NCBI RefSeq assembly: GCF_002591915.1
Contig: NZ_NIHB01000002.1
Location: 62,001 to 126,000 of the forward strand
Length of the DNA: 64,000 nucleotides
Reading direction: 5' to 3'
Source of the DNA: Marinicella litoralis
GTDB taxonomy: Bacteria > Pseudomonadota > Gammaproteobacteria > Xanthomonadales > Marinicellaceae
Below, in pieces: positions 1-64,000 of the stretch (position 1 is its first letter; every line of letters starts with the position of its first letter). The position numbers were made by a program, and so were the translations under genes. The notes beneath the pieces are model-generated. The model made no database searches and was not told the DNA's origin. It saw only the letters and a program-made list of their open reading frames with translations.

Positions 1-35
1 ATTGGCATCAACAATGAAAACGATTTTCATAAATC

Positions 36-935
36 ATGATTAATTTATCATCGGTGACCATGCGTCGAATGGTTCGAACCACCTCCAAGTGGTTCTTAAA
101 TGGTCGTTGTCCTTTGTGGTTACAACGCAAAGGTTTAAACCTATTAGGCGGCTATGCTTTCCTACCCAAACCCATCAAAATTGAAAAATCCATGATAGCA
201 GCCCGACCTGTTTGGTGGTTCAACCTCGATAACCGCAGATCTGAACAAGTTATATTGTATTTTCATGGTGGTGGGTATGGCATTGGATCGCCTAGATCGC
301 ACCGGGACTTGTGTGCTTATTTGGCACTATATGCCAATACGTCTGTGGCCTCAATTGCATATAGATTGGCTCCAGAACACCCTTATCCTGCTGCCATAGA
401 TGATGGCATGGCCGCTTATAAAGCACTGATGGACTCAGGGTTTTCGCCCGATAAAATCACCTTAGCTGGTGATTCAGCCGGAGGTGGCTTGGCATTAACA
501 TTGGCCCTCAAAATAAAGGCTCAAAATTTGCCCCAACCGGCTTGTTTGTTTTTGATTTCGCCATGGATCAACAAATCAAGGGAAGCGGTCAGCCATGTGA
601 CCCAATTTGAGGTGGATCCAGTCATCAATGAATCATGGAGTTTACAAATGGCAGGCAATTATTTACAAAACTCAGCCCAAATCACCGCTGAGGCCTGTTT
701 GGTCGATAAAGACTTAAGTGGCATCGCGCCCATGCTCATACATGTGGGTACAGATGAAGTATTATTGGATGACAGTTTGCTGCTGAAACAAAAGGCAATC
801 AAGGCAGGAGTTCACGTAACCTTAATCACTTTCAAAGAATTGTGGCATGTTTTCCACTTTTCAGCCAGTTTATTTAAACCCGCCAGAATGGCATTAAAAC
901 AAGCGGGTGAATACATCCATTCAATGATGAATTAA
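36..935 (+). CDS. alpha/beta hydrolase, hormone-sensitive-lipase-type carboxylesterase
   Basis: This 299-residue protein is an alpha/beta-hydrolase-3 family esterase that should hydrolyse short acyl esters in the cytoplasm. The family oxyanion motif HGGG sits in YFHGGGYGIGSP near residue 77, and the nucleophile elbow GDSAGG carries the catalytic serine near residue 147. A late Asp (GTDEVLLDD) and a His (ELWHVFHF) complete the triad. There is no signal peptide. The ATG at 36 has no clear Shine-Dalgarno; the ATG at 60 (residue 9), preceded by GGTGA, is an alternative start. It converges with the antiporter gene 40 bases downstream and no terminator is seen between them. The natural substrate cannot be inferred. 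Confidence 0.85.
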   Translation: MINLSSVTMRRMVRTTSKWFLNGRCPLWLQRKGLNLLGGYAFLPKPIKIEKSMIAARPVWWFNLDNRRSEQVILYFHGGGYGIGSPRSHRDLCAYLALYANTSVASIAYRLAPEHPYPAAIDDGMAAYKALMDSGFSPDKITLAGDSAGGGLALTLALKIKAQNLPQPACLFLISPWINKSREAVSHVTQFEVDPVINESWSLQMAGNYLQNSAQITAEACLVDKDLSGIAPMLIHVGTDEVLLDDSLLLKQKAIKAGVHVTLITFKELWHVFHFSASLFKPARMALKQAGEYIHSMMN

Positions 936-974
936 CTGTACAGCAAACCAGTAAAACCAGCCCTGTCCGTCAAA

Positions 975-2138
975 CTAATGCTTGGACTGTTCCATCAACC
1001 ACTTTTTGGCAAAACCGATTAACAGCGGCGAAATTAACAGCGTTAACACAATAACTGCAATGATTAACTGATAGCCATAATCGGTTAAGGCGTGAATTTG
1101 AAATCCAATGGCTGCCAGAACGAAACTGAATTCACCGACAGGAGCCAATACCGAACCTGCATACAAACTTTGTTTCCAACTGCGATTAGCCGCCATAATT
1201 ATGCCAGCATTGATCAACAAATTACTGAACAAAACCAATAAAGCTACCAACAAAACCACATACAAATTTTGCTGAATGAAATCGATGTTTACCATCAAAC
1301 CCAAAGACATGAAAAACAATGCCACAAACACCACCCTAAAAGGTTCTAAGCTGCTGTGAACCCATCGAGTCTCTTTGGCCCTACCTATCAGCATACCGCC
1401 TAAAAAAGCACCCAAGGCCGTAGATAAATTGAAATAAGAAGAAAGCAAGGCGAAACCAAAACAACTCAACAATGCCGCAAAAACTTGTAAGTCATGATCT
1501 GTTTTTAAATATTTAGCCCATGGCAGGTGCAATGATTTTTTCGCAATAATAAAGGCAGCAAATCCAACCATAACGATGGCGCCGATGATTTGACCAATGA
1601 TTTGGGAAGTGCTACTGGGTTCAGTTGAAAAAAATCCAAGGGTAATGATCATTAAGACCACGAATAAATCTTGGGTCAACAAAATACCCAAAACAGTTTG
1701 CCCTGTTTGGGTTTCGATTTCCTTACTTTGTTGAAACAAGTTCAATACCACCGCAGTGCTACTCAAACTGATGATAAAACCCACCAACAAAATGCGTGAA
1801 AAACTCCATTGGTAATAATAACCCACTGCCGCAATCAGAATGACACTTAAGATGATTTGGGCCAAAGTGCCCAATATTGAAACTTTCCATGAAGCCATCA
1901 GCTTTTCTGGCACCACTTCCATCCCAATGAAAAACAACAGCATCACCACCCCAAACTCGCCCATTCGTGTGATCAATACTTGGTCAGTTACCCAACCCAA
2001 TACATGGGGTCCAAGTAATATACCTGCCAGGATATAAGCCACAATGGTTGGTTGTTTCAGCAGTTTCATCAACAAACCCAAACTCAATGTAATCAAAGCG
2101 AACATCACCACCATTGGCAGTGCTGGGTCCATATGCAT
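975..2138 (-). CDS. cation:proton antiporter, CPA2 (KefB/GerN-like) family
   Basis: This is an integral inner-membrane Na+/H+ exchanger domain protein that should exchange K+ or Na+ for protons. It is hydrophobic throughout, with about 11-12 predicted membrane segments and family-typical stretches such as AGILLGPHVLGW near the N-terminus and FLGGMLIG in the middle. It ends soon after the transport domain, so the cytosolic TrkA-N/RCK regulatory domain found in KefB and KefC is absent. The frame is open from a TTG at 2213, but that start lies against the neighbouring terminator without a ribosome binding site. I prefer the ATG at 2138, or its neighbour at 2132, just before the first membrane helix. 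The transported ion is unknown. Confidence 0.8.
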   Translation of the reverse strand: MHMDPALPMVVMFALITLSLGLLMKLLKQPTIVAYILAGILLGPHVLGWVTDQVLITRMGEFGVVMLLFFIGMEVVPEKLMASWKVSILGTLAQIILSVILIAAVGYYYQWSFSRILLVGFIISLSSTAVVLNLFQQSKEIETQTGQTVLGILLTQDLFVVLMIITLGFFSTEPSSTSQIIGQIIGAIVMVGFAAFIIAKKSLHLPWAKYLKTDHDLQVFAALLSCFGFALLSSYFNLSTALGAFLGGMLIGRAKETRWVHSSLEPFRVVFVALFFMSLGLMVNIDFIQQNLYVVLLVALLVLFSNLLINAGIIMAANRSWKQSLYAGSVLAPVGEFSFVLAAIGFQIHALTDYGYQLIIAVIVLTLLISPLLIGFAKKWLMEQSKH

Positions 2139-2220
2139 ATTAATTAATACCCCATAATGAAATTTGATAACTGGTGAATTAGACAGCCAATCACCGCTAA
2201 AGTTGTTGCTCAATTTAAAA

Positions 2221-2251
2221 TTAAAAAAGGCCCCAAACTATGCTTGAGGCC
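2221..2251 (-). terminator. intrinsic terminator of the penicillin acylase gene
   Basis: On the minus strand a GGCC...GGCC stem extended by CAA/TTG, with one mismatch and a short loop, is followed by six T residues and an AT-rich stretch. It lies 30 bases beyond the stop of the acylase gene at 2281. Confidence 0.65.
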
Positions 2252-2280
2252 GTTTAATTCTAAGTTACTCCCAATTCAAA

Positions 2281-5142
2281 TCAAGGTTCGAAATAATAAA
2301 CCTCATGAGCAATGGCTTCAACTGTACCTAAATCGGTGATCAAAGGTAAATAACCATTAACCAACCACAGCACCAATTGGTTGACATAATTTGCACCTGT
2401 GGTAATGACACCACTTTGTCCACCAGGGATGATTTGTTCAGCCAGAATCCCCATAGATGTCACTTCTGCAACAAACCTTCTGGCTGGTCCAGAACCAAAC
2501 ATGAACTCATTGCTGCTGTCAGCTCGCGTACTGTGTGATGAGGCATCCAAAACTTGGTAACCTCCTGAGCGCGCCACACCGGCTAAACCATCAACGGTTG
2601 AAAACCCAAATGACCCATTGGGTATGGTCAATGATGCTCCCAATGGATGTGAGAACTCAATTCTGTGCAACTTACCCCATCGATAATCATCCAGGTTGCT
2701 GGAGTTGTTAAAGGCCGCTGCAAAATCATCACCTGCCATCATATCCAATGCTTGCTTCAACGAGGCCAAAATCACATAGTCTCTGGCGTCATTTCTTGTT
2801 GGTGCTTGAGGGTTGGTAAAGAAATTAATACCAGAAGCACCATAACCTTGGTTGGTTTCAAAGGAGTCTAAAAAGTGAGCCAAGGCATTCAGTGAAAATT
2901 TACTGCCTGGACGGTTGGCTGTCATCACATCAGAACCAATGGCAGCATCAATTCCAGCCAATGTCACATCGACGGTATTCTGGATGGCCATTGAACGCCA
3001 AACATTATAAATACTGGCTGCCACTGAGTGTGTCACCTCATCATCAGTGGGGGCTGACAATGCAAATGGATTTTCGAAGGGATCGTAACCTTCCGCTAAA
3101 CCCGTCGGAGTACTGAAATCCCATGCAGCAAAATAACCCGCTGCTTCGACCACCCTTGGGTCAGCTAAAAATTGAGCAATCCCTGGCCAAGCACCTGATG
3201 CCGATGCTCGACTGACTGCATTCATGATGTGTGGCATCATCAATTCAGCATCCATCAATTGATGATTGGCTTGATAAGCCTTCATGTCTGTGCTGGTAAA
3301 TAAATTGCCTTTATCCATGTGGTCTTGAATCAGTCGATCAATGCGGCCCATTCTGTAAGAAGAATAACCACCTTGAGAAATATAATACAAACCGCCACCT
3401 GGCCGAACTTGATTCAGCACATTGTTATCCAATGAAACACCGATAGGGTCATTGTTGGCGTTGGCCACATATCCACTGCTGGGATTAACACTGAAAGGCA
3501 TTTCATCAAAGGGTATCACTGCATAATTAATTGCTTGATTCAAATCTGGGTTGGTCAGTGCCATCCACTCATTCATGTGCTCGCCGGTCCCATCACGAAT
3601 AAACATGGGCGGTGTACCATCAGGCTGCATCAGGGTTTGTAAATCTTCACGAATCGGCACTTCTGCGCCAGTAAAATAAGCGATGTTTCCGTCGACATCA
3701 ACCACACCAAAGTTTTGTGAGCCCACATCAAATTTGGTCAACGCCGTTTTGAATTCATCCATGTTTGAAGCCCGCGCCATATCAAAAAAGGATTCAATTT
3801 CTTTGGTTGGTCCAAACATGGTGTACTGCACAGAAACCGCTTGTGCATTGGCTGTGTCAACACTGAGGATTGGACCATAATTCCTTCTCGGTACCAAATA
3901 AGTCAAACCGCCTTGGGTATAACCCACTTCTTGACGCGCCGTGTTGTTCATCACCCCATCACCAATGACATTGGCATTGTACGTTTGAAAAACCCAAACA
4001 ATCGGTTCATCTACGCCTTGATAGACCGTGTGAGTTGGGATTCCAAAGGTATTGGTTTTGATTGATTCAAAATAAAAATCCATTTCATCAACAGGATGAA
4101 CGGTACTGCCCCAACACAAACTTACATTACACCCTTGTGCCATCACAGGAGCGCCTGGAAAGCCCACACCTGCCACATTCAAACCCGTATCTGCAGCCAT
4201 GTGTGCTGAATAAAAAGTTGATGGGTAATCTAAACTTAAGTGTGGGTCGTTGGCAATCAATGGAAAACCATTTTCTGACTTATCACCAGCAATGACCCAA
4301 ACATTAGAGCCTTTGTCGGCATTGCCATCGTTTTTCATGGTTTTCATCACTGCTGAATTAGACCAATTGCCTTTTATTTCATGCAACATGTTTAACTCTG
4401 AATCAGACAAATCGAGCGCAAAATCACCAATCGACTGCTTCAATGATTGTTGGTTTTTTCCTTGTCCACCAATTGAAGCCAAGAAGTTTGGCACACTGAC
4501 ACGCCCATCTGGCGGTGCAGCCCGATATAAATCCTCTATAAACAATGCCGTCCCATCAAAACCAGCAGCGGATCCCACCTGTTGGAAGGTATTGATGGCG
4601 ATGGTATCATCAATTTCATTCAAGTCATTTGACAACTGAAAAGCCAATACTTTGGCAATCGCCACCGAATGAATCGGTAACCAGCGATCAATTTGGGTGA
4701 TTTCTAGCCCTGAATATTCGATGGGTAATGGATTGCTGTCCAACCAAGCATTGACACCATCAGCATAGGCTTTGAGCATGCCTTGGGTTTTGGCTGTCAT
4801 CACTGGCAATGAGACTCTGGCAGCGCGTTCAAAGCCTATGGTTCTGAATTGAATGTCATTGGACAAGGCAGCTGTACCGACCAACTCAGCCAACTTACCT
4901 TGGGCAATTTTCCGGGTATAGTCCATTTGAAACAAACGGTCTTTGGCGTGTAAATATCCCATCACAAAAGAAGCGTCTTCTTCTGTCGCCGCTGAAATGC
5001 TTGGAATTTGAGTGTCATTATAATATACCTGAGCGGGTGCGCTGAGACGATCATTGGTCATGATGGTTTCATCTGCAGCCGCTTGAACAGTCATGGCCAT
5101 AAAGATACAAGAGGTCAGCCTCTTGAGTGATTTGTATTTCAT
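2281..5142 (-). CDS. penicillin acylase family Ntn-hydrolase (possible acyl-homoserine-lactone acylase), exported
   Basis: This 953-residue exported amidase precursor should split autocatalytically into alpha and beta chains. A Sec signal peptide (residues 1 to about 23, ending VQAAA) is followed by the alpha domain. After a spacer, the motif KGSNVWVIAG places the beta-chain N-terminal nucleophile at Ser279 with Asn280, matching the SN-W start of penicillin G acylase beta chains. LIANDPHLSL is another family signature. The start ATG has a good GGAGA ribosome binding site. The family includes penicillin acylases, QuiP/PvdQ-type AHL acylases and aculeacin acylases, and sequence alone does not separate these. 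The gene stands alone, with a CRP-like site about 100 bases upstream and its own terminator. Confidence 0.88.
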   Translation of the reverse strand: MKYKSLKRLTSCIFMAMTVQAAADETIMTNDRLSAPAQVYYNDTQIPSISAATEEDASFVMGYLHAKDRLFQMDYTRKIAQGKLAELVGTAALSNDIQFRTIGFERAARVSLPVMTAKTQGMLKAYADGVNAWLDSNPLPIEYSGLEITQIDRWLPIHSVAIAKVLAFQLSNDLNEIDDTIAINTFQQVGSAAGFDGTALFIEDLYRAAPPDGRVSVPNFLASIGGQGKNQQSLKQSIGDFALDLSDSELNMLHEIKGNWSNSAVMKTMKNDGNADKGSNVWVIAGDKSENGFPLIANDPHLSLDYPSTFYSAHMAADTGLNVAGVGFPGAPVMAQGCNVSLCWGSTVHPVDEMDFYFESIKTNTFGIPTHTVYQGVDEPIVWVFQTYNANVIGDGVMNNTARQEVGYTQGGLTYLVPRRNYGPILSVDTANAQAVSVQYTMFGPTKEIESFFDMARASNMDEFKTALTKFDVGSQNFGVVDVDGNIAYFTGAEVPIREDLQTLMQPDGTPPMFIRDGTGEHMNEWMALTNPDLNQAINYAVIPFDEMPFSVNPSSGYVANANNDPIGVSLDNNVLNQVRPGGGLYYISQGGYSSYRMGRIDRLIQDHMDKGNLFTSTDMKAYQANHQLMDAELMMPHIMNAVSRASASGAWPGIAQFLADPRVVEAAGYFAAWDFSTPTGLAEGYDPFENPFALSAPTDDEVTHSVAASIYNVWRSMAIQNTVDVTLAGIDAAIGSDVMTANRPGSKFSLNALAHFLDSFETNQGYGASGINFFTNPQAPTRNDARDYVILASLKQALDMMAGDDFAAAFNNSSNLDDYRWGKLHRIEFSHPLGASLTIPNGSFGFSTVDGLAGVARSGGYQVLDASSHSTRADSSNEFMFGSGPARRFVAEVTSMGILAEQIIPGGQSGVITTGANYVNQLVLWLVNGYLPLITDLGTVEAIAHEVYYFEP

Positions 5143-5220
5143 TCATTGTCTCCGAATTGTAAACATGTCCCCGGTGGGAAAATGAGTGGTTTTACTGTGA
5201 AATGTGATTAGACAGTTTTA

Positions 5221-5256
5221 ATTATATGTATAAATCAAATCGTGATTTACATCACT
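5221..5256 (-). promoter_or_regulatory. CRP/FNR-like palindrome over the -35 region of the acylase promoter
   Basis: The palindrome GTGA-N6-TCAC at 5242-5255 matches the core of the CRP consensus TGTGA-N6-TCACA at 8 of 10 half-site positions. On the minus strand a TATAAT hexamer (5226-5221) lies 17 bases beyond a poor -35 (TAAATC) that falls inside the palindrome. This suits an activator-dependent promoter with a leader of about 70 bases to the acylase ATG. The spacing from site centre to predicted start (about 35) is not the canonical 41.5. Confidence 0.45.
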
Positions 5257-5324
5257 TTGTCTATCAATTTTTATACTACAAACGGAGGAGAATTAACAGT
5301 GTTTTAACTTGAAATTTAACCAAA

Positions 5325-6602
5325 CTAAGTTACCGATGCATACTTTTCAAATTCTTTGGCAGCCAATTTTCCAACTGTAATCGCATTCCACAACCAAATA
5401 ACGCAAAGACAAGCCCCAATGATGGCCAAAATTCTCAGGTCCTTGGAAAAAGTAACCACTGTTTTTACAAATACCAACTGCGCAAAAACATCACCACCAC
5501 GATAAACCACGGTATCTAAAAAGTTTTTGAATTTGTATTTAATGTTATCTGGCAATCCGGTGAACAACCAATCGGCTGGTGGTTTCATGATGCCATAGGC
5601 ACCACTTCGTTGCAGCGTAATTGCGCCCAAAACCACATACAAGACTGGCATAAATCCAAACAGTAACAAAGCCAAAATCATCATGGTTGGATAAATACCC
5701 AGGATCTGATGTACTTTAAATTTTTGCAATAAAAATGGCGTCAGAATCAGTTGGAAAAACAAAGTGAGGAAATTGGTCGCCGTGTTGATGTTGGCAAATA
5801 CAAAGGTTCGCTGATCTCTTTCCGGGTAGAATTGACTGACATATTGCCCCTGTAAGTAATAGAAAATTGACCCAATAATGACTGAAATCACTGTCATAAT
5901 GGCAATTTGCTGTAAAAACTTTGAGCCAAGCATTAACTTCATGCCTTCTACTGGACTACCGCCCAAAGGCGCTTCCTTGTTAACCTCAGATTCAATTGCA
6001 AACTTCCTTACTTTGAAGACGGCAAAGATACACAAAATCAAAAAGAACAATGAAATCAAGAGTAAATTAATGGTGCCTGTCAGATAAACCAATTGACTGG
6101 TGATTAAGCCGCCCATAATGCCGCCCGTACTGCCTCCTGCTGCGATTACCCCGAACAACCTCTTGCCCTGCTCCTTGTTATATACATCTGCCATAAAGCT
6201 CCAAAATATAGAAACAATAAACAGGTTATAAACACTGACAAACACAAAAAACACCCTGGCCAAAACCACGCTTTCTTTACCAATTAAATTAAAAGCCAGC
6301 CAAAGCAGGAAAATGAGCACACCAAAAAATCCATACACCAATGGAATGAATTGTTTTCTTGAGTATCGAGAAACAATGCGACCATAGACGGGTTGTAACA
6401 ACAGCATCACAATGAATGTCGACAAAAACAACCAACCATAATTTTCAGGACCAGCCGTCACACCCATCTCTTCTCGAATCGGCCGAAGGATGAAATAGCC
6501 AGTTAATAAAAACACAAAATAAAGAAAGGACCAAATCAAAACGGGCCATTCTTTTGGCTCAACTTGTTTCTTAAAATAACTAGCTAAGTTATTGAATATC
6601 AT
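5325..6602 (-). CDS. MFS-type permease of the ATP/ADP antiporter-like (Tlc/NTT) superfamily
   Basis: This 425-residue polytopic membrane protein has 11-12 hydrophobic segments. Its N-terminus (GYFILRPIREEMG) is the signature seen in bacterial relatives of the plastid and rickettsial ATP/ADP translocases, which in free-living bacteria are annotated as NTP/NDP exchange-like or MFS transporters of unknown substrate. True nucleotide exchange would be surprising in a free-living cell, so I do not assign a substrate. Its ATG at 6602 lies inside the end of alr (14-base overlap), so it is probably translated from the dnaB-alr transcript. A weak AAGAG ribosome binding site lies about 12 bases upstream. 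Confidence 0.75.
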   Translation of the reverse strand: MIFNNLASYFKKQVEPKEWPVLIWSFLYFVFLLTGYFILRPIREEMGVTAGPENYGWLFLSTFIVMLLLQPVYGRIVSRYSRKQFIPLVYGFFGVLIFLLWLAFNLIGKESVVLARVFFVFVSVYNLFIVSIFWSFMADVYNKEQGKRLFGVIAAGGSTGGIMGGLITSQLVYLTGTINLLLISLFFLILCIFAVFKVRKFAIESEVNKEAPLGGSPVEGMKLMLGSKFLQQIAIMTVISVIIGSIFYYLQGQYVSQFYPERDQRTFVFANINTATNFLTLFFQLILTPFLLQKFKVHQILGIYPTMMILALLLFGFMPVLYVVLGAITLQRSGAYGIMKPPADWLFTGLPDNIKYKFKNFLDTVVYRGGDVFAQLVFVKTVVTFSKDLRILAIIGACLCVIWLWNAITVGKLAAKEFEKYASVT

Positions 6603-7662
6603 TAAATTTAACTCTTTTGGTTATACCGCAAGTTAGGGTGTATGGAATCAAACCAAGTTCATCAGCCACGGCTTCTATCGGCCAATTTTCGCCCCATGCT
6701 TCTACATCAAAGCCAGTCAAAACATGTGATAAATCAGTCAAATCAATCGCCATCATGTCCATAGAAACACGGCCAATGATTTTGGCTTTGTGGCCTTGAA
6801 CCATAACATGACTTTGTTTTTCCGTCCAAGGGTAGCCATCTGCATAACCCATCCCGACTATACCAATGCGCATGGGATGCTTGGCTTGGAAAGTGCCACC
6901 GTAACCCACCAGGTCTCCTTTTTGAATGTCTTTGGTGGCTATGATTTTCGCTGTCATTCGCATCACCGGCTTTAACTTAAATGAGGCAGCCCAGCGATCA
7001 GATAACGGTGAAATACCAAATAAACCAATTCCCACCCTCACCCACTCATTGGGCTTTGACAATTGATTCAAAACGGCAGCGGTGTTGCTGAAAGAACATT
7101 CATAACCCAATGTTTTGACCCAGTCGTTCAATGTTTGCTGCTGCTGCGTTTGTTTGGCTGTCACGTCATCTGAACTGGCATAATGAGTCATTACCCTGAG
7201 TTGATTAACCAATGGCAGATCGTGAATCAATTTCAAATGCGCTTCAGCCTCTGTAGGATTGAACCCCAAACGATTCATGCCCGTATCAATTTTCAACCAA
7301 ACATCAATCCGCTGTTTACTTTGCGCCTCTTTTAACAATTCTATTTGATATTTTTGATGCACCACGACATCGAAATTGTGGTTCAAGGCCGTGGTTAATT
7401 CTTCAGCATTGAAAACCCCTTCCAATAAAATGATGGCTTTATCAGGGTTGATGGCTCGTAATTCGATGGCTTCTTCAATGGTCGCCACCGCAAAAGCATC
7501 CGCCGCTTTTAAATGAGGAACAACGGTTGCCAATCCATGACCATAAGCATCGGCTTTAACCACAGCAATGATTTTGCCAGGATGTAAGGACTTGAATTGA
7601 TTTAAATTGTGACTGATATGAGCGGTGTTGATTTCAGCCTGGGTTCCACGTTCACGCTGCAT
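6589..7662 (-). CDS. alr: alanine racemase
   Basis: This is the PLP enzyme that interconverts L- and D-alanine for peptidoglycan. The PLP lysine lies in AVVKADAYGHG (Lys36 from the ATG used here), the GYADGYPW block is the conserved region near the catalytic tyrosine, and VSMDMMAIDLT is the family's C-terminal barrel/beta-domain junction. Length is about 357 residues, as usual. The frame is also open to a TTG at 7668 that overlaps the dnaB stop. I use the ATG at 7662, but coupling through the TTG cannot be excluded. Linkage to dnaB is common in proteobacteria. The downstream permease overlaps by 14 bases. Confidence 0.95.
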   Translation of the reverse strand: MQRERGTQAEINTAHISHNLNQFKSLHPGKIIAVVKADAYGHGLATVVPHLKAADAFAVATIEEAIELRAINPDKAIILLEGVFNAEELTTALNHNFDVVVHQKYQIELLKEAQSKQRIDVWLKIDTGMNRLGFNPTEAEAHLKLIHDLPLVNQLRVMTHYASSDDVTAKQTQQQQTLNDWVKTLGYECSFSNTAAVLNQLSKPNEWVRVGIGLFGISPLSDRWAASFKLKPVMRMTAKIIATKDIQKGDLVGYGGTFQAKHPMRIGIVGMGYADGYPWTEKQSHVMVQGHKAKIIGRVSMDMMAIDLTDLSHVLTGFDVEAWGENWPIEAVADELGLIPYTLTCGITKRVKFNDIQ

Positions 7663-7664
7663 AA

Positions 7665-9062
7665 TCAATGAATCTCGTTGCCACGCTCATCAAAAAGAAT
7701 GTCATTTTCATAGTTATCAAAACGGGTGAACTGGCCTCTGAAGGTTAAATTGACCGTGCCAATTGAACCATTCCGATGTTTGCCAATGATGATTTCAGCT
7801 TTGCCTTTGTCTTGCGAGTCGGTGTTATACACCTCATCCCGATAAATAAAGATGATTAAATCAGCATCTTGCTCGATCGCTCCCGATTCCCTGAGGTCTG
7901 ACATCACTGGTCTTTTGTTGGGGCGTTGTTCCAAAGAACGATTCAGCTGTGAAAGTGCAATCACCGGCACATCCAATTCTTTGGCCATGGCTTTGAGGTT
8001 CCTGGAAATTTCAGAAATTTCATTGGCCCTGTTTTCAACTTTTCCTTTCACCTGCATCAATTGCAAGTAATCAATCACAATCAAATCCAACCCTTCGCGG
8101 TTTTTCAGCCGACGACAGCGCGACATGATTTCATTGGGGCTTAAGGCGGGTTGGTCATCAATAAACAATTTTGACTGACTTAACAAGGCACTGCTTTGCC
8201 CTAACTTGGGCCAGTCTGTATCCGTCAATTTACCCCTTTTCAAGTCACCTTGGTTGATTTGTGACAAAGAAGAAAACATCCTCATCACCAATTGATGCGC
8301 AGCCATCTCCATACTGAATATGGCTACTGTTGAGCCCTTGACTGCTGCACGCTCAGCGATATTCATCGCAAAAGAAGTTTTACCCATGGCTGGCCTGCCT
8401 GCCACAATCACCAAATCTGAGCGTTGTAAGCCGGCAGTCTTTTTATCCAAGTCTATCCAACCGTAAGGCAGTCCGGTGATGTCACTTTCATTTTCTACCA
8501 ACTCTTCTATGTTTTCTATCGCTTCCTTCAACACGGTTTTGATGTCATGAAAGCCAGACTGTGATTTAAGGGTTTGTTCTCTGATTTGAAACACCAGTTT
8601 TTCAGCTTCTTCAATCAAATCATCGGCTGTTTGGGTTTCTGGATTGAATGCTTTTTCAGCCAATTCATTGCCAATTTGAATCAATTGCCGCAACACCGAT
8701 TTTTCTCTGACGATGCCTGCATAGGCTTCAACGTTTGATGCACCCGGTGTATTGGCTGCCAAATCAGCCAAATACTCTAAACCACCGGATTGTTGGGTTA
8801 ATCCATGGGCTTCCAGCCAATCACTGACAGTGACCACGTCACAAGCCAATTGATTTTCATGTAAATGAGCAATGGCCCTGAATATATTTTTGTGGTTTTT
8901 TTGGTAAAAATCTTCTTCTGCAATCTTACCGGCAATTTTGTCCCAAGCACTGGCAACCAATAACAAGCCCCCAATCACCGCTTTTTCAGCTTCTATGGCA
9001 TGTGGCGGAACCTTGAGGTTACTGAAGTCATCTTTGTCACTGAACTGAGGCATTTCATTCAT
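7665..9062 (-). CDS. dnaB: replicative DNA helicase DnaB
   Basis: This is the hexameric 5'-3' replicative helicase. The N-terminal DnaB domain begins at VPPHAIEAEKAVIGGLLL. The RecA-like core has the Walker A GRPAMGKT near residue 220, a Walker B block LIVIDYLQLM, and the late motifs LSQLNR and DLRESGAIEQDAD. The 465-residue length is typical, with no intein. The ATG at 9062 has no strong ribosome binding site. It is separated from the ribosomal-protein operon by a terminator at 9161-9192, so it probably uses its own promoter within 9063-9160. alr follows with stop and start overlapping or nearly so. Confidence 0.97.
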   Translation of the reverse strand: MNEMPQFSDKDDFSNLKVPPHAIEAEKAVIGGLLLVASAWDKIAGKIAEEDFYQKNHKNIFRAIAHLHENQLACDVVTVSDWLEAHGLTQQSGGLEYLADLAANTPGASNVEAYAGIVREKSVLRQLIQIGNELAEKAFNPETQTADDLIEEAEKLVFQIREQTLKSQSGFHDIKTVLKEAIENIEELVENESDITGLPYGWIDLDKKTAGLQRSDLVIVAGRPAMGKTSFAMNIAERAAVKGSTVAIFSMEMAAHQLVMRMFSSLSQINQGDLKRGKLTDTDWPKLGQSSALLSQSKLFIDDQPALSPNEIMSRCRRLKNREGLDLIVIDYLQLMQVKGKVENRANEISEISRNLKAMAKELDVPVIALSQLNRSLEQRPNKRPVMSDLRESGAIEQDADLIIFIYRDEVYNTDSQDKGKAEIIIGKHRNGSIGTVNLTFRGQFTRFDNYENDILFDERGNEIH

Positions 9063-9160
9063 ACATTATTTCTTAGTTTGGTTTTTCGGGTGCCGTATAC
9101 TTTGGAATTTCGAACGATAGATTATAGTCTTGTTTGACACCCAGTTTTTAAAATTTTTCC

Positions 9161-9192
9161 AAAAAAAAGCCGGTCATAAATAACCGGCTTTT
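9161..9192 (-). terminator. terminator of the rpsF-rpsR-rplI operon
   Basis: An AAGCCGGT/ACCGGCTT stem (9167-9174 with 9183-9190) with an eight-base AT loop is followed on the minus strand by a run of eight T residues. It lies 19 bases beyond the rplI stop. The plus-strand side also has a short T run but no plus-strand gene nearby. Confidence 0.85.
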
Positions 9193-9210
9193 CAATTCTG
9201 CTGTAATGAC

Positions 9211-9669
9211 TTAAGCTTCTTCAGCCTCAGCAACAACAGTCAATGTCAAATCAGCTTCTACATCAGCGTGGAATTTCAATTTAACTGGGAATTCACCCAC
9301 TTCTTTGAAAGCACCTTCTGATTGAACCACTTCACTGGTATCAACTGGGTAACCACTTTCTGTTAATTTGTCAGCAATCTCACGAGGACCAACAGAACCG
9401 TACAAATGTCCTTCTGGACTTGCATTGGCAGAAATGGTTATGTTCAAACCATTGATTGACTCTGCTCGTGCTTCAGCAGCAGCAACAGACTCTTTGGCTT
9501 TAGCCATCAACTCAGATTTTTGTGATTCAAACGCTTTGATGTTCTCTTCAGTGGCTCTAGAAGCCTTTTGCTGAGGAATCAAATAGTTTCGAGCAAAGCC
9601 GTTTTTAACATTAACGATTTCGCCTAAGTCACCTAAGTTTTGTACTTTGTCTAATAATATAACTTGCAT
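9211..9669 (-). CDS. rplI: 50S ribosomal protein bL9
   Basis: This large-subunit protein binds 23S rRNA near the L1 stalk. The N-terminal L9 signature GxxGxxxxVKxGxxRNYLIPxxxA is complete (residues 13-37), followed by the long charged connecting helix and the C-terminal domain. It has 152 residues against about 149 in E. coli. It has a strong AGGAG ribosome binding site and is the last gene of rpsF-rpsR-rplI, 12 bases after rpsR. No priB lies between rpsF and rpsR, unlike E. coli. Confidence 0.98.
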   Translation of the reverse strand: MQVILLDKVQNLGDLGEIVNVKNGFARNYLIPQQKASRATEENIKAFESQKSELMAKAKESVAAAEARAESINGLNITISANASPEGHLYGSVGPREIADKLTESGYPVDTSEVVQSEGAFKEVGEFPVKLKFHADVEADLTLTVVAEAEEA

Positions 9670-9681
9670 GATGATCTCCTG

Positions 9682-9936
9682 TTATTTGCCGTGTTGGTCA
9701 CAGTAAGGAACTAAAGCCAAGTAACGAGCACGTTTAACCGCTGTTGACAATTGTCTTTGGTATTTTGCTTTTGTTCCAGTGATACGACTAGGAATGATTT
9801 TGCCTGTTTCAGTTAAAAACTGCTTTAGCATGTCTAAATCTTTGTAATCAACTTCTACGATACCAGCAGCTGTAAATTTACAGTTGCGGCTGATGATTCT
9901 TTGCGCTGGGCGTCTTCTTCTTTGTGGTTTTGCCAT
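9682..9936 (-). CDS. rpsR: 30S ribosomal protein bS18
   Basis: This 84-residue basic protein binds the 30S platform as a heterodimer with bS6. The arginine-rich N-terminus and the conserved core [18 protein letters not shown] and [13 protein letters not shown] are present. It lies directly downstream of rpsF with a five-base gap, as expected for a co-translated S6:S18 pair. Confidence 0.98.
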
Positions 9937-9941
9937 GGTAT

Positions 9942-10409
9942 TTACTCCTCTGTTGCTGTTTCAGCAGCTGTTTCTTCTTTGACAGTTTCTTCAGCAGAGC
10001 TTTCGACTTTAGCGGCTTCTTCTTTGGCCGCAGTTTCTTTCTCTTCAACTGCTTTCACTTGTTCTTCAGTCACTTTTTTGGCTTTTTCATCTTCGTCTTT
10101 CTTCAAAGGTGAAGCGGCAGTGTCAGCTGCTTTTCTGGCCAATACCATGTGTCTTAAGATCGCATCATTGAAACGAAAGGCATCAACCATCTCGTCCAAG
10201 GCTTCTTGACCACATTCAATGTTTAACAAGTAATAATGGGCTTTGTGTAAACGTTCAATTGAATAAGCCAATTGACGACGGCCCCAATCTTCAGAACGGT
10301 GAACCACGCCACCACTTTTAGTTACCATGCCACTGTATCTTTCGATCATGGCAGGTAATTGTTCGCTTTGGTCCGGATGAACCAACATGACAATTTCATA
10401 ATGTCTCAT
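9942..10409 (-). CDS. rpsF: 30S ribosomal protein bS6 with an acidic C-terminal tail
   Basis: This is the first gene of the operon. The true start is the ATG at 10409 ([14 protein letters not shown]), with AGGAG eight bases upstream; the frame stays open further upstream but that part is leader. Residues 1 to about 100 are canonical bS6 ([27 protein letters not shown]). The last ~50 residues are rich in Glu, Ala and Lys, and make the protein about 155 residues against about 131 in E. coli. In E. coli the bS6 tail is glutamylated by RimK; whether that applies here is unknown, and no rimK is present in the window. Confidence 0.97.
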
Positions 10410-10496
10410 GAAAAACTCCTTACGGTTTAAAAAAATGCCACCTGTCACTTTCAAGGTCAACCCCAAAAGCCCAGTGCAGCAAGGAAAAGTTCGCGG

Positions 10497-10525
10497 ATTT
10501 TAACGGTTTGACAAGCTGATTGCAA
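10497..10525 (-). promoter_or_regulatory. sigma-70 promoter of rpsF-rpsR-rplI with an ~80-nt leader
   Basis: On the minus strand TTGCAA (10525-10520) and TAAAAT (10502-10497) are 17 bases apart. Initiation near 10490 gives a leader of about 80 bases before the rpsF ATG. S6:S18-binding rpsF leaders are known in many bacteria. A CCG lies just before the Shine-Dalgarno here, but I could not fold the leader with confidence. Confidence 0.6.
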
Positions 10526-10760
10526 TGGTAAAATGAAAAGAATACATCATCACCTTGGTACAGTGAATGCAGGTTGTAATCATTGACATGCTGCAAATCA
10601 TGTCGCTACAAGCCATGCTCATTATTGAATCATTCCATGGAGCACTCATCAGATACTTGCAATGTCACTGCCAAGCTGCAACAGCATACGTTTAAGTTCA
10701 ACCTGTCACCTCATTATAAATGTAACAAATCAATCATTCATTTATCACCTGTATTTATTA
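10526..10760. other. intergenic stretch without a recognised gene
   Basis: Between the rpsF promoter and the subtilase promoter I see no convincing gene. A 66-codon plus-strand frame (10583-10783) has no ribosome binding site, is rich in Cys, His and Ser, and runs into the downstream promoter, so I do not call it. A plus-strand TTGACA/TAAAAT pair at 10508-10534 has a 15-base spacer and is probably chance. Confidence 0.5.
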
Positions 10761-10789
10761 TTGCAATATATTTTACATTTTGATATAAC
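10761..10789 (+). promoter_or_regulatory. sigma-70 promoter of the secreted subtilase, with a long leader
   Basis: TTGCAA (10761-10766) and TATAAC (10784-10789) are 17 bases apart. Transcription from about 10796 gives a leader of about 137 bases before the ATG at 10933. Near the leader's end an AT-only stem CTTAAT/ATTAAG (10887-10903) is followed by CATTTTTAT. It looks like a weak terminator or attenuator but is too weak to call. Confidence 0.6.
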
Positions 10790-10932
10790 AATATCGCCCT
10801 ACCTCTGGTGGGAAGCTGCCTATTTATGACTTGCACCTTGAATTAGGTATGACCAATAAAAGCAGCCACATTAAAAAAATTACTGACTTAATCTTAAATT
10901 AAGCATTTTTATAAACAAATAGAGGAAGCATT

Positions 10933-12060
10933 ATGAATAAATCAATATTGATGTCGGCCATCGGCATAGCAATCACAGGTCAAGTCTCTGCTCAAGAACT
11001 TCAGCCTTTTGGCACCAGCAGTGAACTGAACAATGTACACAACCGTTGTATCATAGCGTTTAACAACCAAACCCGTTCGTCCGACGTACAGGGCTTGGCC
11101 AACAGCATGGCTGCGCGCAGTAATGCTACATTAAAACACGTTTATTCAAAATCAATCAAAGGCATGACGATCAACATGCCATGTGACGCCGCCAAGAAAG
11201 CCTTCGCCAATGAGGGTTCCATCAAATCATTCACCCCAGACAGCGTGATTTCTATTTCTCGTGGCAAACCAGGTGGTGGTGGCGGTGGCGGTGCCTCTCA
11301 GCAAGCCTCATACGGCACAGCACGAGTGGGCGGACCTTTAGACGGCACTGGTTACACTGCTTGGGTCATCGATTCTGGTGTTGACTTAGACCATCCAGAT
11401 TTGAATGTTGACGCCAGTCGTGGTTTTACTGCAATTAACAATGGAGGGATGAATGACTCCAATGGTCACGGCACACATGTGGCTGGTACCATTGGTGCCA
11501 TAGATAACACCATAGGTGCCTTAGGAGTTGCCCCTAACACAACAATCGTACCAGTACGCGTATTGGATCGCCGAGGTTCTGGATCAACTTCTGGTGTCAT
11601 TGCAGGTGTTGAACATGTGGCGGCCAATGCCAGTGCTGGTGACTGTGCCAACATGAGCTTAGGTGGTGGTGTTAGCCAAGTCTTAGACGATGCCGTTAAA
11701 GCGGCGGCAAGTCAATCAGGTGCATTCTTTGTATTGGCGGCAGGTAATGATGGTGATGATGCCAACAACCATTCACCAGCCAGAGCCAATGGCAATCGTG
11801 TTTACACCATTTCAGCCATTGATTCTAATGACAACATGCCTTCATGGTCAAACTATGGCAACCCTCCTGTTGATTATGCAGCGCCTGGAGTCGGCATTTT
11901 CTCATTGTGGAAAAGTGGCGGAACCAACACCATATCTGGTACCTCAATGGCAGCGCCTCATGCTTGTGCCGTAATTATGTTAAATAATGGCAACCCAGGT
12001 ACAGATGGTACTGCTGGCAATGATCCTGATGGAAACCCAGACAGAATCATCAGCTTATAA
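10933..12060 (+). CDS. secreted S8 family serine peptidase (proteinase K-like subtilase)
   Basis: This 375-residue exported endopeptidase has a Sec signal peptide (residues 1 to about 21, ending GQVSA) and an I9-like propeptide region to about residue 112. A Gly-rich linker (GKPGGGGGGGAS) then leads into the catalytic domain. The triad is Asp147 (VIDSGVDLDHPDL), His179 (NGHGTHVAGT) and Ser338 (SGTSMAAPH). The protein stops soon after the catalytic domain with no P-domain or PPC domain. The start has a strong GAGGAAG ribosome binding site. It is monocistronic, with its own promoter and terminator. It probably processes extracellular protein for nutrition; the target is unknown. Confidence 0.93.
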   Translation: MNKSILMSAIGIAITGQVSAQELQPFGTSSELNNVHNRCIIAFNNQTRSSDVQGLANSMAARSNATLKHVYSKSIKGMTINMPCDAAKKAFANEGSIKSFTPDSVISISRGKPGGGGGGGASQQASYGTARVGGPLDGTGYTAWVIDSGVDLDHPDLNVDASRGFTAINNGGMNDSNGHGTHVAGTIGAIDNTIGALGVAPNTTIVPVRVLDRRGSGSTSGVIAGVEHVAANASAGDCANMSLGGGVSQVLDDAVKAAASQSGAFFVLAAGNDGDDANNHSPARANGNRVYTISAIDSNDNMPSWSNYGNPPVDYAAPGVGIFSLWKSGGTNTISGTSMAAPHACAVIMLNNGNPGTDGTAGNDPDGNPDRIISL

Positions 12061-12082
12061 GCAGATAACATTATCTGAGTAC

Positions 12083-12113
12083 AAAGGCATCCTTTATCGG
12101 GATGCCTTTTTTT
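12083..12113 (+). terminator. terminator shared by two convergent genes, overlapping the 3' end of a CDS
   Basis: An AAAGGCATCC stem pairing with GGGATGCCTTT is followed by seven T residues on the plus strand, 20 bases after the subtilase stop. The left arm and loop contain the stop codon, and the right arm the last codons, of the convergent minus-strand gene that ends at 12094. Confidence 0.85.
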
Positions 12114-14514
12114 GTGCCCTCATTCCCTTGATGATTTCCGATGAATTGTAATTAACATCATTCTTGTATAAGGCCATAAGTGCGACTTGACCCAATTGAG
12201 GCTTATCTAAACTGTGGGTTTCGCTGTTCGATGACACTTGTAAAAGATTTTCATGAGTGGCCAGCTGTGAATTGAGTAATTTCCTGACATTATAAACTCC
12301 TATTTCCCGCAAAGTGGCTCTGAATAATTGGTTGCCACTTCTGCTTTCCAACCATGACTGGTCTGCATTCACTGAGCCATTTTTCTTATATAAAAAGACC
12401 AAATCATTGTCTGTCAATTGCCACAAACTGCTGGTACTGAAACTGCTGCTAAAAGTTTTGGCGATCATCAACAAACCCTGGGCAGAAAATCGATATTCTG
12501 GAACCCATTGGACGAACATACCACCACTGTTCAGGTTGTTATCTATCAGCTGATAAAATTCCGGGGTTAATAAGTTTTCAACACCGGCCACCCAAAAGTT
12601 AGAAGGAATTGAAATGATCATGTCATAAACCTCCTCAGATTGATGCAGGTGTTTGATCACATCACTGTGAATCATATTGATTTTGGGGTTTTGACTGCCT
12701 TGATAAGTGAATGGATCAAACCAGTGAAACTGTTTAATGACTGCAGCATTAATTTCACTGACATCAACCACTTCAACCAATTCTTGATGAGCCAATATGC
12801 CGGCAGTCACTCCTGTACCTAAGCCAACAATAAGTACCTTTTTGGGAGACTCAGTCAACAAATAAGGAAATAAACCCAATAGTCCGTTACCAGCCAAGTC
12901 CGACATGGCAGTGTCACTGTTGGAGCGGCCATTGATGGCAATCATTCGTTGACCAGACTGTTCACTTTGAAAAACATCAACCCGACCCTCGGGTTGCATG
13001 TCCGAAGCAATGATCTGATCATGGCCAAACCATTGCCACAACCATTCGTGGGCAGCTGCAGCACTGTTCAAATCAGTCAACTGCTTTTCAGTGGATTGAA
13101 AATAAAACCCCAATGCCAATCGTTGTTCTAACTCTTTAACTGGAAACAGATAAACCCCTACAAGCAACAAAGGCAACGCCGATTTAACCCAGATATATTG
13201 TTTTCGGGTCTTGATGATGGCCTGATTGGCAGCAAAAACCATCAACAGCAATACACAAAGAAAACTTAAAAATATTTGTTCAAAGTTAAAATATTGGAAC
13301 ATCCAATAGCCACCAACCAAGCCACCGACTACTGTTGCCAAGGTAGCCACTGCATACAAGTCACCCGTGGTTTTACCTAAAGCTGTATCGGTGTTTTTAA
13401 AGAAATGAAAAGCCCAGGGCAACAACATACTGGCGGTGACCACTGGGATAGCAATCACAACAAAAAACAGCACAAAACGAGCAACAAACAAATAAATGGG
13501 TGCATCGGTAGCCGTCAAAACAAATTGTTTCAGCCTCATGTCAGTATATGGCCATTCAGGTAAGGTGTAATAAATGACAATCCAAGCAAGCAACATCACG
13601 ATTGGAACAACGACAAATAATCGTGCCGCTGAAGGCAGCCACTTTCCGGCTAAATAAGCGCCGATACCAACCGCAGCAATGAAGGCACCGACCACGGTAG
13701 GGTAAGCCAGGTGTGACCCTTCCGTTACCATGGAAAACAAACGAATAAAATACGTTTCCAGAGCAATCAGCAAGAAACCAGAACAAGCAGCCACCAACAG
13801 CACATACCGTTTATCGACTGCGGATTGTGGGTTGAACCCCACTGTCGATTCTGTTTGCACTTCATTTTCAATGGTTTCACGGCTATTTCTAAAATGCCGA
13901 GACAATTGTGGACTAAAAATCAATACCAAGACACCAACAGAAACATTCAATGCCCCTAATAGATAGGAGCTCAAAGCCAGTCCCAGGTGTTCAATCAGGA
14001 AGAATCCAGCCAATAACGTACCCAGAAAAGCGCCAATGGTATTGATGGCATAAATTCTGGCATGGGTCAAACTCGCTGATTGAAACCCCTGACTCAAACC
14101 TTGGGTTAAGAAAGGTAGCGTCACACCCATCAATACAGCAGGCGGTCCAATCAATAAAACGGTAATCAATAAATCCATCCAAAACACAGGTAAAAGCTGA
14201 AAAGACAATAAACTTGAAGCCAATTTAAACAGCAACGGAAACATCATGGCCCATAGCCCTATGATGATTTCAACCCAGCCATAACACAGCAGTTCTTTGT
14301 GTTTTGCCCGACGAGACAGCGCTCCTGCAGACCAATAACCCACACTCAAGGCAGTGAGGAAGGTGGTTAATATCAAGACCGAAGCACTGGCATCAGAACC
14401 CACTGAAAATGATAAATATCGCTGCCATATGGTCTGGTAAACCAGTGAACACAAGCCTGTCAATAACACCGCCAGCAGCACCATAAAATGCACTATTTTT
14501 AGATTCAAAACCAC
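12094..14514 (-). CDS. membrane-fused spermidine synthase-like protein
   Basis: This 806-residue protein has an N-terminal multi-span membrane part (about 12 hydrophobic segments, MFS-like, starting GLCSLVYQTIWQRYL) and a C-terminal soluble domain with a SAM/dcSAM-binding Rossmann motif VLIVGLGTGVTAG and the following acidic VVDVSEIN. This is the fused MFS/spermidine synthase architecture. Members are not proven polyamine synthases, and residues needed for putrescine binding are not obvious, so I assign no reaction. The start is a GTG at 14514; an ATG at 14484 is an alternative. The C-terminal codons KASR form part of the shared terminator. Confidence 0.8.
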   Translation of the reverse strand: MVLNLKIVHFMVLLAVLLTGLCSLVYQTIWQRYLSFSVGSDASASVLILTTFLTALSVGYWSAGALSRRAKHKELLCYGWVEIIIGLWAMMFPLLFKLASSLLSFQLLPVFWMDLLITVLLIGPPAVLMGVTLPFLTQGLSQGFQSASLTHARIYAINTIGAFLGTLLAGFFLIEHLGLALSSYLLGALNVSVGVLVLIFSPQLSRHFRNSRETIENEVQTESTVGFNPQSAVDKRYVLLVAACSGFLLIALETYFIRLFSMVTEGSHLAYPTVVGAFIAAVGIGAYLAGKWLPSAARLFVVVPIVMLLAWIVIYYTLPEWPYTDMRLKQFVLTATDAPIYLFVARFVLFFVVIAIPVVTASMLLPWAFHFFKNTDTALGKTTGDLYAVATLATVVGGLVGGYWMFQYFNFEQIFLSFLCVLLLMVFAANQAIIKTRKQYIWVKSALPLLLVGVYLFPVKELEQRLALGFYFQSTEKQLTDLNSAAAAHEWLWQWFGHDQIIASDMQPEGRVDVFQSEQSGQRMIAINGRSNSDTAMSDLAGNGLLGLFPYLLTESPKKVLIVGLGTGVTAGILAHQELVEVVDVSEINAAVIKQFHWFDPFTYQGSQNPKINMIHSDVIKHLHQSEEVYDMIISIPSNFWVAGVENLLTPEFYQLIDNNLNSGGMFVQWVPEYRFSAQGLLMIAKTFSSSFSTSSLWQLTDNDLVFLYKKNGSVNADQSWLESRSGNQLFRATLREIGVYNVRKLLNSQLATHENLLQVSSNSETHSLDKPQLGQVALMALYKNDVNYNSSEIIKGMRAQKKASR

Positions 14515-14759
14515 AACCCATATTGATAAAAGTTGATATTATAAGTCATTCAGTTTTATCTCCGGTATGACCCTAGGAATTAAGGAATGGGTTGGTTGCC
14601 AACTGATGTCAAGCAAGGTGCGCATTGTTTCAAAAAGGATTCGACTTTAGTTGGTTCCTTTGACATTCCCGAAGGATCACTAAGATAAATTTTCATTTTG
14701 ATTCTAAACTGCATTTAAAAGCGTTAAAATGCCTGACCGTTTCAGCCAATCCTTGCTAC

Positions 14760-17700
14760 ATGCTTTTTCCCAAATCATTTGACCTAACCGCAGCGCAAAA
14801 CTGGCAACAACTGAAAGGACTGGCTTTACCGCTGGCCATCAGTGAGTTTCACGAGCGTCACCCTGGATTATTGGTGGTGTTAACCGATTCAGTGCACCAC
14901 AGTCGGGTATTGGAAAGTGAAATCGCTTTGTGTAATGAAGCTGATGACATCAAAGTGTTGCACTTTCCTATCTGGGACACCCTGCCCTATGATGTGTTTT
15001 CACCCAACCCAGACATTGTTTCGGAGCGGATGAAGTTTTTGGCGGAAATCAGCACAGTGAAACAAAACGCAGTGGTGGTGATGCCAGCACAAAACCTGAT
15101 GCAAAAACTGCCAAATAAGGATTTCATTATTGGTCGCAGTCTGAACATCAAAGTGGGTGAACAATTTGATTTGCATCGATGGCGCAGTTTGTTTGAAAAA
15201 AATGGATACATCCATGTCAATGAAGTCAGGGAAGCCGGTGAGTTCGTGGTCAGAGGTGGGGTTTTGGATTTATTCCCTATGGGCGGCTTAGATGCCTTCA
15301 GGATTGAGTTATTTGATGATGAAATTGAAAGCATCCGCATATTTGATACCGACACACAATTAACCATCAAAGAAACCGATGTCATCCAAGTGATGCCGGC
15401 CAATGAATTCCCCTTTGATGATCAAGCCAGAGAATTATTCCTCAGTCGTTTCAGAGAGTGGTTCGATGTTGATACGAGAAAAAATACACTTTATCAAGAC
15501 GTCAGAAAATCAATCAAATTCTCTGGTATTGAGCAATACCTACCGATGTTTCACCCTGAGTTGGCTGATATTTTTGATTATTTGCCCAAAGATGCAGTCT
15601 TCATTCATTGCCAACAAACAGCACCCATATTAAAAACCTGGGAAAAACAAATTCATGCCCGTTATGAAGATCGCCGACACGACATCCAAAGACCCATATT
15701 AGCTCCCAATGACATTTACTTGGCAGCTGATAACACATACAGTGACATTCTGAATTTTCAAAACATTTGGATCAACCAAAAACAATCCAGCAATGACAGC
15801 CGCGTTGAACATGATTTTGAGAGTCAATTACCGCCTCGATTCCAGACAGACAAGCACCCTGATTTGGTGACATTTTGCGACCAACAAAAACACCGTTTAT
15901 TGATCACAGCCGATTCTTTGGGACGACAGGATTTGATATTAAACAAACTCAAATCTGCAAAAAATAAATTCAAAATATTCAATAGCATACAAGAATTTAT
16001 TGACAGTAATTCTGAACGGGGCGTTTGTATTGCAGCGATAGAAAATGGGGTGTTTTTAAAACAACAAAACTTGGTCATTTTAGATGAAGGTTGTTTGTTT
16101 GGACAACGAGTTACCCGCAACCACACAGTCAAAAAATACAAAGCCAATCCTGAAGACATCATCAGCAATTTGACAGACCTTCATCTGGACTCACCCATCG
16201 TGCACATTGACCATGGTGTGGGCCGATACCGCGGCTTAAAAATGATGGACTATGATGGCGAAGCTGAGTATTTAGAAGTTGAATACTTTGGGGGTGACAA
16301 ATTGTTTGTACCGGTTTCATCGTTACATTTGGTGTCCAGGTATTCTGGAGCCAGTGAAGAAAATGCCCCTTGGCATAAACTGGGTTCAGAAGTATGGGCC
16401 AAAGCCAAACAAAAAGCCGCTAAAAAAGTAAAGGATGTGGCGGCTGAATTGCTTTCTTTGTATGCCCAAAGAGAAGCCGCAGGAGGACAAGCCATGCGCC
16501 TGAACCCTGAAGAATACAGCCAATTTTGTGACGGTTTTCCTTTTGATGAAACTGAAGACCAATTGAATGCCATTTCGGCAGTCATTAAAGACATGCAAGC
16601 ACCCACACACATGGACCGGGTGATTTGTGGTGATGTGGGTTTTGGCAAAACTGAAATCGCTTTAAGGGCCGCCTTCATCGCTGCCAATGAGGGAAAACAA
16701 GTTGTGTTATTGATTCCTACCACCCTATTGGCCCAACAACACTACGATAATTTTGTCGATCGTTTTGCGCCATTTCCCATTAAAGTTGAACTGTTGTCTC
16801 GTTTTGTCAGCGGCAAGGACACCAAAAGTATTTTGGCCGCTTGCGAAAATGGCCAGGCTGACATTGTAATTGGAACCCACAAATTGATTCAAAAAGGCAT
16901 CAAATTTAAAAATTTGGGCTTGGTCATCATTGATGAAGAACATCGCTTTGGCGTGAAACAAAAAGACCGTTTGAAACAACTGAAAGCCGATGTTGATTTC
17001 TTAACACTGACAGCAACACCCATTCCAAGGACACTGAACAGCGCACTTTCAGGCTTGCGTGATTTATCCATCATTGCCACTCCACCAAAAGCCAGGTTAA
17101 CCATCAAAACCCAAGTCATAGAATGGCAGAACAGTGTCATCAACGAAGCATGCACCCGTGAGATACAACGAGGCGGTCAGGTTTACTTCCTACATAACGA
17201 AGTACAAACCATTGAACAAATGGCAGAATCCATTCAAAAAATCAATCCCAGTGCTCGAGTCAGGGTAGCACACGGACAAATGAATGAAAAAGAACTGCAA
17301 AGCGTGATGGTTGATTTTTATAAACAACGATTCAACATTCTGGTTTGTACCACCATCATCGAATCAGGCATTGATATTCCCAGCGCCAATACCATCATCA
17401 TCAACCGAGCAGACAAATTAGGTTTGGCACAATTACATCAACTGCGGGGTCGCGTGGGACGATCTCACCACAAAGCCTTTGCATTCATGATCATACCCAG
17501 TTGGAAATCAATCACCAAAGATGCGAAGAAAAGATTGGAAGCCATTGAATCTCTTGAAGATTTAGGGGCTGGATTCACCCTGGCCACACATGACATGGAA
17601 ATCAGAGGCAGTGGTGAATTATTAGGGGAAGAGCAAAGCGGACAAATTCAATCCATTGGTTTCAGCCTTTATTGTGACATGCTCGAGCGTGCAGTAGCGG

Positions 17701-18182
17701 CATTGAAAAATGGTGAAGAAATTGACATTTTGAATGACGAAACCAACCACATTGATATTGAACTGAACATCCCTGCGTTGATTCCTGATGAATATATATT
17801 CGATGTTTATACCAGATTGACGTTCTATAAGCGCATGAACAATGCCAAAACCCCAGAAGCCTTGGATGAAATAAAAGTTGAGTTGATTGACCGATTTGGC
17901 CCCATGCCAGACCAAGCACAAAACCTGTTTTATGTTTTGAAATTCAAACAAAAAGCCCAGAAACTAAATATCAAATCAATGGTAATGAATGAAGAATATG
18001 CTGACATTAAGTTTGCCAAGCAAAGTGATGAGTTGTTCACTAAACTGATTCAACTGTTACAAAAACAACCAGAAAGCTTCAATCCTTTACCGCAAAATGG
18101 ATTGAGATACACGGGTGATTTTCTACTGGCAGAACAACGGATTGATGCAATTCATCATTTATTTGATATACTCCAATCATGA
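14760..18182 (+). CDS. mfd: transcription-repair coupling factor Mfd
   Basis: This 1140-residue ATP-dependent translocase removes stalled RNA polymerase and recruits UvrA. In order: UvrB-like N-terminal domains (residues 1 to about 350), the RNA polymerase interaction domain (VHIDHGVGRYRG, then FGGDKLFVPVSSL near 510), and RecG-like helicase motors with Walker A GDVGFGKTE near 625, DEEHRFG near 727 and QLRGRVGRSHH near 900. The D7 autoinhibitory domain follows. The length matches E. coli (1148). The ATG has no good ribosome binding site. The stop overlaps the next ATG (ATGA), indicating coupling to the csiV-like gene. Confidence 0.97.
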   Translation: MLFPKSFDLTAAQNWQQLKGLALPLAISEFHERHPGLLVVLTDSVHHSRVLESEIALCNEADDIKVLHFPIWDTLPYDVFSPNPDIVSERMKFLAEISTVKQNAVVVMPAQNLMQKLPNKDFIIGRSLNIKVGEQFDLHRWRSLFEKNGYIHVNEVREAGEFVVRGGVLDLFPMGGLDAFRIELFDDEIESIRIFDTDTQLTIKETDVIQVMPANEFPFDDQARELFLSRFREWFDVDTRKNTLYQDVRKSIKFSGIEQYLPMFHPELADIFDYLPKDAVFIHCQQTAPILKTWEKQIHARYEDRRHDIQRPILAPNDIYLAADNTYSDILNFQNIWINQKQSSNDSRVEHDFESQLPPRFQTDKHPDLVTFCDQQKHRLLITADSLGRQDLILNKLKSAKNKFKIFNSIQEFIDSNSERGVCIAAIENGVFLKQQNLVILDEGCLFGQRVTRNHTVKKYKANPEDIISNLTDLHLDSPIVHIDHGVGRYRGLKMMDYDGEAEYLEVEYFGGDKLFVPVSSLHLVSRYSGASEENAPWHKLGSEVWAKAKQKAAKKVKDVAAELLSLYAQREAAGGQAMRLNPEEYSQFCDGFPFDETEDQLNAISAVIKDMQAPTHMDRVICGDVGFGKTEIALRAAFIAANEGKQVVLLIPTTLLAQQHYDNFVDRFAPFPIKVELLSRFVSGKDTKSILAACENGQADIVIGTHKLIQKGIKFKNLGLVIIDEEHRFGVKQKDRLKQLKADVDFLTLTATPIPRTLNSALSGLRDLSIIATPPKARLTIKTQVIEWQNSVINEACTREIQRGGQVYFLHNEVQTIEQMAESIQKINPSARVRVAHGQMNEKELQSVMVDFYKQRFNILVCTTIIESGIDIPSANTIIINRADKLGLAQLHQLRGRVGRSHHKAFAFMIIPSWKSITKDAKKRLEAIESLEDLGAGFTLATHDMEIRGSGELLGEEQSGQIQSIGFSLYCDMLERAVAALKNGEEIDILNDETNHIDIELNIPALIPDEYIFDVYTRLTFYKRMNNAKTPEALDEIKVELIDRFGPMPDQAQNLFYVLKFKQKAQKLNIKSMVMNEEYADIKFAKQSDELFTKLIQLLQKQPESFNPLPQNGLRYTGDFLLAEQRIDAIHHLFDILQS

Positions 18183-18988
18183 AAAAAATCTTAGTCTCAC
18201 TTATATGTGTATTCAGTGGGGTAGATGCCCAAGAGTACATACAGCTAACTGATCAAAATCAAGCCTATGATGTTGAAGTCATTGTCTTTGCCAGAAATTT
18301 AAGCCAACCCAATGCAAATACCATCAAACCACAAATCACCGATCTTGATGTAGTAACCAAAGACTTGTATAAAAACTCATCTGACCTGCCCTTATTTATA
18401 TCTACAGCGACAGAAGAGCCCACCGTTAACAATGAAAACGTTGATGAAAATTGGCAAGTGCCATTGAATGACAACGCCATAAAAATGGAGGCATTGGTTT
18501 GGTTATACATTTCACAAAATATGTCACACCCTGTTATTGAGCGGTTAAAAAACAACCCAATCATCACTCCCCTGTTTCATCAAAAGTGGCGCCAACCGGC
18601 CACTGACTTTTTATCCCCTGTTTTTGTTGCAGTGAGTAACATCAAAACAAAACCTGCTACAAGCACTGATGCGATTCAAGTGCCTCAACGGCCCAGCACG
18701 CAAGCTATTGGAGATTATGAGCCCAGAAACTCATTGAATGTTGAAACAGTGGTTCATCCTGACTTTTCATTCGAGGGTGTGGTGTCATTTTCGAAACAAA
18801 GGTACACTCATTTTCAAGCCAAAATCAATTACTATAGATTGGATGAAGAAGGCCAGCAATTGATTTACAGCATCAATCAAAAAACCAGGGTTGAACTGGG
18901 ACACTGGCAATACTTTGATCACCAGCAATTTGGTGTATTGGCTAAAGTAACCCCCGTAGAAAATGTAAAAAATGAGGTTTCGCAATGA
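18179..18988 (+). CDS. csiV: CsiV-family exported protein
   Basis: This 269-residue exported protein has a short Sec signal (residues 1 to about 17, ending GVDAQ) and the family-typical opening YDVEVIVFARN. CsiV proteins are periplasmic factors tied to peptidoglycan and cell shape in Vibrio, and a csiV-like gene next to mfd is a conserved gammaproteobacterial arrangement. Position therefore supports the family call as much as sequence does. The middle is low in recognisable motifs. It overlaps mfd and the YceI gene by four bases on each side, giving a coupled three-gene unit. Confidence 0.7.
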   Translation: MKKILVSLICVFSGVDAQEYIQLTDQNQAYDVEVIVFARNLSQPNANTIKPQITDLDVVTKDLYKNSSDLPLFISTATEEPTVNNENVDENWQVPLNDNAIKMEALVWLYISQNMSHPVIERLKNNPIITPLFHQKWRQPATDFLSPVFVAVSNIKTKPATSTDAIQVPQRPSTQAIGDYEPRNSLNVETVVHPDFSFEGVVSFSKQRYTHFQAKINYYRLDEEGQQLIYSINQKTRVELGHWQYFDHQQFGVLAKVTPVENVKNEVSQ

Positions 18989-19581
18989 ATGTTATAAAAA
19001 TTGGATTATTGTATTTCAGCTGCCTACTTTTAGTGGCTTGTCATCAACCAAAAGTTGATCCAGCCGAAACATCAATGAGCCCGATTAATTGGCAACTATT
19101 GACATCTGAAAGTCAACTAAGCTTTGTCACCACAAAAAACAAAACGATCACAGAAGAGCACACCATTCAATTCCATGGTGGTTATATTGATGACAATCGA
19201 CAACTGATTGTCGAGGCTGATTTGTCTTCAGTTGATACCAATATTGAAATTCGTGATCAACGACTCAAAGACCTTTTGTTTCAGGTGGATGAGTTTCCGA
19301 TGGCCACCATTTCCAGTCAGTTAGACAGAAAATTGCCTTTGGTAGAACCATTTACCATTGAATTTGATCTTGATTTACATGGAACCAAGAAGCCCATGAC
19401 AGCCATTGTTATGCTTCAATCCGTGGGGAATAAATTGGTGGTAACCAATTTTGAACCTGTTTTTGTTCATGCCAAAGACTTCGATTTAGACTCAGGCATC
19501 AACCAATTAACTAAAATCGCAGGATTACAAAGTATCGACTACAGTGTATTGGTGGATTTCAAACTAACGTTTGAAAAATAA
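18985..19581 (+). CDS. YceI-family lipoprotein
   Basis: This 198-residue protein has a type II signal peptide with lipobox LLVAC (Cys19), so it should be lipid-anchored in the envelope. The rest matches the YceI lipocalin-like fold: WQLLTSESQLSFVTTK at the start, then EADLSSVDTNIEIRDQRL and a central DLDLHGTKKPM block. YceI barrels bind isoprenoid-type lipids in related proteins, but the ligand here is unknown. It is translationally coupled (ATGA) to the csiV-like gene. A CRP/FNR-like palindrome begins at its stop codon and probably serves fabI. Confidence 0.85.
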   Translation: MNVIKIGLLYFSCLLLVACHQPKVDPAETSMSPINWQLLTSESQLSFVTTKNKTITEEHTIQFHGGYIDDNRQLIVEADLSSVDTNIEIRDQRLKDLLFQVDEFPMATISSQLDRKLPLVEPFTIEFDLDLHGTKKPMTAIVMLQSVGNKLVVTNFEPVFVHAKDFDLDSGINQLTKIAGLQSIDYSVLVDFKLTFEK

Positions 19582-19596
19582 TTGATTTCAATCACA
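19581..19596 (+). promoter_or_regulatory. CRP/FNR-like site upstream of fabI
   Basis: ATTGA-N6-TCACA matches the CRP consensus at 8 of 10 half-site bases, and TTGAT-N4-ATCA matches the FNR consensus at 9 of 10. A TAAAAT hexamer at 19615-19620 puts the likely start near 19627-19630, so the site centre would be at about -39 to -41, near a class II activator position. The same half-sites recur at 22168. Confidence 0.45.
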
Positions 19597-19656
19597 TCAG
19601 TGGCATTAGCAGATTAAAATCAGTAAGATGATAAGCCTTTGATAAGTGGAACAAAC

Positions 19657-20445
19657 ATGGGTATTCTTACAGGTAAAAAAGCGCTTATAGTGGGCGTCGC
19701 CAGCAACCGATCAATCGCATGGAGTACAGCCGAATTCATGCACCAACAAGGTGCTGAGTTGGCATTCACCTACCTGGATGACAAACTAAAAAAACGAGTT
19801 GATAAGATAGCCGAACAAACGGGTTCAGAAATTGTGTTGCCCTGTGATGTCAATTCTGACCAACAAATTGACGATGTTTTCACCGAATTAAAAAAACAAT
19901 GGGATGGTCTGGACATTATTGTTCATTCTGTTGGTTTTGCGCCACGAGAATTGTTACAAGGTTCCTACTTAGATAACTTGACCAGAGAAGGTTATCAAAT
20001 CGCCATGGATACCAGTTCATACAGTTTTGCGGCACTAGGAAAGGCAGGTAGAGAAATGATGCAAGGCAGAGACGCTGCATTACTGACCCTTTCTTATTTA
20101 GGCGCAGTCAGGGCCATGACCAATTACAATGTAATGGGGGTTGCCAAAGCTGCACTTGAAGCCAATGTGCGGTATATGGCACATGCCCTGGGCAAAGATG
20201 GCATTCGAGTTAATGGCATTTCTGCTGGACCCATCAAGACTTTGGCAGCTTCAGGTATTGGCAATTTTAAATCGATGCTGGATCATGTGGCCAAAGCAGC
20301 ACCATTGAAACGCAACATCAGCCAAGAAGAAGTTGCCAAGGCAGCGGCTTTTTTGTGTTCTGATTGGGCATCAGGCATCACCGGTGAAATCACCTATGTT
20401 GATGCAGGCTATAACATCATGGCCATGACCGAAGTGGGCGAATAA
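19657..20445 (+). CDS. fabI: enoyl-[acyl-carrier-protein] reductase (NADH), FabI
   Basis: This enzyme carries out the last reduction of each fatty-acid elongation round. It is a 262-residue short-chain dehydrogenase-like protein with the FabI cofactor motif [10 protein letters not shown] and catalytic Tyr147, Tyr157 and Lys164 in SYLGAVRAM and NYNVMGVAK, aligning with E. coli Tyr146, Tyr156 and Lys163. The frame opens at a TTG at 19639, but the family N-terminus is MGILTGKK, so I start at the ATG at 19657. It is monocistronic and ends in a strong terminator. Confidence 0.97.
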
Positions 20446-20471
20446 GCAAAACTTCAATAAGGATTATTTTG

Positions 20472-20502
20472 GGCTGGAATTGGAATCCAGCCTTTTATTT
20501 TT
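20472..20502 (+). terminator. fabI terminator
   Basis: A perfect seven-base stem GGCTGGA/TCCAGCC with a seven-base loop is followed by TTTTATTTTT, 26 bases after the fabI stop. Confidence 0.9.
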
Positions 20503-20519
20503 CAATTGATTCTTATGAG

Positions 20520-21431
20520 TCAAAGACTCAGTTTAATCGGCATTTGATACACTTTGCTTAAACCATTCTCACCAGAGGTCATCAATTTAAACCATTGATA
20601 GAAATCTCTTTCAATTGATGGTAAATTTTTAAGCTTAGATTGGTTGCTGGTCCAATATAAAATGCCATTGATTTCATCATAATATGGACAGTAGTCCAAT
20701 TGTTTACTGTTGACCTGGCCACCCATATTTTTTGCTGGCTGCCAAACGCCGTCCACTTTATGACTGATGTATAGATCACCTCCTCCCATATCATCAGCCC
20801 TGCCATATGAAGAAAATATCAACATCGATTCATCCGGAGCTATATAGGCATTGAATTCATAGGTGGGAGAATTAATCGCAGCAGGTAATATTTCAGCTTG
20901 GGTGTATTGCCCATCAACCAATCGACTGACATATATATCCTCTTTACCCAAGCCATCCGCTTTGGTGGCAGTAAAGTATAGGTTTCCATTACTGGCCACG
21001 CTGGGATAAAACTCATCACCTTCGTCTGTATTAATCATTGTATTCAATTTAACAGGATCTCCCCAAGGTTGATTCAATGAGGCCCTTTCAGTCATCCAAA
21101 TGTCAAAATGATCCGTACTGGCGTTTTGAGCAGCATTTCTATTAGAAGCAAAATACAACTGTAAACCATTGGGATGTAAAAAAGGTTCAAGGTCTTTAAA
21201 TTGACCAGAGAATGAAGCAATCATGGGTTTTGACCACTGTTTGCCTGTTTTTTGTAAACTGATTATTTGTGATGCGTCTTTGCTGATACTTTCCATGGTC
21301 ACATACAAATCATCACCTTTAGAACTCAAAGCAAAATCACGCACATGGACCCCAGAAAGTTCAAAGGCAATTTCTGCAGCTTTACAATTTATTGCAGTGA
21401 CTATTAAAACCATTAACAACACACATTTCAT
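20520..21431 (-). CDS. exported PD40 (TolB-like) beta-propeller protein
   Basis: This 303-residue protein has a Sec signal (cleavage probably after NCKA, near residue 18) and several PD40/WD40-like blades. The recurring pattern is seen in FLHPNGLQLYFASNR, SVASNGNLYFTATK, IAPDESMLIFSSYGR and YDEINGILYWTSN. Such propellers are usually binding modules in the periplasm or on the outer surface. No catalytic domain is attached. The Cys in the signal does not form a proper lipobox. The gene is convergent with fabI and appears monocistronic. Function is unknown. Confidence 0.75.
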   Translation of the reverse strand: MKCVLLMVLIVTAINCKAAEIAFELSGVHVRDFALSSKGDDLYVTMESISKDASQIISLQKTGKQWSKPMIASFSGQFKDLEPFLHPNGLQLYFASNRNAAQNASTDHFDIWMTERASLNQPWGDPVKLNTMINTDEGDEFYPSVASNGNLYFTATKADGLGKEDIYVSRLVDGQYTQAEILPAAINSPTYEFNAYIAPDESMLIFSSYGRADDMGGGDLYISHKVDGVWQPAKNMGGQVNSKQLDYCPYYDEINGILYWTSNQSKLKNLPSIERDFYQWFKLMTSGENGLSKVYQMPIKLSL

Positions 21432-21500
21432 AACACATGCCCTATTTTGAATAATATTTGAACTGCAACTATTCTGACATAAAATGATTTATAGGCGTAT

Positions 21501-21535
21501 AAAAACCCCGAATCATTTCATTAACCCAGGGTTTT
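21501..21535 (-). terminator. possible terminator of the 21549 gene
   Basis: On the minus strand AAAACCC pairs with GGGGTTTT across a loop of about 20 bases and is followed by TTTAT. The long loop makes it weak, but the position, 14 bases after the stop, is right. Confidence 0.4.
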
Positions 21536-21548
21536 GTCCTTTTCGCTT

Positions 21549-22004
21549 TTACCTTCTGGGTTGACTGTAAGAATCAATCAAACGATTCATTTTAACTTTG
21601 TAGTTTTTGATGTCATGTGCTTGGTTGATGTCATCAGCCTGCTGGATATACTCAAAAAGCATTTCTGCATCTAAAGCAATGATGGGATCAGTACCAGGGT
21701 TAAAGGCCAAGCTGTATATATCATTGATCGCATCTATGCTGCTTTCATGAATATAATGACAACCTGCACCCCCATCCCAAGGTTTCGTTCCATTGCTGGG
21801 GTCATAGTCCAACCATTTGGCTTGTTGACAAGCCACTTCATCCGCAAAGGCCCCTTTTAAGAATATGGTGGCATACGTGGGTGTTGATCCAACTGGGTAT
21901 GCTGGGTAATACCAACCTGGACTGCTGATGGTTCCAGCCGCATTGACTTGTAACGACAAACTAACCAAACCAGACAATATTAAAAATTTATTTTTTAGTT
22001 TCAT
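21549..22004 (-). CDS. small exported protein of unknown function
   Basis: This 151-residue protein has a clear Sec signal peptide (KLKNKFLILSGLVSLSLQVNA, cleavage before AGTI). The mature part is Trp- and Tyr-rich at its N-terminus and contains two cysteines (VACQQAKW and GAGCHYIHES) that could form a disulfide. The start is the ATG at 22004, because GAGG lies eight bases upstream; an in-frame ATG at 22016 overlaps that ribosome binding site. I do not recognise a family. It is divergent from the 22276 gene across a 271-base region that holds a CRP/FNR-like site. Confidence 0.6.
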   Translation of the reverse strand: MKLKNKFLILSGLVSLSLQVNAAGTISSPGWYYPAYPVGSTPTYATIFLKGAFADEVACQQAKWLDYDPSNGTKPWDGGAGCHYIHESSIDAINDIYSLAFNPGTDPIIALDAEMLFEYIQQADDINQAHDIKNYKVKMNRLIDSYSQPRR

Positions 22005-22167
22005 GATTTTCCTCATTGTTATTTAAATAAATGTTCTTAATTTGAACCCAATCAATGGTATAGAAGTTCGGAAAACTGGCCACATAAATCACGGAAAACA
22101 TTGGTAAAAACAGACAACGGTTCAGCACTAAATAAAGACAGCGAGGTAATTAAAATAGATTCAATTA

Positions 22168-22183
22168 ATTGATATACATCACA
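22168..22183. promoter_or_regulatory. CRP/FNR-like site between two divergent small-protein genes
   Basis: ATTGA-N6-TCACA has half-sites identical to the site at 19581. A TATAGA hexamer at 22220-22225 could be the plus-strand -10, about 57 bases from the site centre. The site could serve the exported-protein gene on either side. Confidence 0.4.
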
Positions 22184-22275
22184 TTTTTCAATTTTTACCA
22201 GTTTTTACCAAATCAAATGTATAGACATTAAGCAACTCGGGTTATCATCACTGAAATTATTTGCAGGAACTTCTG

Positions 22276-22797
22276 ATGAAAAAAAATATAATTAAATTGA
22301 TGCTTTGCATGATGATAACGACCAGCCAAGCGCATGAATTCTTAACTCAAATATTGGTTTATCCAGAGGACACCATCAAAATATCAGTTAACAGCACCAC
22401 ATACCATGTCATTGAAACATTCAACCTCAGCGAACAAGATTTAAATAATGGTTACAAAAAAGACCTGGTTAAACAGGAAATCAAGCGCATAGTCGCAGCA
22501 AGGCAAGACAATGTAGACGCGGAACATGTGGTGTGTGATGATTGGGACGGGGTGTTTAAAACCTGTGGCGTATTCGATCATTTCAATGAAGCACGGTCTT
22601 TAGCCATTGATTTGTGTGCAGGTGTAGCGGTCAATTATCCCGAGCTTTATCCTGATGGATTGATTCCACAATTTATTGGCCCCAATACTTTCATCAGTGG
22701 TGACTCAGCTGCAGCCAATCACCATGATTTGTATCATTTCAGTCATGGCTTGACATTCAATTGTGTTGAAGTGATATCAAATCTTGCCACTGAGTAA
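22276..22797 (+). CDS. small exported protein of unknown function
   Basis: This 173-residue protein has a Sec signal (MKKNIIKLMLCMMITTSQA, cleavage before HEF). The start is the ATG at 22276 with AGGA eight bases upstream; a TTG 15 bases earlier is in frame but less likely. The mature part has cysteines in VVCDDWDG, KTCGVFD, DLCAGVA and NCVEV, an even number compatible with disulfides, and a His-rich stretch (NHHDLYHFSHG). I recognise no family. It converges with the TPR gene (13-base gap). Confidence 0.6.
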   Translation: MKKNIIKLMLCMMITTSQAHEFLTQILVYPEDTIKISVNSTTYHVIETFNLSEQDLNNGYKKDLVKQEIKRIVAARQDNVDAEHVVCDDWDGVFKTCGVFDHFNEARSLAIDLCAGVAVNYPELYPDGLIPQFIGPNTFISGDSAAANHHDLYHFSHGLTFNCVEVISNLATE

Positions 22798-22810
22798 AGT
22801 AGGAAATGCT

Positions 22811-24598
22811 TTACTCTTTATTGCTGGCCAAAGAAAACTGTTTTATTTGATCAAGTAAAGCATCTAATCGCTGTTCCAATGAACAGCGATCTTCTTGGCT
22901 TAAATCATCACAAGTCAAAATAAAATGACAGGTTTTTACCACGTTCCTCCACCTGGGATTTTCCGGTATTTTATCAACATCCAAGTACTTGTCCAATGAC
23001 CGAGTACGCAAGGTTCCGTTGTCGATTGAAATGGTCCAAACTTTACTTTTCTCAGCCAGTTCAACCCGGTCGGAACCTGTTGTTTTTTCCCAAATGGCCA
23101 GTGCATCCAATAAAGTAGAAACCAAGTTTACTTTAAACTCTTGTTTTAACGCTGCTGCAGAAACCGGTGTATTCTCATAATTTAAATGAGGACTTTGGTT
23201 TTGCATCAAAAACAACTGCTGTTTGTGGTGTTTGATCGATTGCATTAATACCTTTCTTTCTTTTCGCTTATTGAGAAAATAAGCAAACAAAACAATGGCC
23301 AATATCAAAAAACCAATGATACCGATTAAAATGGTATGGGTTAATTGTTGTAATTTTGCTGATTTGTTGGCATTAATCAGCTGCTCGTTGATCAAGTCAT
23401 GTTGGATTTTTTGTTTTTCAATTTGATGCTTGATGTTATTCAAATCTTCATCATATTTTTCTTTTAAAAACTGCTCTCTACTGGCTTGTTGCAATTGTAA
23501 ATATTCGTATGCCTTGGCCAAGTCTGTTGAACGAAAGAAGCGACTTAACAGCCCATAAAATTGACTGACTTGGTTGCTGTCAGCTGAAGTCATCGCCTGA
23601 GACAGTCCATTTTGTGCCAATTCAATTGCCGGATTGACCAAACCATTTTGAAACTTGACTGATGCTGCATCTAAATAATATTCAAGCCCTAATTCAATGT
23701 CATTGTCTTGGTGAATAGCAGCTGCCTCATCAAAAAACAATTGTGCTGAGGCATATTGCTTTAATCCCAAGTGGTATTTACCAATATTGATCATTGCTCG
23801 AGCTTGCGCCCTGGGTGAGTTTTTCAATTTGAAAGTAGCCACAATTTTTTGTGCATATTTTTGTGCTTCTGTAGCATTGCCAATTTTACTGTGTGCCTTA
23901 CTCAGGTCTTCATAAATGTGTGAAATTTGTTGGTACACCCGTTCGTCAAAAGTTGGTTGTTGGGCATAGTTTAAATATTGATTCAAAGCCTGTTCATAGA
24001 AATCAACGGCCAGTGCATGGTCTTCCAAATCCATATGAACCAATGCAATGTTATTCAACGTTTTACCCACTTGATAAGCATCACCATAAGTTAATTTAAG
24101 GGTTAAACTTTTTTTAAAGTAGTTCAGTGAGTTGACGTAATCATTGAGTTTATAGGCCGTTAAACCCACATCATTAAAGCTTTTACTGAGCCACAATGGA
24201 TTGTGCTCATTTTCCGCCAGGGATAAACCGTGTTGCAAATATTTATCTGCTTTCAAATAGTCACCCAGAAAATAATACTTCTGCCCCACCCGTCGGTTCC
24301 ATTGGTATTGGTATTCAATGTGTTCAACGAACAGTGAGTGACTTTTTATTTTTGCCAAGTAATAAGACTCTTGTTCTGTGTGACCTAATTCGTGGTGAAT
24401 TTCAACTAAATGCAACCAATTATCAATGATGTCTGCTTGGCCTAGCCCCTCTGTGGAAGCCGATTTTTCAACTTCGGATTCGCAAATGGGTAGCGCCTCA
24501 ATGTAGTCGCCGCCTGTGATGGCATCCGCGCATGAAATACTGGCTTGAATAGCAGTGGTGGCAAACAATAAAACACATAAGCTCAGGATATATTTCAT
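22811..24598 (-). CDS. TPR-repeat transmembrane protein with a C-terminal cytoplasmic domain
   Basis: This 595-residue protein has a Sec signal (residues 1 to about 19). About six to seven TPR-like repeats (residues 30-370) follow, including the clear units NDVGLTAYKLNDYVNSLNYF and NNIALVHMDLEDHALAVDFY. A coiled coil comes next, then one membrane helix (about 420-442, ILIGIIGFLILAIVLFAYFL), and finally a basic, Lys- and Trp-containing domain (about 485-590). The layout is that of a sensor: periplasmic TPRs, one span and an intracellular output domain. The C-terminal domain (KVWTISIDNGTLRTRSLDKYL) is not one I can name. There is no kinase or GGDEF signature. It is monocistronic. Confidence 0.7.
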   Translation of the reverse strand: MKYILSLCVLLFATTAIQASISCADAITGGDYIEALPICESEVEKSASTEGLGQADIIDNWLHLVEIHHELGHTEQESYYLAKIKSHSLFVEHIEYQYQWNRRVGQKYYFLGDYLKADKYLQHGLSLAENEHNPLWLSKSFNDVGLTAYKLNDYVNSLNYFKKSLTLKLTYGDAYQVGKTLNNIALVHMDLEDHALAVDFYEQALNQYLNYAQQPTFDERVYQQISHIYEDLSKAHSKIGNATEAQKYAQKIVATFKLKNSPRAQARAMINIGKYHLGLKQYASAQLFFDEAAAIHQDNDIELGLEYYLDAASVKFQNGLVNPAIELAQNGLSQAMTSADSNQVSQFYGLLSRFFRSTDLAKAYEYLQLQQASREQFLKEKYDEDLNNIKHQIEKQKIQHDLINEQLINANKSAKLQQLTHTILIGIIGFLILAIVLFAYFLNKRKERKVLMQSIKHHKQQLFLMQNQSPHLNYENTPVSAAALKQEFKVNLVSTLLDALAIWEKTTGSDRVELAEKSKVWTISIDNGTLRTRSLDKYLDVDKIPENPRWRNVVKTCHFILTCDDLSQEDRCSLEQRLDALLDQIKQFSLASNKE

Positions 24599-24763
24599 CG
24601 GTTGACATTGCTCATTTTACAGAAACAGCACATTCTGACATCAAAATGATGATCTTACCAAATGAAATGGTAGTCTTATCCACAAAAAGTGAAACTGCTG
24701 AATTCATTGTCATTTTTCTTGATGCACTTCAAATTTTCTCAAACTTTGCAATATCATAATATA

Positions 24764-24973
24764 TCAAGATTGATTTGATTTGGCGTCTGTTGTTTGTATC
24801 AGAGAATGAATTAATGACTGCCAATAAAAAGAGCCGAATTGCTCGGCTCTGATTTTTCTATTGAAGGATTGTTTATCCTTTTGACGTTTGGCTTTATTGG
24901 ATTTTCCATGCACACCACCTTTTCTCATGATGGCGGCTTTGGCCGTCCAGTTCCGCCGCTTTAATTCTTGCAT
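24764..24973 (-). CDS. ArfA-like small basic protein with a terminator inside its reading frame
   Basis: The 69-codon frame starts at an ATG with GGAG eight bases upstream. Its first 42 residues are strongly basic (KRRNW, MRKGGVHGKSNKAKR), and its MRKGGVHG resembles the MRKGKHG of E. coli ArfA, the alternative ribosome-rescue factor that recruits RF2 to nonstop complexes. A perfect eight-base hairpin plus T tract lies inside codons 42-50 on the coding strand. Terminated transcripts would therefore lack a stop codon and give a product of about 48-50 residues. This is the same tmRNA-controlled nonstop design known for arfA. The N-terminal part before MRKG is shorter than in E. coli, so a different rescue factor or an unrelated basic protein remains possible. 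Confidence 0.55.
   Translation of the reverse strand: MQELKRRNWTAKAAIMRKGGVHGKSNKAKRQKDKQSFNRKIRAEQFGSFYWQSLIHSLIQTTDAKSNQS
24826..24850 (-). terminator. intrinsic terminator inside the arfA-like coding sequence
   Basis: On the minus strand the stem AGAGCCGA/TCGGCTCT (eight perfect pairs, five-base loop) is followed directly by TTTTATT. The plus strand also has GATTTTT after the stem. It lies 60 bases upstream of the frame's stop codon, not after it. Confidence 0.75.
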
Positions 24974-25040
24974 ACAGCGCTCCGGTTAAATTCATTATAA
25001 TTGTAAAGCCATAACATGAATAAGGTCTGAATTAAATCCA

Positions 25041-25071
25041 ATCATTGAGACCTTAATCAGGTCTCAATGAT
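25041..25071 (-). repeat. 13-bp perfect inverted repeat downstream of the S41 protease gene
   Basis: ATCATTGAGACCT (25041-25053) and AGGTCTCAATGAT (25059-25071) are perfectly complementary around a five-base loop, nine bases after the protease stop. There is no T tract on either strand, so it is not a standard terminator. It may act as an mRNA 3' stabiliser or a protein site. Confidence 0.55.
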
Positions 25072-25080
25072 GTTTAAAGC

Positions 25081-28000
25081 TTAAAAGTCTTTCGGTGCAG
25101 GTGGAGACTTGATGGTTGACCTTGGGTTAGTCGCCAGGTCTTTCATTAACTCTTCAACGGCCCGTTCAATTGACGGGTCATGACCAGCGGCAATTAATTC
25201 AGGTCGATCAATTACTTCTATATCAGGAGTTACCCCTTCGTTTTCTACCGCCCAATTACCGTCTGTGTCCATAAAACGGAATGTTGATGCCAAAATTGAA
25301 CCGCCATCGGCCAATCCAGGATTGCCGCTGATGCCAATCAAACCACCCCAAGTTCTGGTTCCAATGATTTTTCCTAAACCGGCTTTGCGGAAATAATAAG
25401 GTAAGGCATCACCACCTGAACTGGATTGTCCATTGGTTAACATCACTTTGGGGCCATCATGAGCAATCAAGGGTGTGGCATTGCTGTCCAAGTCTAAACC
25501 ACGACGCTTCCAGTAATTCACAGTTTTTCTGGAGAGTAATTCAATCATGCGGTCTGGAATAAAACCACCACCGTTATAACGGTCATCGATAATCAGTGCG
25601 TCCTTACCAATTTGTGGCAACATTTGTTTAAACAATTCTCGGTTACCATCACCTGCCGTGTTGGGTAGATGTACATAACCAATTCTGCCACCTGACAATT
25701 GGTTAACCATGGCTTTGCGTGAGTTCACCCAATCCAAATAACGCAATTGGCTTTCAGAACTGATCGGCTTAACAAAAACCTTTCTGGCTCCTTTTTTATC
25801 GGATTTTTGATTCAACTCCAAGGCAATGGTTCGGTCCGCCTTGTGTTCCAATAATTGATAAATATTGGCTACGGATTGTGTATTGATGCCATCAATAGCA
25901 ATCACAAAGTCTCCTTCATTGGCTACAACGCCTGCTTCAGTTAAAGGTGACCTTCTGGATTCAGTCCAATTCTCTCCTGCAAATATTTTAGTGATTTCAA
26001 AATAGCCACTTTTATGCTTTTTAAACTCAGCGCCTAACAATCCATTGGACTGCCTTTTAACTGAAGGTTGGTCGCCCGAATTGACATAGATATGACCTGC
26101 ATTCATTTCACCTGCTATTTCACCAAACACATAATCTAAATCTGTTCGGTGGGTCGCTGCAGCAGCCATTGGCAGGTATTTGTCATGAATGGCTTGCCAA
26201 TCATTACCATGCATTCCTGGATCATAAAACCAATCACGCAAGATTCTCCAAGCATCGGTGTACATTTGTTGCCATTCAGTGCGAGGATCCACTTTCATGG
26301 TCAAGTGTTTCAAATCAATTTTATCTTTAAGTTTTTGTTCTGCAGCGGCTTTCACCACCCCATAATCTCGGCCCTTTTGAACCAAAAGGTGCTTACCATC
26401 AATCGACAAACTGTAATTACCTACACCAGCAATGACTGTTTTGATTTCATTCTCAGTCAGATCTATGATTTTCAATGCAGTACCGTTGTTGCCATTTTCA
26501 ACCACAAAAACCGCATCGCCATTACTTTGTACATTGTTGTAGTTACCTGCATCGCCAGGCAAGGCCACTACCCTGTTATCAAACCCTGCAAAATCAATGT
26601 CAACTTTAACGGTCTCTTTTTTGTCTTTTTCTTCATCGATTTGATTTTTTGAGGCTTCAAAGGGAAACAAAGCAGGTGATTGGTTATTCAATTGTGCAGC
26701 ATAGACTCTGGTGGCATTGTTGTATAAATAATTAAACTCATAGCTGCTGAAAGTTAAATTATAATCACGGTTAGACAAGAAAAATAAATAGTGCCCATTG
26801 GGATCAAATACAGGTGAAAAATCATTGAAATCCGCGCTGGTCAATCGATTGGTTTGTCCACCTTGTAGGTCATGGACGAAAATTGAATTGAATCCTGTGT
26901 TTTCGGTTTTGGTATATACCAACCAAGCGCTGTCTGGAGACCAACTGTAATCGGTGATGTCATTGCGCTTGGAACGATCTATTTTATTGATTTTCTTGTC
27001 ATTAACATCAACCACCCAAAGGGTTTGGTTGGTGTCTGAAAATGCCAATTTTTGGCTATCCGGAGACCAAACAGGTGTATAACGCCAAGTGTGACCGTCA
27101 TCCGTTAATTGTTTAACCCGTCCTGATTTGATGTTTTTGGTGTACAGTTCGTACTCCCCCGTTTCATCACTCAAATAAGCCACACTTTTGCCATCTGGTG
27201 ACCAGCTGACATCTATTTCTCTGGCTCCCGGTGTGCGACTGAATTCACGAATTTCATTGTTTTTTGTACTCGCTTTGAACAACTCTCCGCGTGCCGCAAT
27301 CATCAATGATTCGGCATCTGGTGAAAGTGCCATTGATTCAATCATGTCTTTGACATTCTTGCGTGTTGCAATCAATGATTCTTGATTGGCTGTTACTGTA
27401 ATATTAAGTTGTTTGCTGGTTTTGGACTGAGGGTCAAAACGCCACAAATGGCCACCATTTTCATAGACTATGGCTTCTGGCCCAGCAGATGCCCACAAAG
27501 AATCATAAAGATTGTGGTTAGTTACTTTCTCTGGTGAACCATTTTCTACATAACGGTATAAATTGAGGTTGTAATCACGGTCACTGATAAAATAGATTTC
27601 ATCGCCTACCCAAACAGGTTGATGGTCAGAAGCCTCATGGGTGGTTAATTGTTTACTGGTATTGTTTTCCAAGTCATAAGTCCAAATGTCTTGAGCCCTA
27701 CCACCACGGTACCTTTTCCAAGTTCTGAATTCTCTGTCCTTGGGGGTATATACCAAATGTTTACCATCTGGGGACAACATACCACCACCGGCCTCTGGTA
27801 CGGCCAAAGGTTTTTCCATACCACCAGCCACTGGAACCCAATAAGGTTGGCCCATGCGTATTCCCCAAGGCAAACGATTGGCCCTGACCAAAATGTGTTT
27901 ATCGTCCACTGACCAATCTAAAATTCGATAATCAAATCCGCCCCGTGGTGGCATCGGCCCCACATCGTTGTACCAAGTCAATTGAGTCAGGTCACTGCCA

Positions 28001-28302
28001 TCTGCGTTCATCACATAGACTTGTCTTGAACCCGTATATTCAGCAGTGAATGCAATTTTTTTGCCGTCACGAGAAAATTTAGGAAAAGCTTCAAAACCTT
28101 CATGCGCTGTTAACCTCTTGGCCACACCATCAGTAACAGCAGCCGTATAGATATCACCGGCATAAACAAAAGTGACTTGATCCCGATGAATGTCAGCAAA
28201 CCTAAGTAACTTTGTATCAGCTGCTACTTCGAAACACATAAAGACAGCAATTAATAGCAATAGGATGGTTTTGTGGTTTTGTCTTGGTAATTCGTGGTTC
28301 AT
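25081..28302 (-). CDS. exported tricorn-protease-like S41 peptidase
   Basis: This 1073-residue exported protease has a Sec signal (residues 1 to about 27, ending FEVAAD). A long PD40 beta-propeller region follows (many units like SPDGKSVAYLSDETGEYELY and SPDSQKLAFSDTN). Then come the C1 region (TDAWRILRDWFYDP), a PDZ domain (near 790-860) and the S41 core with the nucleophile in NGQSSSGGDALPY (near Ser960). The start is the ATG at 28302 with GGGGA eight bases upstream; the frame stays open to 28425 but without support. Tricorn-like enzymes degrade oligopeptides. The export signal implies a periplasmic role, unlike archaeal tricorn. Confidence 0.88.
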   Translation of the reverse strand: MNHELPRQNHKTILLLLIAVFMCFEVAADTKLLRFADIHRDQVTFVYAGDIYTAAVTDGVAKRLTAHEGFEAFPKFSRDGKKIAFTAEYTGSRQVYVMNADGSDLTQLTWYNDVGPMPPRGGFDYRILDWSVDDKHILVRANRLPWGIRMGQPYWVPVAGGMEKPLAVPEAGGGMLSPDGKHLVYTPKDREFRTWKRYRGGRAQDIWTYDLENNTSKQLTTHEASDHQPVWVGDEIYFISDRDYNLNLYRYVENGSPEKVTNHNLYDSLWASAGPEAIVYENGGHLWRFDPQSKTSKQLNITVTANQESLIATRKNVKDMIESMALSPDAESLMIAARGELFKASTKNNEIREFSRTPGAREIDVSWSPDGKSVAYLSDETGEYELYTKNIKSGRVKQLTDDGHTWRYTPVWSPDSQKLAFSDTNQTLWVVDVNDKKINKIDRSKRNDITDYSWSPDSAWLVYTKTENTGFNSIFVHDLQGGQTNRLTSADFNDFSPVFDPNGHYLFFLSNRDYNLTFSSYEFNYLYNNATRVYAAQLNNQSPALFPFEASKNQIDEEKDKKETVKVDIDFAGFDNRVVALPGDAGNYNNVQSNGDAVFVVENGNNGTALKIIDLTENEIKTVIAGVGNYSLSIDGKHLLVQKGRDYGVVKAAAEQKLKDKIDLKHLTMKVDPRTEWQQMYTDAWRILRDWFYDPGMHGNDWQAIHDKYLPMAAAATHRTDLDYVFGEIAGEMNAGHIYVNSGDQPSVKRQSNGLLGAEFKKHKSGYFEITKIFAGENWTESRRSPLTEAGVVANEGDFVIAIDGINTQSVANIYQLLEHKADRTIALELNQKSDKKGARKVFVKPISSESQLRYLDWVNSRKAMVNQLSGGRIGYVHLPNTAGDGNRELFKQMLPQIGKDALIIDDRYNGGGFIPDRMIELLSRKTVNYWKRRGLDLDSNATPLIAHDGPKVMLTNGQSSSGGDALPYYFRKAGLGKIIGTRTWGGLIGISGNPGLADGGSILASTFRFMDTDGNWAVENEGVTPDIEVIDRPELIAAGHDPSIERAVEELMKDLATNPRSTIKSPPAPKDF

Positions 28303-28525
28303 TATTGTGGTCCCCAAAATGATGATGTAATAAATGATGAAGAATTTTAACATCAAAGCATCTACTGTACACAGGCCAAAAGTATCAGTCTCAGTGTTTC
28401 TTAGGCTCACATTCATATCTGTCACGAGTCCTGTCTTTATGGTATGAACTGTTTTGATAAGTTCACAAAGTAAAAAAACTTACATCCTTCATTGGACTCA
28501 CTTTTTTATAGGTAGCAATCAAATA

Positions 28526-28554
28526 TTGACCGACCGGTCAGTCTGCTCTATAAT
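28526..28554 (+). promoter_or_regulatory. TetR-gene promoter with embedded operator; transcript predicted leaderless
   Basis: TTGACC (28526-28531) and TATAAT (28549-28554) are exactly 17 bases apart. The spacer and -35 hold a GACCGACCGGTCAGTC palindrome (28528-28543; 14 of 16 bases symmetric), typical of a TetR-family operator. The predicted start falls at about 28561, which is the A of the TetR ATG. Confidence 0.8.
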
Positions 28555-28560
28555 TTGCTG

Positions 28561-29139
28561 ATGGATATATCTAAAAAACAAAGCATTTTGAATGAGTCAT
28601 TGGCATTATTTGCCACCCATGGCTTTGCCCATGTATCAATTTCAATGATTGCTAAACAAGCCAAGGTGACAAAAAGTTTAATTTTTCATCATTTTGAAAA
28701 TAAAGAAAAGTTGTGGGAAGAAGTCAAAGAACAATTTTTTAAAACCTATGCTGAGAACCAAATGGATTTATTTGAGGCAGAAAAAGACCCCATTGAATTG
28801 ATCAGAAAATCCATGCAGTTCTATTTTGAATTTGTTAAAAAGAATCCATTGATTCCACGATTTTTTGCTTACGCACATTTAGAAAATGATGAAAAATGTG
28901 GCCAATTAGATAAGCCATTAATGGAAAGAGGAAGTGAGTTGATCAGACAAGCGCAGCAAAATGGGTTGATGCGAAAAGATTTCAATCCAGTGGTTTTAGT
29001 AATGAACTTTATCACAGTCATCAACCAATATTTTATCGCCGAGTGTCATTTCAAACATTGGGACAAGAATTTGTATGGTGAACCAGAATCATTCATCAAA
29101 GATTTTATAGAAATAACCATCCAGGGAATAAAACCATGA
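28561..29139 (+). CDS. TetR/AcrR family transcriptional regulator of the adjacent RND operon
   Basis: This 192-residue repressor has an N-terminal helix-turn-helix (about residues 26-45: VSISMIAKQAKVTKSLIFHH) and a TetR-type ligand domain. An in-frame TTG six bases upstream is possible, but the ATG at 28561 coincides with the predicted transcription start, so translation would be leaderless; no ribosome binding site is present. The operator overlapping its promoter implies autorepression and repression of the whole adaptor-pump-selO unit. The stop overlaps the next ATG (ATGA). The inducer is unknown. Confidence 0.88.
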   Translation: MDISKKQSILNESLALFATHGFAHVSISMIAKQAKVTKSLIFHHFENKEKLWEEVKEQFFKTYAENQMDLFEAEKDPIELIRKSMQFYFEFVKKNPLIPRFFAYAHLENDEKCGQLDKPLMERGSELIRQAQQNGLMRKDFNPVVLVMNFITVINQYFIAECHFKHWDKNLYGEPESFIKDFIEITIQGIKP

Positions 29140-30194
29140 AGCGAAACTATACAACATTGACGTGCATATTTTCATGCTTGATGATTCAGGCTTGTTCCTC
29201 AGATATAGATACAGAGTCAATGCAAACCACTGATGTTGGTTACAGCTCAGCATTATTTTCCCCGCAAGAACAATTTAAAACGCATAAAATCCCAGCTTTT
29301 GTTGAACCAACCAACCAAGCCAACTTATCATTTCAAGTCAGCGGTGTGATCACTGAACAATGGATAAAAATCGGTGATTACGTTGAAGCCGGTCAAAATC
29401 TTTTTAAAATCACCAACCCATCACTAAAACCACAAATAGACCAATTCAACAGCCAAATAGTCGCCATAGAAGCCACCTTAGAACAAAACAAAGCCGAAGT
29501 AACCCGAGTTAAGGATTTAATAAGAACCAATGCCATAAGTCAGAACGAGTTGGATCGTTTAATCAATCAACGAGACAACTTAAAAGCCACCAAAAAAAGT
29601 ATGGAAGCACAGTTAGAACAAGCCCAGCTGCTGTTCAATGAAACATGGCTTAAATCCCCTTTTGCAGGCAGTGTATCTGAAATATATAAAGAGCCCGGAG
29701 AAGTAATCAGTGCAGGTGAGCTGGTGATGGTATTAGGCGGAGTGACTTCCTTAGAAGCACCACTTTACTTACCATCATTTATGCATAAGAACATGTTGTT
29801 TGGGCAACCGTTATCTGTCACTTATCAACATCATGAAATGACTGCAAAAATCAAAGAAATCAGCATGACGGCTAACCCAAAATCACAATTGTTCAAAGTT
29901 TTGATTGAAGTTCCTATGCTGCATGACATCAAATCCGGTGAAAAAATACAGGTATATATAGAAGAACAAATTGGTGTTTATTATAGATTACCCATTGAAA
30001 GTGTCATTGATGATGGGATCAACCAGCCCTTTGTGTTTTTGATAGATAACATGCACGTCGTACAATCCAATATTAATTTGATTGACATTGAAGGTGATGA
30101 AGTCATCGTGCAAATGCCACAACAGGGCGAAATTGAAGTGGTCACTGCTGGTCAAGCCAGCTTAGCGCCTAAACAAAAACTGAGTCAACCATGA
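29136..30194 (+). CDS. RND efflux periplasmic adaptor lipoprotein (HlyD/MFP family)
   Basis: This 352-residue membrane-fusion protein has a lipobox MIQAC (Cys20). The barrel-sandwich half motif is LSFQVSGVITEQWIKIGDYV, followed by a short alpha-helical hairpin (residues ~90-165) and the returning LKSPFAGSVSEIYKEPGEVI. It bridges the inner-membrane pump and an outer-membrane channel; no channel gene lies in the operon. It overlaps tetR and the pump gene by four bases each. Confidence 0.9.
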   Translation: MKRNYTTLTCIFSCLMIQACSSDIDTESMQTTDVGYSSALFSPQEQFKTHKIPAFVEPTNQANLSFQVSGVITEQWIKIGDYVEAGQNLFKITNPSLKPQIDQFNSQIVAIEATLEQNKAEVTRVKDLIRTNAISQNELDRLINQRDNLKATKKSMEAQLEQAQLLFNETWLKSPFAGSVSEIYKEPGEVISAGELVMVLGGVTSLEAPLYLPSFMHKNMLFGQPLSVTYQHHEMTAKIKEISMTANPKSQLFKVLIEVPMLHDIKSGEKIQVYIEEQIGVYYRLPIESVIDDGINQPFVFLIDNMHVVQSNINLIDIEGDEVIVQMPQQGEIEVVTAGQASLAPKQKLSQP

Positions 30195-33193
30195 GCGTTG
30201 TAAGGTTGTTGGTCGACCAAAAAAGGTTGATATTAACCACTTCAATTTTTCTGGCGCTGTTCGGTTTGTTTTCTTGGTCAAGTATGAACCGCCAAGAAGA
30301 TCCATTTTTCCCTTACAGACAAGGTTTTGTTTTGGTGCAATATCCCGGTGCTGATGTCAATAAAATCGAAAAACAGGTGTTAAAACCCCTGGAAGAGGAA
30401 TTGGCGCAGATCGAAGAAATTGATGAAATAAGAGCCACTGTGCGTTCTGGCTTTGTCCAAGTCATTGTCAAAATGTTGGATCATATAACGGATACTGACC
30501 TTGTTTGGGACCGAGTCAGGAGAGCGGTAGACAAAGCCAAGGTTAAATTTCCAGATGGTGTATTGGAGCCCAGCGTTGAGGATCGGTTGCTGGACACTGC
30601 TGTGGCCGTTTACAGTTTGTCTGGTATCAATGACATCATGCAATTGCGTGAGCAAGCCAAATCGATTAAAAATCGCATGTTCAACCTGCCAGGTATTGGC
30701 AAAGTGGCCTTGTATGGCATGCCAGATGAACAAGTCACCATCACCCTCAAGGAAGCGTTTAATAACAGCAGCATCATCAATCATGAATTGATAGCCAAAC
30801 AAATCAATGAGCGCACCAAAGCGCAACCAATCAATGCCTTACATGTAGGCAACAACAGAATCAATCTAGATGCACACACAGAATTCAAATCCATCGAAGA
30901 GATCAAAAACACCAGCATTGAGCTCACCAATGGTGAACAATTACCTTTATCAATGTTGGCTGAAGTCAAATTGGAGGCTGAAAATGTATCAAATTCAGGG
31001 TTTTGGCATCACCGAGAACGAGCCATCGCACTGGCGCTGTATGTACCCATCAATCAGTTAAACGTAGTGGATTTTGGTAAAGAACTGCGTACTTATATGG
31101 AGCAAATCCGAAAAATTTACCCCGAAGTTAAAGTTGAAGAAGTGTTTTTTCAGCCGGACCAAGTGGTAGAACGTTTACAAGAGTTGGGTGGTTCCTTATT
31201 GACTGGAATGATTTTGGTGACGATTATTCTGGCCTTTTTCTTAGGCCTAAGGCCTGGCTTGGTAGTGGCTACCGTTATTCCATTGGTCACATTTTCATCA
31301 TTGGCTCTGTTTAATTTGGGCGGTGGTGTATTGCATCAAATGGCCATTGCAGGCATGGTGATCGGATTGGGTATGTTGGTTGACAATGCCATCGTCATGG
31401 TGGAAAGCATCCAATACCACATTGATGAAGGCATGCGTGGTTCTGATGCTTCTGTCACATCAGTAAGAAACTTAGCCATGTCTCTGGGATCTGCCACTGG
31501 TACAACCATTGCAGCCTTTATGCCCATGTTGTTATCAGATGGTAATTCAGCCGATTTTACCCGCGCCATCCCAACCATGATCATATTGTCCATAACCGTC
31601 AGTTATGTGTATGCCATTTTGGTCACCCCTGCATTCAGTCATATTTTTCTCAAACAACACACTGAAAACCAATCATCCTCATTACAAAAACTTGGACATA
31701 AATTGGGTCAAATTGCAGTGGGCAAAACCAATGTGATAATCCTTGGAGCCGTTATTTTTCTGGTTTTATCAGGTTATATGTTTACATTCGTGCAACGTGA
31801 TTTTTTTCCAGACACCGACAGAAATCAGGTCATTATTGACATCAAGTACCCAGAAAACTCACACATCATTCAAAACACCAGAAACACCCAAGCCATAGCT
31901 ACTCAACTGGCGGAAAGGGATCATGTAGACAGAACTGTGACATTCGTTGGTAACTCAGGTCCAGTGTTTTATTATAATTTGGTTGAGAAGCCCAGATCGC
32001 CACACATTGCCAGAATCGTAGCCATCATTGATGACGTCGCCAACAGCCATGAAATCATCCAGTGGGTGACCAATGAAGTGTCACCATCGTATCCACAGGC
32101 TGAAATTGTGGCCAGGCGGCTGGGACAAGGACCACCTGCAGATGCACCGATTGAAATTAAAGTGATCGCAGAAGACCGCAGGGAATTAACCGAATCTATC
32201 AGGAAAATACAAGACCTATTAAGCCAAACTGAAGGAACCCGCACTTTAAGGAACACCATTGGATTGGGGATGGCCAAACTGACTTTATCGCCACATGATG
32301 ATCTATTGAACAAAAACGACATCACTCGCGATGAATTGGCCAGTGGACTGGCATTGAGGACATCTGGTCAAGTGATAGGTCAGTATCGAGGCTCTGAAGA
32401 CCCAGTCAACATTGTGATGCAAGCACCAGAACATGTTAACTTTAACATTCAAAATTTGGATGACATATCAATTCACAATGGCGATTACCAATTGAGTCTC
32501 AATGCCCTGACTGATAAAAGTATTGACTGGCTACCGGCCTCGATTCAACACATTAATTTACAACGTACTGCATCGGTTTATTCAGAGACAAAAGAAGGTT
32601 ATACTTACGATGACGTGCTGGCCGAATTCTTGCCCAAATTAGATTCCATCGATTTCCCAGCGGGAGTTGAATACTACGTGGCTGGTGCTGTCAAAGAGTC
32701 AGGAAAAGCCAATCAGTCACTGGGCAAAGCATTGCCTATAGGTATCATCATGCTGTTGATATTTTTGTTGTTTGAATTCAATTCATTCAAGAAAATGCTC
32801 ATTATTTTGGTCACTGTGCCATTGGCATTTGCAGGCGTGCCTTTCGGCTTATTGTTAACCAGTACGCCATTTGGTTTCACTGCAACTTTAGGCGTTTTGG
32901 CCTTGGTTGGCATTGTGGTTAACAATGCCATTGTTCTGCTGGATTTAATTCAAAGAAACCAAGACTCTGGTATGAGTATGAAACAATCGATTGAACAAGC
33001 CGTAGCAAGAAGAACCAGACCGATTGTATTAACGACATTGACCACCATCGCTGGCTTGCTGCCTCTGGTAATGACCCGATCAACCTTATGGCCACCATTG
33101 GCATGGTCCATCATTTCTGGCTTAATAGTCTCTACTGCATTGTCGTTGTTGGTGGTACCCTCTATGTACCAAAAAATGATTAAACCAAAATGA
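30191..33193 (+). CDS. RND efflux pump, HAE1 (AcrB) family
   Basis: This 1000-residue proton-driven pump has twelve transmembrane segments and two large periplasmic loops. The proton-relay acidic pair region GMLVDNAIVMVES lies in the middle and GIVVNNAIVLLDLIQR near the C-terminus, as in HAE1 pumps. It starts with NRQEDPFFPYRQGFVLVQYPG, typical of the smaller-adaptor branch. Substrates are unknown; a drug or lipid role is inferred only from the family. It is coupled by ATGA overlaps to the adaptor upstream and to selO downstream. Confidence 0.93.
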   Translation: MSVVRLLVDQKRLILTTSIFLALFGLFSWSSMNRQEDPFFPYRQGFVLVQYPGADVNKIEKQVLKPLEEELAQIEEIDEIRATVRSGFVQVIVKMLDHITDTDLVWDRVRRAVDKAKVKFPDGVLEPSVEDRLLDTAVAVYSLSGINDIMQLREQAKSIKNRMFNLPGIGKVALYGMPDEQVTITLKEAFNNSSIINHELIAKQINERTKAQPINALHVGNNRINLDAHTEFKSIEEIKNTSIELTNGEQLPLSMLAEVKLEAENVSNSGFWHHRERAIALALYVPINQLNVVDFGKELRTYMEQIRKIYPEVKVEEVFFQPDQVVERLQELGGSLLTGMILVTIILAFFLGLRPGLVVATVIPLVTFSSLALFNLGGGVLHQMAIAGMVIGLGMLVDNAIVMVESIQYHIDEGMRGSDASVTSVRNLAMSLGSATGTTIAAFMPMLLSDGNSADFTRAIPTMIILSITVSYVYAILVTPAFSHIFLKQHTENQSSSLQKLGHKLGQIAVGKTNVIILGAVIFLVLSGYMFTFVQRDFFPDTDRNQVIIDIKYPENSHIIQNTRNTQAIATQLAERDHVDRTVTFVGNSGPVFYYNLVEKPRSPHIARIVAIIDDVANSHEIIQWVTNEVSPSYPQAEIVARRLGQGPPADAPIEIKVIAEDRRELTESIRKIQDLLSQTEGTRTLRNTIGLGMAKLTLSPHDDLLNKNDITRDELASGLALRTSGQVIGQYRGSEDPVNIVMQAPEHVNFNIQNLDDISIHNGDYQLSLNALTDKSIDWLPASIQHINLQRTASVYSETKEGYTYDDVLAEFLPKLDSIDFPAGVEYYVAGAVKESGKANQSLGKALPIGIIMLLIFLLFEFNSFKKMLIILVTVPLAFAGVPFGLLLTSTPFGFTATLGVLALVGIVVNNAIVLLDLIQRNQDSGMSMKQSIEQAVARRTRPIVLTTLTTIAGLLPLVMTRSTLWPPLAWSIISGLIVSTALSLLVVPSMYQKMIKPK

Positions 33194-34638
33194 CCATTAA
33201 ACTACAAAGCCATTATGTCGACTTAGGGCCTCAATTCAGCCGCTTGAGTATGCCTAAAAAACAAACTTCTGCTGTTTCCTTATTGTGGAACGATGAATTG
33301 GCTGAACAACTTAACCTAGACATTCCTGTTGACACTCGGGCGGCCTATTTTTCTGGTAGTTTACTGTTTGAAGGTTCAAAACCCACTTCAATGGCCTATT
33401 CCGGGCATCAATTTGGTCATTTTAATCCACAACTGGGCGATGGCCGGGCACATTTGCTCGGAGAACTGATAGACCGTGATGGCTTTGTAAAGGAATTACA
33501 CTTAAAAGGTTCAGGACAAACGCCCTTCTCACGAAATGGTGATGGAAAATGTGGCATCAAGCCAGCAGTCAGAGAGTATCTGATGTCTGAAGCTTTGTAT
33601 GCTTTGGGTGTGCCTACCACTCGTTCACTGTCAGTGGTTACTACTGGTGAATCTCTTATGCGACAGCACCCAACAACAGGTGCCGTGGTAACCAGGGTGG
33701 CTACATCTCATTTGAGGGTTGGTACATTTGAATATTTTGCCGCACGAAAAATGTACGATGAGATAAAGATATTGACTGACTTGTGTATCAGTCGACATGA
33801 TATAAATCTTTCAAACAACAATCATAATAAGTACATTAACTTATTGGCGCAAGTTATTGATAATCAAATATTCTTGGTTACAGAATGGATGCGCATTGGT
33901 TTTATACATGGGGTTCTAAATACCGACAACACGCTGCTTTCAGGAGAAACCATTGATTACGGCCCTTGTGCAATGATGGGTGCATATGATCCATCCACAG
34001 TTTTCAGCTCCATTGATCACAATGGCCGATACGCCTATGGCAACCAAGCCAGTATCCTACAGTGGAATATGGCACGATTGGCTGAATGTTTATTGCCATT
34101 GATTGATGCTGATGAGAAAAAAGCGGTCAATTTGGTGATGCCACTGTTGCAGCAGTATCCAGAAAAATTTACTCACAGTTATCACAACATGATGGCAAAA
34201 AAACTCGGATTCCAAAACAGCCAACAACTGCCTCAATCACTGCTTGATCAATTGTTAGATACCATGTACAAAAACCAACTTGATTATACCCAGACATTTA
34301 CCCATTTAAATGATGCATTGGCTAACACTAATGACATTGCAAAATTCAGCCCCCAAATGACCCCTTGGTATAAACAATGGATTGATGCATTGAAATCAAA
34401 TGAGATCAAAATTGGACACGCCCTGCTCACAATGGCCCAAAGCAATCCTTTGCTCATCCCTAGGAATCACCATGTTGAGGCGGTGCTGACAGAAACTGAA
34501 AAAACATTGAATAACAAAGCAGTCTTACACATGTTAGACGCTTTAAAATCACCTTACAAAATGACTAAAAACACACAGCAATATCAAAGCATTGATGCCC
34601 GAGCTGACTTGAATTATCAAACATTTTGTGGCACCTGA
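33190..34638 (+). CDS. selO: SelO/YdiU protein adenylyltransferase (AMPylator)
   Basis: This 482-residue pseudokinase-fold enzyme transfers AMP to Ser, Thr or Tyr of target proteins, with links to redox homeostasis. Family blocks present are HLKGSGQTPFSR (ATP-binding region), KPAVREYLMSEALYALGVPTTR, GVLNTDNTLLSGETIDYGPC and AYDPSTVFSSID. The extreme C-terminus FCGT keeps the redox Cys position that is selenocysteine in eukaryotic SelO. The length equals E. coli YdiU. It overlaps the RND pump gene by four bases and seems to be the last gene of the tetR-controlled unit, an unusual partner for an efflux pump. Confidence 0.93.
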   Translation: MTIKLQSHYVDLGPQFSRLSMPKKQTSAVSLLWNDELAEQLNLDIPVDTRAAYFSGSLLFEGSKPTSMAYSGHQFGHFNPQLGDGRAHLLGELIDRDGFVKELHLKGSGQTPFSRNGDGKCGIKPAVREYLMSEALYALGVPTTRSLSVVTTGESLMRQHPTTGAVVTRVATSHLRVGTFEYFAARKMYDEIKILTDLCISRHDINLSNNNHNKYINLLAQVIDNQIFLVTEWMRIGFIHGVLNTDNTLLSGETIDYGPCAMMGAYDPSTVFSSIDHNGRYAYGNQASILQWNMARLAECLLPLIDADEKKAVNLVMPLLQQYPEKFTHSYHNMMAKKLGFQNSQQLPQSLLDQLLDTMYKNQLDYTQTFTHLNDALANTNDIAKFSPQMTPWYKQWIDALKSNEIKIGHALLTMAQSNPLLIPRNHHVEAVLTETEKTLNNKAVLHMLDALKSPYKMTKNTQQYQSIDARADLNYQTFCGT

Positions 34639-34736
34639 TCATCGGCAGCTGTGTCGACCAAGCATATCAGATTCAATGAATAATACGCGAAACAAGCTAT
34701 AAAATCAGTTTCTTAGCTTGGAGGAATCTTCATCCC

Positions 34737-35996
34737 TCACTGTTTCACTATTTTCCCATCCTTTATAACAACATGGATATTTTCCATGGTTTTTATTTCC
34801 TCAATTGGGTTGTCAGCTACAACCACCATATCAGCCAAATACCCGAGCTTGATTTGTCCCAAGTTGTTTTCTTGACCGAGTAAACTGGCTGCATGAATCG
34901 TAGCAGCTTGTAAAGCCTCTGCTTGAGTCATGCCGTTTTTAACCATCAAACCAAACTCTTCACCATTGCGACCATGTTCCGATACGCCACTGTCGGTACC
35001 AAAGGCAATATTGACACCTGCTTTATAGGCTCGATTGAATGAACCCGCCAACAAAGGACCAATGGTGGCCGCTTTTTTAGCAACCACTGCTGGGAAAAAA
35101 CCATCAATCTTTGATTTTTCAGTCACCCAATCACCGGCGATTAAAGTTGGCACTAAATAAGTGCCGTGTTTTTTCATGGCTTTGATCACTTCCTCATCCA
35201 AATAAGTTCCGTGCTCAATACTGGACACACCCGCCTCAATGGCTCGCAACATGCCTCCTTTACCATGGGCGTGCGCAGCCACTTTAAAGCCATAATCATT
35301 GGCTGTGGCAATCAAGGCATTCAATTCATCCTTATTGAACTGAGCATTGTCTCCACTTGATGCTTGGCTTAACACACCACCAGTGGCTGTTATTTTGATT
35401 AAATCAGCACCATCTTGGTAACGTTGTCTGACTGCACGCATGGCATCACTGGGTCCATTAACCACGCCGTGATCTGGTGTAGTGTGGGGAAACAAGTCAT
35501 CTCGATAACCATTACTGGGGTCGGCATGTCCGCCAGTTGTGGCCAATGACTTTGCGGCTGTAAAAATTCTTGGACCGACTATCTTGCCTTGGTTTATGGC
35601 ATTTTTCAGCGCCACAGAAACATTGAAGGCATCACCCAGATCGCGAATTGTGGTGAAACCAGCCACCAAGGTTCTCTCAGCAAAAACCACCGCATTGAAT
35701 GCAACATCAGCTTCATTGTGTTGGAATTTTTCAATGTACCTGTTCGGACCATTTTCATGCGTAATGTGCGTATGCATATCCATTAAACCTGGTAAACAAA
35801 ATTGACCGCTGTAGTCCAAATCTATGTTTTGAGCCGCATAATCATCAATCGAAGTAAACTGGTTGCCCTCAATGGTCACCACTTGATCAGTCAACATCTT
35901 GCCAGAGGCGGCATCGAACAAACCACCACATTTGATGGTGGTTGCACTGGCGACTTGGCTGCAAATTAAGCTGACTATTAAAAACTGTTTTTTCAT
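34737..35996 (-). CDS. exported metal-dependent amidohydrolase (prolidase/imidazolonepropionase-like)
   Basis: This 419-residue protein has a Sec signal (residues 1 to about 19, ending ASA). Metal-binding motifs of the amidohydrolase superfamily are present: His75 and His77 in LMDMHTHIT, a likely bridging Lys in DLIKITATGG, AAHAHGKGG, SSIEHGTYL, and Asp in FGTDSGV. Relatives are annotated as Xaa-Pro dipeptidases or carboxypeptidases. It lies three bases after the Xaa-Pro aminopeptidase gene, and its AAGGA ribosome binding site overlaps that stop. The pairing supports a dipeptide- or proline-peptide role, but the substrate is not proven. Confidence 0.85.
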   Translation of the reverse strand: MKKQFLIVSLICSQVASATTIKCGGLFDAASGKMLTDQVVTIEGNQFTSIDDYAAQNIDLDYSGQFCLPGLMDMHTHITHENGPNRYIEKFQHNEADVAFNAVVFAERTLVAGFTTIRDLGDAFNVSVALKNAINQGKIVGPRIFTAAKSLATTGGHADPSNGYRDDLFPHTTPDHGVVNGPSDAMRAVRQRYQDGADLIKITATGGVLSQASSGDNAQFNKDELNALIATANDYGFKVAAHAHGKGGMLRAIEAGVSSIEHGTYLDEEVIKAMKKHGTYLVPTLIAGDWVTEKSKIDGFFPAVVAKKAATIGPLLAGSFNRAYKAGVNIAFGTDSGVSEHGRNGEEFGLMVKNGMTQAEALQAATIHAASLLGQENNLGQIKLGYLADMVVVADNPIEEIKTMENIHVVIKDGKIVKQ

Positions 35997-35999
35997 GTT

Positions 36000-37304
36000 T
36001 TATCCTTTCATTATTTGTTCTATTTGTTCAGTGGTTTTGGGTACATTTTTACTTAAGACCACAGGCCCTTTTTTGCTTACTTGAATGTCATCTTCAATGC
36101 GAATTCCCATCCCCCGCCACTTTTTAGGGGCTTTCGAGTTCTCACTGATATATAAACCTGGCTCTACAGTTAACACCATATTTTCCTCCAACTCTACCCA
36201 CAAATCATCCACTCGATAATCACCACAATCATGAACATCCAAACCCAACCAATGACCTGTCATGTGCATGTAAAAATTGGCATAGGTTTTTTCTTCAAGC
36301 ACCTGCTCCAACTGGCCCTTAATGATTTTCAAATCAAGCAGGCCTTGACTGATGGTTCTCACAGCAACATCATGGAATTCATTCCAATGATTGCCAATTT
36401 GGACTGCAGCAATGGCATCTGTTTGTGCCTGTAACACCACATCATAAAGGTCTTTTTGACGTGCTGAATATCGGCCGTTTACGGGAAATGTTCTGGTGAT
36501 GTCTGATGCATAAAAATCATATTCTGCACCCGCATCGATGAGCACCAAGTCACCGTCATTCATCATTTGGTTGTTATTGATATAGTGCAATATATTGCCG
36601 TTTTCACCACTGCCGATTATCGGAGGATAACTTGAATGAGATTGGTGTTTAGTCAAATGGTATTGATATTCAGCTTGCAAATCATATTCATACATCCCTG
36701 CACGACATGATTGCATCATCCTGATGTGCGCATCTGCCGCTATGTCTGCAGATTTTTTCATACACTTGATTTCAGCAGGGCTCTTATATAGTCTCATGTC
36801 ATGGATAATATGACTGATAGACATGAACTCTTCGGGAGCCTTTGATTTCTGGCCTTTTCGGGTGGCAATCGATTTTACCCAAGCAGCTACTTTTTGGTCA
36901 AACTCATCATTATCACCAATTTTAAAACAAACTTTTTCACAGCCTTCAATCAACAAAGGTAATCGACGGTCTATTTCTTTGATGTCATAAGCCGCATCAA
37001 AACCATAATCATCAATGGCACCTTGGGTGCCTGACATGGGTCCATCCCAAATCATTTTCTTCGGATTGGCTTCTCGACAAAATAACACCTGTTGCTGACC
37101 TTTTTGACTGGGTATTAACACCAACATCGCATCAGGTTCATTAAATCCTGATAAATAGTAAAAGTCGCTGTCTTGTCGATAATAATGATGTACATCCCCA
37201 TTTCGAATAAATTCTGGTCTGCTGCTGAGGATGGTAATTGAATTTTGACCAGCAATTTTCATTAACTGCTTGCGTCGTTTTTGGTATTCTGATGTTTGGA
37301 TCAT
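36000..37304 (-). CDS. pepP: Xaa-Pro aminopeptidase (M24B)
   Basis: This 434-residue cytoplasmic dimetal peptidase removes N-terminal residues that precede proline. An AMP_N domain (residues 1 to about 130) is followed by the pita-bread domain. Metal ligands are visible in VLIDAGAEYDFYASDITRTF (two Asp), MTGHWLGLDVHDCG (His), LTVEPGLYI (Glu) and GIRIEDDI (Glu). The length matches E. coli PepP (441). It sits between the alkyltransferase-like gene (seven-base gap) and the amidohydrolase (three-base gap), so the three probably share a transcript. Confidence 0.93.
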   Translation of the reverse strand: MIQTSEYQKRRKQLMKIAGQNSITILSSRPEFIRNGDVHHYYRQDSDFYYLSGFNEPDAMLVLIPSQKGQQQVLFCREANPKKMIWDGPMSGTQGAIDDYGFDAAYDIKEIDRRLPLLIEGCEKVCFKIGDNDEFDQKVAAWVKSIATRKGQKSKAPEEFMSISHIIHDMRLYKSPAEIKCMKKSADIAADAHIRMMQSCRAGMYEYDLQAEYQYHLTKHQSHSSYPPIIGSGENGNILHYINNNQMMNDGDLVLIDAGAEYDFYASDITRTFPVNGRYSARQKDLYDVVLQAQTDAIAAVQIGNHWNEFHDVAVRTISQGLLDLKIIKGQLEQVLEEKTYANFYMHMTGHWLGLDVHDCGDYRVDDLWVELEENMVLTVEPGLYISENSKAPKKWRGMGIRIEDDIQVSKKGPVVLSKNVPKTTEQIEQIMKG

Positions 37305-37311
37305 TGAGGCT

Positions 37312-37620
37312 TTAACCTGGCCATTGAAATTGAGTGAGGTCTATTGTATCACTCAAGCCAAATTCAATGCCTTCTGATTCTAATTTTTTCTTTTGTCTTT
37401 GGTAAGCAGATTGGTCTTTGGGAATTGAAATTTTACCACTGGCCCCAATCACACGGTGCCAAGGCAATTGGTATTTACTGCTGCAAGTGTGCAACACCCT
37501 GGACACTTGTCGTGCGGCTCGATGATTGCCAGCCATCGCTGCAATTTGGCCATAAGTGGCCACCTTACCAACAGGGATGGCAGCGATGTTTTGAATGATT
37601 TTGAGTGTAAAATCTTGCAA
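37312..37620 (-). CDS. alkyltransferase-like (ATL) DNA-damage recognition protein
   Basis: This 102-residue protein has the MGMT DNA-binding fold (IPVGKVATYGQIAAMAGNHRAARQV), but in the active-site motif PCHRV the catalytic Cys is replaced by Trp54 (LPWHRVIG). It therefore cannot accept alkyl groups and should instead bind O6-alkylguanine and hand lesions to nucleotide excision repair, as ATL proteins do. The only plausible start is a TTG at 37620, since an in-frame stop lies three codons upstream and no ATG occurs before residue 29. There is no clear ribosome binding site. Confidence 0.88.
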   Translation of the reverse strand: MQDFTLKIIQNIAAIPVGKVATYGQIAAMAGNHRAARQVSRVLHTCSSKYQLPWHRVIGASGKISIPKDQSAYQRQKKKLESEGIEFGLSDTIDLTQFQWPG

Positions 37621-37675
37621 AGGGAGTCAGCAAGCACATGACTTTTTTGTATGTGCTTGCCTAATACCAAATATA

Positions 37676-38662
37676 TTATTTATCTTCTAATTGAGCCGTG
37701 TCTTCTTTGTCACCGCCAAACTTAGATTTTCCCCAAGCCATGGCTTTGTCTTTCAAAGCGACAAATTTCTTAGAACCTTTTTCTAACTTGGCTTCCCACT
37801 CAGGATTAGGCACTTGTCCTTCTGTGACCTTGAAAAACGCTTGCATCAAAGCAGTCATTGCAATTGGGTCAATCAATGCAGATTTAATACCCCATGCTGT
37901 AACGATGGCAAGAATCAGCACCCAAACATTTCCCTCATAACCCACCACACTGAGAATTGCAGCCAATGGGGCGAACACTATAATTAAAACCAACAATGAA
38001 AGTATCCAAGTGATGACCGTGAGGAACAAGGCATTTTTTAAAAATGTTTTGTAGTTTTGCGCATACAACACCAACGCTTTTCTGGAATCTTCCCAAGGAT
38101 TTTTTGAATTATTGCGAATATAATACGCCAAAATCACTTCATCAACATAAGTCAGCGACATATTTACCACACCATTGATAAAACTAACCACCGGTTGCGG
38201 AATGATGGGTAGAAACGACATCACCCCGGAAAAAATTCGATTGAATGTTTTCAACACGCCCTTAATCAGTTGATCCACACCAAACAACACCGATGATTCT
38301 TTAAATCGTTCTTTCACCACTTCTTGGGCATATTTAATTTGACCTTTGCCTTCAGGCATTGGCTCACCATCCAAATGCTTAACAATGACTGCTATGTGAC
38401 CTGCTTTAACCAAATACAAAATATATTCCCTGACATAATAAAGCACGCCACTGACCAAGGTAAAACCACCCACCATTCCGTAAAATAAACCGGCTTCCTT
38501 ACCGTCTCCGACACTGCCTAACATATAGCCGATTCCACCACCACCTCCGGTGCCAATGATGTATGCCAATGTAATGCCCATATAAATCAAGAACCGGAAC
38601 AATACAAATTCCTTGGTTTTCCATAGTATAGACATCACCTGTCCAAATTTAAAATCAACCAT
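37676..38662 (-). CDS. integral membrane protein of unknown function
   Basis: This 328-residue protein has four to six hydrophobic segments: one Gly-rich near the N-terminus (IIGTGGGGGIGYMLG) and a C-terminal pair (about 215-265). A charged Lys-rich tail (about 290-328) follows. The start has a strong GAGGTGA ribosome binding site. I recognise no family. It lies 37 bases downstream of trpS on the same strand. Confidence 0.6.
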   Translation of the reverse strand: MVDFKFGQVMSILWKTKEFVLFRFLIYMGITLAYIIGTGGGGGIGYMLGSVGDGKEAGLFYGMVGGFTLVSGVLYYVREYILYLVKAGHIAVIVKHLDGEPMPEGKGQIKYAQEVVKERFKESSVLFGVDQLIKGVLKTFNRIFSGVMSFLPIIPQPVVSFINGVVNMSLTYVDEVILAYYIRNNSKNPWEDSRKALVLYAQNYKTFLKNALFLTVITWILSLLVLIIVFAPLAAILSVVGYEGNVWVLILAIVTAWGIKSALIDPIAMTALMQAFFKVTEGQVPNPEWEAKLEKGSKKFVALKDKAMAWGKSKFGGDKEDTAQLEDK

Positions 38663-38699
38663 ATTTCACCTCTTTTATTTTAAACGCATGATGCGTCGT

Positions 38700-39704
38700 T
38701 TACTTTATCGGTCTGATGCCCACGGACTCCTTTAACTTAGCTAAAAATGGAGTGGCATATTCTCGGGCTTTGACCGCACCCTTTTTCAATTCAGATTCTA
38801 TTATATCTGGGTTATTCATCAGTCCATTGTATTTTTCACGGGCATCTTTCAATTCTGTGTTCACCATCTCAAAAAGCATCTGTTTGGCTGTGCCCCATGC
38901 GATGCCGTTCACAAATTCTTGTTTCATTTCATTAACTTGCTGTTCATTTGCAAAGGCCTTATAGATATCAAACACAAAAGAATCATCAGGATCTTTCGGC
39001 ACTCCTGGCTCCAATGAATTGGTTTTGATCTTCATGATGTGTTTTCTGAGTTGTTTTTCAGGCAACCACAACGGGATTGTGTTGTTGTAGGATTTACTCA
39101 TCTTTCGACCATCCAAGCCTGGCAACACGGAGACGTTGTCATCAACAATGGTTTTGGGCATAACAAAATGCTCACCAAAATGATGATTAAAGCGAGCTCC
39201 GATGTCTCTGGCCATCTCTAAATGCTGAGTTTGGTCTTTTCCAACAGGCACTTCAGTGGCATTGAACATCAATATATCAGCGGCCATCAGCACTGGATAA
39301 CTGAATAAACCCATGGTGATTCCTTTATCTGGATCAACTTCTCCCAACTCAGTATTTTCAGCGACTTGGGCTTTGTAAGCGTGTGAGCGATTCATCAAAC
39401 CTTTGGCTGTCATACAAGTCAACAACCAAGTCAGTTCAGGTATTTCTGGAATGTCTGACTGGCGATAAAAAAACGATTTATCAGTGTCCAGCCCCAATGC
39501 CAACCAAGTCGCAGCTATTTCTTTGGTTGATTGAGCCACCCGTTCCGGTTCCCAGCATTTAATCATGGCATGAAAATCTGCCAGAAAAAAGTAACTCTTT
39601 ACGGCGTCATCCTGACTTCTTTTGATGGCCGGTTTAATGGCACCAACGTAATTTCCTAAATGTGGTGTTCCTGTCGTTGTTATCCCTGTCAAAACTGTGG
39701 TCAT
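38700..39704 (-). CDS. trpS: tryptophanyl-tRNA synthetase
   Basis: This 334-residue class I synthetase charges tRNA-Trp. The HIGH-type motif is TPHLGNYVGA (residues 13-22) and the KMSKS loop is GRKMSKSYNN near 195-204. The length equals E. coli TrpS. The ATG has CGGA about 10 bases upstream. A short ACGC/GCGT stem with AT-rich flank lies between it and the membrane-protein gene, which may allow read-through. Confidence 0.97.
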   Translation of the reverse strand: MTTVLTGITTTGTPHLGNYVGAIKPAIKRSQDDAVKSYFFLADFHAMIKCWEPERVAQSTKEIAATWLALGLDTDKSFFYRQSDIPEIPELTWLLTCMTAKGLMNRSHAYKAQVAENTELGEVDPDKGITMGLFSYPVLMAADILMFNATEVPVGKDQTQHLEMARDIGARFNHHFGEHFVMPKTIVDDNVSVLPGLDGRKMSKSYNNTIPLWLPEKQLRKHIMKIKTNSLEPGVPKDPDDSFVFDIYKAFANEQQVNEMKQEFVNGIAWGTAKQMLFEMVNTELKDAREKYNGLMNNPDIIESELKKGAVKAREYATPFLAKLKESVGIRPIK

Positions 39705-39794
39705 AAAGTTTCCGAACTATTTAAATGACACTATTGTATTCAACCGTTGGAAGTAAATACAATGGGAATATTCACAATTCATTCCGGAGCCAAC

Positions 39795-40070
39795 ATGAAA
39801 ACCACTGTATTATTTTTTACTTTGACCTTGATGATGAACACCAACACTGGCCTGGCTAAAAATCCAGCCGATGAAGCGGCCGAAAAATCATTGTCTGCTG
39901 TTACCGTTTTTATTGATGTCAATCGGCTGACAAGAAAAAATCTGGCGGCCAAGAAAATGACCGAGTCTCACAATGAATTTGCGGTACATGGTTTTGAATT
40001 GGTTGGTGTCAGTCCCTATACTGAAAATGGTGACTTGGAAGGTTTTTTTGTTTCCTATAAGAAAAAGTGA
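39795..40070 (+). CDS. small exported protein of unknown function
   Basis: This 91-residue protein starts at the ATG at 39795, with GGAG nine bases upstream; the upstream in-frame extension to 39747 is not supported. The Sec signal is MKTTVLFFTLTLMMNTNTGLA, with cleavage before KNPA. The mature ~70 residues are charged and have no Cys. No family is recognised. It is divergent from trpS and 57 bases upstream of metJ. Confidence 0.6.
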   Translation: MKTTVLFFTLTLMMNTNTGLAKNPADEAAEKSLSAVTVFIDVNRLTRKNLAAKKMTESHNEFAVHGFELVGVSPYTENGDLEGFFVSYKKK

Positions 40071-40073
40071 AAA

Positions 40074-40125
40074 TTGCTTTCGAGCATTAACGTGTTAAAA
40101 TAAAGTTTTAACAGTTTAGACGTTT
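40074..40125 (+). promoter_or_regulatory. metJ promoter with a MetJ box next to the start codon
   Basis: TTGCTT (40074-40079) and TAAAAT (40096-40101) are 16 bases apart. The hexamer lies inside an inverted repeat GTTAAAA-N5-TTTTAAC (40094-40112). AGACGTTT (40118-40125) matches the met box AGACGTCT at 7 of 8 bases and ends two bases before the metJ ATG. The box just upstream is poor (about 4 of 8). This suggests autoregulation. Confidence 0.45.
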
Positions 40126-40127
40126 AT

Positions 40128-40400
40128 ATGGCTTGGAATGGAAAACACATCAACCCTTATGTACCTCACGGTAAAAAAAGTGAGAAAGTCAAAAAGATTA
40201 CAGTATCAATACCATTTGACGTATTGAAAATATTGACCGATGAACGAACCAGAAGACAAGTGGGCAATTTAAAGCACGCCACCAACAGTGAACTTTTGTG
40301 TGAAGCTTTTCTTCATGCGTATACTGGCCAACCCTTACCGACTGATGAAGACTTGAGTAAATCCAACCACACTTATGACAAGATGCTCCAAGGCAAATAG
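40128..40400 (+). CDS. metJ: methionine repressor MetJ, short form
   Basis: This 90-residue ribbon-helix-helix repressor uses S-adenosylmethionine as corepressor. The DNA-contacting strand [15 protein letters not shown] and the helices [20 protein letters not shown] and [14 protein letters not shown] are almost identical to E. coli MetJ. E. coli MetJ has 105 residues; here the last ~15 (including helix C and the GINPETWEY end) are missing or replaced by [12 protein letters not shown]. The core dimer and SAM-site residues seem kept. No ribosome binding site is seen. It converges with dbpA. Confidence 0.95.
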
Positions 40401-40428
40401 ATCAGTCAAATAGTCTCATCAAATGTTT

Positions 40429-41811
40429 TTAATCTTTTAACAACCATATTTTAAAAGTTTTACCCTTCATCTTGTCATTCCTCAGTTTATTCAAAGCCAT
40501 TTGTGCTGTATCACGATTAACCGCCACATAGGCACAATGATCAAACAAGGTTATTTTTCCAACTTGTTGACCACTGATTCCATTTTCACTGGTCAATGCG
40601 CCCAAGATGTCACCTGCCCTTAGTTTTTGTTTCTTACCTCCAGATATTCTTAAAGTCATCATCGGCGGCTTATAGGTATTCTGATGCAGCACAGAATGGC
40701 TGGGCAGCTGACTAGGCACTATTTCAACTTCTAAAAATTCTGACAACCTTTTCATTTTATAACTTTCTTTTTCAGCATAAAAAGAATGTGCTGAGCCTTG
40801 TTTACCAGCCCGACCCGTTCTGCCAATGCGGTGTAAATGAACTTCCGTGTCACTGGCAATGTGATAATTGATCACCATATCCAAGTCATCAATGTCCAAG
40901 CCACGGGCCGCCACATCGGTTGCCACCAATACTGTGGTGCTTTTGTTGGTAAATCTGATCAAAGTCTGATCCCTGTCTTTCTGTTCCAAATCACCATGTA
41001 ATGCCAAAACATTGAAACCATAATTCATGATGGCTTGAGTCACTTCTTTCACATCAGCCTTGGTATTACAAAATATCAATACCCGTTCAGGTCGGTGGGC
41101 CAGCATCAACAATTGTATGCCGGCCAAACGGTCTTCGTTGTTTTTAACCCGGTAATAACTTTGCGCAATATCAGAGTCATTATTACCTTTGACTTTAATC
41201 ATGATGGGTTGTTGCATCACATGATCAGCAATAGACGCGATTTTCTTTGGGTAAGTGGCACTGAACAACAAGGTTTGTCTTTGCTTAGGAACAAAAGCGA
41301 TGATGTCATCCAGTGCTTGTTGAAAACCCATGTCTAACATGCGATCAGCTTCATCTAAAACAAAGAGATTCAACTCATCAAGCAACAAAGACCCACGATC
41401 CAAGTGATCTTGAATGCGCCCCGGTGTCCCAATCACCACATGTGCGCCATGCTCAAGCGAACTCACTTGCGACCTGGCTGGAACCCCACCACACAAGGTG
41501 ACGATTTTCACGTTAGGCATACTGCGTGCCAATCGCCTGATTTCAGCGGCCACTTGGTCAGCCAATTCGCGTGTTGGACACAACACCATACTTTGCACTT
41601 TTAATGAAGCCACATCCAATTGATTGAGTACTCCTAAACCGAAAACTGCGGTTTTTCCTGAACCGGTTTTGGCTTGCACAATCACGTCTTTTTTATTTAA
41701 AACCTCTGGCAAAGCTTGTGCTTGAACTTCCGTCATTTGCACATAATCTAAAGATTGCAAGTTTTCAATGAGTGTGGCTGAAAGTGGTAATTGGGAAAAT
41801 GATTGAGTCAT
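40429..41811 (-). CDS. dbpA: ATP-dependent RNA helicase DbpA
   Basis: This 460-residue DEAD-box helicase acts in late 50S assembly, targeted by its C-terminal RNA-binding domain to 23S hairpin 92. Motifs: the Q-motif region with TEVQAQALP, AKTGSGKT, PTRELADQ, DEADRMLDMGF, SATYPK and HRIGRTGRAGK. The C-terminal RRM-like DbpA domain (about 385-460: LRISGGKKQKLRAGDILGAL) separates it from RhlE and SrmB. The start ATG has AAGG about 10 bases upstream. It is monocistronic. Confidence 0.95.
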   Translation of the reverse strand: MTQSFSQLPLSATLIENLQSLDYVQMTEVQAQALPEVLNKKDVIVQAKTGSGKTAVFGLGVLNQLDVASLKVQSMVLCPTRELADQVAAEIRRLARSMPNVKIVTLCGGVPARSQVSSLEHGAHVVIGTPGRIQDHLDRGSLLLDELNLFVLDEADRMLDMGFQQALDDIIAFVPKQRQTLLFSATYPKKIASIADHVMQQPIMIKVKGNNDSDIAQSYYRVKNNEDRLAGIQLLMLAHRPERVLIFCNTKADVKEVTQAIMNYGFNVLALHGDLEQKDRDQTLIRFTNKSTTVLVATDVAARGLDIDDLDMVINYHIASDTEVHLHRIGRTGRAGKQGSAHSFYAEKESYKMKRLSEFLEVEIVPSQLPSHSVLHQNTYKPPMMTLRISGGKKQKLRAGDILGALTSENGISGQQVGKITLFDHCAYVAVNRDTAQMALNKLRNDKMKGKTFKIWLLKD

Positions 41812-41992
41812 GAGTTAACCTTAGAAATCGAATATTGTGCCATCAGTATGACAGCAAGCAAACAGGCTGTGAATTGTACAGCAATCTGATTCTTCAAGGT
41901 TCAATTGTTTAAGTTAACTCAGTCAAAACAAAACCGCATAGATTGGATTGATTACTCAATAAGCAATGGTTCTGATTTTAACAAAAATATTT

Positions 41993-42973
41993 TCAACTGT
42001 GCCAAGCCGAATCAATTGGCCGGCTAACTTTTTGTGGGTCAGACAATAACAATTTATTGTCAATGGCTGATTGAACTTGTTCTCTTTTAACATGGGGTGC
42101 AAATAATTGAATGAACTCATGCATAAAACCACGCAAAAACAAACTTGGATTGAATGCCAACCAAGTTGCGCTTAAAGGCAATATACCGACCGTATCCAAG
42201 GCATGCAAATCGTCATCAACTTTTTCATCAACTGCCATACTGGCGATGATGCCTACTCCCAAACCTGAACGAACATAGGTTTTAATCACATCAGAATCTC
42301 TGGCAGTAAATACAATTTTATAATTCAAGGATTCTGCATTGAATGCCTGAACCAAACTAGAGCTTTCCTTGTCATTACCAACATAAACAATCAATGGATG
42401 TTCAGCCAATTCTTGCAAACTGATGGTGGTTTTTTTTGCCAAGGTATGCCCCTTGGGAACAACAATCTTCCGTTGCCATTTGAACAAGTCCAATTTAACC
42501 AAATCACTGGCGGCTTGGGTGTTACCAGAGCTGATGACAAAATCAACTTCGCCTTCGTGCAAAGATTTTAAATTTTGTTGAGAGGTACCCTGCAACAAAT
42601 TAACTTTGATTGAAGGATAAATTTCATGTAATTGTTTCAACACCGGTGGTAATACGTACCTGGCTTGGGTGTGTGTGGTCGCAATATTGAGATGACCGTT
42701 GTTTTGATTGGTTAGCTCGTGACTGAAAGCTTTGATGTTTTCAACTTCCTTTAATACCCGCTCTGCCCTATGCAGAACTTCTTTACCAGCATGGGTTAAA
42801 GCCACCAAAGATTTACCCTGTCTAACAAACAAACTAAAACCTAACTCATCTTCCAACAAGCGGACTTGGCGACTAACGCCTGGTTGAGAGGTATAGAGTT
42901 GTTTGGCAGCAGCTGTTACATTCAATCCTGAATGGCATACTGAAACAAAAAATCTGAGTTGTTGGAGTTTCAT
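41993..42973 (-). CDS. cysB: LysR-family regulator CysB
   Basis: This 326-residue LysR activator of sulfur assimilation normally responds to N-acetylserine. The winged helix (residues 1-60) contains AAKQLYTSQPGVSRQVRLLEDELG, characteristic of CysB/Cbl, followed by the effector domain with TTHTQARYVLPPV and LLQGTSQQN. The length equals E. coli CysB (324). Cbl cannot be strictly excluded, but the adjacent cysG and cysK favour CysB. It is divergent from cysG, and the intergenic region carries two MetJ boxes. Confidence 0.9.
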   Translation of the reverse strand: MKLQQLRFFVSVCHSGLNVTAAAKQLYTSQPGVSRQVRLLEDELGFSLFVRQGKSLVALTHAGKEVLHRAERVLKEVENIKAFSHELTNQNNGHLNIATTHTQARYVLPPVLKQLHEIYPSIKVNLLQGTSQQNLKSLHEGEVDFVISSGNTQAASDLVKLDLFKWQRKIVVPKGHTLAKKTTISLQELAEHPLIVYVGNDKESSSLVQAFNAESLNYKIVFTARDSDVIKTYVRSGLGVGIIASMAVDEKVDDDLHALDTVGILPLSATWLAFNPSLFLRGFMHEFIQLFAPHVKREQVQSAIDNKLLLSDPQKVSRPIDSAWHS

Positions 42974-43040
42974 GGTCGATAATTCATTAATCTAAGCGTT
43001 AAGGCCAAATCATAACAGTGTTATTTCTCATTGGCAATAT

Positions 43041-43056
43041 AGACGTCTAAACGTCT
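43041..43056. promoter_or_regulatory. tandem MetJ boxes between cysB and cysG
   Basis: AGACGTCT (8 of 8) is followed immediately by AAACGTCT (7 of 8). Two adjacent 8-bp boxes are the minimal co-operative MetJ operator. The site is 68 bases upstream of the cysB ATG and 95 bases upstream of the cysG ATG. It could control either gene or both. Confidence 0.7.
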
Positions 43057-43151
43057 CATACCTTTTTGTTATATAGCCATACATATATGCTATTTTGAAT
43101 TATGGATATATTCTGTATATTGTCAGCTACATCTCATGACTTAGCGAATAA

Positions 43152-44588
43152 ATGAAATACTTACCCATTAACATCAAATTAAAAAATCAATTGGTTGTGG
43201 TTCTGGGCGGTGGCTCGGTAGCTACCAGAAAAATCAAAAGCGTTTTGAATGTAGCAGCACAAGTGGTTTGCTTGTCTGACGCTTTCAATAATGACATCAA
43301 GCAATTGGCACAATCAAATCAACTGACCCTCATCAAACATGATTTGAATGACATACAAAAATTGGATGATTTTAGCCATATAAGGCTGATAATTTCTGCC
43401 ACCAGCAACCCTAAAATTAATGCTGCGGCATACAATTATGCACAGCTAAATCATATTTGGATTAATACCGTCGACCAACAAGAATTGTGTGATTTTTTAA
43501 CACCAGCCATTGTGGATCGCTCACCTGTTGTTGTCGCTATATCAACGGAAGGCGCCTCACCTGTGTTGGCCAGAATCATCAAACAGAAGATAGAATTCTT
43601 AATGCCATTTGATTTAGGTCGGCTGGCAATTAAAGCCAGGGCTTTGCGGGCATTAATTAAAAGTTCGATTCCCAGTTTCAATAATCGAAGGCGTTTTTGG
43701 GAACAGTATTTCAATTGGTCTCATCTATCAAAATCAATCCTCCCGCAAGAATTCAAAACACCCAATGGACAAACTGTGACTGAAATAATTAGCACAGTTA
43801 ACAACACCCAAGGAAAAGTGTCACTGGTGGGCGCTGGACCAGGCAATCCTGAATTATTGACATTGAAAGCCATTAAAGTATTACAAACAGCAGACGTGGT
43901 GTTGCATGATCAATTAATTTCAAATGAAATTTTAAAGCTGGTCAGAAAAGATGCAAAGTTAATCAATGTGGGGAAACAAGCGGGACATCACAAGACGAAA
44001 CAAGAAAACATCAACCAACAATTGATTCAAGGTGCCCAAAGCGGTTTGCATGTTTGTCGTTTAAAAGGTGGCGATTCATTTGTCTTTGGCCGAGGGGGTG
44101 AAGAAGTACTGGCATTGAATGCAAAAAACATTGAATTTGAAATTGTGCCAGGAATCACAGCAGCGGTTGGTTGTGCGGCTTATGCAGGCATTCCTTTGAC
44201 CCATCGTGACCATGCTCAAAGCTTGGCATTTATCACAGCCCACTGTAGTGACTCCATTGATACCATAGACTGGCAATTTTATGCCAAAAACAAACAAACA
44301 TTGGCAGTGTATATGGGCCTGATAAAAGCTGATTTGTTGGTCAGCCAATTAACTAAACATGGAAAGCAGCCGAACGAATGGGTCGCCATTATTGAAAACG
44401 GTACCAGAGAAAATCAAAGAACGGTCACAGGACAACTCAATCAATTACCTGCTATGATAATAAGCCAGCAAATTAAATCACCTGCACTGATTGTGATTGG
44501 TTCAGTGGCACAATATGCCAATCAATTGGACTGGTATAAACCACATACAAAACACAGTAAATTTAATACATATTTAAAATCAGCATAA
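43152..44588 (+). CDS. cysG: siroheme synthase, trifunctional CysG
   Basis: This 478-residue enzyme makes siroheme from uroporphyrinogen III for sulfite or nitrite reductase. The N-terminal dehydrogenase/ferrochelatase module (residues 1 to about 210) has the NAD motif VVLGGGSVATRK. The C-terminal SAM-dependent uroporphyrinogen methyltransferase starts at VSLVGAGPGNPELLT and contains LKGGDSFVFGRGGEE and the VPGITAAVG block. The length is near E. coli (457). The ribosome binding site is weak. cysK follows after nine bases on the same strand. Confidence 0.96.
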   Translation: MKYLPINIKLKNQLVVVLGGGSVATRKIKSVLNVAAQVVCLSDAFNNDIKQLAQSNQLTLIKHDLNDIQKLDDFSHIRLIISATSNPKINAAAYNYAQLNHIWINTVDQQELCDFLTPAIVDRSPVVVAISTEGASPVLARIIKQKIEFLMPFDLGRLAIKARALRALIKSSIPSFNNRRRFWEQYFNWSHLSKSILPQEFKTPNGQTVTEIISTVNNTQGKVSLVGAGPGNPELLTLKAIKVLQTADVVLHDQLISNEILKLVRKDAKLINVGKQAGHHKTKQENINQQLIQGAQSGLHVCRLKGGDSFVFGRGGEEVLALNAKNIEFEIVPGITAAVGCAAYAGIPLTHRDHAQSLAFITAHCSDSIDTIDWQFYAKNKQTLAVYMGLIKADLLVSQLTKHGKQPNEWVAIIENGTRENQRTVTGQLNQLPAMIISQQIKSPALIVIGSVAQYANQLDWYKPHTKHSKFNTYLKSA

Positions 44589-44597
44589 GAGAAATTT

Positions 44598-45536
44598 ATG
44601 ATCTATAACAATATACTAGAAACCATTGGTGATACACCAATCATTAAAATCAATAAACTGGCCCCAGATCACGTTAGCATTTATGTAAAGGCTGAATTTT
44701 TTAATCCGATGGCTTCGGTCAAAGACCGACTTGCGCATGCCATCATTGCTGATGCAGAAGCCAAAGGCGCATTGAAACCAGGCCAAACGGTGATAGAGGC
44801 CACTTCAGGTAACACTGGCATTGCATTGGCTATGGTTTGTGCAGCGAAAGGTTATCCCTTTGTTGCCATTATGGCAGACTCATTTTCTATTGAACGACGT
44901 AAACTGATGCGCGCATTGGGAGCCAAAGTGGTTTTGACGCCTGCAGCAGAACGCGGATCAGGCATGGTGGCCAAAGCCAAGAAATTGGCTGATGAACGAG
45001 GCTGGTTTCTTGCCAGACAATTTGAAAACGAAGCCAATCCAGCCTATCACCGGTCGACCACAGGACCTGAAATATTAAGAGACTTTGCAGCCAAAAGATT
45101 GGATTATTTTGTCAGTGGCTACGGCACAGGTGGAACCATTACAGGTGTTGGTGAGGTCTTGAAACTTGCCAGACCTGGCATACAAATAGTGGCCACTGAA
45201 CCTTTAGAAGCTCAATTATTGGCAGGCAAAGAATGGAGCCCGCATAAACTACAAGGTTGGACACCTGATTTTGTTGCCGAGGTCATGAACAAAAAAATCT
45301 ATGATGATTTAATACCAGTCGATGAACATCAATCGAAGCGTGCCGCTTTGGCTTTGGCTTCTCAAGAAGGCATATTTTGTGGTATTTCCGCTGGGGCCAC
45401 ATTTGCAGCAGCGCTGGAAACGGCTAAAAAAGCAGAGCCAGGATCGGTTATATTGGCCATGTTGCCTGACACTGGTGAACGCTACCTCAGTACTTATTTG
45501 TTTGAAGACTTTGAAAACGAATCAGACGAAATTTAA
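44598..45536 (+). CDS. cysK: cysteine synthase (O-acetylserine sulfhydrylase)
   Basis: This 312-residue PLP enzyme makes cysteine from O-acetylserine and sulfide. The PLP Lys lies in MASVKDRLAHA near residue 41, the substrate loop is ATSGNTGIAL, and the phosphate loop GTGGTITG is of CysK type (CysM usually has GTTGT). The size is between CysK and CysM, so the isozyme letter is an inference. It shares a transcript with cysG, which ties siroheme supply to cysteine synthesis. Confidence 0.9.
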   Translation: MIYNNILETIGDTPIIKINKLAPDHVSIYVKAEFFNPMASVKDRLAHAIIADAEAKGALKPGQTVIEATSGNTGIALAMVCAAKGYPFVAIMADSFSIERRKLMRALGAKVVLTPAAERGSGMVAKAKKLADERGWFLARQFENEANPAYHRSTTGPEILRDFAAKRLDYFVSGYGTGGTITGVGEVLKLARPGIQIVATEPLEAQLLAGKEWSPHKLQGWTPDFVAEVMNKKIYDDLIPVDEHQSKRAALALASQEGIFCGISAGATFAAALETAKKAEPGSVILAMLPDTGERYLSTYLFEDFENESDEI

Positions 45537-45676
45537 ACATGAATTCCTGCTATCCACATGGATGTGGATTACAGTCTTCATAATTTGAATATATGACTCC
45601 AAGCAATCCCTGCCTCATAAATTCAATTCAGTCATTTCATTTATCAATAAAAACAGGTTAAATTCACAGCCCTTGC

Positions 45677-45749
45677 GGTGAGGTGTCTGAGTGGTTGAAG
45701 GAGCTCGCCTGGAAAGCGGGTATAGGTTAACGCCTATCTAGGGTTCGAA
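45677..45749 (+). pseudogene. truncated tRNA-Ser(GGA) copy
   Basis: It is identical to the intact tRNA from its first base through the T-loop (GGGTTCGAA). The 3' side of the T stem, the acceptor strand and CCA are then replaced by palindromic sequence. It cannot form an acceptor stem, so it is non-functional. Confidence 0.85.
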
Positions 45750-45814
45750 AATTTTGTCTGGAACAAAATTTGACGCCAAAGGCGCACATCGTGGGAAATA
45801 CATGGACGTATTTC
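45749..45814. repeat. palindromic (REP-like) element that interrupts the first tRNA-Ser copy
   Basis: It contains two strong hairpins: AAATTTTGT/ACAAAATTT with loop CTGGA (45749-45771) and GAAATAC/GTATTTC with loop ATGGAC (45795-45814), separated by a GCCAAAGGC mini-hairpin. A related hairpin, ATCCAC-ATGGAT-GTGGAT, occurs at about 45552-45569. The shared ATGGAY loop suggests a dispersed family, which the window alone cannot prove. Confidence 0.55.
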
Positions 45815-45889
45815 ATCAATCCCTATCTCATAAATTCAATTCAGTCATTTCATTTATCAATAAAAACAGGTAAAATTCACAGCCCTTGC

Positions 45890-45979
45890 GGTGAGGTGTC
45901 TGAGTGGTTGAAGGAGCTCGCCTGGAAAGCGGGTATAGGTTAACGCCTATCTAGGGTTCGAATCCCTATCTCACCGCCA
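45890..45979 (+). tRNA. tRNA-Ser, anticodon GGA, CCA encoded
   Basis: This 90-base type II tRNA has the acceptor GGTGAGG pairing with TCTCACC (one G-U), discriminator G and encoded CCA. The anticodon loop is CTGGAAA with GGA at 45924-45926, reading UCC/UCU. The long variable arm TATAGG...CCTATC is typical of Ser. The upstream promoter is TTCATT (45849-45854), a 16-base spacer, then TAAAAT (45871-45876). Confidence 0.95.
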
Positions 45980-46023
45980 ATTATTTGATCAAACCCCATC
46001 AGATATTGACCCGATAAAACCAC

Positions 46024-46047
46024 AAAAAAACCTGCCAAAGCAGGTTT
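46024..46047 (-). terminator. terminator of the 57-residue membrane protein gene
   Basis: AAACCTGC/GCAGGTTT with a four-base loop is followed on the minus strand by a run of T residues, 27 bases beyond the small gene's stop. It also lies 45 bases past the tRNA-Ser end, but the plus-strand side has only TTTAATTAGG. Confidence 0.8.
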
Positions 46048-46073
46048 AATTAGGACATCACTTGATTCAGTGA

Positions 46074-46247
46074 CTAGATGCCTTTGACTAAATTTCCCAG
46101 TGCCAATAATACAAAACCACCCACTAAGAACCAATACTCATGACCGGTTACTACTGGGATGGCTGTTACTTTTGCTGACACCACTGATAAAACTGCCAAA
46201 ATCACTGCTATCAGAAAGACCACTTGTTTGGGTGCACTTAAATTCAT
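46074..46247 (-). CDS. small two-helix membrane protein (57 residues)
   Basis: The ATG at 46247 has a strong AGAGGA ribosome binding site at optimal distance, and the frame ends in TAG at 46074. The protein opens MNLSAPKQ and has two hydrophobic helices, QVVFLIAVILAVLSVV (8-23) and YWFLVGGFVLLALGNLV (39-55), joined by a short loop with HEYW. It has its own terminator 27 bases downstream, which supports a real gene. I recognise no family; a small membrane subunit or stress peptide is possible. Confidence 0.7.
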   Translation of the reverse strand: MNLSAPKQVVFLIAVILAVLSVVSAKVTAIPVVTGHEYWFLVGGFVLLALGNLVKGI

Positions 46248-46368
46248 AATTTATTCCTCTTTTTAATGTTTATTTTATTGGCTTATGTACAAGTGCAGGT
46301 GCACTGGTGAATAAGCTCAATTATCATGACAGTTAGGGATTTAACTTTCAAGTTAAAAAAATGTTAAT

Positions 46369-47589
46369 TCAACAGCCTGCGATTTCTTGGTACCGTTGCA
46401 TCCTAAGTAACTCAAGTTGACTGATAACTGGCAAAGATTCACTTAAAAAGTGAACAGACTTTAATATTTTGAAGGCATCAAACCATTCATGAATGAATTG
46501 TTGCCACCTTTGATGGGACTTACTTTGTTTGAATCCATTTTCAAGAACATGACCGATATGCCAACAGTCATTCAATCCGCAGTCGGAGTGAGGTAATTTT
46601 TGATGATCAAAATAATTCAATAAGTCATCTCGCCACTGCTTGATAATATAAAAGCAATCTGGGTGGTATAATTTATACCCACCTCCCTGCTGTTCCAATT
46701 GTTTTATTTGAGAAATGGCTGGTCCCGTGCCGAATGGCACCCTGTCAGAAAGACGAATTTTAATTTTTACTTTGGGCATTTTGGGCTGATAAATACCACC
46801 TACCTTGGCTAATTTATTCAGAATATAAAAATCTTCACCACCACTGCGACTAGGAAAACCCCTGACTTTCGCATAGGCTGAGGCCTCGATGATCAGTGTA
46901 CTACCAAGCGGAATGTAATCATATTTTGAACCTATGTATTTCATTCCTTGTTGATAATAGCGTAATTTGAAATCGTATTGATTTTGATAATCACATAATT
47001 TAGGGTCGGATCCTGAGTGCACAAAATCTAAGCAGATTGCCGACTGATTATGATTTGTTTTATTAACCACAGAAAAATAATCTATAGGCAACTCTACATC
47101 AGCATCTGTGCTGAAAATCCATGGATTTGAAATCCAATTCAACTGAATCATTTTTAATGCAGTGTCTGCACCAATTTTCCGTGCCAGACCGACGCCCTTT
47201 CTGTGGTCAAAGGGTTGATCATTAAAGTCCAACAACATCACATCATGACCGTTTACATTGAGCAGCAAATGGTGTTGTTTTGAGAGTTCAACTTTGCTTT
47301 CAGCATCGAAATTTAACCGCTCTATCAATAGCTGATTTTCTGTAAACCATTGTGCTGATTTGTCATGTTCAGTTGGTCGATTGACCACCATTACTGTGAG
47401 AATTGATTCAATCCTTTGGTGAATTAATAAATCATCTAGAAAGCTTGGCGACTCACCACAAACTGGAACAACAAGCACAAAACACCACTTTAAATTTTTC
47501 AGCCTTGGATCATCAATGCTGTCATTCAACAGGTCGTTACTGTAACTCTTTAGGTATTTTTGTATGGATTGATGAGCGGTTGAGTTCAA
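46369..47589 (-). CDS. glycosyltransferase family 2-like protein
   Basis: This 406-residue soluble GT-A-type protein has the nucleotide-sugar/metal motif STDADVELP, a ribose-side GLARKIGADTAL block, and a late acceptor motif RSGGEDFYILNKLAK with the ED pair. No membrane helix or signal is seen. The start is a TTG at 47589 inside TTGA, overlapping the miaE stop by four bases. The next Met is near residue 67, so the coupled TTG is the best start. Donor and acceptor sugars are unknown. Confidence 0.72.
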   Translation of the reverse strand: MNSTAHQSIQKYLKSYSNDLLNDSIDDPRLKNLKWCFVLVVPVCGESPSFLDDLLIHQRIESILTVMVVNRPTEHDKSAQWFTENQLLIERLNFDAESKVELSKQHHLLLNVNGHDVMLLDFNDQPFDHRKGVGLARKIGADTALKMIQLNWISNPWIFSTDADVELPIDYFSVVNKTNHNQSAICLDFVHSGSDPKLCDYQNQYDFKLRYYQQGMKYIGSKYDYIPLGSTLIIEASAYAKVRGFPSRSGGEDFYILNKLAKVGGIYQPKMPKVKIKIRLSDRVPFGTGPAISQIKQLEQQGGGYKLYHPDCFYIIKQWRDDLLNYFDHQKLPHSDCGLNDCWHIGHVLENGFKQSKSHQRWQQFIHEWFDAFKILKSVHFLSESLPVISQLELLRMQRYQEIAGC

Positions 47590-48170
47590 TGAACTGCAGC
47601 ACGATAAGGCAGCTTTTCCACAATCGCTGCTTCGGCATCCAATAATTCATCCAACCGTTGCAGCACGGTGGCCGAGTCATAATACTGATGTGCCAATGCC
47701 ACAAACAAGGTGTAATGGCGTTTCTCAGCTTTGGCCAATCGAATGTAAAAGTCTTTCATTTTGGGGTCCTCTAATGCATCACCAACCATTGAAAACCTTT
47801 CATGCCCCCGCTTTTCAACTATGCTAAATATCAGTAAGCGGTCTAACAGGTAAACCTCACCATCTTTTCTGATATTTTTTAACAACTGATTGATGTAAGG
47901 GTCCTTGATATCATCTTCTTGTTGAAGCCCACGATCCAACATGATTTTCATGACCTCTCGAAAATGAGCCATTTCTTCCATCGCTAAATCAATCATGCCT
48001 CTGATCAAATCCGGCTTATCTGGATAATGTTGAACCATTGACATGGCCAAAGCCGCTGCTTTTCGCTCACAAGCCGCATGGTCCTGCAAAAATGAATTAA
48101 AATCAGCCATCGCCACATCTGCCCATTCAGGTGAAGTCTTCACCCGAAGTTCGTATTCCAATTCACTCAT
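47586..48170 (-). CDS. miaE: tRNA-(ms2io6A37) hydroxylase MiaE
   Basis: This 194-residue ferritin-like diiron monooxygenase hydroxylates the isopentenyl group of ms2i6A37. The three ExxH-type ligand motifs are visible: MEEMAHFREV, VEKRGHERF and AEKRHYTLF. Salmonella miaE mutants are known to lose growth on succinate, fumarate and malate. The ATG follows the response-regulator stop with no gap (TAAATG), and the glycosyltransferase overlaps its own stop, so it is embedded in the operon that starts at fumC. Confidence 0.9.
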   Translation of the reverse strand: MSELEYELRVKTSPEWADVAMADFNSFLQDHAACERKAAALAMSMVQHYPDKPDLIRGMIDLAMEEMAHFREVMKIMLDRGLQQEDDIKDPYINQLLKNIRKDGEVYLLDRLLIFSIVEKRGHERFSMVGDALEDPKMKDFYIRLAKAEKRHYTLFVALAHQYYDSATVLQRLDELLDAEAAIVEKLPYRAAVH

Positions 48171-48812
48171 TTAAATCAGTCCTAATTCCAGAGCTTTCAA
48201 AACGGCTCGTGTGCGATCTCGAACGCCTAACTTTGATAATATATTAGAAACATGATTCTTGACCGTTCCTTCAGCCACGAAAATTGAATTTGCAATTTCT
48301 TTGTTGCTGTAACCACCTGCCATCAAACGTAAAATTTCAGTTTCACGATTAGTCAATGGATCAGGACGCTCAAAACTGATGAAATCATTTTTAAGACCTT
48401 CAACCGACTCCAATATACGTTGGGTGATTTGTGGCCTGACAATGGTTTTACCGGCTGCCACTTGTTTGATGCCTTTGACCAATTCTTCTAAAGGCACATC
48501 TTTGAGTAAATAACCTTTGGCACCGGCTTTAACACCTGCCAAGATAAGTTCTTCGTCATCAAATGTAGTCAAAATGATGGTAGGAGGTAATTGATTGATT
48601 TGTGAAAGTTCATGCAATACGTCTAAACCAGACATTCCCGGCATCCTCATATCCAATAAAACCACATCCGGGTTAAGTTTAGGTACCATTTCCATGGCTT
48701 CTTGTCCGGACCGAGCTTCACCGATAACTTCTATATCCTCTGCAATGTCTAACAAAGCTTGAACGCCTTGTCTGACTAAATTTTGATCATCTACAAGTAA
48801 TACCTTAATCAT
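48171..48812 (-). CDS. NarL/LuxR-family response regulator
   Basis: This 213-residue protein has a receiver domain with the Asp pocket VDD (8-9) and phospho-acceptor Asp54 (VLLDMRMPGMSG), plus Lys in GYLLKD. A C-terminal GerE helix-turn-helix follows (LTNRETEILRLMAGGYSNKE, VAEGTVKNHVSNIL). It is cognate to the adjacent kinase, 12 bases upstream on the same strand. The target genes are unknown. Confidence 0.93.
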   Translation of the reverse strand: MIKVLLVDDQNLVRQGVQALLDIAEDIEVIGEARSGQEAMEMVPKLNPDVVLLDMRMPGMSGLDVLHELSQINQLPPTIILTTFDDEELILAGVKAGAKGYLLKDVPLEELVKGIKQVAAGKTIVRPQITQRILESVEGLKNDFISFERPDPLTNRETEILRLMAGGYSNKEIANSIFVAEGTVKNHVSNILSKLGVRDRTRAVLKALELGLI

Positions 48813-48824
48813 TTTATTCTCTAA

Positions 48825-49961
48825 TTAAATTGGAAAAGTCAAAATTGACTTCAAACCTTTGTTTGATTCGCATTGATAAGTGCCATCGAGTAATTTAACA
48901 CGTTCCGCCATCCCTGTCATGCCATTGCCAGCCTTAGCATGTCCTAATCCAATGCCATTATCTTGAACCACCAAGGTCACCGATGTGGCTGTGCGGTTTA
49001 ATGAAACATGGATGATGGTTGCTTGGGCATGTTTCATGGTATTGGTAATCAATTCTTGTGCACACCTCAAAATGGTCTGTGCCAATTTAGGGTCTTCAAC
49101 CAAAAACTCTTCTGGAATGTGTTTTTCTACTTTTAAACCCGGCAAGCCTTCTAGCAATTCCGTTACCGCCAATCCCAAATCCAAGGTGCCTGACTGCCTG
49201 AATTTTCCAACCACTTCACGTACATCTGACAGCAACAACCTGGCAATTGAATGCGCTTTTTTAACATAACTTTGTGGTTTGCCTTCAGTCATGTGTGAAG
49301 CGGCTTCTAAATTGAGTGTCAGTGCAGTTAAATGGTGACCAATTAAATCATGTAATTCTCTTGAAATTCTCAGCCTTTCATTGATTCTTGAGCTGTCAGC
49401 CAACAACACTTGGGTGGCTTTTAATTCGGTGTTGAGCATCCTTAATTCTTCTTTGGCATTTTGCTGTCTGTATGCAACCAAAGATATGATGAATGAAAAA
49501 ACCGACACCCCTAAATAGATAAAAAACAACACGTACTGTGATGTTTTACTTACAAATTCACTGCCCAGGTAATTGAATTGAACGCCGATCAATAAGTTGT
49601 AAATCAATAGAATAAACAAACTGTGTTTAACTGGAAACAACCAAGCCAACAACACAGAAATAATCAGTGCATAGAATATGCCAGTGGCACTGTCAGTGAT
49701 GTAATTGATCACCAAAACAAAGAAGACCAATAAAGTGATTGACAACCAGGCTTTTAATTTGAAGCTCAATTGGCCCATTTTGCTGGTGACAAACCAAAAT
49801 ACCAAGCCAAACCCTAAATGAGCTGCCAAGTAAATATTAAACGTTTGATTGAAAGTTTTGTTTAAAGTTTCAAACTGTAAAAAAACTGGAATACTGAGGC
49901 TGAGCCAAATGATGAGCCCAGCCAACCTGATTAATTTTATGTGGGAATATCTATAAACCAC
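48825..49961 (-). CDS. sensor histidine kinase (HisKA_3, DesK/NarX-type)
   Basis: This 378-residue inner-membrane kinase has about five to six hydrophobic segments in residues 10-165. A dimerisation helix with the phospho-acceptor His follows (RISRELHDLIGHHLTALTLN), then an HATPase core with the N-box ELITNTMKHAQA and the G1 block VQDNGIGLGHAKAGNGMTGM. There is no large periplasmic sensor domain, so it may sense membrane state or the partner protein encoded upstream. The start is a GTG in TAGTG, overlapping the stop of the preceding gene by one base. Confidence 0.92.
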   Translation of the reverse strand: MVYRYSHIKLIRLAGLIIWLSLSIPVFLQFETLNKTFNQTFNIYLAAHLGFGLVFWFVTSKMGQLSFKLKAWLSITLLVFFVLVINYITDSATGIFYALIISVLLAWLFPVKHSLFILLIYNLLIGVQFNYLGSEFVSKTSQYVLFFIYLGVSVFSFIISLVAYRQQNAKEELRMLNTELKATQVLLADSSRINERLRISRELHDLIGHHLTALTLNLEAASHMTEGKPQSYVKKAHSIARLLLSDVREVVGKFRQSGTLDLGLAVTELLEGLPGLKVEKHIPEEFLVEDPKLAQTILRCAQELITNTMKHAQATIIHVSLNRTATSVTLVVQDNGIGLGHAKAGNGMTGMAERVKLLDGTYQCESNKGLKSILTFPI

Positions 49962-51160
49962 TAACGAATGATGAATCTATTGTCATCTTTGCGTTCAACT
50001 TCACGGGTAATGGTGGTATCACCCACCAACCAAAAATAGGCACTTTGTGATGAAGTAATGGGCCTTTCAACCAAAACGGTCTTGTTCAATACATACAAAA
50101 CATCATCTTCTTTCAATTGGCTGGCTGCAATGTTAACTTCAACACCTTTGTTTCTGGCATGGTTTTTACGTAACTCATCTTGATCTTCAATTTCGGTATC
50201 CACAGCAATAAAATCTAAGGTTGTCGGCACAACCACCGTCTCTTCAGCGTCCTCTTGTTCGGTTTCGCTTGACGGCGTATCACCTGCTATCGCATCGGGG
50301 TCTTTCTGGTATTTTCCACTGCCCTTCTCAACCAACTTATGCACGGTAGGGTCATAAGATTCTTTCATCCAGAAAAACAACACCACACCTTGGTTGATAA
50401 AACGTTTCACTAAAACCACCTGGTCTTGAATAAACAATTCATCTTTACTGTTGATGTTGCTGTAGTTAATGATTTTATTAACCCGTTTGGTTCTGGCATG
50501 CTTCTTGCGGAGACTTTCTTTGCTCTCTTCAATGGTTGCTTCGTCTGCATTGACGGTGGCTGATGGTCTATTTTGAGATTGAACATCAGTCGCGGCAACC
50601 ACAACCTCTTTAACCGGCGTTGCTTCCACAGGCTTAACTACAACCGCTTGATTGGCTGCTTGTTCGGACGCTTGTGGTGATTCAGCAGTAGGATTTGGTA
50701 CAGCAATTTCCATGTTGGTGATGCTTTCCAGTAATTCATCATGATTGCTTTTAATGTCAAGCTTTTCAAAGGCTGGTGCTTCAACATTAAAATCCATATC
50801 AGGTTTATCGATGATCACTTGTTTTTGAACCGTCGCCGCAGTACCTGAAGATGAAACATTGGCCACTTTAATGCCCTTAACCGCTGATATAGCGATGCTT
50901 TGGTACAACGAATCCTTGAAATTAACTTGTACATCACGCGAACCCGCATCAGTTAATCCCATTCTTATGGTTTTGTGCCAATCCTTAGGTGCTGTTATTT
51001 TTAGCAACCAATTGTTCTTGGTTGCTTGGGCTCCAATTTCATTCATTTTAGAACTGAAATTAGGCAATTTATATTGATTCTCAGTCATACCCCAAGAAGG
51101 CAATTCTGCTAAGCAAATGGTGCTCAGCACCAACATCGTAATTGTTATTAATTTTTTCAT
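49961..51160 (-). CDS. exported protein with two homologous C-terminal repeats, unknown function
   Basis: This 399-residue protein has a Sec signal (residues 1 to about 18). After a disordered Pro/Ala/Val/Glu-rich middle it has two copies of one motif: SLRKKHARTKRV...DELFIQDQVVLVKR...FFWM (near 220-280) and ELRKNHARNKGV...DVLYVLNKTVLVER...YFWL (near 325-390). No family is recognised. It overlaps fumC by ATGA and the kinase by one base, so it may be the periplasmic input partner of the two-component system. Confidence 0.6.
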   Translation of the reverse strand: MKKLITITMLVLSTICLAELPSWGMTENQYKLPNFSSKMNEIGAQATKNNWLLKITAPKDWHKTIRMGLTDAGSRDVQVNFKDSLYQSIAISAVKGIKVANVSSSGTAATVQKQVIIDKPDMDFNVEAPAFEKLDIKSNHDELLESITNMEIAVPNPTAESPQASEQAANQAVVVKPVEATPVKEVVVAATDVQSQNRPSATVNADEATIEESKESLRKKHARTKRVNKIINYSNINSKDELFIQDQVVLVKRFINQGVVLFFWMKESYDPTVHKLVEKGSGKYQKDPDAIAGDTPSSETEQEDAEETVVVPTTLDFIAVDTEIEDQDELRKNHARNKGVEVNIAASQLKEDDVLYVLNKTVLVERPITSSQSAYFWLVGDTTITREVERKDDNRFIIR

Positions 51161-52542
51161 TGTTTTTCCTCAATACCACCTGTGGTCAATTTTATGGGGT
51201 CTAAGATGGCCTTAATTTCTGCTTCCGATAAATCGGTGTTTTCTAAAGTCACATCTAAAACTGATCTTTTTTCTTTGTAGGCTTGTTTCGCTATCTTAGC
51301 GCCTAAGTCATACCCAATAACTGCATTCAATGCGGTCACTAAAATAGGATTTTTACCTACATTTTCACTCACTGCCTCATGATTTACCTTGAAGTCTTTG
51401 ATGGCTTTGTGTGCCAACTGGCGACTGCTGGTAGACAGTATATGAATACTTTGCAAAACATTATAAGCAATCACCGGTAACATAACGTTAAGTTGAAAAT
51501 TTCCCGATTGACCGGCAATAGAAACCGTAACATCATTGCCCATAACCTGCGCGCATACCATGGCAACGGCTTCTGGTATGACTGGGTTTACTTTACCGGG
51601 CATGATACTGCTACCAGGCTGCAAAGAAGGCAGTTCAATTTCACCAATTCCAGCCAATGGACCAGAATTCATCCAGCGCAAATCATTGGCCACTTTCATG
51701 AATGTTGATGCAATGACTTTCAATTGTCCTGAAAGCTCTACAATATTGTCTTGTGCGCTGATTCCATCAAATTTGTTGTTCATCGAGCTGAAATTGACTC
51801 CAGTTTTACTCGATAATTTTTCAGCAAAAAGCGAACCAAATTGAGGATCAGCATTGATTCCCGTACCCACAGCAGTCCCTCCTTGGGGTAACTGCGAAAC
51901 ACGTCCGAGGGTGTCATTCAACCGTGCAATATTGGTTTCCATAATACTGGCCCAAGTATTCAACTCCTGACCAAATGTAACTGGCATGGCATCCATCAAA
52001 TGAGTTCGGCCTGTTTTAACCACTTGGTTTAGTTCAGAGGCTTTATTTTGACAAACAGTAACAAAATCTTTTAATGCCGGAATCAATGCTTGTTGTACGG
52101 TTAATGTACAGCTGACGGCTATTGCTGTAGGTATCACATCATTAGAGCTTTGCCCCATATTGACATGGTCATTGGGGTGGATAAACAATTGTTCCGTACT
52201 GGCAATGTGAGAAATGACTTCGTTACAGTTCATGTTAGAACTGGTTCCAGAACCCGTTTGAAATACATCAATCGGAAAATGATGATCGACCTCACCTGAT
52301 TGTACCGTGTCAGCTGCTTTAATCACGGCTTCGCTGACAGCTTGATCCATATGTCCCAATGACAAGTTGGCTTCAGCGGCGGCTGCTTTAATTAACCCCA
52401 ATGCCTTTATAAATTCTCTCGGCATGGTTAAATCACTGATCGGGAAGTTATTAATGGCTCTTTGCGTTTGTGCGCCATATAAAGCATCAGCTGGGACTTT
52501 CAACTCACCCATGCTGTCTTTCTCAATGCGATATTCAGTCAT
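51157..52542 (-). CDS. fumC: fumarate hydratase class II (FumC)
   Basis: This 461-residue iron-free fumarase of the citric acid cycle carries the superfamily signature GSSIMPGKVNP near residues 316-326 and the active-site blocks QTGSGTSSNMNCNEV, PNDHVNMGQSSNDV and GRTHLMDAMPV. FumC is more likely than aspartase or argininosuccinate lyase from length and the N-terminal ALYGAQTQRAINNF. No good ribosome binding site is seen. It heads the run that continues through the exported protein, kinase, regulator, miaE and glycosyltransferase. Confidence 0.95.
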   Translation of the reverse strand: MTEYRIEKDSMGELKVPADALYGAQTQRAINNFPISDLTMPREFIKALGLIKAAAAEANLSLGHMDQAVSEAVIKAADTVQSGEVDHHFPIDVFQTGSGTSSNMNCNEVISHIASTEQLFIHPNDHVNMGQSSNDVIPTAIAVSCTLTVQQALIPALKDFVTVCQNKASELNQVVKTGRTHLMDAMPVTFGQELNTWASIMETNIARLNDTLGRVSQLPQGGTAVGTGINADPQFGSLFAEKLSSKTGVNFSSMNNKFDGISAQDNIVELSGQLKVIASTFMKVANDLRWMNSGPLAGIGEIELPSLQPGSSIMPGKVNPVIPEAVAMVCAQVMGNDVTVSIAGQSGNFQLNVMLPVIAYNVLQSIHILSTSSRQLAHKAIKDFKVNHEAVSENVGKNPILVTALNAVIGYDLGAKIAKQAYKEKRSVLDVTLENTDLSEAEIKAILDPIKLTTGGIEEKQ

Positions 52543-52731
52543 AAAATTAGACGGTTTAAAAACGAGCCGAAATTATACGCGTATTTGCGGTCAGTTTGCA
52601 TAAAAATCCACCAAACCACTGGTGATACTCAGTTAAACATCACTCTGCAACCATTGTTATCATCACTCATCAGGTATCCAGACTGATTCAGCCAAGGGTC
52701 ACAAAAATTGTCAACCGAATGCAGCTTTTTT

Positions 52732-53280
52732 TCAAAACGAGGAGCCTGGTTGTTGCAAAAATGCCAACTCTGCTTCGCTCGACTGCCTGCCCAATACTTG
52801 ATTTCTATGAGGGTACCTGCCAAATTGGTCAATGATACTTTTGTGCTTGTGTTCAAATTCAAGGTTTGATTCCAATCCTGGTTTAGCAAACATCTCCACA
52901 GCCAATTGATGAACCACTGGAGATTCACTGTGCATCAATGGCATATAAAGGAATGCCAGTTTTTTGGGCTCATCCATAAAAGCTTGATCAGCACCCACGT
53001 CAATGGCCGACTGGGTCAATGCCAATGCCAAGGAATCATAAGCAAAAGCAGCCTTGTCATCTCTGAACATATTTCTTGAAAATTGATCCAGCACAATGAT
53101 TTCAGCCAGCCTGCCTTCTGGCAGGGCACGCCATGAATATAACTCGCACTGTATCGCTTGTTGATAAACAGCAAGGAAGCGGTCTTTAATCAATTGATCA
53201 AATTCAGGATCCTTGATCCACCATTGTTTGGTTTCAATTTCTTCAAACCAAAACCTTAATACCGAATACATTTCTTTCAC
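52732..53280 (-). CDS. DUF924 family protein
   Basis: This 182-residue cytoplasmic protein of a widespread uncharacterised family is predicted TPR-like and alpha-helical. Family marks are LRFWFEE at the start, LAEIIVLDQFSRNMFRD in the middle, FLYMPLMHSES, and the C-terminal RYPHRNQVLGR and FLQQPGSSF. The start is a GTG at 53280 with AGGA eight bases upstream; the ATG three codons later has no ribosome binding site. The biochemical role is unknown. Confidence 0.88.
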   Translation of the reverse strand: MKEMYSVLRFWFEEIETKQWWIKDPEFDQLIKDRFLAVYQQAIQCELYSWRALPEGRLAEIIVLDQFSRNMFRDDKAAFAYDSLALALTQSAIDVGADQAFMDEPKKLAFLYMPLMHSESPVVHQLAVEMFAKPGLESNLEFEHKHKSIIDQFGRYPHRNQVLGRQSSEAELAFLQQPGSSF

Positions 53281-53420
53281 GTCGTCAATCCTATAATAGA
53301 AGTTAATATTGAGCCAATGTGTAGATTAGATTTTATGGAGAACACTTTAAATTTGCCAATAAATCCACATATTAAATACTGAGCTATCACATTAATATTA
53401 ATAAATTAAGGAGTTATTAT

Positions 53421-53999
53421 ATGTCATTTGAACTACCCAAATTACCTTACGATATTTCAGCTTTGGAACCTCACATTTCTAAAGAAACTTTGGAATATCA
53501 TCATGGTAAACACCACAATGCTTATGTAAATAATTTAAACAAAATGATCAAAGGCACTGAATTTGAAGGCAGTTCTCTGGAAGACATTGTGTTGAATTCA
53601 GAAGGTGGTATTTTCAATAACGCCGCACAAATTTGGAATCACAGTTTTTATTTCAACGGTTTTTCACCACAAGGTGGAGGTGAACCCACTGGAGTATTGG
53701 CAGACAAAATAAATGCCGCGTTTGGTGACTTTGCAACTTTTGTTGAGCAGTTCAATCAAAAAGCCGCCAGTACATTCGGTTCTGGCTGGGTTTGGCTGGT
53801 ACAAAATAAAGCCGGTGATTTAGAAATTGTAAACACCTTCAATGCTGGCAACCCAATGACAGAAGGTTATCATCCGTTGTTAACCTGCGATGTATGGGAA
53901 CATGCCTATTATGTAGACACCAGAAATGACCGAGGTGCTTATGTTAAAAACTTCTGGAACATCGTCAATTGGGACTTTGTTGCTGATAACTTGAAATAA
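53421..53999 (+). CDS. sodB: superoxide dismutase [Fe], SodB type
   Basis: This 192-residue cytoplasmic Fe-SOD has metal ligands His27 ([12 protein letters not shown]), the His in IWNHSFYF near 73, Asp in [11 protein letters not shown] near 156 and the following His. The QGGGEP and FGSGWVWLV segments agree with iron rather than manganese use. It has a strong GGAG ribosome binding site. A possible promoter is TTGCCA-N17-AATACT about 65 bases upstream. It is monocistronic with a strong terminator. Confidence 0.96.
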
Positions 54000-54021
54000 T
54001 AAACTTCAATCCAACCAAAAA

Positions 54022-54053
54022 CCGATAAGTCAGATATGACTTATCGGCTTTTT
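54022..54053. terminator. bidirectional terminator between sodB and the RND pump gene
   Basis: CCGATAAGTCA/TGACTTATCGG is a perfect 11-bp stem with loop GATA, followed by CTTTTT on the plus strand and TTTTT on the minus strand. It serves sodB (plus) and the pump gene that ends at 54075 (minus). Confidence 0.92.
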
Positions 54054-54074
54054 GATACTCAGTGAATTTTTCAA

Positions 54075-57000
54075 TTAACTGACCACAGAGACTCTTTCAT
54101 TCTCACTTTCACCGGAAGTTGCCTTATTCCTTTTGAATAACTTTCTGGCTCCTTCTTTGATGTCCAAACCAATGCCATACAAGGAAGGCACCATCAACAA
54201 AGTAACAAAGAATGCCATAAATACCCCAAAGGCCAATGACACTACAATGGGTTGTAAGAACGCCGCTTGAATTGAACGTTCCATCATCATTGGAACCAGG
54301 CCAACGATGGTGGTCACCGAAGTCAACAAAATGGGCCTGAACCTTGCCACACCAGCCTCAACAATGGCTTCTTTGGCCGCCATGCCCTTTTCACGTAACT
54401 TATTGCAATAGTCCATCAATACCAAGTTGTCATTGACTACCACGCCAGCGGCAGCAGCAATGCCGAAATAACTGAAAATTGCCATGGTCATATCCATAGC
54501 AGCATGTCCAACCACAGCGCCAACAAAGGCGAATGGAATGGCAATCAAGATCAATAGAGGTTGTGAATAACTCTTAAAGGCAACGGCCAACAAGGTGTAC
54601 ATGGCAAAGAAAGCCATCAAATACAGCCCCATCACTTCTTTTAAGAACCTCGCTTCACCTTCAGCTTGCCCAACTGAACCGCGGATGATGCCAGGGTATT
54701 TGGCTTCCCACGTTGGGTAAAAATTTTCATCCAAATCTTTGTTGATATCATCTCGAACATCTTCTTTCAAGTCTGCACTGATGCGCGCCGCTCGGTTGCC
54801 ATTCCACCTTTGAATGCTTTTGATGCCAGGGGCGTACTCAAGATCTGCCACTGCCAACAAAGGCAACTCACGACCATCAGCAGTTCTGACATAGAAATTA
54901 TTTAAACTTTCAATCGACCTTCTTGATTCAACCGGATAGCGAACTTTAACCCGCACATCTTGACCGTTTCTGGGTACCCTTTGAACTTCTTCACCAAAAT
55001 AAGCTTGTCTGACTTGGCGGTTGATATCAGCCAAGGTCAAACCCAGTTTCGTGGAACCTGGCTTAAGGGTTAGCCTGATTTCTTCAGAAGCACCTTCTAA
55101 GTTATTGCGCACGTCATAAAGGTTTTCATACGTTCGCAATTGTTCTTCTAATTCATTGGTGGCAGCTCTGAGCACATCCAGATCTGGGTGACGAATGGAT
55201 AACTCATATCCCGGATCGTTGTTGCCTTGGGTGTACTGGACAGAGACTTCTTTGGCATCTGGGACATCGCCCATCAGTTCGCGTAAGCGCACCGAAGCGT
55301 CTTTGGCTGACATGTTTTGTACTGCCAATGGACGGTCTTCTGGCGGAGTCAATTTTACAATGGCAATCACGCTGTCTCTGCGAGAACGGGTATACCAATT
55401 CTCAATCAAACCACCCTGACCATCGGTTTTTTCATTGATTTCTTCTTCAAGGGCTTTTTCGGCGTTTTGTAATTGCGCCAAAATTTCCAAAGCACGACTG
55501 TATGGCGCACCTTCAGGTAAAACCACATTAACAATGATTTCATCAGATTCGATGTCTGGCATAAAGCTTTTCTTAACCAGGCCGTTGTTGAACATACCGA
55601 AGCCAATAATCAAGATGCCAATAAAGACGCTGGTGGTTAAATACCGATGATTCAATGAAAACTGGCCAATTTTACGGTAATGTTTATGAGCAAAATTAAT
55701 GATGCTTTGCGAAATGGCTTTTTGCATGCGTCCAAAACGATTCTGATCTTTGCGTGGTTTCATGTTGGACAGGTGCGATGGCAAAATCAACAGTGATTCA
55801 ATCAAGGAAAACGCCAATGCCAGAATCACTACCCATGTGATGTGACGGGTGAACTCACTGGTAGAGCCACCTAAAAACAACCACGGCATGAATGCCATGA
55901 TGGTGGTTAGGACACCAAATATAACAGGTTTTGCCACCAACTGAGCACCTGAAATGGCCGATTTGGTGCCGCCACCTAATCGATTAGATTCACTGTGAAT
56001 GCCCTCACCGACTACAATGGCATCATCTACCACAATCCCTAGCACCAGTAAAAAGGCAAAGGTAGACAGCATGTTCAGAGAAACACCCACCGTTGGCAAG
56101 AAGACAAAAGCCCCTGCATAGGCCGTACCAATCCCCACAGCCACCCAAAAGGCCACTTTAGGCCGCAAGGTCAGCATCAAGACAATCAACACCAACAACA
56201 AGCCCAGCATGGCCGAACTACCAATGGTTTGCATCCGACCTTTGAAATCTTCTGCTTGGTCATTCCACAAGGTCAACTTGGCTCCATTGGGCAAGGTTCC
56301 TTGTTTTTCACCAATCCATTTTCTGACGGAATCTGATGCTTTAACGATGTCCATGATCTCAGTGGTCATCACTTGAATCAAAACACCGGGTTCACCGTTA
56401 AGGGTCGCTAAAATTGGGTTGTCTTCGAAACCATCTATTACAGTCGCCACATCACCCACTCGGATCACCCCGCCATCTGCCGTCTCTTTAACAATAATCG
56501 CAGCAAATTCTGATTCGGTGTCTGCTTGGCTTCTGACTTTAAGTTGATAGGTTCCGACTTCGGTCCTGACTGTGCCGGATGATTGGTTCATGGAGGAATT
56601 TCTGATGGCAGCGGCGACTTCGGAAAATGTTATGCCATATCGTTTCAATGCATCTTCACCAACCTCTATGGAAATTTCTTCTTCTCGTGTCCCAAATAAT
56701 TGCACCACTGTGATGGCAGGTAATTGAGCCACTTCACGACGTAATTTTTCAGCCAATCGTTTTAAGTCTCTTTCTGACAAGTCGCCATGCACGGCTATGC
56801 GGATGAATTCATCGCGATTAACCCATTGTTGAACGATGGGTTGTTCCATGTCTGATGGGAAGGTGGAAATTGAATCAACACGAATTTTCACATCATTCAT
56901 AAATTGATTAAAGTCGACTTGTTGTTCAGCCAATATATACACTTGGCCGACACCCTCTCTGGAAGATGATCGCACCCATTCAATCGCATCCATATCACTG

Positions 57001-57218
57001 ACAGACTCTTCGATGCGTGCGACCAATTGTTCTTCTACATCTTGTGGAGATGCACCCGGCCACCCTACATTGATTTGCAGCCCTGGGAACCTGACTTGTG
57101 GGTCCATTTCACGTTCTAAAGAGTTAAAGCCAATAAAACCAGCCACAAAAATACCAATCATAACCAAGTTGGCTGCCACTGAATTATTTGCCCACCAAGC
57201 AATTAATTTATTCATCAT
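54075..57218 (-). CDS. RND efflux transporter, HAE1-like (second system)
   Basis: This 1047-residue 12-helix proton-driven pump has N-terminal NSVAANLVMIGIFVAGF, the acidic relay GIVVDDAIVVGEGIH in TM4, and late AGVVVNDNLVLMDYCNKL. The ribosome binding site AGGTGA is very close to the first of two ATGs (57218), so the second (57215) may be used. Cargo is unknown. The adaptor gene lies just upstream (20-base gap). No TetR or outer-membrane gene accompanies it. Confidence 0.93.
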   Translation of the reverse strand: MMNKLIAWWANNSVAANLVMIGIFVAGFIGFNSLEREMDPQVRFPGLQINVGWPGASPQDVEEQLVARIEESVSDMDAIEWVRSSSREGVGQVYILAEQQVDFNQFMNDVKIRVDSISTFPSDMEQPIVQQWVNRDEFIRIAVHGDLSERDLKRLAEKLRREVAQLPAITVVQLFGTREEEISIEVGEDALKRYGITFSEVAAAIRNSSMNQSSGTVRTEVGTYQLKVRSQADTESEFAAIIVKETADGGVIRVGDVATVIDGFEDNPILATLNGEPGVLIQVMTTEIMDIVKASDSVRKWIGEKQGTLPNGAKLTLWNDQAEDFKGRMQTIGSSAMLGLLLVLIVLMLTLRPKVAFWVAVGIGTAYAGAFVFLPTVGVSLNMLSTFAFLLVLGIVVDDAIVVGEGIHSESNRLGGGTKSAISGAQLVAKPVIFGVLTTIMAFMPWLFLGGSTSEFTRHITWVVILALAFSLIESLLILPSHLSNMKPRKDQNRFGRMQKAISQSIINFAHKHYRKIGQFSLNHRYLTTSVFIGILIIGFGMFNNGLVKKSFMPDIESDEIIVNVVLPEGAPYSRALEILAQLQNAEKALEEEINEKTDGQGGLIENWYTRSRRDSVIAIVKLTPPEDRPLAVQNMSAKDASVRLRELMGDVPDAKEVSVQYTQGNNDPGYELSIRHPDLDVLRAATNELEEQLRTYENLYDVRNNLEGASEEIRLTLKPGSTKLGLTLADINRQVRQAYFGEEVQRVPRNGQDVRVKVRYPVESRRSIESLNNFYVRTADGRELPLLAVADLEYAPGIKSIQRWNGNRAARISADLKEDVRDDINKDLDENFYPTWEAKYPGIIRGSVGQAEGEARFLKEVMGLYLMAFFAMYTLLAVAFKSYSQPLLILIAIPFAFVGAVVGHAAMDMTMAIFSYFGIAAAAGVVVNDNLVLMDYCNKLREKGMAAKEAIVEAGVARFRPILLTSVTTIVGLVPMMMERSIQAAFLQPIVVSLAFGVFMAFFVTLLMVPSLYGIGLDIKEGARKLFKRNKATSGESENERVSVVS

Positions 57219-57238
57219 TTCACCTGTTTGTTATGAAG

Positions 57239-58429
57239 TTAAAGCTGAGAAACTAAATCGGCATTGATCACATCTTTGCTGATGGGTTGCACCAACATAC
57301 CGTGTGAAGCATTGGGCACTGTTGAGATAGCCACTTTTTCACCAACACTGACACCGGCACTCAGCAGCACCTGCTCTTCTGAAGTTGAAATCACTTCAAC
57401 TGATCTGATGTCCAGCTTGTTGTTGCTGTCTACCACATAAACTTTATCGGCATTCCTCAATGCATCTCTCGGAATAACCAAAACTTGTTTTGACTCAACC
57501 CCTTGTATTTCTGCAGTGACAAACATACCCACTGCCAATGGAACTCCAAAATCCGCTCCTTTACCATAAGGGTCAATGACTTCAGCAGTGACATAAATCA
57601 ATCGAGTTTGTTGATCTACAGATGCATTGGTTCTGATGACCCTTCCTTGCCATTGATGTTGTGATCTCCCCATGCTGGTAGAAAAATTAACCACAGGACC
57701 TTTACCAGGTTCAGCCATATAACCCATGGGCAAATCCAGTTCGGTCAACTGTAAATCAGTCAAGGGCAACCGCACTTCAACGGAATCAACCGAAAATACT
57801 TTACCCAATTGAGTGCCCGCAGTTATGTATTGACCCAGGCCAACCAATTTGCTGACAACCCTGCCGTTGAATGGAACTTTGATTTCAGTTCTTGTGACAT
57901 TCAATTTGGCTTCTTTCAAATCTGCTTTCGCAGCCCTTAAATTGGCTTCAGCTTCCAGAACCTGAGGTTTATTAAGGGCAAATGCAGATGGCGTTACATC
58001 ACCACGTTTTTGCAACCAAGTGTCTTTTTTCATTTTGGCGTTGGCCAATTCTCTTTCTAATCCCACTTCGGCAGAAGCCACTTTGGCTTCAGCCCTAATC
58101 ACTGCCACCTTATAATCAGTGTCATCAATTTTAATTAATGTGGTTTCTGAATTGAATTCAGCACCTTCAGCAAAAGAATCAGAAATGCTTACGACATGGC
58201 CGGTCACTCTTGAGGTTAAATTAATTTCAGTTTTTGGTCTCACTTCTCCTTGTGATTTAATGCCTGGTGTGATCTCTTCGGATTTAACTTCATCCACATA
58301 AAGTGAAATCAGTCTCTGTGTAGGTTCTTTCTTTTCAGGAACAGGTTTAGAGGCAGCCAGTGCTTGTACGATAAAGACACTGATGATCAGTACAGAAATT
58401 GGCGCAACAATCTTGATAAACTTTTTCAC
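57239..58429 (-). CDS. RND efflux periplasmic adaptor (HlyD/MFP family)
   Basis: This 396-residue adaptor is anchored by a signal or uncleaved N-terminal helix (residues 5-25). The lipoyl half motif INLTSRVTGHVVSISDSFAEGA, a coiled-coil hairpin (about 110-170) and KVPFNGRVVSKLVGLGQYI, then a beta-barrel domain, are all typical. The start is a GTG at 58429 with AGGA eight bases upstream. It pairs with the downstream pump. The Lys-rich N-terminus has no lipobox. Confidence 0.92.
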   Translation of the reverse strand: MKKFIKIVAPISVLIISVFIVQALAASKPVPEKKEPTQRLISLYVDEVKSEEITPGIKSQGEVRPKTEINLTSRVTGHVVSISDSFAEGAEFNSETTLIKIDDTDYKVAVIRAEAKVASAEVGLERELANAKMKKDTWLQKRGDVTPSAFALNKPQVLEAEANLRAAKADLKEAKLNVTRTEIKVPFNGRVVSKLVGLGQYITAGTQLGKVFSVDSVEVRLPLTDLQLTELDLPMGYMAEPGKGPVVNFSTSMGRSQHQWQGRVIRTNASVDQQTRLIYVTAEVIDPYGKGADFGVPLAVGMFVTAEIQGVESKQVLVIPRDALRNADKVYVVDSNNKLDIRSVEVISTSEEQVLLSAGVSVGEKVAISTVPNASHGMLVQPISKDVINADLVSQL

Positions 58430-58725
58430 AATTCAATCCTCACTTCTTGAAATATAGGTTATTTGCTTGATTAACGAGGGATTAACTAGATAGTTACATT
58501 ATTTTTAACATTCAGTACTAATGGCCTATACCGACCACAAATGAATTGTTTTTGTAAAAAACAACTGGTCCCAAATCGTCTTCTACTATTATTTGAACAC
58601 AGATATTTTTAAAAAAGTATGGGCTAATGGTCATCAATTACAGCTTGTTTCGTAGGCCAATAGTCACGGTTCTTGGCCTAACCATGACTTTCGACCTGTT
58701 ATTTGATTGCTGGATATACCAAACC
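58430..58725. other. intergenic region without a recognised gene
   Basis: About 300 AT-rich bases separate the efflux adaptor gene from the cytochrome terminator. I see no ribosome binding site followed by a credible frame; a 64-codon plus-strand frame (58703-58897) mostly overlaps the cytochrome gene in antisense. The adaptor promoter must lie here, but I cannot choose hexamers with confidence. Confidence 0.5.
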
Positions 58726-58763
58726 AAATAAAAAGAAATTAATGGCAATCATCAACAATTGCC
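58726..58763 (-). terminator. possible terminator of the multiheme cytochrome gene
   Basis: On the minus strand GGCAAT pairs with ATTGCC over an eight-base loop, followed by ATTAATTTCTTTTTATTT. The T tract starts about eight bases after the stem, so it is weaker than usual. It lies 15 bases beyond the stop. Confidence 0.45.
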
Positions 58764-58777
58764 GCTTAAGTCAACAA

Positions 58778-61700
58778 TCAAAACTGACATGCAGATTGAT
58801 CAATCTGCTTGCAATGGCCCGTAAGGTAAAACTTCCAATCTTTAATGGGTTGTTTGCCTTCAGTGGTGATGGTTTCAGTATTCAAATGACTGGTTAAGTA
58901 AAACAGTCGTTGAATGTCTTCTTTTTCACCAGGACCGATGTGAGCGTCACTGAACCGGTCTTGTAAATAGGCGGGTGGAATGGACTGGTTGAATAAATTA
59001 ACAGTGACATAACTGACTTTTTCCATTTCTGCTTCACTCAATTTAATTTGATAGGATATGTGATCACTGCCGGTTTTGCTTTTATCATAATAATCAGCAT
59101 CATTGGCCGCATTGCCAATCAACACGCCCAACATTTGAATGTATGGAGATTGATTGTCCAAAAAGAATTGAGGATCAAAACCTTTACCTCTGATTCTGTT
59201 GTCTTTCTTGTCTGCGACTCTTCTGAGGAATGAGGTGGTGTTGTGTCCTGCTGAATCTTGGATGATTTCCTGGTAAATTTGCACTTGGTCAGGCGCTGAA
59301 ATGACTTCATAATGAGGCTGATACAATTTTTTATCTTTTCCACCCTGCTCTGTTAACAATGGTTTATCAGTTAAGCCATCAAGAATAACACCCAATTCAT
59401 TGGTTCGACCCGAAGCCCACAGCGGCTGATCATCTTGGTCATAAACAATGGTTTCTATAAATACCCTACGAAATCCAACGCCTGATGGTAAAAAATGTCC
59501 TGTTAGATTTTTAACTTCAACGTCAACTGTCAGTGTGTCTTTGTTAACGGGCTTGATTTGTTCAATGTTCACTGCAGCAGTTTGCTTTTCAGCCATTTCA
59601 ATCATCGAATCACGCCCAGTGATTAACGCTGGTTGCACATTTGAATTGACCATGTAATCCATTTGGCGCAAGCCAAGAATCATTGGGAATTGTTGAAACA
59701 TCTCATTGATAAACACATTCAGACCATGTAAAGAATGCCTGGCAAACTCATCCCGCGGGGTTAAGGTAATGTCTTTGTCTGGTAAACGATGGGTGGTTGG
59801 AGCAAAATCATTGCTTTCTATGTTGGCAATTTTCATGCCTTTTAAATCATTGTGTGTGTCGCCTACTTTGAACTCAGTTGGCATATGACAGTCCTGACAA
59901 CTTTGGAAGTCTTGCTTTTTCGAAAAATCTGAATTAACCCACTCTAAATGTGTGGTTTGTTCATAGGTGGCATTGACTTTTTGACCATCAGGTGCGGTGT
60001 AATAATGTGCTGTACCATCATTATTGTAGGTAGGCAGCAATATATTATGACAAGACCCACAGATATCAGAATTTTGAATCTGTTGACCAAATTCAGGGGT
60101 GATTCCCAAAGCATTTTGCATGGGCTTTTGAATGACTTCTGCAGAATCATAGGGACCGACAACTGTGCCTGGTTCATTGGTCACAAAATTTCCTGTATAC
60201 CCAGCTTCGGTACCCAAACCGTTGTTGTTGATTTGGTGACAAACCATACAAGAAATACCATCTCTGGCTAAAGCGCCATATTGTGCATCGTGGTTATTGG
60301 GTAAATTGTCTTGCCATCGAGTGACTGTGGATTTAGCAAATGGCTTACCAAAAGGCACCCCTTCAGGTGGTGCAACGGCAAAGATACTTTTACATTCATC
60401 CGATGGTCCAGAATCAATGGCGTATTGTCTTTGACCCATGACACCATGACAATGCAAACAGGTATTTTCAATGCATTTTTTGGCCGCTGGCAGGTTATTG
60501 GTTTCACTTTGTAACTGTGAAAAGAAAATGGGGTCTCGACCGGCCAATCCCATTGGTGACACCCGCCATTCACCATAAGGTGACACATTAATTTTACTGT
60601 CACTGTTGGCTTTATCAATCAACATATTGGCTTCAGCTGAATTGGCATATGTGGCATCATGACAATTGATACATTGGTCTGAGGTTAAATACTGATCCAG
60701 ATCATTTAAACGAGACAAATGATGATCAAATGATTCAGCAGGTAACCTCAGGTTCCATGCTTGGTTAAATTGATTGATACCCAATTCGCCATAATAATCA
60801 ACAAAGGCTTTATTGATGGACGACAACGGTTGTGAGAATGGGCTTTGTTTGGTCTTAGATTGAGTTGATAAAGAATTTTCTACCTGCCGATGAAGCCCTT
60901 GTTTCAAATCAAGTTTGGTGCTTTTTTCTGGCTTTTCAGGATACCATTTATATTGCAAGCCCTCACTGACCACATTATCTAAAGATGAAAATGTCAGTTG
61001 ACTTTCTGCGGTGGCATGACAATTGATACATGCAGCACCGTACAGGCTATATGGATACACCACTGTATTGATTTTACTTGATCCAGCATAACCGGTTGGG
61101 TACCATGCTTGGTTTCTAGTCACAGGGTTATTGGGTACATTTTTTGCCCAGGTGAATGCTGATTTATCTATTATGGGCGGGTTGCCGTCTCCATTGACTG
61201 CATCAATTACTTTCGGTGTATTGGTTGGATTGGCCCAATACCATTGATCATGTGTCACATCAGTACGATACATCACGGTCCATGAATCAGGAAGCCGATC
61301 TTTGTCATCTGGAATGTGCATACAATCATCGGTTTTTACAATGCCTAATTTTTGATCAATACTGGCCATTTCTTTGATGATCATGGCGCCTTTTACCAGC
61401 TCAGACTTTCTATCACTACACATCCAATCTACCATTTCAGGAGAGTAATACACCCTCACTGCTGGATGAACTCCGTAACTTTGGCCTTGGCCAAATTCCC
61501 CAACATATGGCCCAGTCATTCGCCAATTCAAATCCTTGGCCCATTTAAGCTCACTGGCATAAACGCGAGACCTTAAAAAATTCCTTAATTGGCGGTCAAA
61601 TGCGTTTTTTTTATCCAGGTCAGTCATTTGTCCTGGTTCAAGCACAAAACCCACATTGAGTCGCCAGTTTAAATCAGTCAAATTGGGTTTATTGGCATCA

Positions 61701-61846
61701 CACCAGGCTGCAGATTTTCTTTCTATTTCAGCTGTGTGAGCGGTAGAACAAACCCAATCATTTGGGTTGTCAGGTAATTGTGCATGGCTTGCACCTGTTA
61801 ACATGAATATAGCCATGAAGGCCAGAAGTCTTGAAATTGTTGGCAT
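58778..61846 (-). CDS. periplasmic hexaheme cytochrome c protein
   Basis: This 1022-residue exported protein has a Sec signal (residues 1 to about 22, ending SHAQ). Six c-type heme motifs CxxCH occur near residues 272 (CINCH), 392 (CINCH), 462 (CLHCH), 532 (CMVCH), 598 (CGSCH) and 649 (CQDCH). Other Cys pairs near the N-terminus (WVCS, WCDAN, WMCSD, DDCMH) lack the motif. The C-terminal ~370 residues have no heme motif and look beta-rich. There is no membrane anchor after the signal. It has a strong GGGGGA ribosome binding site. Electron transfer in the periplasm is implied; the substrate is not. I do not recognise a named family. Confidence 0.85.
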   Translation of the reverse strand: MPTISRLLAFMAIFMLTGASHAQLPDNPNDWVCSTAHTAEIERKSAAWCDANKPNLTDLNWRLNVGFVLEPGQMTDLDKKNAFDRQLRNFLRSRVYASELKWAKDLNWRMTGPYVGEFGQGQSYGVHPAVRVYYSPEMVDWMCSDRKSELVKGAMIIKEMASIDQKLGIVKTDDCMHIPDDKDRLPDSWTVMYRTDVTHDQWYWANPTNTPKVIDAVNGDGNPPIIDKSAFTWAKNVPNNPVTRNQAWYPTGYAGSSKINTVVYPYSLYGAACINCHATAESQLTFSSLDNVVSEGLQYKWYPEKPEKSTKLDLKQGLHRQVENSLSTQSKTKQSPFSQPLSSINKAFVDYYGELGINQFNQAWNLRLPAESFDHHLSRLNDLDQYLTSDQCINCHDATYANSAEANMLIDKANSDSKINVSPYGEWRVSPMGLAGRDPIFFSQLQSETNNLPAAKKCIENTCLHCHGVMGQRQYAIDSGPSDECKSIFAVAPPEGVPFGKPFAKSTVTRWQDNLPNNHDAQYGALARDGISCMVCHQINNNGLGTEAGYTGNFVTNEPGTVVGPYDSAEVIQKPMQNALGITPEFGQQIQNSDICGSCHNILLPTYNNDGTAHYYTAPDGQKVNATYEQTTHLEWVNSDFSKKQDFQSCQDCHMPTEFKVGDTHNDLKGMKIANIESNDFAPTTHRLPDKDITLTPRDEFARHSLHGLNVFINEMFQQFPMILGLRQMDYMVNSNVQPALITGRDSMIEMAEKQTAAVNIEQIKPVNKDTLTVDVEVKNLTGHFLPSGVGFRRVFIETIVYDQDDQPLWASGRTNELGVILDGLTDKPLLTEQGGKDKKLYQPHYEVISAPDQVQIYQEIIQDSAGHNTTSFLRRVADKKDNRIRGKGFDPQFFLDNQSPYIQMLGVLIGNAANDADYYDKSKTGSDHISYQIKLSEAEMEKVSYVTVNLFNQSIPPAYLQDRFSDAHIGPGEKEDIQRLFYLTSHLNTETITTEGKQPIKDWKFYLTGHCKQIDQSACQF

Positions 61847-61984
61847 GAATCCCCCGTTTTTTTAACCAAGTTAAAATAATTTATTCACACACACAGTTAT
61901 GATAAACAATTGTTAATTTAATTACAACATTATTGTATGTGCGAATTCAATGGGGTAAACAGAGAATAAAGCTGGCTTAACCAA

Positions 61985-62575
61985 TCAATCTAAATGCAAG
62001 AAGCGATCCTTTTTGGTTTTTAAGTAGGCTTTGTTGTGGGTGTTGTGTCCCACTTTGATGGGCAATCGATCGACCACTTGAACACCTTGCGACTCGATGG
62101 ATCGAATTTTATCTGGATTGTTGGTCATTAACTTAACCTTAGATACGTTCAAATGCTTAAAAACATCAGCCAACATGTCATAACTGCGACCATCAGGCAA
62201 ATGTCCCAATTGAACATTCGCATCGAATGTATCTAGTCCCTGGTCTTGTAATTGATAGGCTTTTATTTTTTCAGTCAACCCAATGCCACGCCCTTCTTGA
62301 CGTAAATAAACAACCATACCCACACCTTCATGCGCGATTTGCTCCATTGCATAAGCCAATTGAGGGCCACAATCACACCTTAAACTGAACAAACCATCAC
62401 CGGTTAAACACTCTGAATGGACCCGCGTAAGTATGGGTTCACCACCAATAAAATCACCTTGGGTCAACACCAAATGCTCTTGTCCATGGTGTTCAAACAC
62501 ATGAATAACAAACTCACCAAAAGCCGTGGGTAATTTGGCTTGGGTGATAAATCGTGTACTGTCAGATGCCTTCAT
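61985..62575 (-). CDS. ribA: GTP cyclohydrolase II
   Basis: This 196-residue zinc enzyme catalyses the first committed riboflavin step, opening GTP. The zinc ligands are in RVHSECLTGDGLFSLRCDCG (three Cys), the catalytic region is YLRQEGRGIGL, and the C-terminal GP-loop block is LMTNNPDKIRS. The length equals E. coli RibA. Its ATG overlaps the ribH stop (ATGA). It supplies the activity that the ribBX C-terminal domain has lost. Confidence 0.97.
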   Translation of the reverse strand: MKASDSTRFITQAKLPTAFGEFVIHVFEHHGQEHLVLTQGDFIGGEPILTRVHSECLTGDGLFSLRCDCGPQLAYAMEQIAHEGVGMVVYLRQEGRGIGLTEKIKAYQLQDQGLDTFDANVQLGHLPDGRSYDMLADVFKHLNVSKVKLMTNNPDKIRSIESQGVQVVDRLPIKVGHNTHNKAYLKTKKDRFLHLD

Positions 62576-63009
62576 TGTCTATTGAGTTCATGCTGCATGC
62601 GCAGTAAAGCCACAGTGGCTTGTGCCGCTTCTTTGCCTTTGTTTTCTTTGCCCAAGCTTTCATCCACACTGGAACGAGCCAAGGCTTGTTTTTCATCTTC
62701 TACGGTAATGATGCCATTACCAATAGGCATGTTATTTTCCAATGACACATTCATGATGCCACGAGCACTTTGTTCACAAACATGATCAAAATGCGCCGTT
62801 TCGCCTCTGATCACAGCACCCAAAGCCACAATCCCATCAAACCTTTCTGTTTTTGCAATGTACTGACAGGCCAATGGAACCTCTAAGGCACCAGGTACGT
62901 CAAACCTTTCGTATTCGACATTTTCACGGTTCAGGTAGTTGGTGGCACCTTCAAATAAACCATCACTGATGTGGCGATAAAAAGGGGCTGTTATGATAGC
63001 TATTTTCAT
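62572..63009 (-). CDS. ribH: 6,7-dimethyl-8-ribityllumazine synthase
   Basis: This 145-residue protein joins the pyrimidine and DHBP to make lumazine. Conserved blocks are the SDGLFEGA region, VPGALEVPLACQYIA, GAVIRGETAHFDHV and NGIITVEDEKQA. The start is the ATG at 63009 with AGGA seven bases upstream; the open frame to 63066 overlaps the preceding gene. It sits between ribBX (16-base gap) and ribA (overlap). Confidence 0.97.
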   Translation of the reverse strand: MKIAIITAPFYRHISDGLFEGATNYLNRENVEYERFDVPGALEVPLACQYIAKTERFDGIVALGAVIRGETAHFDHVCEQSARGIMNVSLENNMPIGNGIITVEDEKQALARSSVDESLGKENKGKEAAQATVALLRMQHELNRQ

Positions 63010-63025
63010 GTTGTTTCCTAAAGTA

Positions 63026-64000
63026 TTATTTGTTGTAGGAAATAAATTCGGTGATTTCCAAACCAAATCCAGACAAGGCTGGAAAACGAATTTCCGGACT
63101 CATTAATTTCATTTTACCTACACCCAGGTTTTTTAATATTTGAGAACCTATGCCTACATTTTGATAGGCATAATTGTCCTTACTTTTGCGGGCCCCTATT
63201 TCATCAATTTCAATGGGTACTGATTCGTTCGAGTTAAGCACCACCATCACACCACTGCCATTGTCAGCAATGGTTTTCATCGCCCTTTGTGCCGTCCAAT
63301 AATCATCATTGGATTCTAACCCCCGAAGCTCTCTGAAAAAATGACCATACTGAACCCTAACAGGAACCGCTTTCTCAGCGTTGAGTTCACCCTTAAAGAA
63401 TGCCAAATGTTCAGTTTCAGTGATTCGATCTTTGAACTTTTTAACTTTAAACTCACCCCATTGGGTGGCATAAACAAATTCATCTTCAACCGAAACAGTG
63501 GTTTCATTCATCATGCGATATTCGATCAGATCCGCAATGGTACCAATCTTTAAATCATGTTTTTGTGAAAACTTGATCAAGTCTTCGCGTCGCGCCATGC
63601 TACCATCATCGTTCATGATCTCAACGATCAATGCTGCTGGTGTTCTTCCAGACAACTTAGCAATGTCACATCCTGCTTCTGTGTGTCCAGCCCTTGCCAA
63701 CACACCGCCTTGCTGGGCCATCAATGGAAAAATGTGTCCTGGTACCACAATGTCGGCAGGTTTGGCATTGACCTGTACCGCATCAATCACTGTTTTGTAC
63801 CTGTCATAAGCAGAGATTCCGGTGGTAATGCCTTCAGCTGCATCGATAGATACGGTGAAGTTTGTTGCCAGCTGTGCGGTATTGTTGTCCACCATCAATG
63901 GTAACTCCAACCTTTTACACTGTTCAGGCATCAAAGTTAAACACAACAATCCCCTGGCGTATTTGGCCATAAAATTAACCACTTCAGGGGTGACCGCATT
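63026..64000 (-). CDS. ribB: RibBX-type 3,4-dihydroxy-2-butanone 4-phosphate synthase, N-terminus beyond window
   Basis: The frame continues unbroken to the window edge, so the first ~30-40 residues are missing. The RibB domain is clear: YARGLLCLTLMPEQC, MVDNNTAQLATNFTVSID, AEGITTGISAYDR, GHIFPLMAQQGGVLARAGHTEA and the conserved RTPAALIVEI. The C-terminal ~110 residues occupy the place of a GTP cyclohydrolase II domain, but the zinc motif is gone (VRVQYGHFFRELRGL in place of VRVHSEC...CDCG). This fits the proteobacterial RibBX variants, in which the second domain is not a cyclohydrolase. Confidence 0.93.
   Translation of the reverse strand, partial: NAVTPEVVNFMAKYARGLLCLTLMPEQCKRLELPLMVDNNTAQLATNFTVSIDAAEGITTGISAYDRYKTVIDAVQVNAKPADIVVPGHIFPLMAQQGGVLARAGHTEAGCDIAKLSGRTPAALIVEIMNDDGSMARREDLIKFSQKHDLKIGTIADLIEYRMMNETTVSVEDEFVYATQWGEFKVKKFKDRITETEHLAFFKGELNAEKAVPVRVQYGHFFRELRGLESNDDYWTAQRAMKTIADNGSGVMVVLNSNESVPIEIDEIGARKSKDNYAYQNVGIGSQILKNLGVGKMKLMSPEIRFPALSGFGLEITEFISYNK

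Follow-up and report, generated by a model that had tools for sequence, protein, structure and literature searches.

A small basic gene apparently built for a stop-less mRNA, with rtcB as a frequent neighbour, in Marinicella and other Gammaproteobacteria

Nonstop regulation has been described for the ribosome rescue factors ArfA and BrfA, whose products appear when trans-translation fails (PMC8012679, PMC6881298). ArfA (PF03889) is a small basic protein of Gammaproteobacteria; its gene places a hairpin inside the frame, ahead of the stop codon, and the mRNA is therefore stop-less. Escherichia coli arfA is reported to use both a terminator and RNase III (PMC8012679). The Bacillus subtilis gene brfA also has an intrinsic terminator within the frame, and its product of about 62 residues is unrelated to ArfA; a Lys-His contact is reported to be common to both proteins. 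In the accessible part of that report BrfA is confined to Bacillaceae and a link to rtcB is not mentioned (PMC6881298). ArfT of Francisella has about 40 residues, includes the sequence KKGGSTNKK near its C terminus, recruits RF1 or RF2, and is reported to lack an in-frame terminator (PMC6299226). In another described system, found sporadically in bacteria, an rtcB-type RNA ligase gene is followed by a translation-rescue gene (PMC9223846, PMC6514570): the GGQ hydrolase PrfH frees the peptide from ribosomes cut in the 16S rRNA and RtcB2 reseals the cut (PMC9223846). Burroughs and Aravind also noted uncharacterized charged proteins next to RFH-RtcB operons (PMC6514570). According to two of these papers, more release-factor-dependent rescue factors may exist, and sequence similarity alone may miss them (PMC6881298, PMC8012679).

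The 64,000-nucleotide stretch of the Marinicella litoralis genome analysed here (the window; contig NZ_NIHB01000002.1) includes a 69-codon ORF that looks built for a stop-less mRNA, like arfA and brfA (Table 1). Its product is probably an alternative ribosome rescue factor, small and basic, from an apparently undescribed family; the rescue activity is what we infer. The hairpin, AGAGCCGA-GCAAT-TCGGCTCT followed by TTTTATT, occupies codons 42-50, and the sequence agrees with the preliminary description, which had reported an eight-base hairpin with a T tract at these codons of a 69-codon frame preceded by a good ribosome binding site. A basic product of about 50 residues had also been proposed; up to the hairpin it has 15 K/R and 3 D/E residues and a predicted pI of 11.5. 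Inspection of the product sequence did not find the GGQ catalytic motif that characterizes the PrfH and ArfB hydrolases. A helix is predicted at residues 27-46 (AlphaFold2; mean pLDDT 70, pTM 0.35) in a model that is weak overall and too uncertain for a fold search. Purine-rich sites like the GGAG of the window are present in most homologues, and TATAAT or a near match is also found upstream of the small gene in L008, L009, L011 and L015. Just past the tricorn-protease gene, an inverted repeat of 11 bp with hardly any T tract (25042-25070) is probably the terminator of that gene. Downstream of the small gene there is an ORF of 595 amino acids (22811-24598, minus strand), with relatives in the same place in L109 and L111.

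Table 1. Features of the small gene and its surroundings (positions within the window)
Feature	Coordinates	Strand	Basis or remark
69-codon ORF	24764..24973	-	ATG start; codons past about 50 expected to be missing from the mRNA
Predicted stop-less coding mRNA, about 50 codons	24823..24973	-	Hairpin position
Conserved core, codons 7-40, RN..A......KGG.H.KS.KAKR...KQ	24854..24955	-	Alignments A1 and A2
Terminator hairpin within the frame, 8 bp and 5-nt loop	24830..24850	-	Sequence; covariation in homologues
T tract TTTTATT, in frame, 3' of the hairpin	24823..24829	-	Sequence
GGAG ribosome binding site, ATG 6 nt on	24980..24983	-	Sequence
Candidate -10 element TATAAT	24994..24999	-	No clear -35; absent from promoter scan output
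Tricorn-type protease, upstream neighbour	25081..28425	-	Pfam PDZ_Tricorn, Tricorn_C1, Peptidase_S41

Four terminator-like sites are found in 3 kb of the window, against 3.2 +/- 2.0 in shuffled sequences. The terminator score of the ORF is reached by 9 of 200 synonymous shuffles, and none of 300 codon shuffles folds as stably. Taken alone the window hairpin is only moderately improbable, and therefore its conservation in homologues was examined; this comparison is decisive for a terminator in frame. Homologues were picked by the protein core and the hairpin played no part in the choice. A search with the first 46 residues matched 20 of 61 genomes in 2 of 25 genera, both belonging to the window's own family, which gave 20 family-level homologues, window included. 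When genome contigs were scanned with the whole ORF five loci were detected, four from Marinicella and one from a gammaproteobacterium, and order-level searches of 4 and 13 genomes returned one match each, the centre genome itself. One genome (G021) carries a second family copy, L072, which is partial and interrupted by an in-frame TAA.

A scan for unbroken stems located a terminator in frame in 19 of the 20 homologues, ending at codon 46-56 and with the stop codon 3-39 codons later. For the twentieth, L015, the site picked by the scan is weak and unrelated, being equalled by 36 of 200 shuffles, and folding showed the stem of the others, its loop enlarged by an insertion. No stop codon precedes the hairpin in any of the 20, and codon-shuffle folding gave p<=0.05 for all except L113 (p=0.053). 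Sixteen stems could be aligned free of gaps, with L015, L020, L021 and L025 omitted because of their different geometry. In this alignment 99.2% of the cells are paired, both sides changed in four of the eight pairs (matched by 9 of 500 shuffles) and the covariation score was reached by none of 500 shuffles; since the sequences are related, these shuffle counts are not readable as probabilities. Compensatory changes include GAGCC/GGCTC, GGGCC/GGCCC and GGACC/GGTCC, and further pair types did not rise (6 versus 7.6 in shuffles).

Purifying selection acts on the core in this frame and in neither of the others: pN was below pS in 189 of 190 pairs, the remaining pair being identical, and the median pN/pS was 0.29, compared with 1.6 and 1.3 for the alternative frames. 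The tails past the hairpin are unlike even between identical cores (L022/L023), with local scores that have a median of 10 and a maximum of 25 (L006/L020), as should be expected of a protein translated only as far as the hairpin. A chance ORF or a chance hairpin was ruled out by the selection on the frame, the conservation and covariation of the hairpin, and the codon-shuffle folding. These same results bear out the preliminary description in its central claim, a nonstop-mRNA gene with an arfA-type layout. It had proposed to test whether the hairpin keeps its place inside the frame of homologues, and this is the case in 19 by scan and in L015 by folding.

A profile built from the 20 close members (A1) matched 27 of 369 sampled gammaproteobacterial genomes at E<=0.01, one of them falsely (L052, an ankyrin-type protein). 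A second profile made in part from the class-wide matches of the first (A2) matched 28 of 369 at E<=0.001, distributed in 25 of 272 genera and including one weak match found with A2 only (G343/L103, a 28-residue frame). L052 and the weak match were dropped from later counts. The family, present in about 26-28 of the 369 sampled genomes, has the pattern R-N-x2-A...K-G-G-x-H followed by a basic helix, and the KGG-x-H element is invariant. An in-frame hairpin was detected at a codon-shuffle p<=0.05 in 14 of 25 testable class-wide loci, when about 1.3 would be expected, and not in the other 11; L133 and L148, in which the motif is missing, were left out. The layout occurs with unrelated stem sequences in 12 families. 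Hairpins without a T tract are found in L030, L031, L032, L035 and L046. Two of the 14, loci L029/L128 and L037/L136 from two families, have T-poor hairpins of 19 pairs with the same shape (12 bp, a 1x1 mismatch, 7 bp and a 3-nt loop) and unrelated sequence, which look like RNase III substrates. Ordinary stop codons with no significant in-frame hairpin are found in L036, L040 and L104 (family f154) and in L041 and L047 (family f13). L036 has a terminator 39 nt past the stop codon, and in L104 the sole low p falls in the core region. Hairpins lying past the stop codon or absent, named beforehand as evidence against the stop-less reading, thus occur only in these distant branches, and in none of the 20 close homologues. 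In genome G314 a second family copy, L104/L152, is a full ORF adjoining rtcB.

The family is apparently undescribed. Searches of Pfam and NCBIfam with 30 members each (20 close and 10 class-wide; E<=1) gave weak unrelated matches only, and those at 0.02-0.15 were taken as chance, as were a match to tachylectin-2 in the PDB (E 0.0034 with A1 and 1.3 with A2) and one of a single member to PHROG 19671 (E 0.011). A phage or plasmid origin was rejected: tblastn of two members against phage and plasmid collections gave no match at E<=0.01, and a scan of viral contigs with A1 gave 39 pattern matches that included no relative.

The gene neighbourhoods were compared using larger stretches from 46 loci and the window (47 loci). 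A full-length rtcB gene, identified from a 399-amino-acid neighbour (Pfam E 1.4e-130), is located directly upstream on the same strand and 20-170 nt away in 15 of them. In seven further loci it is one gene away, the intervening gene always belonging to a family of about 318 amino acids, which brings the count to 22 of the 47 loci, in 8 of the 19 families; L127, with rtcB 3.3 kb downstream, was excluded. Three more loci have fragments: in L138 rtcB is in two pieces, with the middle gone and the ~318-amino-acid gene between them, and L141 and L143 retain only its last 40-52 codons. The order in L143 is arfB (NF006718, 191.6 bits, cut-off 100; ~570-150 nt upstream of the small gene), the rtcB C-terminal fragment and the small gene, as if arfB had arrived where rtcB had been. 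This arfB is the one release-factor-like gene, and not prfH, that a six-frame search for the GGQ motif detected in the 47 neighbourhoods. In 22 loci, window included, no rtcB or fragment of it was found upstream within the stretch covered; some of these stretches are short, and for L121, L125, L133 and L137 they reach 0.2-2 kb upstream. A tricorn-protease gene precedes the small gene in the window, L107, L108, L119 and L125, and in L109, L110, L111 and L122 rtcB comes between the two. The simplest reading of these arrangements would be that rtcB was lost in the lineage of the window; the opposite order of events is possible. Between rtcB and the small gene, L113 and L114 have palindromic repeats, ATTCCTGCG...CGCAGGAAT, that resemble small mobile or REP-like elements.

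The ~318-amino-acid family is present in 11 of the 47 loci (L115, L116, L118, L124, L128, L131, L134, L135, L138, L147 and L152), at a distance of about 1 kb on the upstream side of the small gene; the member in L128 is upstream of rtcB, and those in L131 and L147 adjoin the small gene with no rtcB nearby. The invariant residues of this family lie around EEVQSDW and PPKSLYTKLP, and the family was unmatched in Pfam (two members), NCBIfam (two members), the PDB (profile of eight) and plasmids (one member). Among 27 class-wide loci, linkage to rtcB, a fragment of it or the ~318-amino-acid gene is found in 11 of 14 that have an in-frame hairpin versus 4 of 13 that do not (Fisher p 0.02, with two untested loci scored as hairpin-free and the kinship of loci ignored). 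The rtcB linkage, which is not visible from the letters of the window, is the stronger clue to a rescue function.

The genome of the window encodes a full-length tmRNA and ArfB, and the Pfam ArfA model matches nothing in it. In 33 family genomes the new gene and ArfB are not mutually exclusive: five have both, five ArfB only, 15 the new gene only and eight neither. Within one genus with four genomes, three have ArfA without the new family and the fourth shows the reverse, which may reflect a single event. Across the class sample the family and ArfA, the latter present in six of 369 genomes, do not overlap, which is uninformative because only 0.5 would be expected by chance.

The preliminary description had offered either a divergent ArfA branch or a separate rescue factor using the same regulatory trick, and the second is the best-fitting option. 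That the family belongs to ArfA as a distant, strongly diverged branch is highly improbable, despite the shared regulatory layout and the complementary presence within one genus. The segment MRKGGVHG had been likened to the ArfA core, and it does briefly resemble the MRKGKHG of ArfA; the resemblance did not extend to profile homology. Pfam ArfA had no match among the 20 close members at E<=1, hhalign against an ArfA alignment of four sequences only gave 3.3% over 14 columns with the broad profile and 0.6% with the close one, and the family profile retrieved no ArfA chain from the PDB whereas the ArfA profile did. The KGKGSY signature of the ArfA rows is replaced in the family by KGG-x-H, the N-terminal part is shorter and rtcB is a frequent neighbour. 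The same PDB search (E<=10) returned no BrfA chain, the presence of one in the PDB being unconfirmed; by analogy, the invariant KGG-x-H of the family recalls the Lys-His contact of BrfA and ArfA. By eye the ArfT sequence near the C terminus aligns with KKGGVHDKS, a comparison of the motif only, and the window gene differs from arfT in its in-frame terminator. Where full-length rtcB is a close upstream neighbour, in 22 of 47 loci and not in the window itself, the arrangement recalls that of RtcB2-PrfH, but the product has no GGQ, unlike PrfH.

Two other explanations accept the family and differ on the meaning of the hairpin or of the product. The hairpin could be a plain gene or operon terminator, the true product being read through to the downstream stop codon with an overlap of no regulatory meaning. 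In rtcB-linked loci it would double as the operon terminator, the site in the window is not especially unusual when considered alone, and relatives such as L036 have an ordinary stop codon and then a terminator; yet in all 20 close homologues no stop codon lies ahead of the hairpin, and 12 families share the layout with stems of unrelated sequence. Furthermore, the sequence past the hairpin is not conserved, therefore no selected product needs the tail, and this explanation is improbable. A better case, still an unlikely one, can be made for a nonstop-encoded product with a role other than promoting peptide release: it would regulate or sense the status of trans-translation, or act as an RtcB partner (a ligase cofactor or an adaptor to the 30S subunit). 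The linkage to rtcB and to the ~318-amino-acid family agrees with it, a product so basic should bind RNA, and ArfB is already present in the genome of the window. However, the known genes with such a layout, arfA and brfA, encode rescue factors in the reports cited above, and a pure RtcB cofactor is difficult to reconcile with the retention of the small gene where nearby rtcB is absent (the window, L107, L108, L119 and L125) or a fragment (L141 and L143), unless rtcB is elsewhere in the genome.

We therefore return to the alternative rescue factor as the preferred reading. The mRNA would end at the intrinsic terminator inside the frame, or in some relatives probably at an RNase III hairpin, and every ribosome translating the small gene would stall at its stop-less end. 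With tmRNA-SmpB working, the product would be tagged and destroyed; with trans-translation failing, it would be made, bind stuck ribosomes and recruit a release factor to them. Since the product is basic, lacks GGQ and has a predicted helix, recruitment of RF1 or RF2 would be the natural mechanism. The frequent place of the gene behind rtcB suggests that the need for the factor arises with RNA cleavage, and rescue and RNA repair may then be deployed together. It is possible, and we propose it tentatively, that the genes form a separate family of release-factor-recruiting rescue factors, scattered in Gammaproteobacteria, co-encoded with RtcB and often with the ~318-amino-acid protein, and autoregulated by a stop-less mRNA. 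Repair and rescue would thus form a single module, self-activated once trans-translation is overwhelmed, using recruitment where RtcB2-PrfH uses a dedicated hydrolase.

Among the titles and opening portions of abstracts of the open-access literature, a collection with few subscription papers, none reports a gene for a stop-less mRNA next to rtcB. The regulatory strategy as such is known; what appears new is the family together with its RNA-repair partner. The family is a concrete one recognised by its regulatory anatomy, and its features provide a search recipe: small basic ORFs with a conserved core that ends at an in-frame hairpin. If the reading is right, it would represent one more case in which the stop-less trick is used independently, tied here to RNA repair by RtcB.
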